This document shows positions 1-64,000 of a stretch of DNA of 64,000 bases, piece after piece (the stretch's first letter is position 1; each line of letters begins with the position of its first letter). The DNA comes from Kushneria aurantia DSM 21353. GTDB taxonomy: Bacteria > Pseudomonadota > Gammaproteobacteria > Pseudomonadales > Halomonadaceae. Under the pieces are notes generated by a model, which saw only the letters and a program-made list of their open reading frames with translations, was not told the origin of the DNA and did no database searches. The position numbers and the translations under genes are program-made. The stretch covers positions 1 through 64,000 of the forward strand of contig NZ_KB907877.1 in NCBI RefSeq assembly GCF_000382245.1, given 5' to 3'.

Positions 1-235
1 CCTCGTTCATGGGGGCCGTCTCCAGGACGATCTGGAACTTCTCCTGGCTGGTCCACTGATCGGGCTGGTTGGATCGTGATGGCAAAACCTGTCCTCGTGC
101 TCTGGCCTGTTTCCGCCAATTGTAGAGGGTTGTCGCGGTGATGCCTTCCTGCTCGGCCAGTTCCGGGATGGTCATGCTCATGGGCGGCGCCATCTTCCGG
201 AGGATGGCTTCCTTACGCTCTGCGGGATAACGCAC
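1..235 (-). CDS. IS3-type transposase OrfA, N-terminal part (runs off the window)
   Basis: The minus strand, from a GTG at 235, encodes a protein opening VRYPAERKEAILRKM, followed by a helix-turn-helix segment (IPELAEQEGITATTLYNWRK) and WTSQEKFQIVLETA. This matches the HTH_Tnp_1 type first protein of IS3-like elements, which binds the element ends. A GAGAGG ribosome site lies just upstream. A second in-frame GTG lies three codons earlier, so the start is not settled. The gene is cut by the window edge, so whether the element is intact cannot be seen. It would move the IS together with a downstream integrase-like OrfB located outside the window. Confidence 0.75.
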   Translation of the reverse strand, partial: MRYPAERKEAILRKMAPPMSMTIPELAEQEGITATTLYNWRKQARARGQVLPSRSNQPDQWTSQEKFQIVLETAPMNE

Positions 236-285
236 GTTGATCACCTCTCAATCCGCTTGGGTGACAACTACGCTGACGCATAGGG

Positions 286-318
286 AAGGTGGCGACTATC
301 AAAAGGTGGTGACTTTCA
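286..318. repeat. Probable IS end: two 16-nt direct subrepeats
   Basis: AAGGTGGCGACTATCA (286-301) and AAGGTGGTGACTTTCA (303-318) match at 14 of 16 positions. They sit just upstream of the transposase gene and 19 bp from the stop codon of the DUF481 gene. Repeated end sequences of this kind are common transposase-binding sites, so the IS boundary is probably near 318. The other end is outside the window. Confidence 0.45.
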
Positions 319-336
319 GCGCAGTGCCCCGTCCGC

Positions 337-1125
337 TCAAAAGTTGTAGACCACCGAGCCCGTGGTGGTGCGGTCGGTGTTGACGTCCGCCTTTCGGGGA
401 GGGTTGGAATTGCTGCGCAGGTCGTGGGAGAGGCGCAGTGACAGGCTCGAGTTGATCGATACCGACAGCGCCGTATAGGAGCGCACGATGACATTGCGGC
501 GAGCGGCCTCGATGGAGAACTGCTGAATGAAGCTGGCGGTGTCGGTAAAGTCTATTTGGTAGTCGGAGGCCAGATAGGTCAGCTCCAGATGTTCGCTGCC
601 GCTCTCCTCGAAGTCGTCGAAGCGATAGCCCAGTCCGCCTTCCAGCGACAGGTCATGCAGGCTGGTATCAAAAATCTGCCGCCCGTAACCGAGGATGGTG
701 GTGAACTGGTTGTCGTAGCCCGAAAAGCGCTCCTTTTCATAGCGGGCAAAGCCGAACAGATAGTTGGGCGAGTCGCTCAGTGAGTAGCGCTCGCGCTGTG
801 CCACCAGATATTGCTCGGCGGTGGTGCGGTCGCTGTCGCTGACGTTCTTGATCTCCGCCCGCGTGGTATGGGTCCAGGCGTCGTCAAACCAGGTGATGCG
901 CCCCTTGCCCAGCAGCGTCTCGGTGTTGGTATTGCCCGACAGCGCCGTGTAGCCCAGCTCGATGGCGCCCGAGAAGGGCACGGCATCGTCACTACCGGCC
1001 GGTGGAGCGTAGAAGAGGTTGTCATCGCCATGAGCATGGAATGCAATGCTCAGCGCCGCGACGGCAAGACACAGACGCGATGCAGTGTGGTGGCGGCTGT
1101 CTCGGATTCTGGGTCGCATTGTCAT
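337..1125 (-). CDS. DUF481 family outer-membrane protein
   Basis: A 262-residue protein with a basic N-terminus and a hydrophobic signal segment (about residues 14-33, ending near AHG). It is followed by alternating aromatic/polar beta-strand sequence and a terminal aromatic residue (SVVYNF), typical of an outer-membrane barrel. The segment GAIELGYTALSGNTNTETL is the hallmark opening of DUF481 (YdiY-like) proteins, whose function is unclear, although some are induced by salt or acid. It lies downstream of the penicillin-binding protein on the same strand, separated by a hairpin. An IS end sits directly after its stop codon. Confidence 0.85.
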   Translation of the reverse strand: MTMRPRIRDSRHHTASRLCLAVAALSIAFHAHGDDNLFYAPPAGSDDAVPFSGAIELGYTALSGNTNTETLLGKGRITWFDDAWTHTTRAEIKNVSDSDRTTAEQYLVAQRERYSLSDSPNYLFGFARYEKERFSGYDNQFTTILGYGRQIFDTSLHDLSLEGGLGYRFDDFEESGSEHLELTYLASDYQIDFTDTASFIQQFSIEAARRNVIVRSYTALSVSINSSLSLRLSHDLRSNSNPPRKADVNTDRTTTGSVVYNF

Positions 1126-1140
1126 CGTGAGTGGATATGG

Positions 1141-1166
1141 CTGCCTCGCGCCGGGGCGCGAGGCAG
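1141..1166. terminator. Hairpin between the PBP and DUF481 genes
   Basis: CTGCCTCGCG (1141-1150) pairs perfectly with CGCGAGGCAG (1157-1166) around a six-base loop. It lies 10 bp beyond the stop of the penicillin-binding protein gene on the minus strand. No T-run follows, so it may be a weak or Rho-assisted terminator or an RNA-stabilising hairpin. Confidence 0.45.
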
Positions 1167-1176
1167 GAGCCGAGGT

Positions 1177-3708
1177 TTAAAAGATGGCGTCATAGCTGCC
1201 GGTACCTTCGGAACCGCTCTGCGACTCCAGCTCGGGGCGCACCGAGCGTTCCTGATATGGCGGCAGGTTGTCGGCGCGGAAGATCTCGCTGATGCCGCCG
1301 CTCTGGTCGTCGCGTAGGCGCTTGCCGGTATCCGGATCGATGCGCGCCTGTACGATATCGGCGGGAGCCGGCGGTGTGCTTTCGGGGGTCCCCTCCAGCG
1401 CCTGGCTCATATAGTCGATCCAGATCGGCAGTGCCGCCTGGGAGCCGTACTCGGCGATCGACTCATTGCTGTCCTTGCCCACCCAGACACTGGTTACAAG
1501 GCTCGAATTGAAGCCGGAGAACCAGGCATCGCGCTGATCGTTGGTGGTGCCGGTCTTGCCGGCGATATCGCTGCGGTTCATCGACAGCGCCGCACGCCCG
1601 GTGCCGCGCTCGATGACATCGCGCATCATGCTGCGCAGGATGTAGACCGAATCGGGTGAGGCCACGCGCTCGGCGATCGGATAAGTACGGTCGTCGATGG
1701 TGACGGTCGAGGCCATCGGGTCGCAGTCACGACAGGCCGCCGGCGGGTTGGTCTCGTTGAGCAGGTTGGTGTCGTCATCACCTTTGGTGACGCGGCTGAT
1801 GAACCAGGGCTGAACCCTGAAGCCGCCGTTGGCGATCTCGGCATAGCCGCGAGCGATCTCCAGCGGGGTCAGCTCGGCGGTCCCCAGACCCAGCGACAGG
1901 CCGTGCGGCAGCCGGTCGCGGGCAAAGCCCATGCGAACCAGAAAGTCGATGGCGTCGTCCAGCCCTATCGCCTGCAGGGCTCGAATGGTGACCAGGTTGA
2001 GTGAGCGGTAGAGGCCCACCCGCAAGCGGGTGGGGCCGCCAAAGCTGCGCTCGGCGTTCTCCGGGCGCCAGTCTTCCTGATTGCCGATACCGGCCTGTAC
2101 GATGGGGGCGTCGTTGATGATGGTGGCGGCGGTCATGCCGTCTTCGAGTGCCGCCAGATAGATGAAGGGCTTGAAATTGGAGCCGGGCTGGCGGCGTGCC
2201 TGGGTGACGCGGTTGAACTTGCTGTCGGCAAAACTGAAACCGCCCTGCAGCGCTTTCACCGCACCGGTGTCGGGGTCGATCGACACCAGCGCGCCGGCAG
2301 CGTCCGGTACCTGTCCCAGGCGCCAGCCGTCGCCGTTCTGACGCGGCATGATACGCACCAGGTCGCCGCGGCTGGCGATATCGGCAGCACTGCTCGGCGC
2401 CGCGCCGCGACTGCGCGGACTGCGGTAAGGGGCCGCCCATTCGAGGCCCGGCCACCCGATGGTGATCACTTCGTCGTTATCGCTCAGTACCTGCATGGTG
2501 CGCCCGTCGGTGCCGATCACGATGGCGGGCTGCAGCGGCCCCAACTGCGGTGTGGCGTCCAGGGTGCGCTGCCAGTTGCTGACGTCGCCCTCCACGCCGG
2601 GCACCGTGGTCCGGCTGCGGGCGGCCGCTTCGCGTGCCGTCGACTCTACCTCGGGAGACTCCGACAGCTCCTCTTCGAGACCGGTACGGTCGGTCTGCGC
2701 CTGCGCCTCGGAAAGGCTCGGCGGAATATCGCTCTCTTCCGGACCGCGCCAGCCGTGGCGGGTATCGTAGGCGATCAGGCCGTTGACCAGCGCCTGCTGC
2801 GCCTCCTGCTGCAGGCGGCTGTCGATGGTAGTGGTGATGCGGTAGTTGCCGGTATAGGCCTCATCGCCGAAGCGCTCGACGGCATACTGGCGCGCCATCT
2901 CGGCGACCCAGGGGGCCTGCAGCTCGTTGTCTCTGCGGTGGCGGTTGGTCTCTATCGGTGCCTGGGTGGCGCTGTCGTAGGCCTGCTGATCGATGAAACC
3001 GAGCTGATGCATGCGCAGCAGCACCCAGTTACGGCGAATCAGCGCACGCTGCGGGTTGCTGATCGGATTGAGGCTGGAGGGGGCCTTGGGCAGCCCGGCC
3101 AGAGTGGCGACCTCGGGCAGACTCAGCTCGTCCAGCGGCTTGTCGAAGTAGGTTTCCGCAGCGGCACCTGCGCCATAGGCGCCCTGACCGAGAAATATCT
3201 TGTTGACGTAGAGCTCGAGGATCTGCTGCTTGGAGAGAATCTGCTCCATCTGCAGCGCCAGCAGAATTTCGCGGATCTTGCGGGTGAAGGTCTGGTCCAG
3301 GGTCAGCAGATAGTTACGCGCCACCTGCATGGTGATGGTACTGCCGCCGGAGCGGATCCGGCCGCTGGAAACCAGTTCGATAGCGGCTCGCAGCAGAGCG
3401 CGGGGGTCGACGCCGGGGTGCTGATAAAAGCCGGCATCCTCGGCGGCCAGCAGGGCGTTGATGAAATCCTGCGGAATTTCATCCCCCTCGACCAGCTGGC
3501 GGCGCTGAGTACCGAACTCTCCCATCAGTCGGCCATCGGCGCTGTAGACGCGCAGCGGCATCTCCAGCTCGTAGTTCTGTAGCTGGTGAACGTCCGGCAG
3601 GCTGGGGGCGAAATAAAGTGCTGCACCGGCAACGGAGAGCAGGGCGCCGGCGGTCAGGGCGACCAGCAGGCAGACAACATGAAAGACCAGGCGCTTGATG
3701 AACGTCAT
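1177..3708 (-). CDS. ponA: Penicillin-binding protein 1A (bifunctional peptidoglycan synthase)
   Basis: Class A PBP of about 843 residues that polymerises lipid II and cross-links peptides in the periplasm while anchored in the inner membrane. An N-terminal membrane helix (FIKRLVFHVVCLLVALTAG) is followed by the GT51 glycosyltransferase domain (ALLAAEDAGFYQHPGVD with catalytic Glu, then GGSTITMQVARN), an OB-like insert, and the transpeptidase domain with SxxK (PGSNFKPF), SLN and KTGT (GKTGTTNDQRDAW) motifs. I start at 3708 (MTFIKRL), preceded by AACAGG. The longer frame to 3807 lacks such support and would put a non-hydrophobic leader before the anchor. The gene is divergent from pilM, the usual arrangement in gammaproteobacteria. 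Confidence 0.95.
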   Translation of the reverse strand: MTFIKRLVFHVVCLLVALTAGALLSVAGAALYFAPSLPDVHQLQNYELEMPLRVYSADGRLMGEFGTQRRQLVEGDEIPQDFINALLAAEDAGFYQHPGVDPRALLRAAIELVSSGRIRSGGSTITMQVARNYLLTLDQTFTRKIREILLALQMEQILSKQQILELYVNKIFLGQGAYGAGAAAETYFDKPLDELSLPEVATLAGLPKAPSSLNPISNPQRALIRRNWVLLRMHQLGFIDQQAYDSATQAPIETNRHRRDNELQAPWVAEMARQYAVERFGDEAYTGNYRITTTIDSRLQQEAQQALVNGLIAYDTRHGWRGPEESDIPPSLSEAQAQTDRTGLEEELSESPEVESTAREAAARSRTTVPGVEGDVSNWQRTLDATPQLGPLQPAIVIGTDGRTMQVLSDNDEVITIGWPGLEWAAPYRSPRSRGAAPSSAADIASRGDLVRIMPRQNGDGWRLGQVPDAAGALVSIDPDTGAVKALQGGFSFADSKFNRVTQARRQPGSNFKPFIYLAALEDGMTAATIINDAPIVQAGIGNQEDWRPENAERSFGGPTRLRVGLYRSLNLVTIRALQAIGLDDAIDFLVRMGFARDRLPHGLSLGLGTAELTPLEIARGYAEIANGGFRVQPWFISRVTKGDDDTNLLNETNPPAACRDCDPMASTVTIDDRTYPIAERVASPDSVYILRSMMRDVIERGTGRAALSMNRSDIAGKTGTTNDQRDAWFSGFNSSLVTSVWVGKDSNESIAEYGSQAALPIWIDYMSQALEGTPESTPPAPADIVQARIDPDTGKRLRDDQSGGISEIFRADNLPPYQERSVRPELESQSGSEGTGSYDAIF

Positions 3709-4024
3709 GTAAAACCTGTTGCTTGGAAGGCGTGGCCGGTGTGCTCGTGTCCCCGGCATGGTAGCGCTGACACTCTGAATCGGCGTCGTGTGAACCTGAA
3801 GCCGCACATTATATGTAGCCCCGGGCCGGGCGACCAGTGATGAACCGTAAACGTACCGATCGATCGTGATGTTACGGCCGCAAATGCCGGGTCAGGCGCG
3901 GTAGGCGTTCGCTTTTTGTTGCTTTGCCGAAGTGCCTCGCACGCTATAAAGAGACCTGATTCAAGCGGCCGATGTACACGGCCGATACGTCAGTTCTGTT
4001 CTGTTATCGCTGGAGATTGCCACA
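3709..4024. other. Divergent intergenic region, ponA / pilM
   Basis: About 316 bp with no convincing gene. It must hold the promoters of both ponA and the pil operon. An inverted pair CCGTAA (3845-3850) / TTACGG (3872-3877) brackets a GATCGATC core. A TATAAA at about 3946 is a possible -10 element for pilM, but no clear -35 accompanies it. Confidence 0.4.
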
Positions 4025-5080
4025 GTGCTCGGCTTGCGACGCTCCGTAAATGGCCTGATCGGTGTGGACATCACTTCCGCGACCGTCAAGCTGCTGGAAC
4101 TCGAGCATCATGGCGATCGCATGCGCGTCGAATCGTGGGCGGTTCGGCCGCTGGCCGACAACGCCGTGGTGGAGCGCCGCATTCGCGATATGGGCCAGGT
4201 GGTCATGGCGCTGTCGCGCGCCGTCGACCACGCCCGTCCACGCTCGCGCCGGGCGGTCGTGGCGGTGCCTACCGGCTCGGTCATCACCAAGCTGCTGAGT
4301 ATGCCGCGTGCCTTCGACGACGACGAAATTGCCGAGCGTATCGCTGCCGAATCCGACAAGCATATCCCTTTTCCGTTCAACGAGGTGGCGCTCGATTTTC
4401 AGAAACTGGGCGTCAACGCCCGCTACAGCGACCAGCAGGATATCCTGCTGGTCGCCTGCCGGCTGCAGGACGTGCAGCTGTTGACCGACGCGCTGGAACA
4501 GGTCGGGCTGGAGCCGGCGGCGGTGGATGTCGAGTCCTTCGCCATGGAGCGCGTCAGTCGCCACCTGCGCGCGCAGTGGGCGCGTGACAGCGATAACGCC
4601 ACGGCGCTGCTCGACATTGGCGCCAATATGACCGCCTTCCACGTTATTCATCGCGGCCGCATCGTTCACTCCCGCGACAACGTGCTGGGCGGGCGCCAGC
4701 TCACCGACGAGATTCGCCAGCAGTATCGCGTCACCTACGATGAGGCCGGCCGCGCCAAGAAGGTCGGCGACCTGCCCGAATACGAGCAGCGCGTGCTGTC
4801 GCCGTTCCGTGAAACCCTGGTGCAGCAGGCCATGCGCCTGCTGCAGCTCTACCACACGACGGCCGGTGCCCATGACATCGACCGCCTGGTGCTGGCCGGC
4901 GGCACCAGCATGATCGACGGTCTGGCCGAACGGCTGGGGGAAGAGAGCCGGCTCGAGGTGGTGCACGCCAACCCCTTCAGCAGCATGCAGGTCGGTACCC
5001 GTATCGATCGTGACTCGCTGGGCCGCGACGCCCCGGCGATGATGACCGCCTGTGGTCTGGCGATGAGGTCGCCGACATGA
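4025..5080 (+). CDS. pilM: Type IV pilus assembly ATPase-like protein PilM
   Basis: An actin-like (FtsA-fold) cytoplasmic protein of 351 residues that docks onto the N-terminus of PilN and is part of the pilus alignment subcomplex. The opening LRRSVNGLIGVDITSATVKLLEL and the phosphate-binding segments (TALLDIGANMTAFHVI, LVLAGGTSMIDGLAERL) fit the family. The start is a GTG preceded by TGGAG at good spacing. It is first gene of pilMNOPQ, and its stop overlaps pilN by 4 bp (ATGA), implying coupled translation. Confidence 0.95.
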   Translation: MLGLRRSVNGLIGVDITSATVKLLELEHHGDRMRVESWAVRPLADNAVVERRIRDMGQVVMALSRAVDHARPRSRRAVVAVPTGSVITKLLSMPRAFDDDEIAERIAAESDKHIPFPFNEVALDFQKLGVNARYSDQQDILLVACRLQDVQLLTDALEQVGLEPAAVDVESFAMERVSRHLRAQWARDSDNATALLDIGANMTAFHVIHRGRIVHSRDNVLGGRQLTDEIRQQYRVTYDEAGRAKKVGDLPEYEQRVLSPFRETLVQQAMRLLQLYHTTAGAHDIDRLVLAGGTSMIDGLAERLGEESRLEVVHANPFSSMQVGTRIDRDSLGRDAPAMMTACGLAMRSPT

Positions 5081-5691
5081 GCGAGCTCGGATTGTCGCAT
5101 CAGAGCGTGGGCATCGAGATCAATCTGCTGCCCTGGCGTGAAAAGGCCCGCGAGCGGCGTACCCGTCAGCTCTACGGCTGGATGCTGGGCTGCGCGCTGC
5201 TGGGCGTGGCGGTGGGGTTTGCCGGTCAGCAGTGGCAGCAGTGGCGGCTCGAGCGCGTCAACGCCGAAGTGGCGCTGGTCGAGGGGCGGATCGCGGCGCT
5301 GGAGCGCGATATCGCTCAGGTGCAGACGCTGGATCAGCAGCGCCAGCAGATGCAGGAGCGTATCCGGCTGATCAGCGAGCTGCAGTTCTCGCGGCCGCAG
5401 GTCGTGGCGCTTTTTCAGGCTCTCAACGACAGCCTCGTCGACGGCGTGGTCTACGACCGTGTCGAGCGTCACGATGGCCGTCTTGATATCAGTGGCACGG
5501 CGACCACCAACCGCCGGGTGTCGGATCAAATGCGCGCGCTGGCCGCTGCCGAGGTGTTCGGTGATCCGCTGCTGATGGACGTCTCGGCCGCCGAGCAGGG
5601 CGCGCGTCGACGCTTCAATCTGCAGGTACCGGAGCGCCGCCTGCAGGGTGCGGCGCCGCTCGAGGCCGATGGCACCGGAGGCGGCGCATGA
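5077..5691 (+). CDS. pilN: Type IV pilus inner-membrane protein PilN
   Basis: A 204-residue bitopic membrane protein. Near the N-terminus it carries the PilM-binding motif INLLPWREKARERR, then one membrane helix (about residues 33-50), a coiled coil (ERVNAEVALVEGRIAALERDI) and a periplasmic ferredoxin-like domain that pairs with PilO. It overlaps pilM and pilO by 4 bp each, so the genes are translationally coupled. Length and order are standard for the family. Confidence 0.95.
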   Translation: MSELGLSHQSVGIEINLLPWREKARERRTRQLYGWMLGCALLGVAVGFAGQQWQQWRLERVNAEVALVEGRIAALERDIAQVQTLDQQRQQMQERIRLISELQFSRPQVVALFQALNDSLVDGVVYDRVERHDGRLDISGTATTNRRVSDQMRALAAAEVFGDPLLMDVSAAEQGARRRFNLQVPERRLQGAAPLEADGTGGGA

Positions 5692-6326
5692 GGGGGGGCG
5701 ACTGGCGGCTCGAGTGGCAGCGCCTGCGGCGTGTACGCCCGGGCGAGATCACCCTCGAGGAGGGCGGCAGCTGGCCGCTATTGCTGCGCATTCTGGTCTG
5801 CACGCTGATCGCCCTGATCTTCGCCGTGGGGGCGCTGTGGTTTTTCGCCCTGCCGCGTGCCGATCAGGTCGAGCAGGCCGACGCGCGGGTCGAGGAGCTG
5901 ATGTCGCAGTACGCCACACGCTCCTTTCAGGCGGCCAACCTGCCGCTGCTCGAGGAGCGCATGGCGACCCTCGAAGCGCGCATGGCGGAGCTTGTCGACA
6001 TGCTGCCCACCGATACCGAGATGGCAGCGCTGCTGGACGACATCAGCGAAGCGGCGCGTCGCCAGCAGCTCGATATCGACTATCTGCGACTGGGCACGCC
6101 GCAGCCACAGCCCTTCTACGTCATTCAGCCCTTCGATATCCAGGTGCGCGGCGGCTATCACCAGCTCGCCGAGTTCGTGGCCAGGGTGGCGGCGCTGCCG
6201 CGCATCGTGACGCTGCACGACATGACGCTGGTGCCCGCCGATGGCGACGGCCTGGTGCTGACCATCGCCGCCGAGACCTATCGCTACGAGCCTGAAAGCG
6301 GCAGCGACGACGAGGGGGGTGCATGA
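5688..6326 (+). CDS. pilO: Type IV pilus inner-membrane protein PilO
   Basis: A 212-residue protein with a short cytoplasmic region, one membrane helix (ILVCTLIALIFAVGALWFF), a coiled coil (QADARVEELMSQY to ARMAELVDML) and a periplasmic domain (IQPFDIQVRGGYHQLAEFVARVAAL). It heterodimerises with PilN and bridges to PilP. It overlaps both neighbours by 4 bp. Confidence 0.93.
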   Translation: MRGGDWRLEWQRLRRVRPGEITLEEGGSWPLLLRILVCTLIALIFAVGALWFFALPRADQVEQADARVEELMSQYATRSFQAANLPLLEERMATLEARMAELVDMLPTDTEMAALLDDISEAARRQQLDIDYLRLGTPQPQPFYVIQPFDIQVRGGYHQLAEFVARVAALPRIVTLHDMTLVPADGDGLVLTIAAETYRYEPESGSDDEGGA

Positions 6327-6901
6327 ACATCAGGGGGCCGGTCGTCGCTGCAGCGCTGCTGGTGCTGGCGGGCTGCGGCGACGATGGGCAACGTGATCTG
6401 ACGGCGCGGCTCGATGAGATGCGCAGCCGCCCGGAAGGCCATATCGAACCACTGCCCGAGCGTCCCGAGTATCAGCCGTTGCGCTATCGCGCCGGCGACG
6501 AGCGCAGCCCCTTCGAACAGGGCGCGATAGCTGCCGCGCCGACGCTGTCGCAGGCCGATGCCGAGCCCGCCGACAGCGGGCCGCGGCCCGACCCGCAGCG
6601 CACCAGGGAGCCGCTGGAGCGCTTTGCCCTGGAAGCGCTGCAATTGACCGGCACTCTGACCGTTAACGGCCGCACCATGGCGCTGATTCGTACCCCGGAG
6701 GGCGAGCTGGTGAGGCTCTATCGCGGTGACTACCTGGGGCAGAACAACGGACGTGTGGTGGCTATCGACCGCAGCGGTATCGATATCGTCGAGCTGCAGC
6801 CCGGGGGTGACGGCTACAGCGAGGTGTCGCGCCGGATGACCATGAGCGGCACCGGCAGTGACAGCGGCCGCAACGATATCGGTTATAACAATCGGTCATA
6901 G
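6323..6901 (+). CDS. pilP: Type IV pilus lipoprotein PilP
   Basis: A 192-residue lipoprotein with the lipobox LVLAGC. An acidic, proline-rich linker follows, then the C-terminal beta domain (about 95-165: ALQLTGTLTVNGRTMALIRTPEGELVRLYRGDYLG) that contacts PilQ. It couples the PilN/PilO inner-membrane complex to the secretin. The last bases and the spacer after it carry a small tandem duplication (CAATCGGTCATA twice), so the extreme C-terminus may be recently altered. Confidence 0.92.
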   Translation: MNIRGPVVAAALLVLAGCGDDGQRDLTARLDEMRSRPEGHIEPLPERPEYQPLRYRAGDERSPFEQGAIAAAPTLSQADAEPADSGPRPDPQRTREPLERFALEALQLTGTLTVNGRTMALIRTPEGELVRLYRGDYLGQNNGRVVAIDRSGIDIVELQPGGDGYSEVSRRMTMSGTGSDSGRNDIGYNNRS

Positions 6902-6932
6902 CAATCGGTCATAACAACAGGAGCGACATGAG

Positions 6933-9101
6933 ATGAGCCTGCCGAAGCCGATGCGAGTGGCGCGCTGCGGCCTGATACTGCTGCTGACGGTGCTTTTGAT
7001 GGCGCTGTCGTTGGCGGCCGGGGCACGTTCGCTGACCGATATCGCGGTCAGCGAAGGGAGTCGTGGCGCCATGGTACAGCTGACCTTCGACACGCCGGTC
7101 AGCGAGCCGCAGGCGGTGGCGCTGACGGCACCGCCGCGGCTGGTGCTCGACTTTCCCGCCGCCGACAGCCAGCTGATGACTGCCCCGGGAGCGCTGGCGG
7201 GCGCCGGTATCGCCTCCATCGACGTAGCCGACAGCGGTGACCGTCTGCGTGTCACCCTGGCTCTGGCGCGGCCCATGGGGTGGCAGATCGATGCCGACGG
7301 CCGGGTGATTCGGTTGGCGCTTGATGGTGGTGCACAGGCCGCCACCGCCATGGCGGCGGAGGGCTTTTTCGACAGCGTGGCTACCGGCGCCGCGGGCGCC
7401 ATGTCGGCCGATAACGGATCATCGGCGCGCAGTCGCTCTGCCGGCGCTACCACGGTGAATAGTCGCGTCTCGCCGGTTTCAGGGGCCAGTAGCGGCGCGG
7501 GCAGCCTGGTGGAGGTCAACGATATCGATTTCCGCATTACCGGCGATGGCAGCGGTGAGCTGTTGGTCGGTCTCGGTCGTGACGGTATTTCGCCGCAGCT
7601 TGATGTCGACAGCGGCCGTGCCACCCTGCGCCTGGCCAATGTTCGCCTGCCGCCGCAGTGGCGCCGCATTCTGGACGTCAGCGACTTCGCCACGCCGCTG
7701 TCGCGGGTCATACCCGAGCAGCAGGGCAGTGACACCCTGATGACGCTCGTCTTCGCACCCGGTGCGGTGCTCTCCGCCACCCAGCGCGGCCGTCAGGTGG
7801 CGGTCGAGGTATCGCCCGCCGGCTCCGATCAGGCGCGCGAGCAGCGCGAGCAGTTTCCTTTCGGCGGTCAGCGCGTGTCGCTCAACTTCCAGCGCATCGA
7901 TGTGCGCGGCGCGCTGTCGATTCTGGCCGAGGAGGTAGGGCTCAACCTGGTGGTCAGCGACGCGGTCGGCGGCAACGTCACCCTCAACCTGCAGGACGTG
8001 CCCTGGGACCAGGCGCTGGAGCTGATTCTGCAGAGCAGCGGGCTGGCCAGCCGGCGCAGTGGCAACGTATTGATGGTGGCACCCGGTGACGAACTGGCGG
8101 CCATGGCGCAGCGCCGCGCCGAGGCCGAACAGGGCGTTGCCAACAACGAGACGCTGACCACCGACTATCTGCGCATGCGCTACGCCCGTGCCGCCGACCT
8201 GGCGACCCTGCTGCGCGGCGAAAACGGCCTTGGTCTGCTCTCCGAGCGGGGCCATATCTCGGTCGACGAGCGCACCAATACCCTGGTGGTACAGGACACC
8301 CGGGCGCGCATCGAGGCGATCCGCCGCACCATCGATCAGCTCGATATTCCGGTGCGCCAGGTGCAGATCGAGGCGCGCATCGTCATCGCCCGCGAGCGGG
8401 CGGCCAGCGAGCTGGGCGTACGCTGGGGCGCGACCTCGACCAATCAGGTGGATACCGGCTCGCGTAGCGTCAACGACAATGCCAGTGGCAGGGGGCGCGC
8501 CTTCGGCGGTCTGGCGGTGGATTACGGTGACGGCGAAGCGGCCAATACCACCTTCGGCATCGGTTATCTTTCCAGCGACGTGCTGCTCAACCTGACCCTC
8601 AACGCGCTGGAGTCGGAGGGCGACAGCCAGACCATCTCCCAGCCGCGGGTGATTACCGCCAACCAGCGCCCGGCGCTGATCGAGCAGGGCCAGGAGATTC
8701 CCTACCAGGAGGGCAGCGACGACGCCCTGACCGGCACCTCGGTAGAGTTCAAGGAGGCGCTGCTGTCGCTGCAGGTTACCCCGCAGATTACGCCCGACAA
8801 TCGCATCATCATGGATCTGGTGATCCAGAACGACGACGTCTCCAGCACCCAGTACAACGGCGTGCCGGCGATCGACACCAATCGCATCGAGACCCAGGTG
8901 CTGGTCAACAACGGCGAAACCGTGGTGTTGGGCGGCATTCTCTCCAGCGAGCAGGTCAATAACCTGTCGAAAACACCGCTACTGGGTGACCTGCCCGGCA
9001 TTGGTCGACTCTTTCGCTATACCGAGCGAAGCAATGAAAAGGTAGAATTGCTGGTATTCATCACCCCGAGAATCCTTGAGGATACACTCACGGTGCGCTA
9101 A
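6933..9101 (+). CDS. pilQ: Type IV pilus secretin PilQ
   Basis: A 722-residue outer-membrane secretin through which the pilus exits. It has a signal peptide ([20 protein letters not shown]), an N-terminal AMIN domain ([19 protein letters not shown]) and a second AMIN-like domain (about 195-290). A secretin/TonB short N-terminal domain follows ([20 protein letters not shown]), then an N1 domain, then the secretin core ([46 protein letters not shown]). A CAGGAG site precedes ATG 6933; an earlier ATG at 6928 stops at once. The stop overlaps the aroK start by 1 bp. Confidence 0.95.
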
Positions 9102-9649
9102 TGCAGGCTCTACCCAATCTGTTTCTGATCGGTCCCATGGGCACCGGCAAAAGTACCATCGGCCGCTATCTGGCGGCCGAATTGCAGCGCGATTTCTTCG
9201 ACAGCGATCATGTGATCGAGCACCGCTGCGGCTGCGATATTCCCTGGATCTTCGATGTCGAAGGCGAGTCCGGCTTTCGCCTGCGCGAGGCGCAGGTGAT
9301 CGACGAACTGAGTCAGCGCGCGGGCATCGTGCTGGCCACCGGCGGCGGCGCCGTGACCCATCCGGTCAGTCGGCGACTGCTGCACGAGCGCGGCATCGTG
9401 GTCTATCTTTCGACCACCGTGGAGCAGCAGCTCAGACGCACCGCCCGCGATCGTAACCGGCCCCTGCTGCAGTGTGACAATCCCGAAAAGCGTCTGCGCG
9501 AGCTGCAGGAAGTGCGCGATCCGCTCTACCGTGAAACCGCCACCTTCATTGTCAGCACCGATCGCCGCGGCCCGCGCTCGGTGGCCGCCGAAATACGCCG
9601 CCGGGCCCGTCGCTTCGGCATCGAGATACCGGCGCAGGCCTCCGGCTGA
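9101..9649 (+). CDS. aroK: Shikimate kinase
   Basis: A 182-residue cytoplasmic kinase phosphorylating shikimate at the 3-hydroxyl, step five of chorismate synthesis. Walker A is GPMGTGKST. The shikimate-binding residues lie in [15 protein letters not shown] and [12 protein letters not shown], and the conserved loop is LATGGGAV. The lid arginine region is [11 protein letters not shown]. Its start overlaps the pilQ stop by 1 bp, so it is expressed with the pilus operon, as in many gammaproteobacteria. Confidence 0.95.
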
Positions 9650-9729
9650 GCCGCGATCGCGTTTCCGTTCGCCGGCACGTCGGGGGTCGGCAGTACCTCC
9701 GTTTTCCCTCTCTGTTCATGGACACTGCT

Positions 9730-10812
9730 ATGCAGACGCTTCAGGTAGCCCTTCCCCAGCGCCACTATCCCATCCATATCGGTCCCGGAGTGATGGATGA
9801 CGCCTCGCTGCTGGCGCCCCATATTGCCGGTCGCCAGGTGATGATCGTGACCAACGACGCGGTGGCCGCCTGGTATCTCGAACGTTTGAAGGCGACGCTG
9901 GCCGGCTACGAGTTGGCCGAAGTAGTGCTGCCCGACGGCGAGGCGGCCAAGACCCTCGACCATGTCGAGCTGATCTGGGACGCGCTGCTGGCCGCCGGCT
10001 TCAACCGCCGCGCCACGCTGATCGCCCTTGGTGGCGGGGTGGTGGGCGACATGACCGGCTTTGCCGCGGCCTGCTACCAGCGCGGCGTGGGGTTCATTCA
10101 GATCCCCACGACCCTGCTGGCCCAGGTGGACGCCTCGGTGGGCGGCAAGACCGGCGTCAATCATCCACGCGGCAAGAACATGATCGGCGCCTTCCACCAG
10201 CCGCGGGCGGTGATCGTCGATACCGACACGCTGGCGACACTGCCTGCTCGTGAGCTCTCCGCCGGTCTTGCCGAGGTGATCAAGTACGGCCTGATCCACG
10301 ATATCGCCTTTCTCGACTGGCTCGAGGTCAATATGGCGGCACTGCGGCGGCTGGAAACCGGGCCGCTGAGCGAGGCGATCCGGCGCAGCTGCGAGATCAA
10401 GGCCGACATCGTGGTCGAGGACGAGACCGAACAGGGCATTCGTGCTCACCTCAACCTGGGGCACACCTTCGGCCACGCCATCGAGACCGCCATGGGTTAC
10501 GGCAGCTGGCTGCACGGCGAGGCGGTGGGGGCCGGCATGGTGATGGCGGCGGGGCTGTCGCAGCGGCTGGGGTGGATCGACGAGGCCTCATTCGAACGGG
10601 TCGAACGCGTTGTCGAGGCGGCGGGCCTGCCGCGTCATATGCCGTCGGCGATCAACGCCGACCGCTTTCTGTCACTGATGCATCTGGACAAGAAGGTGTT
10701 CGATGCCCGCCTGCGGCTGATACTGCTCAAGCCGTTGGGGCAGGCCTGCATTACCGACGAGGTGGGCGAGTCGGCGGTGCGTGAGCTGCTGGAGGGTTGG
10801 CCCAGGCGCTGA
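9730..10812 (+). CDS. aroB: 3-dehydroquinate synthase
   Basis: Converts DAHP to 3-dehydroquinate, step two of the shikimate pathway, using NAD and a divalent metal. It shows the NAD-binding segment [19 protein letters not shown], substrate residues in [19 protein letters not shown], and metal ligands in [13 protein letters not shown] and [10 protein letters not shown] favour the start [18 protein letters not shown] at 9730 because it matches the usual family N-terminus. An ATG four codons upstream (9718) is possible, and neither has a strong ribosome site. It follows aroK after 80 bp. Confidence 0.93.
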
Positions 10813-11186
10813 TCTGGCTGATGATCAAAAACGGCATGGGTTATGCACGATCGGCATGGGTGTGTGTGCTGCTGTTAAATTGCGCGCTGACACCGCGCAT
10901 GCTGATGACGTGACAATAACGTTTTGATAATAGATTACTTTTTCACCGGAGAGGGGGCGCTGCGACGATTTCAAGGGGCTTTCTTGTGCCCTGCGTAAGG
11001 CGTGGCGTTTGCGGTAGCGCCACGGTGTCGATATGCTCGGTGTCTCTCTTATTCCCGCCTCGCGCGCTCACAAGGCGCCTATGCAATAAAAATAACCGGG
11101 TAAGGTAACCTGCTTTTTAGTCAGTTTCAACTCTGTGACCCTAACGATGTTTCGCTGTTTTCAGCGGATTATGGAGAGGCGTGTCC
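10813..11186 (+). other. Long leader/promoter region before gltB
   Basis: 374 bp without a gene. It includes a GTGGCG/CGCCAC hairpin (11001-11007 with 11018-11024) and an AT-richer stretch near 11080-11130 likely to carry the gltBD promoter. GGAGAG at 11173-11178 is the ribosome site for ATG 11187. I recognise no known riboswitch class. Confidence 0.4.
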
Positions 11187-15641
<4,455 letters not shown>

Positions 15642-15717
15642 ACGTGTATTCAAGACGTGCGTGTCCCGAGCGCTCTGTGCAGATTAAAACAAGGGTCTTC
15701 CATGAATGGCGGACTGA

Positions 15718-17235
<1,518 letters not shown>

Positions 17236-17238
<3 letters not shown>

Positions 17239-17296
17239 CAGCCTGTCGGACCTGACGCTGAGCGGCTGCAAATCCCGGACTCTGCCGCTTTCGCTC
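17236..17296 (+). repeat. Left half of a dispersed inverted-repeat (MITE-like) element
   Basis: From the gltD stop the sequence TAGCAGCCTGTCGGAC and the next roughly 45 bases closely match the left part of the complete element at 31250-31409, including GCTGCAAA(T/C)CCCGG and TTTCATCGCTC-like text. No matching right end follows, so this is a solo or decayed copy. The flanking tetranucleotide is TTAG, compatible with the YTAG target seen at the other copies. Confidence 0.6.
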
Positions 17297-17306
17297 CAGG
17301 CAAGAG

Positions 17307-17331
17307 CGCCGGCCTACGGGTCGGCGTTTTT
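17307..17331 (+). terminator. Intrinsic terminator downstream of gltD
   Basis: CGCCGGCC (17307-17314) pairs with GGGTCGGCG-type bases ending at 17326 (eight pairs, one G-U) around a four-base loop and is followed by TTTTT. It is placed about 70 bp after the gltD stop on the same strand. Confidence 0.7.
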
Positions 17332-17434
17332 GTTGCACGACTGCCGCCGATCAAGGGTATGAACAGGGCGGTTGAATCATTAGAGTGGCGCCTTCGCAAA
17401 ATCCGCCATCTCATCGACAACACAAGGGAACGAC

Positions 17435-17677
17435 ATGATCCGACTGGAGCGCAACATTCTCGACCAGGCCAACAATGACCTGCGCGAGCTGGAAGAGCAG
17501 GTGCTGGAGGGCAACAACGCCGACCGTGACCGGGCGGTAGCGGCCTATCATCAGCTGAAGGCCATGTTCACCCTGGCCGGGCTGCCCGACAGCGGCATGT
17601 CGGATGAGTGTGTCGGCATGCTGGAGGAGATCGAGCGGCGCGCCGGCATGATGACTCAGAGGCTGGGTTTGCTGTAG
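17435..17677 (+). CDS. Small hypothetical protein, helical
   Basis: 80 residues with no family I recognise. The first half (ILDQANNDLRELEEQVLEG) is strongly helical and acidic. The rest is predicted helical too, with methionines clustered near the C-terminus. It lacks a signal peptide or membrane segment, so it is probably cytoplasmic. The ATG is preceded by AAGGGA at suitable spacing. It stands alone between the gltD terminator and a pair of small membrane-protein genes. Confidence 0.6.
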   Translation: MIRLERNILDQANNDLRELEEQVLEGNNADRDRAVAAYHQLKAMFTLAGLPDSGMSDECVGMLEEIERRAGMMTQRLGLL

Positions 17678-17766
17678 CGCCGCCGACTGTCTGTTGGCTT
17701 CGAGGAGGGTCGCCAGCCCCCGTACGATAAAAGAATCGCGTTGAGTCAATGTCGACAGGAGGCGGC

Positions 17767-17976
17767 ATGAGTGCAAGACACTATCTGGTGCGTTTTTTAA
17801 TGGAAGCGCTGACCACTCTGGGTATTGCGGTCATCGCTGCTGCTCTGGTTTCGGCACTGATTACCCGTGAAGGTGAGACGCTACTGAGGTGGCTGGCAGC
17901 CAGTCTGGGGGTTATTGTAGTGCTATTGAGTATTTTTCTACGTAGTCGCCTCAGGGCCAGGGGAGGATCGGAATGA
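17767..17976 (+). CDS. Small membrane protein with two predicted helices
   Basis: 69 residues beginning MSARHYLVRFLMEALTTLG. Two hydrophobic segments (about 9-30 and 39-58) are joined by ITREGETLLRW, and the tail is basic (RSRLRARGG), suggesting a hairpin in the inner membrane with the ends in the cytoplasm. Start 17767 is preceded by a strong AGGAGG; the longer frame to 17749 would place that site inside the gene. The stop overlaps the next ATG (ATGA), so the two small genes are translationally coupled. No family assigned. Confidence 0.6.
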   Translation: MSARHYLVRFLMEALTTLGIAVIAAALVSALITREGETLLRWLAASLGVIVVLLSIFLRSRLRARGGSE

Positions 17977-18077
17977 GTAACCTTCTTTTTGTTCTTGTGC
18001 TGCTCGGCATTATGTTGGCCGGATGTGGTTATGGCGCCTGGTACCTCTACCGCACCGGAGGCAACGACAGGGGCTGA
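17973..18077 (+). CDS. Very small membrane protein (34 residues)
   Basis: Starts MSNLLFVLVLLGIMLAGCGY and ends with RTGGNDRG. It is one continuous hydrophobic helix with a charged, glycine-rich tail. The ATG overlaps the stop of the preceding gene by 4 bp, and GGGGAGGA lies upstream, which supports real translation despite the size. LAGC resembles a lipobox, but no basic N-terminus precedes it and almost nothing would remain after processing, so a single-pass membrane peptide is more likely. Function unknown. Confidence 0.55.
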   Translation: MSNLLFVLVLLGIMLAGCGYGAWYLYRTGGNDRG

Positions 18078-18118
18078 TGACATTCGGAGCGGAATGATTT
18101 GTGATCGCCTTCGGCTGT

Positions 18119-18142
18119 ATCGGCGCCCGTGTGGGCGCCGAT
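18119..18142. terminator. Perfect hairpin between convergent genes
   Basis: ATCGGCGCCC (18119-18128) and GGGCGCCGAT (18133-18142) form a ten-pair stem with a GTGT loop. It sits between the end of the small-protein operon and the end of the minus-strand oxidoreductase gene. There is no T-run on either side, but the position suggests a shared transcript end. Confidence 0.5.
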
Positions 18143-18165
18143 GTCGTTGGCGGCAAGCCCCGTCG

Positions 18166-19359
18166 TTACACCACCTCGATCCGCCCGATCAGCGTCTCGG
18201 CGCTCTGCGGCGCGTCATCCGCCAGTACAGCGCGGGCGTCGTCGAGTTTCTCCGCCTCGACGTTATAGAGCAGTACGCCCTTTACCCGCTCGCCTTCGAG
18301 GTAGTAGTAGATGGCGCGCTCGGGGCCGTTCGGCGCGTCCTCGATGACCGCCATGGTGCTGTCCAGCGTGCCCACCGCGCGCCATTTCATATCGAAAATC
18401 ATCGAGTAGAAGAAGGGCGTATGGGCGTACTGCTCGTCCGAGCCGGCCATGATGCGCCCCACGGCTGCGCCCATCCGGTTGGCGTTGTCGACGTGCTCGG
18501 CGCGATTGCTGCCCAGCAGCGGGTCGGGGTAGCGGGCCACGTCGCCGGCGGCGAAGATGTTGGCATCCGAGGTGGTCAGCCGTTCGTTGACGACAATGCC
18601 GTCATCGACCTCTATGCCGGCCTCGGCGACGAAATCCACCGCCGGTTCGACACCCAGCCCCAGCACCGCGGCGTCGGCCTCGATAGTACTGCCGTCGTCG
18701 AGCTCGACAGTGACGCTGCCGTTCTCCTCGCGACCGCCGGTCACCTTGCGCCCGCCCAGCAGCATCACGCCGTTGTCGACGAAGCGCTGATGGAAGCGGC
18801 TCGCCAGCGCCGGTTCGAACATGGCGCTGCCCAGCACCTCTTCGGTGTGCACTAGAGTGACCCGGCAGTCGTTTTGTACCAGCGCGGCGGCCATCTCGGT
18901 GCCGATGTAGCTGCCGCCTACCACAACGATATGACGGCCCTCGCCGGCAATTTTCTTGATCGCGTCGAAGTCGCTGACGTTGCGGTAATAGCGCACCCGC
19001 TCGCTCTCCGGCAGTTCCAGCCGGATGGGTGCGCAGCCGGTAGCCAGCAGCAGTTTACCGTAGCCCCAGTGCTGGCCGTCCTGGGTAGTGACCTGGCCCT
19101 TGTCGCGGTCGATGGCGGTCACCCGGCTGTCGGTGTGCAGGGTCGTGCCATCGTCTTCTTCCGGCGTCATCCAGATTTTGTCGTAGGTGAAGTCGGGGTC
19201 TGTCCACAGTAGTTTGGACAGCGCCGGCCGCGTCACCGGGCCATTGGGCTCCTCGGTGAGAATGCCGATGGTGCCCTGTTCATCCCGCTCGCGGATGCCC
19301 TTGACGGCGTTGGCGGCGACCATGCCGCCGCCCACGATCAGATAGTCATAGCTGCGCAT
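18166..19359 (-). CDS. FAD/NAD(P)-dependent oxidoreductase
   Basis: A 397-residue pyridine nucleotide-disulfide-type flavoprotein. It has an N-terminal FAD motif (YLIVGGGMVAANAVKGI), a family motif LLLATGCAPIRLELP, an NAD(P)H motif (VVVGGSYIGTEMAAALV) and the second FAD motif (ANIFAAGDVARYP). A small C-terminal domain follows. It lacks a redox-active CxxC, as in ferredoxin/rubredoxin reductases, monodehydroascorbate reductase and AIF-like proteins. The electron acceptor cannot be read from sequence, and no ferredoxin or oxygenase gene is adjacent. It is divergent from the ChaC gene. Confidence 0.85.
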   Translation of the reverse strand: MRSYDYLIVGGGMVAANAVKGIRERDEQGTIGILTEEPNGPVTRPALSKLLWTDPDFTYDKIWMTPEEDDGTTLHTDSRVTAIDRDKGQVTTQDGQHWGYGKLLLATGCAPIRLELPESERVRYYRNVSDFDAIKKIAGEGRHIVVVGGSYIGTEMAAALVQNDCRVTLVHTEEVLGSAMFEPALASRFHQRFVDNGVMLLGGRKVTGGREENGSVTVELDDGSTIEADAAVLGLGVEPAVDFVAEAGIEVDDGIVVNERLTTSDANIFAAGDVARYPDPLLGSNRAEHVDNANRMGAAVGRIMAGSDEQYAHTPFFYSMIFDMKWRAVGTLDSTMAVIEDAPNGPERAIYYYLEGERVKGVLLYNVEAEKLDDARAVLADDAPQSAETLIGRIEVV

Positions 19360-19581
19360 AACGTCTCCCTGTCTGCGGCCTGGCTGATGGTGTTACGCCG
19401 CAGCCGAAAAAGCGCCTCTCGGCGCTGCGCCGGCCGCGAACGATATATAAAAAGCGTAGCCCAGCCGGACGCCGCTGTCCGTAGCACCGGCGGATAGTGT
19501 TCGGTTCGTACGCTATATGCCCTTCGCGCGTTAGCGCGTTCGGGTTAGGCTAGGGCTTTGATGCTGCGGCGAGAGCCTTCC

Positions 19582-20301
19582 ATGTCTGAACCCGAGCGCG
19601 GCGACAAGCCGCTGGCCATGACCCGCGAGGTGCTCGAGGCCGATCTGATTCGCGATCATTTTCGTCAAAATCATCCCGAAGAACCGCTGCTCTCCAATGA
19701 GGACTTCGAAAACTCGATTCGTTCGCTGCTCGATCATCGGCCGGCGGGCTCGGAGAGAATCGACGGCGTCTATCTGTTCGCCTACGGCTCGCTGGTGTGG
19801 AACCCCTGTATCGAGGTGGCGGAACGCAGGCGGGTTGTGCTGGAGGGGTATCACCGCGATTTCTGTCTCGACCTCGAGCAGGGGCGCGGCACTCCCGAGT
19901 GTCCGGGTTTGATGCTGGCGCTGGTGCCGGGCGGCGACAGCGAAGGCGTGGCGCTGCGGGTCGCCGAGGACGATCTGGCCAGCGAACTGCTGCTGGTGTG
20001 GCGTCGCGAGATGATTACCGGCGCCTATGTGCCGCACTGGGTCACGCTGGATACCGATGAGGGAGCACTGCCCGGTATCGCCTTTATTGCCAACCCGGCG
20101 CACCCTCGCTATCAGCCGGGGTTGGATGACGCCACCATCGTGGCGCGGCTGGCGGTTGCCAGCGGCGTACTGGGCAGCTGCCTCGAGTATCTCGATAATA
20201 CCGTCGAGGGGTTGCGGGATCTGGGTATCGGGGACCACTACCTGGCGCGTATACAGCGGGCCGTTCACGCTCGCCACCGTGCGCAGCAGCGCTCGCGCTG
20301 A
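19582..20301 (+). CDS. chaC: ChaC-like gamma-glutamylcyclotransferase
   Basis: About 239 residues. Proteins of this family cleave glutathione to 5-oxoproline and Cys-Gly in the cytoplasm. The substrate-binding motif is YLFAYGSLVWNP; the region with the catalytic Glu is RGTPECPGLMLALV. The N-terminal 50 residues match the longer bacterial ChaC form. I start at MSEPERG (19582); a frame-compatible ATG lies at 19558. The name follows chaC of E. coli, and no cation transporter neighbour is present. Confidence 0.85.
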   Translation: MSEPERGDKPLAMTREVLEADLIRDHFRQNHPEEPLLSNEDFENSIRSLLDHRPAGSERIDGVYLFAYGSLVWNPCIEVAERRRVVLEGYHRDFCLDLEQGRGTPECPGLMLALVPGGDSEGVALRVAEDDLASELLLVWRREMITGAYVPHWVTLDTDEGALPGIAFIANPAHPRYQPGLDDATIVARLAVASGVLGSCLEYLDNTVEGLRDLGIGDHYLARIQRAVHARHRAQQRSR

Positions 20302-20347
20302 CGCTCGCAGGGCGATCAACAGGATATGGCAACAGGGTATGGTGATA

Positions 20348-20854
20348 ATGAAAAAACCGCAGACGCTCTACTTCCAGGACGATGGCCGTACCCCCAACAG
20401 CCGGTTTCCGGTGCTGCTCTACCGCGGTTTCGAGGCCAGCACGCCGGAGGCGCTCGCCGACCACTTCGAGGCGCTCTATAAGCAAAACGGCTGGCCGGCC
20501 CAGTGGCGTGGTGGGGTGTTCGACTACCATCACTATCACAGCCGCTCGCATGAGGTACTGGGCATCTACCGTGGCGCGGCGACGCTGCGCCTGGGCGGCG
20601 AAAACGGCGAGAATATCGAAGTGGGCGCCGGCGATGTCATCGTGCTGCCGGCGGGCACCGGCCACTGCCGCATCAGTGCCGGCAACGATTTCGCGCTCAC
20701 CGCCGGCTATCCGTCCGATCAGCAGGACTGGGACCTCTGTGTCAGCGGCGAAACGCCCATCGAAGCGGCCCGCGAGCGTATCGCCGCCGTCGGCCTGCCG
20801 AAGTGCGATCCGGTGGCGGGTGAGCGCGGCGGTGTCGTCAGCGACTGGCGTTGA
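20348..20854 (+). CDS. Cupin protein, YjlB type
   Basis: 168 residues beginning MKKPQTLYFQDDGRTPNSRF. The cupin core includes HYHSRSHEVLGIYRGAATLRL and GDVIVLPAGTGHCRI, which together offer His/Glu metal ligands. Family members (YjlB-like) have no firmly assigned reaction. Start 20348 is chosen because ACAGGG is about 10 bp upstream; ATG 20339 lies too close to it. It follows chaC by 46 bp, probably in the same transcript. Confidence 0.8.
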   Translation: MKKPQTLYFQDDGRTPNSRFPVLLYRGFEASTPEALADHFEALYKQNGWPAQWRGGVFDYHHYHSRSHEVLGIYRGAATLRLGGENGENIEVGAGDVIVLPAGTGHCRISAGNDFALTAGYPSDQQDWDLCVSGETPIEAARERIAAVGLPKCDPVAGERGGVVSDWR

Positions 20855-20882
20855 GCCGGGTCATCTTGATGGAGAAGCGCGC

Positions 20883-21299
20883 ATGAGCGAAGCGAGTCAG
20901 CAGCACGCCGCGGTGCTCGGCCGGCAGGTCGTGGCCGCGCTTGGTGACTTTGGCGATTTGAAGCAGCTGGTACTGTTCGGTTCGCTGGCTACCGGAAGGG
21001 GCGAGGCGGAGAGCGATATCGACCTGGCTGTGGATGTCGGCGCGCCGCTCTCCCCCGCCTGCCGCATCGCCATGATTGAAGCCCTGGCAGCGGCGCTGGG
21101 ACGAACGGTCGACCTGATCGATCTGCGCAGCGCCGGTCAGCCGCTGCTCAGTCGGATCGTGACGACCGGTATACGTCTCAAGGGCAGCGATACTGACTGG
21201 GCCGCAGTGATTTACCCTAACATCATCGACAACGAGGATTTCGTGCCGCTGCAGCGCAGAATTCTTGTCGCCAGGCAGAAAGCATGGATCAGGCACTGA
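20883..21299 (+). CDS. mntA: MntA-type minimal nucleotidyltransferase antitoxin
   Basis: 138 residues with the nucleotidyltransferase signature GSx10DxD (GSLATGRGEAESDID), followed by a third acidic region (TVDLIDLR). In characterised HepT/MntA pairs this enzyme adds AMP residues to the HEPN toxin and inactivates it. The gene overlaps the start of a hepT-like frame by 16 bp, the usual organisation, but here that partner is truncated (see next). MntA itself looks full length and keeps its active site. Confidence 0.85.
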   Translation: MSEASQQHAAVLGRQVVAALGDFGDLKQLVLFGSLATGRGEAESDIDLAVDVGAPLSPACRIAMIEALAAALGRTVDLIDLRSAGQPLLSRIVTTGIRLKGSDTDWAAVIYPNIIDNEDFVPLQRRILVARQKAWIRH

Positions 21300-21388
21300 T
21301 CAATCAGAAGCTGGAGTCCCTGAGACGCTGTGTCATGCGCCTCGGGGACCGCTGTCCCGCCAGGGTTTGCCATTCCTGCTGCTTGTGA
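21284..21388 (+). pseudogene. hepT: hepT toxin remnant (first about 26 codons)
   Basis: From ATG 21284 the frame reads MDQALINQKLESLRRCVMRL then GDRCPA, which is the typical HepT (DUF86, HEPN) N-terminus. It then departs into unrelated sequence and stops after 34 codons. The HEPN RNase motif (Rx4-6H) of the family lies far downstream and is absent. The following 100 bp lead straight into the osmoprotectant operon, so the rest was deleted rather than frameshifted. Confidence 0.75.
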
Positions 21389-21489
21389 CCACGCTTCAAG
21401 GATAGCCGTTCGGCGGTCGATAAAGACTCCCGAGCGGCGCCTGCCAAGAGGGCAGGGTCAGAAAACGGCGGAGAAGCGAGAATGGCAGC

Positions 21490-22635
21490 GTGACCAGACG
21501 TGACGCGACAAAAGAAGAAGAGCAGGGCAGCAGCGCCATCGTCTTCGAGGGTGTCAGCAAGCGCTATCCGGACGGCACGGTGGCGGTCGAGCACCTCGAT
21601 CTGACGCTGCCGGCCGGTGAGCTGACGGTGCTGGTCGGCCCCTCCGGCTGCGGCAAGACCACGACACTGCGCATGATCAACCGGCTGGAAAACCCCAGCG
21701 AAGGGCGGTTGATGATCGGCGAGCAGGACGTGATGCGCATCGACGCCACCCGCCTGCGCCGTCGTATCGGCTATGTTATGCAACACTCCGGGCTCTTTCC
21801 TCACCATACTATCGCCGACAACATCGCCACCGTGCCGCGGCTGCTGGGCTGGAACAAAAAGCGCCGACGCGAGCGCGTCGATGAGCTGATCGAGCTGGTG
21901 GGGCTGGAACCGAGCCTTGCCTCGCGCTATCCCCATCAGCTCTCCGGTGGTCAGCAGCAGCGAGTGGGGTTGGCGCGCGCGCTGGCCGCCGATCCGCCCA
22001 TTTTGTTGATGGACGAGCCCTTCGCGGCGGTCGATCCCATCGTGCGGCATCGCCTGCAGCAGGAGTTTCTCGACCTGCAGCGGCGGGTGCAGAAAACCAT
22101 TGTGATGGTCACCCATGATATCGACGAGGCGATGAAGCTGGGTGATCGGGTGGCGATCTTCGAACCCGGTGGTGCTGTCGCCCAGTTCGATACACCTTCG
22201 CGGCTTTTGGCCGCACCGGCCAGCGATTTCGTCATCGATTTTATCGGCGCCGACCGCGAGCTGCGGCGACTGGCGCTAAAGCGTCTCGACAGTCTGACGC
22301 TGGACAGTGGCCTGACGGCGCCCTTCGACGAGGTGGTATCGCGCGCCCGAAGCTATCTGCAGCAGGCCGGCAGCGGCGGTATCGTGGTGCTGGATAGTGA
22401 CCATGCGCCGCTGGGCTGGCTGGGCTGGGAACAGCTCAAGCGCGCCGGCGATGCCACCCGCCTTGACGCCCTGGATCTGCAGCCCTGGCGCCACCGGCTT
22501 TATCTGCACGACAATCTGCGTACTGCGCTCAATGCCCTGATCAGCGCACCCGGCGAGGTGGTACCGGTGGTCAACGACGAGGGGCACTACGTCGGCGTGA
22601 TCGACCGCCTGCAGTTGACGAGACAGCTGGTATGA
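21490..22635 (+). CDS. Osmoprotectant ABC transporter ATP-binding protein
   Basis: 381 residues of the ProV/OpuCA/OsmV type. The nucleotide-binding domain has Walker A (GPSGCGKTTTLRM), Q-loop (GYVMQHSGLFPHHT), signature (LSGGQQQRVGLARAL), Walker B (ILLMDEPF) and the H-loop (VTHDIDEAM). The C-terminal part (about 285-380) is a CBS-like regulatory region. The frame starts at GTG 21490; the nearby ATG at 21482 is out of frame and stops at once. The stop overlaps the permease ATG by 4 bp. It energises import of betaine/choline-type solutes. Confidence 0.9.
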   Translation: MTRRDATKEEEQGSSAIVFEGVSKRYPDGTVAVEHLDLTLPAGELTVLVGPSGCGKTTTLRMINRLENPSEGRLMIGEQDVMRIDATRLRRRIGYVMQHSGLFPHHTIADNIATVPRLLGWNKKRRRERVDELIELVGLEPSLASRYPHQLSGGQQQRVGLARALAADPPILLMDEPFAAVDPIVRHRLQQEFLDLQRRVQKTIVMVTHDIDEAMKLGDRVAIFEPGGAVAQFDTPSRLLAAPASDFVIDFIGADRELRRLALKRLDSLTLDSGLTAPFDEVVSRARSYLQQAGSGGIVVLDSDHAPLGWLGWEQLKRAGDATRLDALDLQPWRHRLYLHDNLRTALNALISAPGEVVPVVNDEGHYVGVIDRLQLTRQLV

Positions 22636-23270
22636 ACTGGCGCTGGATCGCTTCCAATCTCGATACCATTCGCGATGCGCTGATCCAGCATGTCCAGCTC
22701 ACCGGGCTGGCGCTGCTGTTCGGCTTTCTGATCGCCTTCCCGCTGGCGCTGCTGGCGATCCGCTGGCCACGCCTTTATACCCCCTCGCTGGCGCTCACCG
22801 GCGTGCTGTTCACCGTGCCGTCACTGGCGCTGTTCATTCTGCTGATGCCTTTCACGGGTTTGTCGATGGCCACTTCGCTGATCGGCCTGACGATCTACAC
22901 CCTGCTGATTCTGTTTCGCAACATCGTTCAGGGGCTGCGCGGGGTAGCGCCCGACGTGCGTGAGGCGGCGCGAGCGCTGGGCTATTCGCGGGCGCGGCAG
23001 CTGTTTGGGGTGGAACTGCCGATCGCGCTGCCGGTGATCGTCGCCGGCATCCGCATCGCCGCGGTGACCATCATTGGCATGGTGACGGTCACTGCCCTGA
23101 TCGGTCAGGGTGGCCTGGGGCGGCTTTTCATTACCGGTTTCACGCTGGATTTCACGACGCCGCTGGTGGTCGGTTTCGTGCTCTCGGTGGCGCTGGCCGT
23201 GGCGGTCGACCTGCTGCTGGTGGCGCTGCTTTACTGGCTGACTCCCTGGCAGCGAGGCGTGCGCGGATGA
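22632..23270 (+). CDS. Osmoprotectant ABC transporter permease (first)
   Basis: 212 residues with about five to six membrane helices and the permease coupling motif in VREAARALGYSRARQLFGVELPIALPVIVAG. It resembles OpuCB/OsmW. It overlaps both flanking genes by 4 bp. With the second permease it forms the heterodimeric channel. Confidence 0.9.
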   Translation: MNWRWIASNLDTIRDALIQHVQLTGLALLFGFLIAFPLALLAIRWPRLYTPSLALTGVLFTVPSLALFILLMPFTGLSMATSLIGLTIYTLLILFRNIVQGLRGVAPDVREAARALGYSRARQLFGVELPIALPVIVAGIRIAAVTIIGMVTVTALIGQGGLGRLFITGFTLDFTTPLVVGFVLSVALAVAVDLLLVALLYWLTPWQRGVRG

Positions 23271-23962
23271 ACGATGCCTTCAGCGAACTGCTTGCCGGCG
23301 TTATCCGCTGGTTTGGCGACCCGGCACACTGGAGCGGCGCCGGCAGCATACCGGCGCATACACTCAAGCACGTCTTTTATATGCTGATCTCGACGGTGAT
23401 CGGTGCCCTGATTGCCCTGCCGATCGGCATCGGCCTGGGTCACAGCGGGCGTGGCGGGCTGTTGGCGATCAACATCACCAATATCGGCCGCGCGGTGCCT
23501 TCATTCGGGGTGATCATCTTTGTCTTTCTACTGGTCGGCTACGGTCTGGTGCCGGTCATCGTGGCGCTGGTGGCGCTGGCGATACCGCCGATGGTGACCA
23601 ACAGCTATGTGGGCATGCGCGAGGTCGACCCTGCGGTGCGTCAGGCCTCGAAGGCGCTGGGTATGACCGGCTGGCAGCGTCTCACCCGGGTGGAACTGCC
23701 GATTGCCATGCCGCTGATCATGGCCGGCGTGCGCACCTCGGCGGTGCAGGTGATGTCGACCGCTACTCTGGCGGCCTATGTGGGCCTGGGTGGGCTGGGA
23801 CGCTATCTGATCGACGGCCTGCAGCTGCGTGACATGGCGCAGGTGCTGGTGGGGGCGATCCTGGTAGCGCTTCTGGCCATCGTGACCGAACTGCTGCTGG
23901 CGCTTTTGCAGCGGCTGGTGACGGCCCGCGGATTGCGCGGGCGCCAGGGAAGCGCTGAGTAA
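23267..23962 (+). CDS. Osmoprotectant ABC transporter permease (second)
   Basis: 231 residues, multi-helix, with coupling segment VRQASKALGMTGWQRLTRVELPIAMPLIMAG, like OpuCD/OsmY. An N-terminal extension of about 25 residues (ELLAGVIRWFGDPAHW) precedes the first helix. It is translationally coupled to the first permease. A 202-bp gap then separates it from the binding-protein gene. Confidence 0.9.
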   Translation: MNDAFSELLAGVIRWFGDPAHWSGAGSIPAHTLKHVFYMLISTVIGALIALPIGIGLGHSGRGGLLAINITNIGRAVPSFGVIIFVFLLVGYGLVPVIVALVALAIPPMVTNSYVGMREVDPAVRQASKALGMTGWQRLTRVELPIAMPLIMAGVRTSAVQVMSTATLAAYVGLGGLGRYLIDGLQLRDMAQVLVGAILVALLAIVTELLLALLQRLVTARGLRGRQGSAE

Positions 23963-24164
23963 ATCGCCGAACGAGATGAAGGGCAAGGCGCACGGAACGC
24001 AGAAGGCGAGACATAACATGGGGTTAGGCGAGCCTTCGACCGGGCTGGCGCACCAGCACCGCGCAACGTAGTCATTCGCTCGTGCAGGCATTTATGCAGT
24101 GGTTCCCTAGCGGCCATCCGATTCATGCGCCATGCTGATGGCATGACACAACGGGAGCCATGAT

Positions 24165-25121
24165 ATGAGCGGGATCACGACATTTTCGACGCGCCTGTGG
24201 AAGCCGGCGCTGGGGGTTCTGGCGCTGGTACTGCTGGCCGGCTGTTCGGGCGGAGATGACGAGCAGCAGGCGTCCAGTGACCAGCAAAGCGGCGAGCAGG
24301 CGCAGACCTTCACCATCGGTTCGACCAACTTCCCCGAGCAGCTGGTTCTGGCCCATATCTACGCCGATGTGCTGGAAGCCGACGGCGTTGACGTCAACAC
24401 CCGGCTCAACCTTGGCTCCCGTGAAGTGGTGTTTCCTGCCCTGCTCAACGGCGAGATCGATATGCTGCCGGAGTATACCGGCGCGCTGATGGCCTATCTG
24501 GATGACAACAATGCCCACGCCGATGCCCGTACCGAGCAGCAGGTAACCAGCGCGCTGCGCGAGGTGATGCCGCAGGGCATTGTGGCCCTCGACCCCTCGC
24601 CGGCACAGGATCGCGACGTGCTGGTGGTGACCAGCGCTACCGCCTCGCAGTATGACCTTCAGACCTACTCCGACCTTGCGCCGGTCGCCGGCGAACTTAC
24701 CATGGGCGGCCCGCCCGAGACCCGCGAGCGCGACACCGGGCTGCCGGGTCTGGAGCGGGTCTACGGTATTACCTTCGGCAACTTCCGCTCGCTGGATGCC
24801 GGCGGCCCGCTGACCCGTGGCGCGCTCTCCAATGGCGATATCGACGTGGCGCGGATGTTCTCCACCCAGGGGGCGATCGCCGAGAACGGCTGGGTCATTC
24901 TGCGGGATGACAAGAATCTGGTGCCGGCCCAGAACATCATTCCGGTAGCGCGTGAAGATGCCCTGACGCCGGAAATTCGCGATGTACTCAACCGCGTCTC
25001 GGCGGCGCTGACCACCGAGGACCTGCAGCAGCTCAACCGTCAGGTCGAGGTCGACAAGGCCGACCCCGCTGACGTGGCGCAGCAGTGGGTGGATGACAAT
25101 ATGAGTGCCGAGGAGAGTTAG
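24165..25121 (+). CDS. Osmoprotectant-binding lipoprotein
   Basis: 318 residues with signal and lipobox (LVLLAGCSGG), a Ser/Gln/Asp linker, and an OpuAC-type binding domain (TFTIGSTNFPEQLVLAHIYA; EIDMLPEYTGALMAYL). The SxNFxEQ and EYTG motifs are typical of quaternary-ammonium binders of the OpuCC/OsmF type. It is the last gene of the cluster. The separate 5' region may allow extra expression of the binding protein. Confidence 0.9.
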   Translation: MSGITTFSTRLWKPALGVLALVLLAGCSGGDDEQQASSDQQSGEQAQTFTIGSTNFPEQLVLAHIYADVLEADGVDVNTRLNLGSREVVFPALLNGEIDMLPEYTGALMAYLDDNNAHADARTEQQVTSALREVMPQGIVALDPSPAQDRDVLVVTSATASQYDLQTYSDLAPVAGELTMGGPPETRERDTGLPGLERVYGITFGNFRSLDAGGPLTRGALSNGDIDVARMFSTQGAIAENGWVILRDDKNLVPAQNIIPVAREDALTPEIRDVLNRVSAALTTEDLQQLNRQVEVDKADPADVAQQWVDDNMSAEES

Positions 25122-25218
25122 AGTTGATGCCTCGCTGCCAGGAGAGAGAACGTAAAGCTGTCCCTTGATGAACGTCTGGTGAGGCCCTGTTGCCGTTGCC
25201 CGGCGTTCGACATGAGCA

Positions 25219-25247
25219 TTGACAGCTATACGCTAATAGCGTACTTG
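25219..25247 (+). promoter_or_regulatory. brnT promoter with a perfect palindromic operator
   Basis: TTGACA (25219-25224) is a consensus -35 box. Seventeen bases later lies TACTTG as a weak -10. Within the spacer is TACGCTAATAGCGTA (25229-25243), a perfect 7-1-7 palindrome. It ends 12 bp before the brnT ATG. Toxin-antitoxin operons are normally autorepressed by the antitoxin, and an HTH antitoxin would suit this site. Confidence 0.6.
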
Positions 25248-25255
25248 TTTGACAT

Positions 25256-25531
25256 ATGACGGCGCCCATTACCTTCGATCCTGCGAAGAATCGTTTTAAT
25301 CTCGATAAACATGGCGTTCCATTGTCCCTGGCGGCGGGTATCCTTGCCGCCAGATCCTGTACTTTCATGGATGAGCGGCGCGACTATGGTGAGGATCGGT
25401 TTGTCAGCTTCGGCTATCACGACAGTCGACTTTATGTCGTGATATGGACGCAGCGGGACGTGACGCGACGCATTATCAGCGTCCGAAAGGCCAACCAACG
25501 TGAGATTAAGCGATATGGCAGACATGAATGA
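25256..25531 (+). CDS. brnT: BrnT family toxin
   Basis: 91 residues of the RelE-like BrnT ribonuclease fold: ITFDPAKNRFNLDKHGVPLS, MDERRDYGEDRFVSFGY, LYVVIWTQRD and RRIISVRKANQREIKRY cover the conserved KHG, DxR, G and RIIS(A/V)R positions. The family halts growth by cleaving RNA and is neutralised by a DNA-binding antitoxin. Its end overlaps the next gene, which is an HTH protein and not the usual ribbon-helix-helix BrnA. Confidence 0.85.
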   Translation: MTAPITFDPAKNRFNLDKHGVPLSLAAGILAARSCTFMDERRDYGEDRFVSFGYHDSRLYVVIWTQRDVTRRIISVRKANQREIKRYGRHE

Positions 25532-25796
25532 GGCCGACGACTTCGAGGACGTCGACGACTGGACCCGGGAGGAGAGACTGAGACCGCTTGATGCTGCGGC
25601 CATGCTCAAGGTGGCGCGTGGCGACCTGCAACTGAGCCAACAGGCCATGGCGCAGCTGATGCAGGTATCGCTAAAGAGCCTCAGAAACTGGGAGCAGCGT
25701 CGCACCCAACCTGAAAAGGCGGCAAGAGTGCTGATTCAGATGCTCTACAAGCGCCCCCAACAGGCCCGTGAACTGCTCGAAGAGGTGGTGGCCTGA
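25515..25796 (+). CDS. HTH (XRE-like) protein, probable antitoxin partner of BrnT
   Basis: 93 residues from ATG 25515 (GTG 25500 and ATG 25524 are alternatives). An acidic N-terminus (DMNEADDFEDVDDW) is followed by a helix-turn-helix (QLSQQAMAQLMQVSLKSLRNWEQ) and a C-terminal helix (KAARVLIQMLYKRPQQARELLEEV), as in HigA/NadS-type antitoxins. The start lies inside brnT, so the genes are co-translated. The acidic N-terminus could wrap the basic toxin, and the HTH could bind the palindrome upstream. Confidence 0.8.
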   Translation: MADMNEADDFEDVDDWTREERLRPLDAAAMLKVARGDLQLSQQAMAQLMQVSLKSLRNWEQRRTQPEKAARVLIQMLYKRPQQARELLEEVVA

Positions 25797-26065
25797 CAGG
25801 CTCGATGCCAACAGTCTGACAGGTCTGCCTCTGGCCAAAAAGCTCGTCCTTCCTGCTTTCCGCACCATCCTGTACAGAAAAAAAACTCTGTTGCACCACG
25901 CGAACCAGAAAAAATTCCTGCCCCGCGCACTGATGTCAGCAAAAATATCGGCACCGGCTTTGCCACACTGGGTCTGGCATCAACCTGCCTCATCGAGGCC
26001 AATCTTACCGACCTCTTTTTGTAACAAGAGGCCCGACAGCGGCGCAACGCCGCCCGGAGAACGTC

Positions 26066-27532
26066 ATGCAGCTCAACGACCCGCGTCTTTTTCGCCAGCT
26101 TGCCTATATCGACGGCCGCTGGACGGCCGGTAACAGCAACCGCGATGAAGCGGTACTGGATCCCGCCAACGGCGAGACCCTTGGCCACTGTGCGCTGCTC
26201 GACGCCGAGCAGATTACCGAGTCGGTGACCGCTGCCGAAGGCGCCTTCGATGCCTGGCGGGCGCTGACGGTTGACGAGCGCGGTGCGCGTCTCAAGGCCT
26301 GGTATCGGCTTTTGCATGAACACAAGGAGGATCTCGCCCGCATCATGACGCTGGAGCAGGGCAAGCCGCTGCACGACGCCCGTGGCGAGATCGACTACGG
26401 CGCCAGCTTTATCGAGTGGTTTGCCGAGGAGGCGCGGCGCGCCTACGGCATGACCATCCCCAGCCATATTCCCGACGCCATGCTGGGTACGGTCAAGGAG
26501 CCGGTCGGAGTGTCGGTGATGTTCACCCCCTGGAACTTCCCGCTGGCGATGATCACCCGCAAGGCCGGGGCAGCGCTGGCGGCGGGCTGTCCGGTCATCG
26601 TCAAGCCGGCCAACGAGACGCCCTTCTCGGCGCTGGCGCTGGCGGAGCTGGCCGAGCGCGCCGGCATTCCCGCCGGGGTATTCAACGTGGTGACCGGCGA
26701 CCCGGCCACCGTCTCCGAGATTCTGTGCGGCGACAACCGGGTACGTTCGGTGTCGTTCACCGGCTCGACACGGGTTGGCAAGTTGCTGATTCGCCAGAGT
26801 GCCGGTAGCGTCAAACGCATGTCGCTGGAGCTGGGCGGTAACGCCCCCTTTATTGTCTGCGAGGACGTCGACGTCGACTGGGCGGCGCGCGAGGCGGTGG
26901 CGGCCAAGTTCCAGACCGCCGGTCAGGACTGCCTGGCGGCCAACCGCATTCTCGTGCATCGCCGCATCTACGAGCGCTTTGTGGAGCGCTTCACAGCGCA
27001 CATGAAGGCGCTCAAGGTCGGCAGTGGCATGATGGAGGTGGATATCGGGCCGCTGATTCATACCCGTGCCGTGGGGATGGCTCGTGAGCTGGTGGAGGAC
27101 GCCACCTCACAGGGGGCGCGACTGATTCACGGCGACCAGTCGATGGCACCGGGAGCCAACTTCTTCATGCCGACCCTGCTGGCCGATATCACGCCGGGTA
27201 TGAAAGTCTTCCGCGAGGAGAACTTCTCGCCGGTCGCCGGGATCGGCGTGTTCGACAGCGATGAGGAGGTGGTCGAGCTGGCCAACGACACCGAGTACGG
27301 CCTGGCCGCCTATATCTACAGTGACGACGTGCGCCGCATCTGGAAGATGATGCGCGGCCTCGACTACGGCATGGTCAGCGTCAACACCCTCAAGATGACC
27401 GGCGCGCCGATCCCCTTCGGTGGCATCAAGCAGTCCGGGCTGGGCCGCGAAGGCGGCGCCCAGGGGCTGGAGGAGTATCTCGATACCAAATACTTCTGCC
27501 TGGGCAACATGCCGAGTCCCTCGGGCAGCTGA
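26066..27532 (+). CDS. gabD: NAD(P)-dependent succinate-semialdehyde dehydrogenase
   Basis: A 488-residue aldehyde dehydrogenase. It has the nucleotide-binding lysine region (TPWNFPLAMITRKAGAALAAG), FTGSTRVGKLL, the catalytic Glu in MSLELGGNAPFIV, and the catalytic Cys in AGQDCLAANRI. The C-terminal tail (FGGIKQSGLGREGG) is typical of GabD. It oxidises succinate semialdehyde to succinate in GABA degradation. No gabT lies next to it, so the physiological substrate is inferred from similarity. GGAGA precedes the ATG. Confidence 0.9.
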   Translation: MQLNDPRLFRQLAYIDGRWTAGNSNRDEAVLDPANGETLGHCALLDAEQITESVTAAEGAFDAWRALTVDERGARLKAWYRLLHEHKEDLARIMTLEQGKPLHDARGEIDYGASFIEWFAEEARRAYGMTIPSHIPDAMLGTVKEPVGVSVMFTPWNFPLAMITRKAGAALAAGCPVIVKPANETPFSALALAELAERAGIPAGVFNVVTGDPATVSEILCGDNRVRSVSFTGSTRVGKLLIRQSAGSVKRMSLELGGNAPFIVCEDVDVDWAAREAVAAKFQTAGQDCLAANRILVHRRIYERFVERFTAHMKALKVGSGMMEVDIGPLIHTRAVGMARELVEDATSQGARLIHGDQSMAPGANFFMPTLLADITPGMKVFREENFSPVAGIGVFDSDEEVVELANDTEYGLAAYIYSDDVRRIWKMMRGLDYGMVSVNTLKMTGAPIPFGGIKQSGLGREGGAQGLEEYLDTKYFCLGNMPSPSGS

Positions 27533-27594
27533 GTCGGCAAGCGTATCGCCAGCGCTGGGGTTTGGGTCTGACGTGGCGGGTGGCATGAAGGCAG

Positions 27595-27622
27595 CGGGGT
27601 TGGCCGCCCAGCGCCAACCCCG
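27595..27622. terminator. Hairpin between convergent gabD and zwf
   Basis: CGGGGTTGG (27595-27603) pairs with CCAACCCCG (27614-27622), nine perfect pairs around a ten-base loop. It lies in the 97-bp gap between convergent genes; no T-run follows. Confidence 0.5.
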
Positions 27623-27629
27623 AGTGAGA

Positions 27630-29210
27630 CTACCTGCGTCTCGAATCCCCCGGTACCGGCGCGATGCCCGGGCCGGTAAACTCGCCCACCTTGTGCCATT
27701 TGCGACCGTCACGCTCGAGCAGTTCATGAGCGCCTGCCGGACCATCCTCGCCGGCGGCATACCCCTCGACGCTATCGTCTTCGGCCCAGGCGTCCAGGAA
27801 GGGCTGCACCGCACGCCAGCCGTTTTCAATGGTGTCGGCGCGCTGAAACAGCATCTGGTCGCCGGTCAGGCAGTCGTAGATCAGGGTTTCGTAGCCGGTG
27901 GCGGCGGGCAGGTCGTAGAAGTCCTTGTAGGCGAAGCCCATCTTGAGCGTATCCATCGCGAGCTCCGGCCCCGGCCGCTTGCCCTGAAAATCGAACCACA
28001 GGCCTTCGTTGGGCTGGATCTGAATAATCAGCCAGTTGGAGGCCATGCGGTCCACTTCGGCATCGCGGAACTGGGCATAGGGGGCCGGCTTGAAACAGAT
28101 CGCGATCTCGGTATCGCGAGCGCTCATGCGCTTGCCGGTACGCAGGTAGAAGGGCACGCCTATCCAGCGCCAGTTATCGATCATCAGCTTCATGGCGGCG
28201 AAGGTTTCGGTATTGCTGTCGTCAGAGATATCTTCTTCTTCACGATAGCCGGGGACTTTCTCGTCGTTAATGCTGCCCGGGCGGTACTGGCCGCGTGCCG
28301 AGTTGTGGCGTGCTTCCTCGGTGTTCCAGGGGCGTACCGCGCTGAGCAGCTTGGCCTTTTCGCTGCGCAGGGCGTCGGCACCCAGCGCCGAGGGCGGTTC
28401 GATCGCGACCATCGCCAACAGCTGGAAAAGGTGGTTGGGCACCATATCGCGGGTGGCGCCATTGGCGTCGTAGAAGGCGGCGCGCTTCTCGACGCCCACC
28501 GTCTCGGCGGCGGTGATCTGGACGTGATCGATGTAGTGGTTGTTCCAGAACGGTTCGAACATCACGTTGGCGAAGCGCGCCACCAGAATGTTCTGCACCG
28601 TCTCCTTGCCGAGGAAATGGTCGATCCGGTAGATCTGCGTTTCGTCCATCACATCAAGCAGTTGGGCGTTGAGTTCACGGGCGCTTTGCAGATCGCGGCC
28701 GAAGGGCTTTTCCACCACGAAGCGACGCCAGCCGTCGTCCTCCTTCAAGAGCCCGGCCTTGCCCAGATTCCCGGCGATATCGCCGAAAAAGCGCGGTGAG
28801 GTGGCACAGTAGAAGATGGCGTTGGCAGTGTCGGCGCCTTCCAGCCACTCATGGAGGCGCTCATAGGCTTCTTCACCGGTGAAGTCGGCCTGGATGTAAT
28901 GAAGCCGTTGCGCGAAGTTTGCCCAGGCCTCGTCGTTCAGATCGCTGTTACGGCCCTCGGCGTGGCTGGCGGCTTGCTTGTCGGCGAGAAAGGCTTCGAT
29001 ATGATCGCGAAAGCCGTCGTCGTCGTTGTCGGCGATATCGATGCCGACGATCTGCATGCCGTCGTCGAGCAGTCCGTCGCGGTCAAGGTTGTAAAGCGAG
29101 GGAACCAGCAGCCGCTTGACCAGATCGCCGCTGGCGCCGAAGACAAAAAGCGTGCTGTTTTCGGCGGCCGGGGCCGTTTTTTGCTGAGGTTGTTCATCGC
29201 TATGGCTCAT
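27630..29210 (-). CDS. zwf: Glucose-6-phosphate 1-dehydrogenase
   Basis: 526 residues, cytoplasmic. It oxidises glucose 6-phosphate with NADP (or NAD) to 6-phosphogluconolactone. The nucleotide motif is FVFGASGDLVKRLLVPSLYNL; the active-site segment is YRIDHFLGKETVQNI. An acidic 20-residue N-terminal leader (MSHSDEQPQQKTAPAAENS) precedes the fold. No pgl or edd gene is adjacent, although kdgK further along the window would use the downstream intermediate KDG. Confidence 0.95.
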   Translation of the reverse strand: MSHSDEQPQQKTAPAAENSTLFVFGASGDLVKRLLVPSLYNLDRDGLLDDGMQIVGIDIADNDDDGFRDHIEAFLADKQAASHAEGRNSDLNDEAWANFAQRLHYIQADFTGEEAYERLHEWLEGADTANAIFYCATSPRFFGDIAGNLGKAGLLKEDDGWRRFVVEKPFGRDLQSARELNAQLLDVMDETQIYRIDHFLGKETVQNILVARFANVMFEPFWNNHYIDHVQITAAETVGVEKRAAFYDANGATRDMVPNHLFQLLAMVAIEPPSALGADALRSEKAKLLSAVRPWNTEEARHNSARGQYRPGSINDEKVPGYREEEDISDDSNTETFAAMKLMIDNWRWIGVPFYLRTGKRMSARDTEIAICFKPAPYAQFRDAEVDRMASNWLIIQIQPNEGLWFDFQGKRPGPELAMDTLKMGFAYKDFYDLPAATGYETLIYDCLTGDQMLFQRADTIENGWRAVQPFLDAWAEDDSVEGYAAGEDGPAGAHELLERDGRKWHKVGEFTGPGIAPVPGDSRRR

Positions 29211-29300
29211 GGATGGCGCCTCGTGGTTGGCTCGAAAGATGATGAATCACTCTTCCAAGCTTAATCCAGATGCGTCGATTTGCCCCAATTTACCGGCCGT

Positions 29301-30116
29301 TCAGGAGGGGTCGCGATGTTCGCGGTCGTCTTCGGGCTGTATGGCCGGTGGCTGACGGTCGCTACCTTCGGCGCGGTCGAGGCGCTCGCGCAGGAGTTTC
29401 ACCTCCTTGTTGAGCTCGATGACCTGGTGGTAGAGGGCGCGGGTCATGTCGCGCTGGGCGCGTGCCTGGCGGTCGCCGCGTTCGCTGCCGTCCTCGATAA
29501 AGATCGAGCTGATATAGGCGGCGAAGCTGCCGAAAAGCCCCACGCCGCCGATCATCAGGGCGACCGCGACGACACGGCCGAGGGTAGTGACCGGATAGTA
29601 GTCGCCGTAACCGACCGTGGTGACGGTCACCACCGCCCACCACAGCGCCTCCTCGGCGGTCTTGATGTTGCTTTGAGGGTTGGGGCTCTCCACCATCAGC
29701 ATGGTGATCGCGCCGAAGGCGACCAGCAGCACGGTAGCGGTGGCCGCCGAGGCGAATACCCCCTCGGCGCGGTTGCGAAACAGCAGCCGCCAGATCATCT
29801 CCATCGACTTGATTGCGCGCAGCACGCGCAGCACCTGCACCACGCGAAAAAGCCGTGCGCCCTGAAAAAGCCCGGCAGGGATGCAGGCGAGCAGGTCGAT
29901 CCAGCCCCAGCGCATATAGGCGAGCTTGCTTTTGGCGCGATGAAAGCGCTGACAGAAGTCGATGAAAAAGAAAAAGCAGACGATGTAGTCCATGTACTGC
30001 AAAAGCCGCGACACTTCCGGCGGCAGTGTCACCGCCAGATCCAGCACCATGGCGATAATGACGTAGACCGACAGCACCAGGATAAAGAGCTGAAAGGGGG
30101 TGACGCGTTCTCGCAC
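29301..30116 (-). CDS. Voltage-gated-type potassium channel
   Basis: 271 residues with an S1-S6 arrangement. Helices start FQLFILVLSVYVIIAMVLDL. An S4-like segment with regularly spaced arginines is present (LFRVVQVLRVLRAI). The selectivity filter TVGYGD follows the pore helix (ALWWAVVTVT). The C-terminus is a predicted coiled coil (HQVIELNKEVKLLRERLDRAE) that may drive tetramer assembly. It would conduct K+ across the inner membrane, which is plausible in a salt-adapted cell. It follows zwf on the same strand order but is separated by 90 bp. Confidence 0.85.
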   Translation of the reverse strand: MRERVTPFQLFILVLSVYVIIAMVLDLAVTLPPEVSRLLQYMDYIVCFFFFIDFCQRFHRAKSKLAYMRWGWIDLLACIPAGLFQGARLFRVVQVLRVLRAIKSMEMIWRLLFRNRAEGVFASAATATVLLVAFGAITMLMVESPNPQSNIKTAEEALWWAVVTVTTVGYGDYYPVTTLGRVVAVALMIGGVGLFGSFAAYISSIFIEDGSERGDRQARAQRDMTRALYHQVIELNKEVKLLRERLDRAEGSDRQPPAIQPEDDREHRDPS

Positions 30117-30189
30117 GGTACTGATTCCTCGCCGCTGCTATCGCATATGACGACCGGGTACAGGGCGCATCGCCAACCGGGCGCCGTGT

Positions 30190-31131
30190 TCAGCCGACGC
30201 TCAGGCCGGTCGTTTCATCGATACCCAGGTGGATGTTCATGTTCTGTACCGCCGAGCCGGCCGCGCCCTTGCCGAGATTGTCGAGCCGCGCCACCAGCGC
30301 CACTCGCTGCTCGCCACCAAACACGAACAGCTCGACCCGGTTGGTGTCGTTGCAGGCGGTGACATCGAAAAAGCCGCGGTCGAGGTTGTGCTCGTCCTCC
30401 AATGGCATGACCCGCACGAAGGGTTCGCCCTCGTAGTAGCGCTCGAGCGCCCGATGCAGCGCCCGGGCGTCGCCGTTGAGATGGGCAACGTGCAGCGGCA
30501 CCGTCACCGCCAGCCCCTTGCGGAAGTTACCCACCACCGGGTTGAACACCGGTTCCTGTTCGAGCCCGCTGTGCCGTTGCATCTCCGGCAGGTGCTTGTG
30601 GGCGAGCGTCAGACCGTAGGGGCGCGGGGCGTCGAGTTCGCCGCGGCTTGCAGACTCGTACTCGGCAATCATTTTTTTACCGCCGCCGCTGTAGCCGGTC
30701 AGCGAAAAGGCCGACAGCGGGTAGTCGGCGGGCAGCAGGCCGGCGTCGATAAGTGGCCGCACCAGCAGAATGAAGGTGCTGGCGTGGCAGCCTACATTGG
30801 CGATGCGCCGGCTGGCGCGAATTGCCTCGCGCTGCCCAGCCAGCTCCGGCAGGCCGTAGGTCCAGTCGGGATGAGTGCGAAAGGCGGTACTGGCGTCGAT
30901 CAGGCAGGTGTGAGGGTTGTCGACCAGCGCCGCGGCCTCGCGCGAGGCGTCATCCGGCAGGCACAGGAAGACCACGTCGGCGTCGTTGATCAGCCGGGCA
31001 CGCTCGGCGACATCGCGGCGACGCGCGCTGTCGATACGCAGCAGTTCAATGTCGTCGCGCTGATGAAGGTAGTCGAAGATGCCGAGACCGGTGGTCCCCT
31101 CCTGACCGTCGACGTAGATCCTGGGCGTCAT
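30190..31131 (-). CDS. argC: N-acetyl-gamma-glutamyl-phosphate reductase, short type
   Basis: 313 residues, the length of the type 2 ArgC family. It reduces N-acetylglutamyl phosphate in arginine synthesis. The N-terminus ([19 protein letters not shown]) is the NADP site and the catalytic Cys lies in [14 protein letters not shown] use the second of two adjacent ATGs because GGAGG is six bases from it. No other arg gene is nearby. The upstream side is a short gap ending in the mobile element at 31250. Confidence 0.92.
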
Positions 31132-31249
31132 CATAGGCCTCCGCAATAGCCCTGCCGTAAGTCGCAAAGCCGCTATTGTAGCGGCTCGCCGGTGGTCCGT
31201 GCGAACGCTGGCCCGGCCTGTCGCGATGTGCCGATTGTGCTGCAGCTAG

Positions 31250-31409
31250 CAGCCTGTCGGACTTAACGCTGACCGGCTGCAAACCCCGGGCTTTTGGCCG
31301 GTTTCATCGCTCGGAATCGTTAAATAGCGGGGCTATTCGCCTCATCCGAGCGATGAAACCGGCTCAAGATCCGTCGTTTTCGCGACGATCGGTCAAGCCC
31401 GACAGGCTG
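31250..31409. mobile_element. MITE-like element with inverted ends and CTAG flanks
   Basis: A 160-bp element with ends CAGCCTGTCGGACTT and AAGCCCGACAGGCTG (inverted repeats with one mismatch), flanked on both sides by CTAG (31246-31249 and 31410-31413), which looks like a target duplication. Inside is a long near-perfect hairpin: GCCGGTTTCATCGCTCGGA and TCCGAGCGATGAAACCGGC flank a central AATAGC-GGG-GCTATT hairpin. No coding capacity, so it must rely on a transposase in trans. The right CTAG contains the stop codon of the neighbouring gene. Confidence 0.75.
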
Positions 31410-32273
31410 CTAGGTCCGGGGCTCGGTCAGCCCGGCGATTCTCTGCGCCAGCGGCTCGCCGTGGGCGCAGGCGGCGGCGTCGACGATCTGCGCGGGCTCG
31501 GGGCGGATGCCGGTGTAGAGCACGAACTGCTCGATCGCCTGCATGACGATCACCTCGGCGCCCGAGATGAGCGTCTTGCCGGCCGCTTCGGCGGCGCTGA
31601 TAAAGGGCGTTACGGCGGGCTGGGCGACGACGTCGAAGGCGATATCGCAGTCGTCGATCATTGTCTGCGCAAAAGCGAGCGTATCACTTTCCGCCCCTTC
31701 CATGCCCAGTGGCGTGACGTTGATCAGCATGGCCGCACCCTGTTCGGGCACTTCCCCGCGCCACTGGAAACCGTAGCGCGCCGCCAGCGTCTCGCCGGCT
31801 TCGCGGTTGCGCGCCACGATGGTGCCAGCGTGGAAGCCGCACGCCTTCAGCGCCGCGGCCACGGCCCGCGCCATGCCGCCACTGCCGCGCAGTATGAAAG
31901 GCGTGGCAGGGTCGATGGCGCGCGCGGTAACAAGATCGCGCACCGCAATGTAGTCGGTGTTGTAACCGCTCAGCCTGCCGTCGTCGTTGACGATGGTATT
32001 GACGCTGTCGAGCGCCCGTGCCGAATCCTCCAGCCGGTCGAGCAGGGGAATCACGGCCTCCTTGAACGGCATCGAAATGGCACAGCCGCGGATCCCCAGC
32101 GCGCGCACGCCGCCGATCGCGGCGGGCAGGTCGGTGGTGCTGAACGATTTGTAGACGTAGTCGAGGCCGAGCAGTTCATAGAGGCGATTGTGCAGACGCG
32201 AACCCGAATTGCCGGGTCGACCCGAGAGCGACATGCACAGGCGAGTGTCGCGCCCGATGGGCGGTTGGGTCAT
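31410..32273 (-). CDS. Shikimate dehydrogenase-like protein (SdhL/HI0607 type)
   Basis: 287 residues from ATG 32273, preceded by AGGAG; the longer open frame to 32513 has no support. The substrate lysine is in ISMPFKEAV, the NTD motif is in SGYNTDYIA, and the nucleotide loop is GSGGMARAVAAALKACG. The sequence resembles the shikimate dehydrogenase-like group that differs from canonical AroE in substrate contacts and has low activity on shikimate, so I do not name it aroE. Its stop codon TAG lies in the CTAG that borders the MITE-like element. Confidence 0.8.
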   Translation of the reverse strand: MTQPPIGRDTRLCMSLSGRPGNSGSRLHNRLYELLGLDYVYKSFSTTDLPAAIGGVRALGIRGCAISMPFKEAVIPLLDRLEDSARALDSVNTIVNDDGRLSGYNTDYIAVRDLVTARAIDPATPFILRGSGGMARAVAAALKACGFHAGTIVARNREAGETLAARYGFQWRGEVPEQGAAMLINVTPLGMEGAESDTLAFAQTMIDDCDIAFDVVAQPAVTPFISAAEAAGKTLISGAEVIVMQAIEQFVLYTGIRPEPAQIVDAAACAHGEPLAQRIAGLTEPRT

Positions 32274-32744
32274 GCCAATACTCCTGTTGTCATCGGTTGA
32301 AGGGGGTGTGTCTCTATTGTACACGGTCGTTTTTGCCTCGCATCCACCGCCGGCAGTGTGCCCGGATGCGATGGGTCGGAGTGCGCCGGGGAACGAGGAG
32401 CCGTACTGTGCCGCAGCGATCGCGCCCGGGCGTTGCCGCACGGCTTTTCGTGTTCGCGGACGCCGGCTATCGGCCCGGATGAGAAGGTCGAATTGCGATG
32501 ATATGGAATTCAAAATTTTGCGCTTTTTTTGCGCAAAACCGGTCCGCTATTTTTGCGATATGAGAGCGCCATGACGCCTTTAAATTGAAGATGGAAATTA
32601 TATTTTTTTCTGTTTTTACGGCGTTTTTGAAGCCTATTAACCGAAAGCATCATGGCAGGTTGACGAGAGAAATGATTATCTGAGCAAACGTTATCTCAAG
32701 CGGCATATCGCGTCGCTGTAGACGAACCGGGAGGGGGATAAAGC
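32274..32744 (+). other. Divergent intergenic region ahead of the LacI-type regulator
   Basis: 471 bp with no convincing gene. The part from 32490 to 32660 is much more AT-rich than its surroundings. It holds a TTTTGCGC-T7-GCGCAAAA hairpin (32516-32538) and, nearer the regulator, a palindromic operator candidate (32681-32698). This region must supply promoters both ways. Confidence 0.45.
32681..32698. promoter_or_regulatory. Probable LacI-family operator
   Basis: TGAGCAAACGTTATCTCA is an 18-bp palindrome (TGAGnnAACGTTnnCTCA) with the central CG typical of LacI/GalR-family sites. It lies 46 bp before the regulator start, suggesting autorepression. I did not find a second good copy ahead of the binding-protein genes. 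Confidence 0.55.
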
Positions 32745-33803
32745 GTGTCGACAATGCAGCCGCAAAAAAACCGTTCGACTTCAACTGATAGTGGTGCGCG
32801 CGTCACGCTGCGCGAAGTGGCGGCGCTTGCCGGGGTGAGCGTAACGACCGCTTCGCGCGCCCTTAACGATGCCGGCCGGATGCAGCCGGAAACCCGCCGG
32901 CGGGTGCGGCAGGCGGCGCAGACGCTGGGCTATCGGCCCAACTCGATAGCGCGCGGGCTGGTTCAGAACCGCTCCTTCACGCTGGGGCTGCTGACCAACG
33001 ACATCTACGGCCGCTTCACGCTGCCGATCGCCACCGGACTGTCGCGGGTGCTGGCGGATCGGGGCGTTTCGGTGCTGCTCTCCTCCTGCCATGACGACCC
33101 GCGCATGACGCGCCTCAACCTGGAGGCACTGGAGGAGAAGCGGGTGGATGGGCTGGTGATTGCCGGCCGGCGTATCGACCGTTCCCTGCCCGTCGAACTG
33201 CCTCGCAGTGGCCTGCCGATCCTGCACGTCATGTCGGCGGTGCCCGAAGGTGGCGTGGGGTTTCTGCCCGATGACAGGGGCGGTGCGCGGCTGGCAACAC
33301 AGCATCTTGTCAACCTTGGGCGACGGCGCATTGCGCATCTGACCGGACCGCGCGGCTTCGAGTCGGCGCGACTGCGTGAGCTGGGCTGGCGCTACACCCT
33401 GGAGGATAACCATGCCGATGCCTGGGGCCCGGCGCTGTTCGGTGAATGGTCGGAGCAGCACGGTTTTGAGGCGGCGCTGCAGATGTTCGGCGCCGATAGA
33501 GGGCAGCTGCCGCCGGATGCGGTTTTTTGCGGCAACGATCAGATCGCACGCGGGCTGATCGATGGCCTGACCCGGCTCGGGGTACGGATACCCGAGGATG
33601 TGGCGGTGGTCGGCTTCGATAACTGGGAGATTTTCGCCGACGCCACACGTCCGCCGCTGACCACCGTCGACATGGGGCTGGTAGAACTCGGTCGGCGTGC
33701 CGGGCTGGGTTTTCTGAACATGATCGAGGGGCTGCCGGTGACCGAGGGGGTGACTCATACGCCCACCGAGCTGGTGGTCAGAGCGTCCAGCGCCGACACA
33801 TGA
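32745..33803 (+). CDS. LacI-family transcriptional regulator
   Basis: 352 residues. The N-terminal HTH and hinge (VTLREVAALAGVSVTTASRALN; QTLGYRPNSIARGL) are followed by a periplasmic-binding-protein-like effector domain (LGLLTNDIYGRFT to VAVVGFDNWEIFADATRPPLTTVD). The start is GTG 32745, served by GGAGGGGG; an internal ATG lies three codons on. It is placed directly before the sugar ABC/GH127 operon and probably represses it until a sugar effector binds. Confidence 0.9.
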   Translation: MSTMQPQKNRSTSTDSGARVTLREVAALAGVSVTTASRALNDAGRMQPETRRRVRQAAQTLGYRPNSIARGLVQNRSFTLGLLTNDIYGRFTLPIATGLSRVLADRGVSVLLSSCHDDPRMTRLNLEALEEKRVDGLVIAGRRIDRSLPVELPRSGLPILHVMSAVPEGGVGFLPDDRGGARLATQHLVNLGRRRIAHLTGPRGFESARLRELGWRYTLEDNHADAWGPALFGEWSEQHGFEAALQMFGADRGQLPPDAVFCGNDQIARGLIDGLTRLGVRIPEDVAVVGFDNWEIFADATRPPLTTVDMGLVELGRRAGLGFLNMIEGLPVTEGVTHTPTELVVRASSADT

Positions 33804-34006
33804 AGTGCAGCGCAAGGGACACCGCTTCAGTAGCCGGAAGGAGAGCGTCTCAGCGATAGAACCGTGCAGAGCGTTGTCAATCGGCGCGGTGCAAAGTAAA
33901 TGCGTCGCCTCGCCGGATGTGAACGGGCAATGCGGGAAAGAATCGGCATGTTGTGTGCCACAGGGCCCGCAAAAGCCTTTGCTCTATAAACAGCAAGGAA
34001 GAGGGA

Positions 34007-35281
34007 ATGGACATGATCGATTACAAAGCGATGATCAACGGCGTGGCAGTGATATCCCTGGCCGGTATGGCGCTGCCGGGTGCGGCGTCGGCGGAGGATT
34101 TTTCGATCTGGGTGCGCTCCGATGGCTCCGAATTCATGCCCAGACTCGTCGAGGCCTTTAACGCCGAGAGCGAACACCACGCCAATCTCCAGATCGTGCC
34201 CGTCGACGAACTGGTGCAGAAATACGCTATCGCCGCCGCCGGTGGTTCGGCGCCGGATGCGCTGTCGCTGGATGTGGTGTTCAACCCCGCCTTTGCAAGC
34301 GTCGGGCAGCTGCGCGATATGACCGATTTCGCTCACTCGCTGCCCTATTTTGACAGCCTGTCGAAGGCGCATCTCGAGGTCGGTAGCTGGGAGGGCAAAA
34401 ACTACGGCCTGCCCTTCTCGGGCGACGCCTCGCTGTTGATCTGGAACAAGGATCTGTTTGAAAAGGCCGGTCTCGATCCCGAGGATGCCCCCGATAGCTG
34501 GGCGGAGATCGAAAAGGATGCCGAAGCCGTCTCCGCGCTCGGCGACAACACCTATGGCTTCTACTTCTCGGGCAACTGCGGCGGTTGCAACATCTTCACC
34601 TTTACGCCGCTGATCTGGGCCTCGGGGGGCGATATCTTCCAGCACAACGGTCGTACTGCGACGCTTGATTCCGACGAAGTGGCCGCGGCGGTCGAGTTCT
34701 ATCGCGGCATGGTACAGAAGGGACTGGTCCCCGAGGGCGCCCGCACCGATACCGGCACCAACTTCTTCGGCGCCTTCGCCAACGGCAATATCGGCATCGC
34801 GCCCTCCGGCTCTTTCGCTATCGGGGCGTTGAACAATCAGTATCCCGATCTCAACTACGGCGTGACCTACCTGCCGGGGTCGCAGGCCGGAGAGTGGTCC
34901 TCCTTTGCCGGCGGCGACAACATCGTCATCTCCGCCGCGACCGATGAAAGCAAAATTCCCGCCATCGAGGATTTCATCAGATTTGCCTACTCCCCCGAGG
35001 GCCAGACCATTCTGGCCCGCAACGGCGCGATGCCGGTGCGCAGCGATGTCGCCGAGCAGGCGCTGGCGGGGCTCGACGAGCGCTATCTGATCTCGGTCAA
35101 GGCGATGGCGGGGGGGAGCACGCCCTACAGCGTGGTCTTCAACGACCTCATCAATTCGCGCAACGGCCCCTGGATCACGGCACTCAACGAGGCCTTCTTT
35201 GCCAACAGCGCCGAACAGGCCAGGCAGGCGCTCGAGCAGGGCCAGCAGGAGATGCAGTCGATCATCGACGCGGCCTACTGA
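34007..35281 (+). CDS. Sugar ABC transporter solute-binding protein 1
   Basis: 424 residues with a signal peptide ending in GAASA, then a family 1 extracellular solute-binding protein (FSIWVRSDGSEF; KNYGLPFSGDASLLIWNKDLFEKAGLDP; FAGGDNIVIS). It captures a mono- or oligosaccharide in the periplasm. A CNGGC-like pair of cysteines (NCGGCNIF) is conserved in the next gene too. ATG 34007 follows AAGGAAGAGG. It is the first structural gene after the regulator. Confidence 0.9.
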   Translation: MDMIDYKAMINGVAVISLAGMALPGAASAEDFSIWVRSDGSEFMPRLVEAFNAESEHHANLQIVPVDELVQKYAIAAAGGSAPDALSLDVVFNPAFASVGQLRDMTDFAHSLPYFDSLSKAHLEVGSWEGKNYGLPFSGDASLLIWNKDLFEKAGLDPEDAPDSWAEIEKDAEAVSALGDNTYGFYFSGNCGGCNIFTFTPLIWASGGDIFQHNGRTATLDSDEVAAAVEFYRGMVQKGLVPEGARTDTGTNFFGAFANGNIGIAPSGSFAIGALNNQYPDLNYGVTYLPGSQAGEWSSFAGGDNIVISAATDESKIPAIEDFIRFAYSPEGQTILARNGAMPVRSDVAEQALAGLDERYLISVKAMAGGSTPYSVVFNDLINSRNGPWITALNEAFFANSAEQARQALEQGQQEMQSIIDAAY

Positions 35282-35338
35282 ACATCGGGTAGCGGGCTGC
35301 GGCCCGTCGCTCGAGCGCGCTGGAGGGAGGACAACAAC

Positions 35339-36601
35339 ATGAAGATGATCAGGGGTGCTATCGCACTGACCGCGCTGTTGGCACTGACACTCCCGGCGGC
35401 CGGCACTCGTGCCGAGACCTTCTCGCTGTGGGTGCGCTCCGGGGCCAACGACTACATACGCGAGTTGATCGCCTCCTTCGAGGCCGACAGCGAGCATCGC
35501 GTCGATCTGCAGGTGGTGCCGGTCGACGAGATGGTGCAGAAATATGCCATTGCCAGCGTCGGCGGCTCCGCGCCGGATGCGCTGTCACTCGATCTGATCT
35601 ATACCCCGGCTTTCGCCAGGGCGGGGCAGCTGCGCGATCTCACCGACTTCGCCCATTCGCTGGCATGGTTCGACCAGCTCTCGCCGGCGCACCTGTCGGT
35701 CGGCACCTTTGATGGTCGTCTCTACGGGCTGCCCTTTTCCGCCGACGCCTCGCTTTTGATCTGGAACAAGGAGCTGTTCAAAAGGGCCGGTCTCGACCCC
35801 GAAAACGCGCCGCAGAGCTGGACGGAAATCATCGCCGACGCGCGCGCCGTAGGTGCGCTGGGGCCGGAGACCTACGGCTTCTACTTCGCCGGCAACTGCG
35901 GTGGCTGCAACATCTTTACCCTGGCGCCGATGATCTGGGCCGCCGGTGGCGAGATTCTGTCCGCCGACGGTCAGCAGGCGATGCTCGACTCGCCGCAGGT
36001 ACGCGAGGCGATCGACTTCTATCGCACCATGGTGATGGACGGTCTGGTGCCGGCCGGCGCCCGGACCGATTCGGGAGCCAACTTCTTCGGCGCCTTCGCC
36101 AACGGCAATATCGGCATTGCCCCGCTGGGCTCGTTCGCCATTTCGATTCTCAACCAGCAGTATCCCGATCTGGATTACGGCGTCGCCTTCCTGCCGGGGC
36201 AGGAGGCGGGGCAGTGGTCCTCCTTCGCCGGCGGCGACAACATCGTCATTTCACGGAGCACCAGCGAGGAGAAGCTACCGGCGATCAAGGCCTTCATTCG
36301 CCATACCTATTCGCTTGCAGGGCAGAAGATCCTTGCCCGACGCATCGGCATCCCGGTGCGTGCCGACCTGGCACAGCAGGCGCTGGAAGGGCTCGACCCG
36401 CGCTACGCGCTCTCCACCGAAGCGATGCAGAACGGTCGCACGCCTTACTCGACCGTTTTCAACGACCTCATCAATTCGCGCAACGGCCCCTGGACCACCA
36501 CCCTCAATCGCGCCTTCTTCGCCGACAGTGAGGCGGAGGTGGAGGCGGCGCTGGCGGCGGGGCAGGCCGAGATGCAGGCGATTATCGATGCGGCCCGATA
36601 A
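35339..36601 (+). CDS. Sugar ABC transporter solute-binding protein 2 (paralogue)
   Basis: 420 residues with signal peptide ending in GTRA. It aligns end to end with the preceding protein and shares long segments (VQKYAIA, GGSAPDALSLD, NGNIGIAP, VFNDLINSRNGPW) as well as near-identical DNA in places, so it arose by tandem duplication. The ligand-facing stretches differ more. It probably broadens or shifts the substrate range of the same permease. GGAGG precedes the ATG by suitable spacing. Confidence 0.9.
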   Translation: MKMIRGAIALTALLALTLPAAGTRAETFSLWVRSGANDYIRELIASFEADSEHRVDLQVVPVDEMVQKYAIASVGGSAPDALSLDLIYTPAFARAGQLRDLTDFAHSLAWFDQLSPAHLSVGTFDGRLYGLPFSADASLLIWNKELFKRAGLDPENAPQSWTEIIADARAVGALGPETYGFYFAGNCGGCNIFTLAPMIWAAGGEILSADGQQAMLDSPQVREAIDFYRTMVMDGLVPAGARTDSGANFFGAFANGNIGIAPLGSFAISILNQQYPDLDYGVAFLPGQEAGQWSSFAGGDNIVISRSTSEEKLPAIKAFIRHTYSLAGQKILARRIGIPVRADLAQQALEGLDPRYALSTEAMQNGRTPYSTVFNDLINSRNGPWTTTLNRAFFADSEAEVEAALAAGQAEMQAIIDAAR

Positions 36602-36657
36602 CTTCCGCATGGCGCTGTATGCGCTGTCGTTCACGACCAGATCGAGGAGGTGCCGCC

Positions 36658-37581
36658 ATGCCTGATGTGCAATCTCATCCGCTGCCCTCGGCGGCGCCCA
36701 CGCCACGTCGGCGCCGGCGTCGCGGCTGGCACGGGTTGCTCTATACCCTGCCGGCGCTGGCGCTGGTGGTGGTCTTTTTCCTCATTCCGCTGGGCATGAC
36801 GGTGTGGATGTCGCTGCACAACTGGCCGCTGCTGGGCAACGCGCGCTGGATCGGGTTGGCCAACTATACGCGGCTGTGGAACGACGCCAGTTTCTGGAAT
36901 GCGCTGCTGTTCACCGCGCAGTACACCATCGTCTCGACCATCGGCCTGCTGGGCCTGGCGCTGGCACTGGCGCTGATGGTGCAGCACCAGGGGCGGGCGA
37001 CCGGGCTCTATCGCACCGTCTGGTTTCTGCCGGTGGTGACGGGCTTTGCCTCGGCGTCGCTGCTGTGGGCCTGGCTCTCCAACGTCGATGCCGGGCTGTT
37101 CTCGCCGCTGGCCCAGCGTATCGGTCTGACCGAGGGGCGCTTCAACCTGCTCGCCGATTTCGATACCGCCTTCTGGTCGGTGACCGTCATGGTGGTGTGG
37201 AAGATGGCCGGCTTCTACATGATCATTCTGATGAGCGGCCTGCAGGCGATCCCCGGCGACTATCAGGAGGCGGCGCGCATCGACGGCGCCAGCGCACTGC
37301 AGCGCTTTCTGTGGATCACCGTGCCGCTGATTCGTCAGCCCTTCGCGCTGGCGCTGATCATGTGCGTGGCGGGTTCGATGCTGGCTTTCGATCAGTTCTA
37401 CATCATTCTCAACGGCGGCCCGCGCAACCAGACCGTGACCGCCGTCTACAAGATCTTCAACGAGAGCTTCGTCTCCTTCCGTCTCGGTTACGGCGCAGCG
37501 CTGTCGGTGATTCTGCTACTGATTCTGATGGTGCTGTCGATCATTCAGCTGCGACTTTTACGCGACAGGGGGGAGAGCTGA
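36658..37581 (+). CDS. Sugar ABC transporter permease, MalF-like
   Basis: 307 residues, six predicted helices, beginning MPDVQSHPLPSAAP and a basic run RRRRRRGWHG before helix 1. The coupling motif is YQEAARIDGASALQRFLWITVPLI. Start 36658 has GGAGG upstream; the longer frame does not. It overlaps the next permease (TGATG). Confidence 0.9.
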   Translation: MPDVQSHPLPSAAPTPRRRRRRGWHGLLYTLPALALVVVFFLIPLGMTVWMSLHNWPLLGNARWIGLANYTRLWNDASFWNALLFTAQYTIVSTIGLLGLALALALMVQHQGRATGLYRTVWFLPVVTGFASASLLWAWLSNVDAGLFSPLAQRIGLTEGRFNLLADFDTAFWSVTVMVVWKMAGFYMIILMSGLQAIPGDYQEAARIDGASALQRFLWITVPLIRQPFALALIMCVAGSMLAFDQFYIILNGGPRNQTVTAVYKIFNESFVSFRLGYGAALSVILLLILMVLSIIQLRLLRDRGES

Positions 37582-38474
37582 TGCAGACCTCTACGCGACA
37601 GGGTGGCGTGACGGCACCCACCGCGCGCGGCGGGCGTATCCGTGGCCACCGGGTGCTGTTTCATATCACCGCGGTGCTGGTCACGCTGATCTTTCTGGCG
37701 CCGATTTTCTGGGTGGTGATGGCGAGCTTCAGGCCCGCCGCGGTGTCGCTGCAGCCACCGCTGCCGCCCTGGCCGAGCGATGGTGTGGGGGTCACCTTCG
37801 ACAACTATAGCCGGCTTGGTGACTACGGCGCCTCGGTGCTGCACTACACCGCCAACTCGGCCTTCGTGGCGGTGGGCACGGCGCTTTTGACCATCGTCGT
37901 CTCACTGCTGGCCGGCTACGGCTTTTCGCGCTACCGCTTTCCCTTCCGGTCGGTGGTCTTTGTGCTGATTCTGGCGACCATCATGATCCCCTTTCAGTCG
38001 ATTCTGACCCCACTGTTCCTGCTGCTGGCGAAAATGGGGCTGCAGAATACCCTGACCGGGCTGGTATTCATTTACGCCACCCTGCAGCTGCCTTTCTCGG
38101 TGTTCATGATGAAAAACGCCTTCGACTCGGTACCCAAAGAGATCGAGGAGGCCGCGCGCATCGATGGCATGAAGGGCGTGCGTATGCTGGCCCGAGTGAT
38201 GATGCCGCTGGTGACGCCGGGCATCGTCACAGTCGGCCTGTTCGCCTTTCTCAACGCCTGGAACGAGTTTCTCGCCGCTCTGGTGCTGCTGACCGATCAG
38301 AGCAAGTTCACCCTGCCGGTGCTGATGACCGCGGTGCGTTACGGCCGCTACGGCTCGGTCGACTGGGGCGCGGTACAGGCCGGGGTAACGATCATGATGA
38401 TCCCCTGCCTGATTCTCTTTCTCATTCTTCAGCGCTCCTACATCCGCGGCCTGACGGCCGGCGCGGTGAAGTGA
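37581..38474 (+). CDS. Sugar ABC transporter permease, MalG-like
   Basis: 297 residues with six predicted helices and coupling motif IEEAARIDGMKGVRMLARVMMPL. It pairs with the previous permease to form the channel. Its ATG shares one base with the preceding TGA. A 24-bp gap separates it from the glycosidase gene. Confidence 0.9.
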   Translation: MQTSTRQGGVTAPTARGGRIRGHRVLFHITAVLVTLIFLAPIFWVVMASFRPAAVSLQPPLPPWPSDGVGVTFDNYSRLGDYGASVLHYTANSAFVAVGTALLTIVVSLLAGYGFSRYRFPFRSVVFVLILATIMIPFQSILTPLFLLLAKMGLQNTLTGLVFIYATLQLPFSVFMMKNAFDSVPKEIEEAARIDGMKGVRMLARVMMPLVTPGIVTVGLFAFLNAWNEFLAALVLLTDQSKFTLPVLMTAVRYGRYGSVDWGAVQAGVTIMMIPCLILFLILQRSYIRGLTAGAVK

Positions 38475-38498
38475 GTCGCGAACAAGGGAGTACTGCCC

Positions 38499-40433
38499 AT
38501 GAGCCATGACCATCGCACGACCCGGGCGCAGCAGGATGGCGCCAAATTCCGCCCGCTGACGGTCGATCGGGTACGCCTGGAGGGCTTTTTCGGTCCGCGT
38601 ATCGATACCATCTGCGCCACTACCGCGCGGACGCTTTTCGACCGCTGCATCGAGGCCGGCATGCTCGATCAGATCGACCCCGAGCGTCCCAATCCGGGCC
38701 TGGTCATACCTTTTCAGCACCACAATACCGTGACCACCCAGATGTTCTGGGACAGCGACTTCGGCAAGTCGATCGAGACCGCCGCCTATGCCCTCAATCG
38801 CCACCGCGACCCCGAACTGGAGGCGCTGTGCGATCAGGTGGTCGACGCCTACGCCCGTTTGCAGCAGGAGGATGGTTATCTCAACTCGTGGTATATCCGC
38901 ATCGAGCCCGGCCGGCGCTGGACCAACCTGCGCGACCGCCATGAACTCTACAACGCCGGCCATCTGATCGAGGGCGCGGTGGCCTACTACCACGCCACCG
39001 GAAAACGCCGCCTGCTGGATATTCTGTGCCGCTATGCCGATCTCATCGATCGCACCTTCGGCCCCGGCGAGGCGCAGATGAGAGGCTACCCCGGCCATCC
39101 CGAACTGGAGCTGGCGCTGGTCAAGCTGGGTCGTGCCACCGGCGAGCCGCGCTATCTCGAGCTGGCGCGCTTTTTCGTCGACGAACGCGGCCGTCAGCCG
39201 TGCTGGTTCGACATCGAAGCCGAGGCGCGCGGCGAGACGCCCGATCAGTTCCATTTCGGCACGCTTGAATACTGCCAGGCGCATCAACCGGTGCGTGAGC
39301 AGACCCGGGTAGTGGGGCACGCTGTGCGCGCCGCCTATCTCTACGCCGGCATGGCCGATGTGGCCACCGAGTTTGCCGATGACAGTCTGAGTGCGCCACT
39401 CAATACGCTGTGGTCACACCTGGTCGATCGCAACCTCTACATCACCGGCGGCTTCGGCCCCTCGGCGGCCAACGAGGGGCTGACCTTCGATTACGACCTG
39501 CCCAACGCGAGCGCCTATGCCGAGACCTGCGCCTCGGTGGCGCTGGTATTCTGGGCCAGTCGCATGCTGGGGCGGGGCGCCGATGCGGCCTACGCCGACA
39601 TCATGGAACAGGCGCTTTACAACAATGCGCTGGCCGGGCTGTCGCTGGACGGCACGCACTTTTTCTACGACAACCCGCTGGAGAGCCGCGGCGATCACCA
39701 CCGCTGGAAGTGGCACCACTGCCCCTGCTGCCCGCCCAACATCTCGCGTCTTGTCGCCTCGGTGGGGGCCTATGTGTATGGCGTCGCGGACGAGGCGATC
39801 GCCGTTCATCTTTATAACGCCGGTACCGCCCACGCCGAGGTGGCGGGGCAGAGTGTGACCCTGACCCAGCGCACCGACTACCCCTTCGACGGCCGCGTGG
39901 CGCTGCGCGTCGAGCCCACCGAAAGGGTGCGCTTCACCCTCTCGCTGCGCGTACCGGGCTGGTCGGCCGGGGCGACGCTGACCCTCAACGGCGCGCCGGT
40001 CGAGGCCGAATCGCGCGCCGGCTATCTGCACCTGACCCGCGAATGGGCAGCGGGCGACGAACTGGTGCTGGAGATCGATCTGAGTCCGCGGCGCGTCCTT
40101 GCCCATCCGAAAGTGACGGTCGATCAGGGCCGCACGGCACTGATGTACGGACCGCTGGTCTACTGCCTGGAGGAGGTCGACAACGGTGCCGATCTCAACA
40201 GCCTCGTGCTGCCCGACAGCGCGACGCTGACACCCCGCGCCATCGAGCAGCCTGCCGCCATGATGGCGCTGACGGCGCCGGCGCTGCGCGAGAGCACCGA
40301 CAGCGAGGCGCTTTACCGCATCACGCCGCCGGCCAGACAGCCGGTCACGCTGACGGCCATTCCCTATTACGCCTGGGACCACCGTGAACCGGGCGCGATG
40401 CTGACCTGGATACGTCGGGAGGGGCAGTCATGA
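38499..40433 (+). CDS. GH127 glycoside hydrolase (beta-L-arabinofuranosidase family)
   Basis: 644 residues without signal peptide, so cytoplasmic. It belongs to the DUF1680/GH127 family: an (alpha/alpha)6 barrel with the cysteine-rich catalytic segment [14 protein letters not shown] and the metal/nucleophile context of the family, plus a Glu in the [10 protein letters not shown] segment. C-terminal beta domains follow (about 440-640). The characterised founder releases beta-L-arabinofuranose, but other members act on different furanosides, so the substrate here is inferred. It sits between the permeases and the ATPase of one operon. Confidence 0.88.
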
Positions 40434-41533
40434 GTCATGCCGAAGCCATCCAGAGCACGCACCACACCGCGGGGCTGCGGCTCAACCGTCTGCACAAGTC
40501 GTTCAAGGGCGATGAGGTGCTGCACGATATCAATCTCGACGTGGAGGCGGGTGAGTTCGTGGTCTTCGTCGGCCCCTCGGGCTGTGGCAAGTCGACACTT
40601 TTGCGCCTGATCGCCGGGCTCGAGGAGACCACTGCCGGCGATATTTTCATCGGCGATGATGATGTCACCGAGCGCGACCCCTCGGACCGCGGTATTGCCA
40701 TGGTCTTTCAGACCTACGCGCTGTATCCGCACATGAGCGTAGCCGACAATATGGGCTTCGGACTCAGGGCGGCGCGCCACCCGAAGCAGGAAATCGCCGA
40801 CAAGGTCAACGAGGCGGCGCAGATCCTGCATCTCACCGATCTGCTGCAGCGCCGACCCAGTCAGCTCTCCGGCGGGCAGCGCCAGCGGGTGGCGATCGGC
40901 CGCGCGATCGTGCGCGACCCCGACGTTTTTCTGTTCGACGAGCCGCTGTCCAATCTCGACGCCGAACTGCGGGTGGAGATGCGCCTCGAGATTGCGCGGC
41001 TGCATCGCCAGCTGGGCAATACCATGATCTACGTCACCCACGATCAGACCGAGGCGATGACGCTGGCGAGTCGCATCGTGGTGCTGCGCGCCGGCTGCAT
41101 TGAACAGGTCGGCACGCCGGCCGATCTCTACAGCGACCCCGACAACGTCTTCGTGGCCGGCTTCATCGGCTCGCCGGCGATGAATTTCTTCGACGCTGAA
41201 CTGGTGGAAAACGGCCGGTTGCGTCTCGGCGAGCACACCATTGCGGGGCCGAGGCTCGACAATCCGCCGTCGGCGGGCACAGGGGTCACCCTCGGCATAC
41301 GGCCGGTCCACCTGCAGCCGGTGCAGGGCGACGTTGCGGGTCTGCAGTTCAGGGTCGAGTTCATTGAATACCTGGGGGATAACTCCTGTCTGCATGGCGC
41401 GCTGGACAACGGCGCGCGCTGTCGGATCGAAGCGCCACGGGGTATCGCTATTCGCCTCGGCGAGACGCTGCTGGTCAGCGCCGAGGTCGCCGACATGCGT
41501 CTGTTCGATCAGCAGGAGCAGCGTTTGCGTTAG
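40430..41533 (+). CDS. Sugar ABC transporter ATP-binding protein (MsmK/UgpC type)
   Basis: 367 residues. Walker [14 protein letters not shown], signature [15 protein letters not shown], Walker [16 protein letters not shown]-loop [11 protein letters not shown], and a C-terminal OB-like TOBE domain (about 240-360). It energises the two permeases upstream. It overlaps the GH127 gene by 4 bp, so enzyme and transporter are made together. Confidence 0.92.
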
Positions 41534-41622
41534 GGGCCTGGCGGCCTCGGGATGAGGGTAGCGACAACAGGGCGTTTTCGAAGCCGCCACCGGACATAAC
41601 AGAAAAGCCGGTGCACCAACAC

Positions 41623-41651
41623 AAAAAACCGGCAACGAATGCCGGTTTTTT
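41623..41651. terminator. Bidirectional intrinsic terminator
   Basis: AAAAAACCGGCA (41623-41634) pairs with TGCCGGTTTTTT (41640-41651) around ACGAA. It has T-runs on both strands, so it can end the sugar operon (plus strand) and the tRNA-Ser transcript (minus strand). Confidence 0.85.
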
Positions 41652-41656
41652 CTGTC

Positions 41657-41746
<90 letters not shown>

Positions 41747-41842
41747 TGAAGCAGGGCGGCATACTACAGCAGCGGCTCGGTATTGTCCATGGAATGACGA
41801 CGCTCAAACGTCGAAGTCGTCGAAGCCACTACCGCCGCTCGA

Positions 41843-42514
41843 TCAGGCAGAGGCGCCGTCCAGCCGTGCCACCAGCGCCGGCAGATCGCGCATCGACAGC
41901 AGCTCAAACGCCCCCTCGGCGTTCGCTTCGCGCTCCGGGAAGTGGTTGATGTGCGCTACTCGCATGCCGGCCGCCAGCGCCGCGCTGACGCCCACCGGGG
42001 CATCATCGATCACCAGGCAGTGCTCGGGGGCAATGCCCATTGCTTCGGCGGCGTGCAGAAAAAGCCCGGGCTCCGGCTTGAAGTGGCCGACCTCGTAGGC
42101 GGAGAAAAGGCGCTCGCCGAAAAAGCGTGTCAGTCCGGTTACCTGCATGGACTGGCGAATCTTTGTCAGCGGGCCGTTGGAGGCCACGCAGCAGGCGTAG
42201 TGTGGCGCCAACTGCTCGAGTGCCTGCTCGATGCCTTCGACCACCAGCAGGTTCTCCGCCAGCCCCGCCATGATGCGCTCACGCATGCGCGTTTCGGCGC
42301 CAAGGCGCGCGTCGTCGCTGATGGCGCCGTGGCGGCGCTCCAGTTCGGCGACGATATGGGCAAAGATGATGCCCCTGAACTCGTTCATGTAGTCGCTGGC
42401 CTGAAAGGGCAGGCCCGCTTCGGGCAGGGTCTGCGCCAGCACTTCGGCCAGCAGCGGTTCGCTGTCGACCAGGGTGCCGTCGCAGTCGAAGATCAAACAG
42501 CGGATAGGGGCCAT
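41843..42514 (-). CDS. HAD-superfamily phosphatase, YieH/beta-phosphoglucomutase-like
   Basis: 223 residues with motif I FDCDGTLVDSE, motif II VASNGP, the conserved Lys in GHFKPEPGLF and motif IV VIDDAPVGVSAAL. Members dephosphorylate small sugar phosphates or act as mutases. YieH of E. coli uses 6-phosphogluconate, and the resemblance is partial. It is divergent from kdgK, which suggests sugar metabolism, but the substrate cannot be read from sequence. Confidence 0.8.
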   Translation of the reverse strand: MAPIRCLIFDCDGTLVDSEPLLAEVLAQTLPEAGLPFQASDYMNEFRGIIFAHIVAELERRHGAISDDARLGAETRMRERIMAGLAENLLVVEGIEQALEQLAPHYACCVASNGPLTKIRQSMQVTGLTRFFGERLFSAYEVGHFKPEPGLFLHAAEAMGIAPEHCLVIDDAPVGVSAALAAGMRVAHINHFPEREANAEGAFELLSMRDLPALVARLDGASA

Positions 42515-42612
42515 GGCGTGCTCCGGGATTGATCGAGGGGTCGTTTTTGCTGTGGCGTCAGAGTAGCCTTCCGGTGAGATTGTGAAAACAGCATGAAAAA
42601 GGAGCTTGTGCC

Positions 42613-43539
42613 TTGGCCTCCACTATCGCGCTGCTGGGCGAGTGCATGATCGAGCTGCACGGTCAGCCGGAAGGAACCCTCCATCAGGGGTTTGCCGGTG
42701 ACAGTTTCAACACGGCGACCTATCTGGCCCGGCTGGCCGACGCCCGGCTGCGGGTCGACTATGTGACCGCGCTGGGTGATGACAGCTTCAGCCTTGCCAT
42801 GCGCCAGCGTTTTGAACGTGAAGGGGTGGGCACCTCGCGGGTGCGCACCCTGCCCGAGCGCCTGCCGGGGCTCTACTTCATCGAGACCGATGAACACGGC
42901 GAGCGTCGCTTTCACTACTGGCGCAGCGAGGCCGCGGCGCGCTTCATGTTCGATGACAGGGAGGGTGAGGCGCTGCTGGCGGGGCTGGCCGAGGTGGAGA
43001 TGCTCTATTTGAGCGGCATTTCGCTGGCGATACTCACCGACGTTGGCCGTGATCGGCTGCTGGCGGCGCTGCCGCGCCTGCGCGAACAGGGGGTCAGGAT
43101 CGCCTTTGACAACAACTATCGCCCACGCCTGTGGCCCGACGCCGATCGGGCGCGTGAGGCGCATCGTGCGCTGTGGGCGCATGTCGATCTGGCGATCGTC
43201 ACCTTCGAGGATGACGCCGAGCTGTTCGGCTTCGAGACCCCGCAGGCGCTGTTTGACGCCTACCGCGAAGCGGGTGTGAGCGAGATCGTGATCAAGCGTG
43301 GCGGCGCGTCCTGTCTGATCGAGGCCGACGGCGAGCGCTTTGAGGTGCCCGGTGAACGGGTTTCGCAGGTGGTGGATACCACGGCGGCGGGGGATTCATT
43401 CAGCGCCGCTTATCTGGCCTGTCGGCTGAGCGGCGGTGAACCGCAGCGGGCGGCGCGCTGGGGGCATCGGCTGGCGGCCGGGGTGATCGGCCAGCGAGGT
43501 GCGATCATCGCGCCGGCGCAGATGCCGTCAATGCCGTAA
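42613..43539 (+). CDS. kdgK: 2-keto-3-deoxygluconate kinase
   Basis: 308-residue PfkB kinase. It starts with TTG 42613, eight bases after a strong AAAAAGGAG. Motifs are LLGECMIEL, GFAGDSFNTATYLARL (substrate), FDNNYRPRLWPD, and the ATP/catalytic site DTTAAGDSFSAAYLA. The TTG start and missing upstream ATG are unusual but well supported. It converts KDG to KDPG in the Entner-Doudoroff route of uronate/gluconate use. KDPG aldolase is not adjacent. Confidence 0.9.
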   Translation: MASTIALLGECMIELHGQPEGTLHQGFAGDSFNTATYLARLADARLRVDYVTALGDDSFSLAMRQRFEREGVGTSRVRTLPERLPGLYFIETDEHGERRFHYWRSEAAARFMFDDREGEALLAGLAEVEMLYLSGISLAILTDVGRDRLLAALPRLREQGVRIAFDNNYRPRLWPDADRAREAHRALWAHVDLAIVTFEDDAELFGFETPQALFDAYREAGVSEIVIKRGGASCLIEADGERFEVPGERVSQVVDTTAAGDSFSAAYLACRLSGGEPQRAARWGHRLAAGVIGQRGAIIAPAQMPSMP

Positions 43540-43603
43540 CGGTACGCGCTGGACGCGCTATAGGCAATAGTGGACGCCGAGACGCCAACCGCCAATCACC
43601 CCC

Positions 43604-45619
43604 TCAAAACCGCCAGGTCAGAGCCGCATTACCCCCGTGGTCGGTAAGGTCGTCGCCGAATCGGCCGGCGTAGCCGACGTCGAGCGAGACGTCGCGGGTG
43701 AGCGCCACGCCTACGCCGGCACCGACCTGGAGCTGGTCGCGGGCGGCGTTGGTGCTCTCCACGGTGAAGGCGTCGCCGCCGTCGAAACGGGCGCTGAGTT
43801 CGGGGACGTCATCGTCCAGGCGGCGCTGCCAAACGATCTCGCTGCGCAGCGTCACGCGATCGAGACCCAGCGTCTGCCAGTGGCGCAGGCCGAGCTGGGC
43901 GTACGAACTCGTCTCGCGCTCGCCGTCGAGAGTGAGGGCGGCGGGGCCGCCGTGCTCGTGGATATCGTCGATCCTGGCGGAAACGACGCTCACCCCGGCG
44001 AAGGGCGAAAGCGTCGCGGTGCTCAGTGTGAAGTGACGCGAAAGCTCGGCGAAGGCGTTGAGCGTCTCGGCGTCGAAGTCGGCCTCGAGCGTGTCGTCGA
44101 AGTCAGCGAAGCGCACGCGGCGGCGGCTGTCGGCGTCGCTGTACGTATAGGCGGCGCCGAGGCGCAGTTCGTTGTCGCCGAAGCGGTGCCGGGCATAGGC
44201 GCCGAGGTGGGTGTGATCCAGCTCGGTGCGGGCGTCAAAATCATCCATGCTGAGCCGGCCCTCGCCGGTGCCGATCAGCGCACCCACCTGCCAGCCGGTG
44301 CCGGTGGCGGCGTCGACGCCCACCACCAGCCCCTTGGAATGCATATCGAAGCTGGCGTCGTCGATCTCGCTGCGCGAGCCCCAGCCCTGCGTCCAGACAT
44401 GAGTGCCGCTTGTCGTGGTCTCGGTCGTATCCAGTCGCGTCAGGCGGGACTGCATCAATGACTGCAGCTGCAGTGACTCCTGCGCCAGCGCGGTGAGCGT
44501 TGCCGGGTGTACCTCGCCAGCAAGCTGGCCAAAGGCGCGGTTGGCGGTGGCGGTATCCTGCGTCACGAGCGTGTCGAACAGCGCGTTACCCAGCCCCAGC
44601 GATTCGACGCCGTCGGCGCTTTCGCGAGCGTTGGGCGTAGTGGCGACATCGGCGAACGCTACATCGTTGCGGGTCAGCGCGATGACGGCGCGGCTGTCGG
44701 CGAAGCGCAGCCGTGGGGTGAGAAAGGCGAGGTCGGTGAGATCGATCACGCTGTTCGGTGCGAGCCCGCCGGGCCAGGTGAGCGGGTAGCCGTCGACGGG
44801 CGCGATCTCGATGTCGGAAAACGTGCCGTCGAGCGGGCGGGTGCCGACGAAGGGCAGTAGCCCTTCGCTCAGAGCGCCGGCGATGAAGGCGCGCTGGTTG
44901 GCGGTCTCGGTCGGGTAGGAGGTCGCGATCACGAACTTGCCCGCATCCAGCGCGGTGCGCAGGAATTCGAGATCGCCCTCGGTCCAGGGCGAGGGGCGGT
45001 CGTCGTCGTACCAGAGATCCTCGACGCCCACACCGTCGATGGCGGCAAGATAGGGGACGTTGGGTCGCTCGGGGGTGTCTTCGGTCTCGCCGAGCAGGCC
45101 GACGGCGTTCTGCGGCACGATCAGGAAGTCCGGGTCGAGCGCCTTGGCGTGCTCGGAGAGGCTGATGACGAAATCCTGCATCGCGGCGCGAATGTCCTCG
45201 CCCTTGAAGCGCGCCTGGACCGATGCCACTGTGTAGGCATCGACGATATCCAGATAGGCGCCGCTGTAGCCCAGTGCCACGGCTTCTTCGATCCGCTCGG
45301 CCATCAGTGCCTGCCACTCGGGCTGCCAGAACTCGACCCGGTAGTTGCCCTCCCAGTCGTCGTTCTCGTCGAGCACGTAGTCCGGGATGCCGTCGGCGCT
45401 CATCCGATCCCAGTAGTCGCGGTAGTCTTCGGCCTCGCCGATGCTGACGTAGGTGATCAGCGTTTTGTCCTGTGCTTCGATCGCCTCGACCTGGGCACGG
45501 CTCATGCCAGTGTCGTCCATGTCGACCACGGCGACGCTGAAGTGCTGCTCGACGAGCGTCTCGTAGGAGGCTTCTTGCAACTGATAGATATAGGGAAGGT
45601 CCACGGCGGGCTCCGGCAT
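43604..45619 (-). CDS. GH114-like (endo-alpha-1,4-polygalactosaminidase type) autotransporter fusion
   Basis: 671 residues. The N-terminal half (about 5-260; YIYQLQEASYETL, VAVVDMDDTGM, LITYVSIGEAEDYRDYW, GAYLDIVDAY) fits the TM1410/GH114 glycosidase-like fold. A linker leads to an autotransporter beta-barrel (about 410-671) ending in TWRF. No signal peptide precedes it: the first 40 codons start directly in the enzyme domain, and the upstream in-frame sequence back to a stop is not hydrophobic. This suggests a truncated 5' end, possibly tied to the IS remnant upstream, so export as it stands is doubtful. Confidence 0.75.
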   Translation of the reverse strand: MPEPAVDLPYIYQLQEASYETLVEQHFSVAVVDMDDTGMSRAQVEAIEAQDKTLITYVSIGEAEDYRDYWDRMSADGIPDYVLDENDDWEGNYRVEFWQPEWQALMAERIEEAVALGYSGAYLDIVDAYTVASVQARFKGEDIRAAMQDFVISLSEHAKALDPDFLIVPQNAVGLLGETEDTPERPNVPYLAAIDGVGVEDLWYDDDRPSPWTEGDLEFLRTALDAGKFVIATSYPTETANQRAFIAGALSEGLLPFVGTRPLDGTFSDIEIAPVDGYPLTWPGGLAPNSVIDLTDLAFLTPRLRFADSRAVIALTRNDVAFADVATTPNARESADGVESLGLGNALFDTLVTQDTATANRAFGQLAGEVHPATLTALAQESLQLQSLMQSRLTRLDTTETTTSGTHVWTQGWGSRSEIDDASFDMHSKGLVVGVDAATGTGWQVGALIGTGEGRLSMDDFDARTELDHTHLGAYARHRFGDNELRLGAAYTYSDADSRRRVRFADFDDTLEADFDAETLNAFAELSRHFTLSTATLSPFAGVSVVSARIDDIHEHGGPAALTLDGERETSSYAQLGLRHWQTLGLDRVTLRSEIVWQRRLDDDVPELSARFDGGDAFTVESTNAARDQLQVGAGVGVALTRDVSLDVGYAGRFGDDLTDHGGNAALTWRF

Positions 45620-45748
45620 CGGGAAGGAGTGCCTAGGGTAAGCGGCGCGAGCGTCGGGAAGCCGAGGATTAGAGCGGGTTTTGCTGCGTTAATTCGCGGC
45701 AGGCGGCCCTCCGGGCATGAGATAATACCGACATCCACCGGATCCGCC

Positions 45749-45866
45749 ATGAGCCACTTCCGCCCTGTCGATCGCCACACGTCCTATCTGCTTCCGGTTA
45801 CCTCAGGATCATCCGGCACGCTGCATCGTCGAGGTCGTCGACGGCCTTGATCTGCGCGCCATGGTG
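45749..45866 (+). pseudogene. IS1182-family transposase N-terminal remnant
   Basis: ATG 45749 reads MSHFRPVDRHTSYLLP; after a small deletion/frameshift the frame continues at 45807 as DHPARCIVEVVDGLDLRAMV. Together these are the recognisable start of IS1182 transposases (around 40 residues of about 450). The remainder is missing. It lies between the autotransporter start and the hypothetical gene at 45928. The region 45620-45748 upstream holds no gene that I can support. Confidence 0.7.
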
Positions 45867-45912
45867 GTGCAAAAATCGCCGGGGTGGGTCGCACGCCTCA
45901 CCTGCCGACGGC

Positions 45913-45927
45913 AAGCCCGACAGGCTG
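45913..45927. repeat. End of the dispersed inverted-repeat element
   Basis: AAGCCCGACAGGCTG followed by CTAG (45928-45931) is identical to the right end of the complete element at 31250-31409. The CTAG holds the stop of the minus-strand gene 45928-46431. The other end is not recognisable here. A second CTAG occurs at 45633-45636, but the adjoining bases do not match the element end. Confidence 0.6.
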
Positions 45928-46431
45928 CTAGCAGGACGCCTGCCCGGAGCGCTGGTGCATCGATGCCAGCAGGGTCGACTTGAGTGCCACCAGCGGCTCG
46001 CCGGAGAGGCCGCTGATCACCAGCAGCCGCGTATGGCGTCCGCCGCTGTAGCCCAGCCACAGCGGTAGTTCGACGCAGCCCGGCGTGGCGGGCAGCACCC
46101 GGCACGACCAGCGCCCGGGTCTGGCCAGCCGCTCCCACAGCCACCAGCGTTCGAAGCGTGTAAATGACGGGCAGGGGCCGCCGTCCAGCATCAGCGCCGC
46201 TTCGGCGTTGCCTGCCGGCGCGGCCGGCTCGGCGTTATCCGGCAGCAGCAGGGCGCGCGACATCGTCTCGGCGGCCAGCAGCCAGGCCAGTGGTCGACCC
46301 TCCTCGGTACCGACAGGGAGGCGCCAGAGCGACAGCCGCGCCGGCTCGAAGCGCTCCGCCCCCAGCCGCCGCAGTCGGGCGCGGGCGTCGTCGTCACTCA
46401 GTCGCCGCGCCAGTCGCAGTGTTTCAGCCAT
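45928..46431 (-). CDS. Hypothetical protein coupled to a sodium:solute symporter
   Basis: 167 residues with no recognised family. It is rich in Leu, Arg, Ala and Trp (FERWWLWERL), with no clear membrane helix or signal. Its start overlaps the stop of the upstream symporter gene by 8 bp, so it is translated with it and may be an accessory or enzyme for the same substrate. Its TAG stop is the CTAG at the border of the dispersed repeat. Confidence 0.6.
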   Translation of the reverse strand: MAETLRLARRLSDDDARARLRRLGAERFEPARLSLWRLPVGTEEGRPLAWLLAAETMSRALLLPDNAEPAAPAGNAEAALMLDGGPCPSFTRFERWWLWERLARPGRWSCRVLPATPGCVELPLWLGYSGGRHTRLLVISGLSGEPLVALKSTLLASMHQRSGQASC

Positions 46432-48049
46432 TGGCCCATACCTGCAGTAGTGCCAGGGTTGCCAGCAGCACGAAAAACCACACGATCAGGCCGAGACAGC
46501 GCCGGCGGGTCACCAGCGCGTCGCGACCGATGGCGGCGGCATCGGCGCTGCGCCCCTTGAGCAGCGCCTGCATGTCCGGCGCGGTTTCGTCGATCACCAC
46601 GTCGGCCAGCTGCTCTCGACCTGGCTTCGGGGCGCTGAGGCTGACGAGATAGCCGGCCACCAGTGATACCGCCAGGCCGACGAAGTTGTTGTAGAGCCAC
46701 GACATGCCGGTGTGCGACATCGCCCACACCGCCGCCATGCCCAGCAGCATGCCGGCCACCGCGCCGCGGCCGTTGCTGCGGTGGCTGAGTATCGCCAGCA
46801 GGAAGACTCCCAGTAGCGCACCGTAGAACCACGAGCCGATACGGTTGACCGCCTCGATAACGGGTCCCAGGTTGCCGGCGAAGAAGGCGAACAGGGTGGC
46901 GTAGACGCCCCAGAACACCGTTGCCCAGCGCGAGGCCTTGAGATAGTGGCGCTCGTCCGCTTCGGGTTTGACAAAGCGGGCGTAGAAGTCGCGCACCGAG
47001 ACCGCTGCCAGTGAGTTGAGTGCCGAGTCGAGACTCGACATGGCGGCGGCGAACACCCCGGCGATCACCAGCCCGCTGATGCCCACCGGCAGGGTGCTGA
47101 CCACGAAACGCGGGAACAGCTCATTGAGGTTGTCCGGGGCGGTCAGGCCGTGCTGCTGATAGTAGGCGGCGAGCATTACGCCAATGAACAGAAACAGCAG
47201 CATCTGCGGTACCAGCAGGTAGCCGCCGATCATCAGCGAGCGCTGCCCCTCGGCGATCGACGGGCTGGTCAGGACGCGCTGGATCTGACTCTGGTCGGTG
47301 CCGAAGTAGGCCACATGCAGCACCACGCCGCCGATCAGGCCGGCCCACAATGAGTAGGTGACGGTGGGGTCGAGGGAGAGGTTGATGGGGTTGAACATGT
47401 CGTTGGCGGCGCCGAAGGCGAAGACGTCGCTCCAGCCGCCGGGCAGACTGGCCACCAGCAGGATCATGCTCAGAATGGCGCCCAGCCAGAGCACGAACAT
47501 CTGGATGACATCGGTCCAGATCACCGCGCTTATACCGCCCATCACGGTATAGCCGACGGCAATGACCGCCATCAGAATAATCGTCAGGTTGACGCTCAGG
47601 CCGGTGACCACGGAGAGCACCAGCGCCGGTGCGTAGAGCACCACGCCGGTGGCCAGGCCGCGGGCGACAAGAAAAAGCAGTGCGGCCAGCGAGCGGGTGG
47701 CAACGCCGAAGCGGCGCTCGAGCAGTTCATAGATGCTGTAGATGCCGGCGCGGTGGAAAATAGGCACCAGCAGTGCGATCAGCACTGCCATCGCCAGTGG
47801 GACGTTGATAAACGTCACCAGTCGTTCCAGGCCGCCATCAAACCCCCAGCCCGGGGCACCAATAAAGGTGATGGCGCTGGCCTGGGTCGCCATCACCGAC
47901 AGCCCGATCGCCCAGCCGGGGATTTTGCGCCCGCCGAGAAAGTAGTCCTCGGTGTTGTCCTGATCCTTGCCGAAACGCGCCCCCACCCAGGCAATGACCA
48001 CTACGTAAACGACCAGCACCAGCATATCCAGCCAGGTAAATGCCGCCAT
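46424..48049 (-). CDS. Sodium:solute symporter (SSS family)
   Basis: 541 residues from ATG 48049 (preceded by GGTGG), with about thirteen predicted helices. The start FTWLDMLVLVVYVVVIAWVG, then FLGGRKIPGWAIGLSVMATQ, GYTVMGGISAVIWTDVIQMF and the helix-8 region ISGLVIAGVFAAAMSSLDSALNSLA are characteristic SSS segments. The substrate is unknown, and sugar, sialate or carboxylate-type solutes are all possible. The longer frame (to 48100) adds an unlikely leader. The upstream gap holds the 75-bp repeat array. Confidence 0.88.
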   Translation of the reverse strand: MAAFTWLDMLVLVVYVVVIAWVGARFGKDQDNTEDYFLGGRKIPGWAIGLSVMATQASAITFIGAPGWGFDGGLERLVTFINVPLAMAVLIALLVPIFHRAGIYSIYELLERRFGVATRSLAALLFLVARGLATGVVLYAPALVLSVVTGLSVNLTIILMAVIAVGYTVMGGISAVIWTDVIQMFVLWLGAILSMILLVASLPGGWSDVFAFGAANDMFNPINLSLDPTVTYSLWAGLIGGVVLHVAYFGTDQSQIQRVLTSPSIAEGQRSLMIGGYLLVPQMLLFLFIGVMLAAYYQQHGLTAPDNLNELFPRFVVSTLPVGISGLVIAGVFAAAMSSLDSALNSLAAVSVRDFYARFVKPEADERHYLKASRWATVFWGVYATLFAFFAGNLGPVIEAVNRIGSWFYGALLGVFLLAILSHRSNGRGAVAGMLLGMAAVWAMSHTGMSWLYNNFVGLAVSLVAGYLVSLSAPKPGREQLADVVIDETAPDMQALLKGRSADAAAIGRDALVTRRRCLGLIVWFFVLLATLALLQVWANG

Positions 48050-48165
48050 TAAAGCCACCCGTTGTTGATATTTTGCTGAACATGACAGGTTGGCGAGCAA
48101 ATCGGAAGCCGTTTACCTCAGTATTTGGTCGTGTCCGGCTCGACTCGGCCGCTGTATCGGCAGGG

Positions 48166-48558
48166 ATGGCAGGGCCCAAAAAATCACCGGGAGTGATTTT
48201 TGACGCCACGCAGTGGCGGCCCGAAGGGTGCCCGCCAGGAATGGCAGGGCCCAAAAAATCACCGGGAGTGATTTTTGACGCCACGCAGTGGCGGCCCGAA
48301 GGGTGCCCGCCAGGGATGGCAGGGCTCAAAAAATCACCGGGAGTGATTTTTGACGCCACGCAGTGGCGGCCCGAAGGGTGCCCGCCAGGGATGGCAGGGC
48401 CCAAAAAATCACCGGGAGTGATTTTTGACGCCACGGAGTGGCGGCCCGAAGGGTGCCCGCCAGGGATGGCAGGGCCCAAAAAATCGCCGGGAGCGATTTT
48501 TGACGCCACGCAGTGGCGGCCCGAAGGGTGCCCGCCAGGGATGGCAGGGCACAAAAAA
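48166..48558. repeat. 75-bp tandem repeat array, five copies plus a partial sixth
   Basis: Full units begin with ATGGCAGGG at 48166, 48241, 48316, 48391 and 48466; a partial sixth starts at 48541. Copies differ at only a few positions. Each unit contains AAAAATCAC-CGGGA-GTGATTTTT, a terminator-like hairpin with A- and T-tracts, then GCCAC-GCA-GTGGC and a GC-rich imperfect hairpin. In copy 5 both arms change (ATCGC / GCGAT), keeping the pair. The array separates dps from the symporter gene. Confidence 0.9.
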
Positions 48559-48577
48559 GGCAGCGCATAACGCTGCC
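48553..48577 (-). terminator. Intrinsic terminator of dps
   Basis: On the minus strand GGCAGCG-TTATG-CGCTGCC is followed by TTTTTT. The hairpin spans 48559-48577, 49 bp past the dps stop. It overlaps the partial sixth copy of the array. Confidence 0.85.
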
Positions 48578-48625
48578 GTTGTCGTTCCCGGCAGTCAGCC
48601 GGTCGGACGCAGTGGGCGCCCGAAA

Positions 48626-49165
48626 TTATTCACCTTCCTGCAGGTGCGCCTCAATGAACCAGAGGTTGCTGTCCAGCGTACGCGACACGCCGGTCAGCAG
48701 GTCGGAAGTGTCTTCGTCGCCCAATTCGCTGGTGTCATCGATCGACTTGCGCACCGCAGCACCGGTCGCGGCGTAGTGATCGGCCAGCGCCTTGAGATGA
48801 TCGACTACCTTGTGGATATTGGTCGGGTAGGGCTCGAGGCTGGTGTTCTGCGAGACGCTCTGGGTGGTACCCAGTGCGGTGCCGCCCAGTTGCACCAGTC
48901 TTTCGGCAACTTCATCGACGTGGCCGTCAATGCCGGCGCGGAAGCCGTCCAGCATCTCGTGAACGCCAATAAACTGCAGACCCTTCAGGTTCCAGTGCAC
49001 CTGCTTGATTACCAATGACAGATCGATCAGCTCGGCAAGACGAGCGTTCATCAGCGCGACGATCTGTTCGCGCTGTTTTTCGGGAATATCGTTGCGCGTG
49101 GGGTAGAGACGGGTCGCCGCCTTCCTGTTGGCATCCTTGATATCGCGCGGTTTGGCACTACTCAT
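48626..49165 (-). CDS. dps: Dps / DNA-protecting ferritin-like protein
   Basis: 179 residues. The ferroxidase residues lie in VIKQVHWNLKGLQFIGVHEM and GHVDEVAERLVQLG at the inter-subunit site. The four-helix bundle follows the family pattern, and the N-terminal tail carries lysine/arginine (KPRDIKDANRKAATR), which may bind DNA. It forms a dodecamer that oxidises and stores iron and protects DNA in starvation or peroxide stress. Confidence 0.93.
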   Translation of the reverse strand: MSSAKPRDIKDANRKAATRLYPTRNDIPEKQREQIVALMNARLAELIDLSLVIKQVHWNLKGLQFIGVHEMLDGFRAGIDGHVDEVAERLVQLGGTALGTTQSVSQNTSLEPYPTNIHKVVDHLKALADHYAATGAAVRKSIDDTSELGDEDTSDLLTGVSRTLDSNLWFIEAHLQEGE

Positions 49166-49229
49166 GAGTCAAATCCCTCTGTCCGAGTGAAACGTCACGT
49201 CGATACGACTTCGACGTTTATCCTTTCCT

Positions 49230-49246
49230 TGTACAATATTGGTACA
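49230..49246. promoter_or_regulatory. Palindrome in the dps promoter region
   Basis: TGTACAATATTGGTACA is a palindrome TGTAC-N7-GTACA about 65-80 bp upstream of the dps start. It is AT-rich in the middle and sits where a transcription factor or promoter would be. I cannot assign it to a known regulator. Confidence 0.45.
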
Positions 49247-49406
49247 TGATGCGCCGATATCAAGTCCTGTCGAGCGAAATGTGAGCTTATCGTGCGTTGA
49301 TCACCGAGAGGGTGCCAACTCCTCCTCAAAAAGGGGCAAGGAATAGCGGTCAACAAGTGTTTAGACTGGTTTCGGTACCGTCGTTCATGCCGATAGGATG
49401 GTTATC

Positions 49407-49952
49407 ATGCGCTATCTGCCTGCCACACTGCTGCTGTTACTGGTTACTGCACCCGCTTTCGCCGCTCCCGGCGGCGCCCTGGGCGATGGCGTCTGGCTGC
49501 TGTCGCTGGGTCTTGTGCTGATCGCGGTGGAGGCGATCACGCCGATCTTTGGCGTAGTGGGGCTGGCGGGGCTGGTGCTGTTCGTGCTCGGCGCAGTGCT
49601 GATGGCCAATGCCGGGCTGTTGCCCGGCGGCGATTCGTTTGGCGCGCTGGCGCTGGTGATTGTGGGGGCGCTGGTGATCGGTACCTTCCTGCTGTGGATT
49701 GTCACCCGGGCGCTGAAGTTTCGACACATGACACCGCTCGGCGGCCGTGAAGCGTTGATCGGTGCCACGGGAGAGGTGCCGGATGACTTCACTCAGCAGC
49801 ACCTCAATCACTACCTCGGTTATGTGCGCGTGCATGGTGAGCGCTGGCAGGCGGCGAGCGACTGCCCGCTGAGTGCCGGCGACAGCGTGCGCGTTACCAC
49901 CGTTGATGGACTACGGCTGCGTGTCGAACGTGGTCCTTGCGCCGGCGAGTGA
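49407..49952 (+). CDS. NfeD-like membrane protein
   Basis: 181 residues. An apparent signal/first helix (MRYLPATLLLLLVTAPAFAA) and three to four helices (VWLLSLGLVLIAVEAI; GLAGLVLFVLGAVL; ALALVIVGALVIGTFLLWIV) are followed by the soluble OB-fold C-terminal domain (GGREALIGATGEV to VTTVDGLRLRVERG). It usually partners with SPFH-family proteins in membrane microdomains, and such a gene lies 39 bp downstream. ATG 49407 with TAGGA is preferred over ATG 49398. Confidence 0.88.
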   Translation: MRYLPATLLLLLVTAPAFAAPGGALGDGVWLLSLGLVLIAVEAITPIFGVVGLAGLVLFVLGAVLMANAGLLPGGDSFGALALVIVGALVIGTFLLWIVTRALKFRHMTPLGGREALIGATGEVPDDFTQQHLNHYLGYVRVHGERWQAASDCPLSAGDSVRVTTVDGLRLRVERGPCAGE

Positions 49953-49991
49953 CCAAACTCATATGACTCACCACTGCTTCAGGAGCCTTTT

Positions 49992-50747
49992 ATGCTCACC
50001 TATCTGATCCCCGTGGTACTGATTATCGCCCTGCTGGCCGCTTCGGTTCGGGTGCTCCCCGAGTATCGGCGCGGTGTAGTGTTCTTTCTCGGTCGCTTCC
50101 AGGGCGTCAAGGGGCCCGGGCTTTTCATTATCGTACCGGTGATCCAGAAAATGGAGACGGTCGATCTGCGCACTATCACCCTCGATGTACCGGGCCAGGA
50201 CGTGATCTCCCGCGATAACGTGACGGTGAGGGTCAACGCGGTGGTCTATTTCCGCGTGGTCGATCCCGAGAAGGCGATTATCCAGATCGAGAATTTCGGC
50301 ATGGCGACCAGTCAGATCGCCCAGACCACACTGCGCTCGGTGCTCGGCAAGCATGATCTTGACGAGATGCTCGCCGAACGTGACCGGCTCAATGACGATA
50401 TTCAGAAAATTCTTGATGAACAGACCGAGCCCTGGGGCATCAAGGTCTCCAACGTCGAGATCAAGCAGGTCGATATCAGCGAGGACATGGTGCGTGCAAT
50501 CGCCCGCCAGGCAGAGGCCGAGCGTGAACGTCGTGCCAAGGTGATCGGCGCCGAGGGGGAACTGCAGGCGTCGCAGAAACTGGTTGAAGCAGCGCAGATC
50601 ATGGACCAGAGCCCGGCGGCGCTGCAGCTGCGCTATCTGCAGACGATGAGCGACATGAGCACCCGTAACGCTTCCACCATTTTCTTCCCGCTACCGCTGG
50701 AGCTGACCAAATTCTTCGATCAGATGGGTGGCAAGGGGTCTGAATAG
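49992..50747 (+). CDS. Slipin / stomatin-like SPFH protein
   Basis: 251 residues. One N-terminal membrane hairpin ([20 protein letters not shown]) precedes an SPFH domain ([40 protein letters not shown]) and a C-terminal coiled helix ([20 protein letters not shown]). Slipins scaffold membrane microdomains and protein quality control, usually with NfeD, here directly upstream. Confidence 0.92.
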
Positions 50748-50829
50748 CACCTGAAGCCGGTAGCGGCGACTGCCGACTCATCTATGCTGAACAGCGTATC
50801 CGTTCAACCTTCAAGTTGGAGAAAGTGAC

Positions 50830-51468
50830 ATGATGCGCAGCACGACAACCCTGAGCGCCGCCGTTTTTGCCGGTATGCTGGCCAGCAGTGCGGCGCTGGC
50901 TTCGTCGCAGACGCCGCAGACACAGGACATCGATGACGTGCCGGCCGGCACTTATAGCCTTGACTCACTGCACTCCAAGGTGACCTGGGCAGTGGATCAC
51001 TACGGTTTTTCCACCTACCAGGGGCAGTTCAGCGGCATTACCGGCACTCTCGAACTGGCCGATGACCCCGCCGACAGCAGTCTCAATATCGAGATTCCCC
51101 TTGATCAGGTCATTACCGGCAGCGCGCTTGACGACCATCTTCAGGGCGAGGATTTCTTCAACACCTCTCAGCACGCCACCGCGACCTTCACCTCGACGCG
51201 CATCGAGATGGATGGCGACGACGAGGCCACTATTCACGGCGATCTGACCCTCAACGGTCAGACCCATCCGCTGACTATCGATGCGCACTTCAATCGCGCG
51301 GCGATCTACCCCTTCGACGAGACCTATCGGCTGGGCTTTGACGGCGAGGCCACCCTGACGCGCAGCGAGTGGGGCATCACCTATATTCTGCCGGAGGGCG
51401 ATAACGGCATGGGTATCAGTGACGACGTCGAACTCGATATCGAAGCCGAGTTTACGCCGCAGCAGTAA
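50830..51468 (+). CDS. YceI-family periplasmic protein
   Basis: 212 residues with a signal peptide (TTTLSAAVFAGMLASSAALA) and a lipocalin-like YceI domain (GTYSLDSLHSKVTWAVDHYGFS; GDLTLNGQTHPLTIDAHFN). Members bind isoprenoid quinone-like lipids, and some are induced by stress or alkaline pH. AGTTGGAGAAAG precedes the ATG; a second ATG follows directly. It is a single-gene unit, ended by a strong hairpin at 51499. Confidence 0.88.
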   Translation: MMRSTTTLSAAVFAGMLASSAALASSQTPQTQDIDDVPAGTYSLDSLHSKVTWAVDHYGFSTYQGQFSGITGTLELADDPADSSLNIEIPLDQVITGSALDDHLQGEDFFNTSQHATATFTSTRIEMDGDDEATIHGDLTLNGQTHPLTIDAHFNRAAIYPFDETYRLGFDGEATLTRSEWGITYILPEGDNGMGISDDVELDIEAEFTPQQ

Positions 51469-61154: not shown

Positions 61155-62744
61155 ATGAAGAAGACACTACTGGCCGCCGGTGTGGCGGCCATGATGAGCG
61201 CTACCCCGGCCATGGCCAAAACGCTGGTCTACTGCTCGGAAGGGTCGCCGGAAGGCTTTGATCCCTCGCTGTATACCACCGGCACCACCTTCGACGCCTC
61301 CAGCAAGCCGATCTACAACCGACTGGTGCAGTTCAAGCCCGGTACGACCGAGCTGGAACCGGCCATCGCCAGTAGCTGGGAGGTCTCCGACGATGGCCTG
61401 AGCGTAACTTTCCATCTGCGCGACGACGTCCAGTTCCAGACCACTGACTACTTCACCCCCAGCCGGCCACTCAATGCCGACGATATCATCTGGACCTTCG
61501 ATCGTCAGATGAACGAGGATAACCCCTACTATCAGTTGGCCAACGGCAGTTTCGAGTATTTCGATTCGATGTCGATGGGCGAGTTGATCGAGTCGATCGA
61601 GAAGGTTGACGATCATACCGTCAGGTTCCACCTCAGCGAGCCCAACGCGCCCTTTATCGCCAATCTGGCGATGGATTTCGCCTCGATTCACTCCAGGCAG
61701 TACGAGCAGCAGCTGCTCGACGAGGGCACGCCGGAGCTGGCCAACCAGCAGCCGATCGGCACCGGCCCCTTCCAGTTCGTCAACTATCAGGAAGACGCGG
61801 CAGTCCGCTACCAGGCCAACCCGGACTACTTCCGTGGCAAGCAGCCTATCGATAACCTGGTGTTTGCGATTACCCCCGATGCCCAGGTGCGCTATCAGAA
61901 GCTGCTGGCCAATGAGTGCCAGGTCATGCCGTACCCCAACCCCGCCGATGTCAGCGAGATGCAGCAAAACGATACCATCAAGGTACTCAGCGAACCCGGG
62001 CTCAATGTTGCCTATCTCGCCTGGAATACCATCCAGAAGCCGTTCGACAACCCGCAGGTGCGCCGTGCGCTGAACATGGCGATCAACAAGCAGGCGATTA
62101 TCGACGCGGTGTTCCAGGGCGCCGGCCAGGTGGCCAAGAACCCGATTCCGCCCACCATGTGGGGCTATAATGATGAGGTTCAGGACGATCCCTACGACCC
62201 GGATAGGGCCAGAAAGATGCTCAAGGATGCCGGCGTTGACAATCTTCAGATGAAAATCTGGGCGATGCCGGTGCAGCGCCCCTACATGCCCAACGCCCGC
62301 CGTACCGCCGAGCTGATGCAGGCTGACCTGCAAAAGATCGGAGTTGACGCGCAGATCGTCACCTATGAGTGGGGCGAGTATCTGCAGCGCGCCGCCGACA
62401 AGAATCATGAAGGGGCCATTATTCTGGGCTGGACCGGCGACAACGGCGATCCGGACAACTTCATGGGCACGCTTTTGAGCTGCGCCGGTGTAGGCACCAG
62501 CAACAACGTCGCCGAGTGGTGCTACGAGCCCTATGAAAAGTTGATTCAAAAGGCGCGCACCCTGAGCGATCAGGACGAACGTGCCAAGCTCTACAAGCAG
62601 GCGCAGGTGATCTTCAAGGAGCAGGCGCCGTGGGACACCCTGGCCCACTCGACGGTTTTCATGCCGCTGCGTGATGACGTCACCGGCTATGTTATCGATC
62701 CGCTGGGTCTGCATAGCTTCGAAGGCGTCGATATCCAGCAGTAA
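61155..62744 (+). CDS. Peptide/solute ABC transporter binding protein (family 5)
   Basis: 529 residues with a signal peptide (KKTLLAAGVAAMMSATPAMA), then the SBP_bac_5 domain (LVYCSEGSPEGFDPSLYTTG; NNPQVRRALNMAINKQAI-type segment; IVTYEWGEYLQRA). It closely follows the DppA pattern (dipeptide or heme/peptide carrier). The ATG is eight bases past AGGAG. First gene of an operon that continues into permeases; a hairpin between them may lower distal expression. Confidence 0.92.
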   Translation: MKKTLLAAGVAAMMSATPAMAKTLVYCSEGSPEGFDPSLYTTGTTFDASSKPIYNRLVQFKPGTTELEPAIASSWEVSDDGLSVTFHLRDDVQFQTTDYFTPSRPLNADDIIWTFDRQMNEDNPYYQLANGSFEYFDSMSMGELIESIEKVDDHTVRFHLSEPNAPFIANLAMDFASIHSRQYEQQLLDEGTPELANQQPIGTGPFQFVNYQEDAAVRYQANPDYFRGKQPIDNLVFAITPDAQVRYQKLLANECQVMPYPNPADVSEMQQNDTIKVLSEPGLNVAYLAWNTIQKPFDNPQVRRALNMAINKQAIIDAVFQGAGQVAKNPIPPTMWGYNDEVQDDPYDPDRARKMLKDAGVDNLQMKIWAMPVQRPYMPNARRTAELMQADLQKIGVDAQIVTYEWGEYLQRAADKNHEGAIILGWTGDNGDPDNFMGTLLSCAGVGTSNNVAEWCYEPYEKLIQKARTLSDQDERAKLYKQAQVIFKEQAPWDTLAHSTVFMPLRDDVTGYVIDPLGLHSFEGVDIQQ

Positions 62745-62761
62745 CCCCTTCCCACCGTCAC

Positions 62762-62789
62762 GCATGGAGCGGCCCTGGTCGCTCCATGC
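62762..62789 (+). terminator. Attenuator-like hairpin between binding protein and permease
   Basis: GCATGGAGCG (62762-62771) pairs perfectly with CGCTCCATGC (62780-62789). It lacks a T-run, and the next gene starts 28 bp on, so partial read-through or transcript stabilisation is more likely than full termination. Confidence 0.5.
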
Positions 62790-62817
62790 TGTCATGTGAC
62801 AGCTCAGATTTTCCATT

Positions 62818-63822
62818 ATGCTCAAATTTGTACTGGTCAAGCTGGCGCAGTTGGTGCCGACCTTTATCGGCGTCACCATTGTGGCGTTTGCCTTTATTCG
62901 CCTGTTGCCCGGCGACCCGATTCTGCTGATGGCGGGAGAGCGTGGTCTGACCCCCGAACGCTACGCCAAACTACAGGCTGAGTACGGTTTCGACCGACCG
63001 TTGATCGTGCAGTACTGGGATTTCCTCAAGGGGCTGCTGCATGGCGACCTGGGTAATTCTCTGGTGACCCACTCGTCGGTAGTTAATGAGTTCTTCAGCC
63101 GTTTCCCGGCGACCCTTGAACTTTCGATTTTCGCGCTGGCCTTTGCCGTTATCATCGGCCTGCCGGCGGGCGTTATCGCCGCCATTCGGCGCGGCAGAAC
63201 GCTGGATCACACCATCGTCGGCATCAGCCTGACCGGCTACTCCATGCCGATTTTCTGGTGGGGCCTGCTGCTGATCATGTTTTTCTCCGGCACGCTCGGC
63301 TGGACGCCGGTCTCCGGGCGTATCTCCTTTATGTATTTCATTCAGCCGGTCACCGGTTTTATGACCATCGATACCCTGCTGGCGGGCAACTGGGATGCCT
63401 TTCTCTCCGCGCTGCACCATCTGATACTGCCGGCCATCGTGCTGGGTACTATTCCACTGGCGGTGATCGCCCGCCAGACCCGCTCCTCGATGCTCGAGGT
63501 GCTGGGCGAGGACTACGTGCGTACGGCGCGCGCCAAGGGCCTCTCCAATTTCCGCGTAATCATGGTGCACGCGCTGCGCAACGCGCTGATCTCGGTGGTC
63601 ACCGTGATCGGGCTGCAGGTCGGCCTGCTGCTGGCCGGCGCCATCCTGACCGAAACCATCTTCTCGTGGCCGGGCATCGGCAAGTGGATGATCGATGCGA
63701 TCTCGCGACGTGACTACCCCTCGGTACAGGGTGGTCTGGTGCTGATCGCCTTTCTGGTCATGATCGTCAACCTGCTGGTGGATGTCGCCTATGGGGTCAT
63801 CAATCCGCGCATCCGTCACTGA
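62818..63822 (+). CDS. Peptide ABC transporter permease, DppB type
   Basis: 334 residues with about six helices. The N-terminus LVKLAQLVPTFIGVTIVAFAFIRLLPGDPI and the coupling segment VRTARAKGLSNFRVIMVHALRNALI are standard for DppB. It pairs with the following DppC-like permease. The ATG at 62818 has no strong ribosome site. Confidence 0.92.
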   Translation: MLKFVLVKLAQLVPTFIGVTIVAFAFIRLLPGDPILLMAGERGLTPERYAKLQAEYGFDRPLIVQYWDFLKGLLHGDLGNSLVTHSSVVNEFFSRFPATLELSIFALAFAVIIGLPAGVIAAIRRGRTLDHTIVGISLTGYSMPIFWWGLLLIMFFSGTLGWTPVSGRISFMYFIQPVTGFMTIDTLLAGNWDAFLSALHHLILPAIVLGTIPLAVIARQTRSSMLEVLGEDYVRTARAKGLSNFRVIMVHALRNALISVVTVIGLQVGLLLAGAILTETIFSWPGIGKWMIDAISRRDYPSVQGGLVLIAFLVMIVNLLVDVAYGVINPRIRH

Positions 63823-63833
63823 GGGCCCAAAAA

Positions 63834-64000
63834 ATGGCTGCAATTTCTACCCCTGCCGCGCCCGGGACCTTTCGCTATCAGCTGGCGTCGTTCTGGAAGG
63901 ATTTCAGCGCCAGCCGCGGCGCTCTGGTGGGCATGATCTTCATCGCCTGCGTCATGATCGTAGCGCTGCTGGCGCCCTGGATGGCGCCGCACGACCCGGC
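63834..64000 (+). CDS. Peptide ABC transporter permease, DppC type (cut by window end)
   Basis: The first 55 codons are present (MAAISTPAAPGTFRYQLASF, then a helix IFIACVMIVALLAPWMAPHDP). The start and the first helix with an Asp-Pro end match DppC. It begins 12 bp after dppB and must continue beyond the window. Confidence 0.85.
   Translation, partial: MAAISTPAAPGTFRYQLASFWKDFSASRGALVGMIFIACVMIVALLAPWMAPHDP

Follow-up and report, generated by a model that had tools for sequence, protein, structure and literature searches.

A family of multi-hairpin repeat units adjoining intrinsic terminators, and its head-to-tail array between dps and a symporter gene in Kushneria aurantia

SPRITE and BOX of Streptococcus pneumoniae are dispersed small repeats for which the authors favour a parasitic nature, and SPRITE looks like a rho-independent terminator and occurs preferentially near gene 3' ends, according to the available text of PMC3049150. 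Group IIC introns sit behind rho-independent terminators, as stated in the accessible part of PMC12350094. CGTC REPs are said, in the excerpted text of PMC3733652, to lack a dedicated transposase and to be arranged mostly head-to-head, with a tail CCA and stems of 8-9 bp. Here we describe a repeat unit that forms an array in a window of 64,000 nucleotides from Kushneria aurantia DSM 21353 (contig NZ_KB907877.1, positions 1 to 64,000). Like SPRITE, it is a dispersed small repeat with terminator-like form near gene ends. However, SPRITE consists of one 18-bp duplex with a U-rich tract, belongs to another phylum and, as far as the available text of PMC3049150 goes, comes with no mention of an insertion rule behind T-tracts. 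A location behind intrinsic terminators is shared with the group IIC introns, which in contrast are large and carry a reverse transcriptase. By analogy, the unit would work like a terminator-bearing MITE, or like a SPRITE-like repeat with the target habit of a group IIC intron. Among open-licence PMC papers, a search for core strings of the unit found none, and searches on REPs, terminators, MITEs, rrn and group II introns brought up no title or abstract opening that describes the family; we found no published name for it, and dispersed small palindromic repeats as such are already known.

Tandem Repeats Finder, applied to the window, reported an array at 48161-48558 with a period of 75, 5.3 copies and 97% matches. 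An earlier note on this DNA had described five 75-bp units here, and they are real: five complete units run on the minus strand, which is the dps strand, from 48552 to 48178 and are followed by a 17-nt stub (Table 1). The location given in that note, between the terminator of a dps-like gene and a symporter gene, is also correct. The array stands directly behind the T6 of the dps terminator, the stub is its symporter-side end, and dps, its terminator, the array and the symporter gene are all co-directional. The symporter start ATG at 48049 was picked by inspection, the mechanical open reading frame beginning at 48100. In an Rfam search of window positions 46000-50500 at E 5, merely two weak matches were obtained, both far under the gathering score. 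A second, GC-rich tandem repeat was noticed at window positions 58798-59100 (period 18 or 54, GGC GGC GAC AAC type, 5.4 copies of 54), which perhaps encodes a glycine/aspartate-rich stretch.

Units of the family are ~70-79 bp long. Read in the direction of the upstream gene, each consists of G, hairpin A, hairpin B, hairpin C, TC and hairpin D. Hairpin A has a loop around ATCCCT or ATCCAT and often a bulged T, hairpin B is small (CCC-NNN-GGG), and hairpin D, AAAAATCGC-TCCC-GGCGATTTTTT, lies between an A-tract and a T-tract. In the predicted fold, hairpin D has 10 pairs, a loop of 3 and T6 behind it, with part of the T-tract inside the stem; in the window units its stems hold just 2-3 G-C pairs. 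Judged by form, hairpin D appears terminator-like on both strands; a consensus terminator scan of the window did not list it. Two window units, each folded alone, gave z values of -3.66 and -3.00 against their own shuffles, on the side of lower energy. An Rfam search at the gathering score over 16 + 2 element loci yielded tRNAs and one ribosomal leader and nothing on the unit.

A covariance model, R1, with 75 positions and 27 pairs was built from 41 aligned units. In the alignment of 113 units (105 distinct), bases are paired in 94.5% of 2758 stem cells, and both partners have changed in 21 of the 27 pairs; these figures lean in favour of the structure because the alignments were fitted to it. 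The observed pairing was reached by 0 of 500 shuffles, and structures slid along the alignment paired in 39.0-54.5%. For the set from named genomes (102 matches, 95 distinct), the values were 95.4% paired, 16/27 pairs changed on both sides and 27.5-52.2% for slid structures. Entire stems are rewritten among units, for example as GTGCCC/GGGCAC, GAAGCC/GGCTTC and GTACCC/GGGTAC. At the level of the aligned sequences, these substitutions demonstrate that the structure of the unit is under constraint. The earlier note had proposed to weigh compensated changes against stem-breaking ones, and this comparison speaks for maintained hairpins: in the 105 distinct units, 304 cells changed on both sides are still paired, and about 150 of the 2758 cells (~5.5%) are unpaired.

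The five window copies gave a more mixed picture. The hairpin D pair at unit positions 59 and 67 is G-C in the dps-side unit and A-T in the other four, and the second unit from dps has a loop difference at unit position 42. Both differences had been recognized in the earlier note and read there as a pattern expected under selection. In hairpin A, the second pair is T-A in the unit next to dps, whereas the other four have the unpaired combinations G/A or A/A. One array unit also carries a change in the hairpin A loop. With one pair compensated and another broken in four of five copies, the structural support is the family-wide comparison and not the window copies.

Table 1. Features of the dps-symporter locus in the window, and loci of type II units; R1 scores refer to the covariance model
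Feature	Position	Strand	Description and evidence
dps-like gene, upstream of array	48626..49165	-	Pfam Ferritin (PF00210) E 1.7e-27; ORF
dps intrinsic terminator hairpin	48559..48577	-	8 pairs, 6 G-C; terminator scan and sequence
T6 of dps terminator	48558-48553	-	sequence
Unit 1, adjoins dps	48478..48552	-	27/27 model pairs formed; D stem with G-C; R1 104.5 bits
Unit 2	48403..48477	-	hairpin C loop change; second A pair broken; R1 99.9 bits
Unit 3	48328..48402	-	second A pair broken; R1 100.5 bits
Unit 4	48253..48327	-	second A pair broken (A/A); R1 100.2 bits
Unit 5	48178..48252	-	hairpin A loop change; second A pair broken; R1 98.2 bits
Sixth-unit stub, 17 nt	48161..48177	-	just the beginning of hairpin A
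Sodium:solute symporter gene, downstream of array	46424..48049	-	Pfam SSF (PF00474) E 2.9e-57
Type II loci	L116, L117, L118, L138, L139, L142, L149-L153		

The array is open in frames on both strands, as had been pointed out before (176 aa on the plus strand, 238 aa on the minus strand). When both translated frames were searched against Pfam, one gave a match at E 0.096 and the other none. Because units elsewhere have periods like 71, 74 and 76 nt, which break frames, and in view of the Pfam result, the open frames are very unlikely to be genes, and a protein-coding repeat was ruled out on these grounds. A repeat protein gene, or purely local tandem duplication of a terminator sequence, would account for the 97% matches between units and for the open frames. 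Set against the frame-breaking periods, the lack of a convincing protein family match, the 33 match clusters among loci of the K. aurantia genome and the matches in other genera, such an origin has a nearly negligible probability; the dispersed matches in particular contradict duplication confined to this locus.

When one unit was used as a BLAST query against the whole genome, 74 matches were returned at E 10, of which the weakest are what chance alone would give; full-length matches outside the window were 77-96% identical. With R1, at least 66 matches at E 0.01 or better were found in the K. aurantia genome (150 of 4426 candidates scored), so the further copies that the earlier note had proposed to look for do exist. 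No R1 match was obtained in any of nine other species of the genus (E 0.001, 24 candidates scored per genome). At the family level, matches occurred in at least 58 of 201 genomes and at least 9 of 24 genera (E 0.001, 24 candidates scored per genome), and at the order level in at least 26 of 293 genomes and at least 17 of 118 genera (E 1e-6, 16 candidates scored per genome); K. aurantia itself is counted in both tallies, and the limits on candidate scoring make all per-genome and genome counts lower bounds. A search with a degenerate hairpin D pattern returned 73 stretches in named genomes, the carriers being Pseudomonas, Stutzerimonas, Alcanivorax, Alloalcanivorax, Salinicola, Halomonas, Solimonas, Bowmanella and a gammaproteobacterium. 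R1 matches numbered at least 75 in Pseudomonas dryadis, 57 in Alloalcanivorax xenomutans, 20 in Bowmanella denitrificans, 11 in Pseudomonas yangonensis and 2 in Stutzerimonas stutzeri. Six contigs of the K. aurantia assembly (L059, L065, L067, L068, L070, L071) end 0 to ~1.1 kb from a unit, and the ends of L067 and L068 have sequence in common. The assembly may thus be interrupted by arrays, whose real lengths could exceed those assembled.

The position of the units relative to host terminators was compared with random positions. Of 103 distinct type I sites, 81 start within ~3 nt of a run of at least four T, although some of the counted T-tracts are part of a broken neighbour unit and not of the host (e.g. 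L057, L238, L264). A terminator-like hairpin also precedes the T-tract at 53 of the 103 sites. T-tract alone and T-tract plus hairpin were found, respectively, at 18/29 and 13/29 distinct sites in the K. aurantia genome, at 17/19 and 15/19 type I sites of the family and at 46/55 and 25/55 sites in the named genomes. Orthologous sites were merged for these counts, a site being scored positive if at least half of its members were positive; before merging, T-tracts were present at 18/31 (own genome), 41/44 (family) and 59/72 (named genomes). Random intergenic positions had a T-tract in 2.35% and a T-tract plus hairpin in 0.49%, in a control pool taken from family loci only, with genes from a crude codon-usage caller; gene-neighbour counts that depend on this caller carry no weight here. 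The random-position control for the named genomes gave 0.87% and 0.14%. At the far unit end, on the other strand, T-tracts were found at 0/30 (own genome), 0/44 (family) and 2/72 (named genomes). Because the far end is almost without T-tracts, the association of units with T-tracts and terminators is directed. No T-tract was present at 22 of the 103 distinct type I sites, 11 of them among the 29 in the K. aurantia genome. Genes directly upstream of units encode ribosomal L20 and L25, ATP synthase epsilon, MetE-, KatG-, Ssb- and AmtB-like proteins and Dps. Several of these genes are usually well expressed.

A second form of the unit, type II, also has the order A-B-C-D, with hairpin D as TTCAAAT...ATTTGT. 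The 12 type II arrays that were read represent 2 distinct flanks and never stand behind a T-tract. The unit lies there inside a longer conserved stretch, with a left flank near gcgaatcgctgcgct and a right flank gcgcggtgc. Genome G135 had 11 R1 matches, and the three that were read are all type II.

A relative of the unit was found in Escherichia coli. A hand-typed type I consensus matched E. coli chromosomes with 81-84% identity over 53-63 nt in the same A-B-C-D order, the E. coli match reaching E 3e-5 in a BLAST search over 28 Gb. The consensus matched 3564 of 5426 E. coli genomes, and a 73-nt E. coli version was present in 3950 of the 5426, in a median of 2 places. The four annotated E. coli loci that were read all lie just distal to a 5S rRNA gene, between two terminator-looking hairpins and antisense to the rrn operon, in what we take to be the rrnB T1-T2 spacer. 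Hairpin D ends in ATTTGT at three of these four loci, and a four-T run directly before the unit is lacking at this spacer. The rrn distal spacer thus has a hairpin series A-B-C-D homologous in sequence to the unit, but differs in its low copy number, its lack of a strong T-tract and its resemblance to type II; it follows 5S rRNA, whereas the window array follows dps. In a genome of the same family as K. aurantia (G160), positions 2488-2560 of locus L109 hold a 73-nt unit which, with its right flank, is like the E. coli spacer and scores 64.6 bits with R1. The E. coli rrn terminator spacer is carried in many vectors, and the L109 sequence probably derives from a vector, a transposon or a contaminant.

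Filled and empty versions of one site were available between rplY and pth. We read 30 pth loci and scored them with R1; in one of them the Pfam families were checked, with ribosomal L25 upstream and peptidyl-tRNA hydrolase downstream. In four loci (L216, L219, L220, L223) the site is empty: the rplY terminator hairpin with T8 or T9 is followed directly by the GGAG..ATG of pth. In six (L211-L214, L217, L229) a unit of 75-77 nt, with R1 scores of E 2.1e-15 to 3.3e-8, stands exactly between the T-tract and GGAG, so that a single unit makes the difference between filled and empty species. Weak matches at the unit site (E 0.011-0.77) were obtained in five further loci (L202-L204, L209, L210) and a trace was seen by eye in L205; we read these six as unit remnants. 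The stretch was unrecognisable in three loci (L206-L208), and the remaining 11 had another layout with no unit seen. Weak matches over the rplY terminator region of L220 and L217 (E 0.16 and 0.46) were taken as chance. Filled cases beyond the 30 loci are L104, L105, L108, L110, L111, L122, L123 and L296. A T-tract occurs on both sides of the unit at filled sites, which could reflect a target duplication or be part of the unit, and the empty state could in part result from precise loss. Placement behind a host T-tract is established both statistically and at one locus with filled and empty forms. At filled loci, the GGAG of pth follows hairpin D without a gap, and the position of the hairpin might affect expression of peptidyl-tRNA hydrolase. 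Between rplT and pheS, a match at E 1e-6 or better was found in one of 30 loci, that of K. aurantia itself (E 1.5e-9), and in none of the nine loci from species of the same genus; a unit is present there in three species of genus g20 (L112-L114).

These sites also bear on whether the unit is an RNA element selected by the host, that is, a useful RNA (a 3'-end cap, an RNase-resistant end or a processing site) spread by recombination and not selfish. The strong covariation would fit such a function, as would the persistence of the unit at rplY-pth in two genera and its position behind the upstream genes listed above, several of which are usually well expressed. However, the same sites lack the unit in close relatives, the unit is mutated or present only as a trace at rplY-pth in several species, and all nine species of the same genus were without a match. 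We regard host selection as the main cause of the family as unlikely.

At the dps locus itself, seven relatives of the same genus (L164-L170) have a dps terminator with T4 to T7 and no unit. None of the seven has a symporter gene downstream of dps within the stretch compared; six have a symporter 36-40% identical to that of the window on the other side of dps. A Pfam scan of one relative locus showed a convergent pfkB-family kinase gene downstream of dps. Gene order downstream of dps (window positions 48050-49165) thus differs from that of the seven relatives, and the array marks a synteny break. As an empty site the dps locus was set aside, the downstream sequence differing in the seven relatives and leaving the terminator side alone comparable. 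The earlier note had suggested that the array insulates the symporter from dps read-through. Selection of the array for that role would suit the co-directional order of dps, terminator, array and symporter and the terminator-like form predicted for hairpin D. Yet the family is dispersed behind unrelated genes here and in other genomes, decays at rplY-pth in several species and is missing behind dps in relatives where no downstream symporter was seen in the stretch compared, so that an insulator made for the symporter is quite improbable. Extra termination of dps transcripts by the array is plausible, and insulation of the symporter is possible, though as a secondary reading.

Units in arrays stand head to tail. 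Because each unit ends in a hairpin and a T-tract, a unit behind a unit looks like a unit behind a host terminator. In the K. aurantia genome, unit identity was 0.944 within arrays (41 pairs) compared with 0.803 between arrays (625 pairs), with some between-array identities overlapping the within-array range. From the higher identity within arrays we infer growth by local duplication, which fits the numbers best; repeated insertion is possible as well.

No mobiliser of the units was found in a search for Y1_Tnp or at the group II reverse transcriptase loci, where no link to units was observed. The K. aurantia genome contains three loci of group II intron reverse transcriptases (L160, L161, L162) with Rfam intron matches. 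None of the 66 R1 matches listed lies on contigs C46 and C25, which hold two of these loci, and on this basis no direct link between units and group II introns was seen. A group II intron core was likewise without an Rfam match in the window stretch (E 5) and in the 16 + 2 element loci (gathering score). Robart et al. (2007) are reportedly the source for the position of group IIC introns behind terminators.

Membership in the REP/REPIN families, moved by a RAYT (Y1) transposase, was considered in view of the short palindromic form, the intergenic position near gene ends and the CGTC string before hairpin D, CGTC REPs being those said to have no dedicated transposase (PMC3733652, available text). 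Some REPs also occur in tandem arrays, but each REP has one tagged hairpin, and dimers are mostly in opposite orientation, according to the accessible parts of PMC3733652 and PMC3116915; the unit has four hairpins and arrays running head to tail. The unit consensus contains no GTAG tag. RAYT (Y1_Tnp) searches of the K. aurantia genome gave 0 matches, with the control positive in 5 of 14 named genomes. Y1_Tnp was somewhat commoner in carriers (7 of 12 tested, 5 without) than in others (3 of 12), a weak excess and no requirement, as K. aurantia and four more of the 12 carriers lack it. The missing tag and the missing own-genome RAYT led us to reject GTAG REP/REPIN membership. CGTC REPs resemble the unit further in that its D stem begins with A-T pairs. 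However, the C and G of its CGTC pair in hairpin C, whereas the REP tag is unpaired; hairpin D has 10 pairs and a loop of 3, compared with a REP stem of 8-9 bp and a loop of 4-5 in the source text available; and the base that follows is mostly G, in contrast to the tail CCA. These differences, together with the head-to-tail order, exclude CGTC REP membership, and we give very little credence to a RAYT-driven origin.

The explanation we favour, and consider fairly probable, is that the array belongs to a family of non-autonomous elements that insert behind intrinsic terminators, restore their own target and form head-to-tail arrays. A new unit would take its place directly after a host intrinsic terminator, next to the T-tract and in the orientation of the transcript that comes from upstream; its own terminal hairpin and T-tract would re-create the type of target, permitting head-to-tail succession, with local duplication probably accounting for most of the later array growth. 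In the window, unit 1 adjoins the dps terminator, and physically it would act mainly by adding termination in both directions between dps and the symporter gene. We infer insertion as an event, the working of hairpin D as a two-way terminator and a near-neutral or selfish upkeep. Maintenance of the structure could be due to recognition of the hairpins by a mobiliser, to a role of the RNA, or to a combination of the two. More tentatively, and with clear doubt, the units may represent a class of mobile terminators in many gamma-proteobacteria, in which a mobiliser recognises the hairpin with T-tract of an intrinsic terminator and places one unit precisely after it, each insertion renewing the target; the E. 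coli rrn spacer would be a domesticated fossil of the class. Such a mobiliser could be a reverse transcriptase, from the host or of group II type, or some enzyme that works on single-stranded hairpins.

A terminator-adjoining family with its own terminator-like hairpin would explain the origin of head-to-tail hairpin arrays and offers a testable target rule, for which rplY-pth provides natural filled, empty and decayed versions of one site. If this is true, a mobile part would be remodelling the 3' ends of genes in Pseudomonas, Alcanivorax, Salinicola and Halomonas, some genomes would confront gene callers and terminator predictors with dozens of element copies, and part of the rrn terminator region of E. 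coli would gain an origin.
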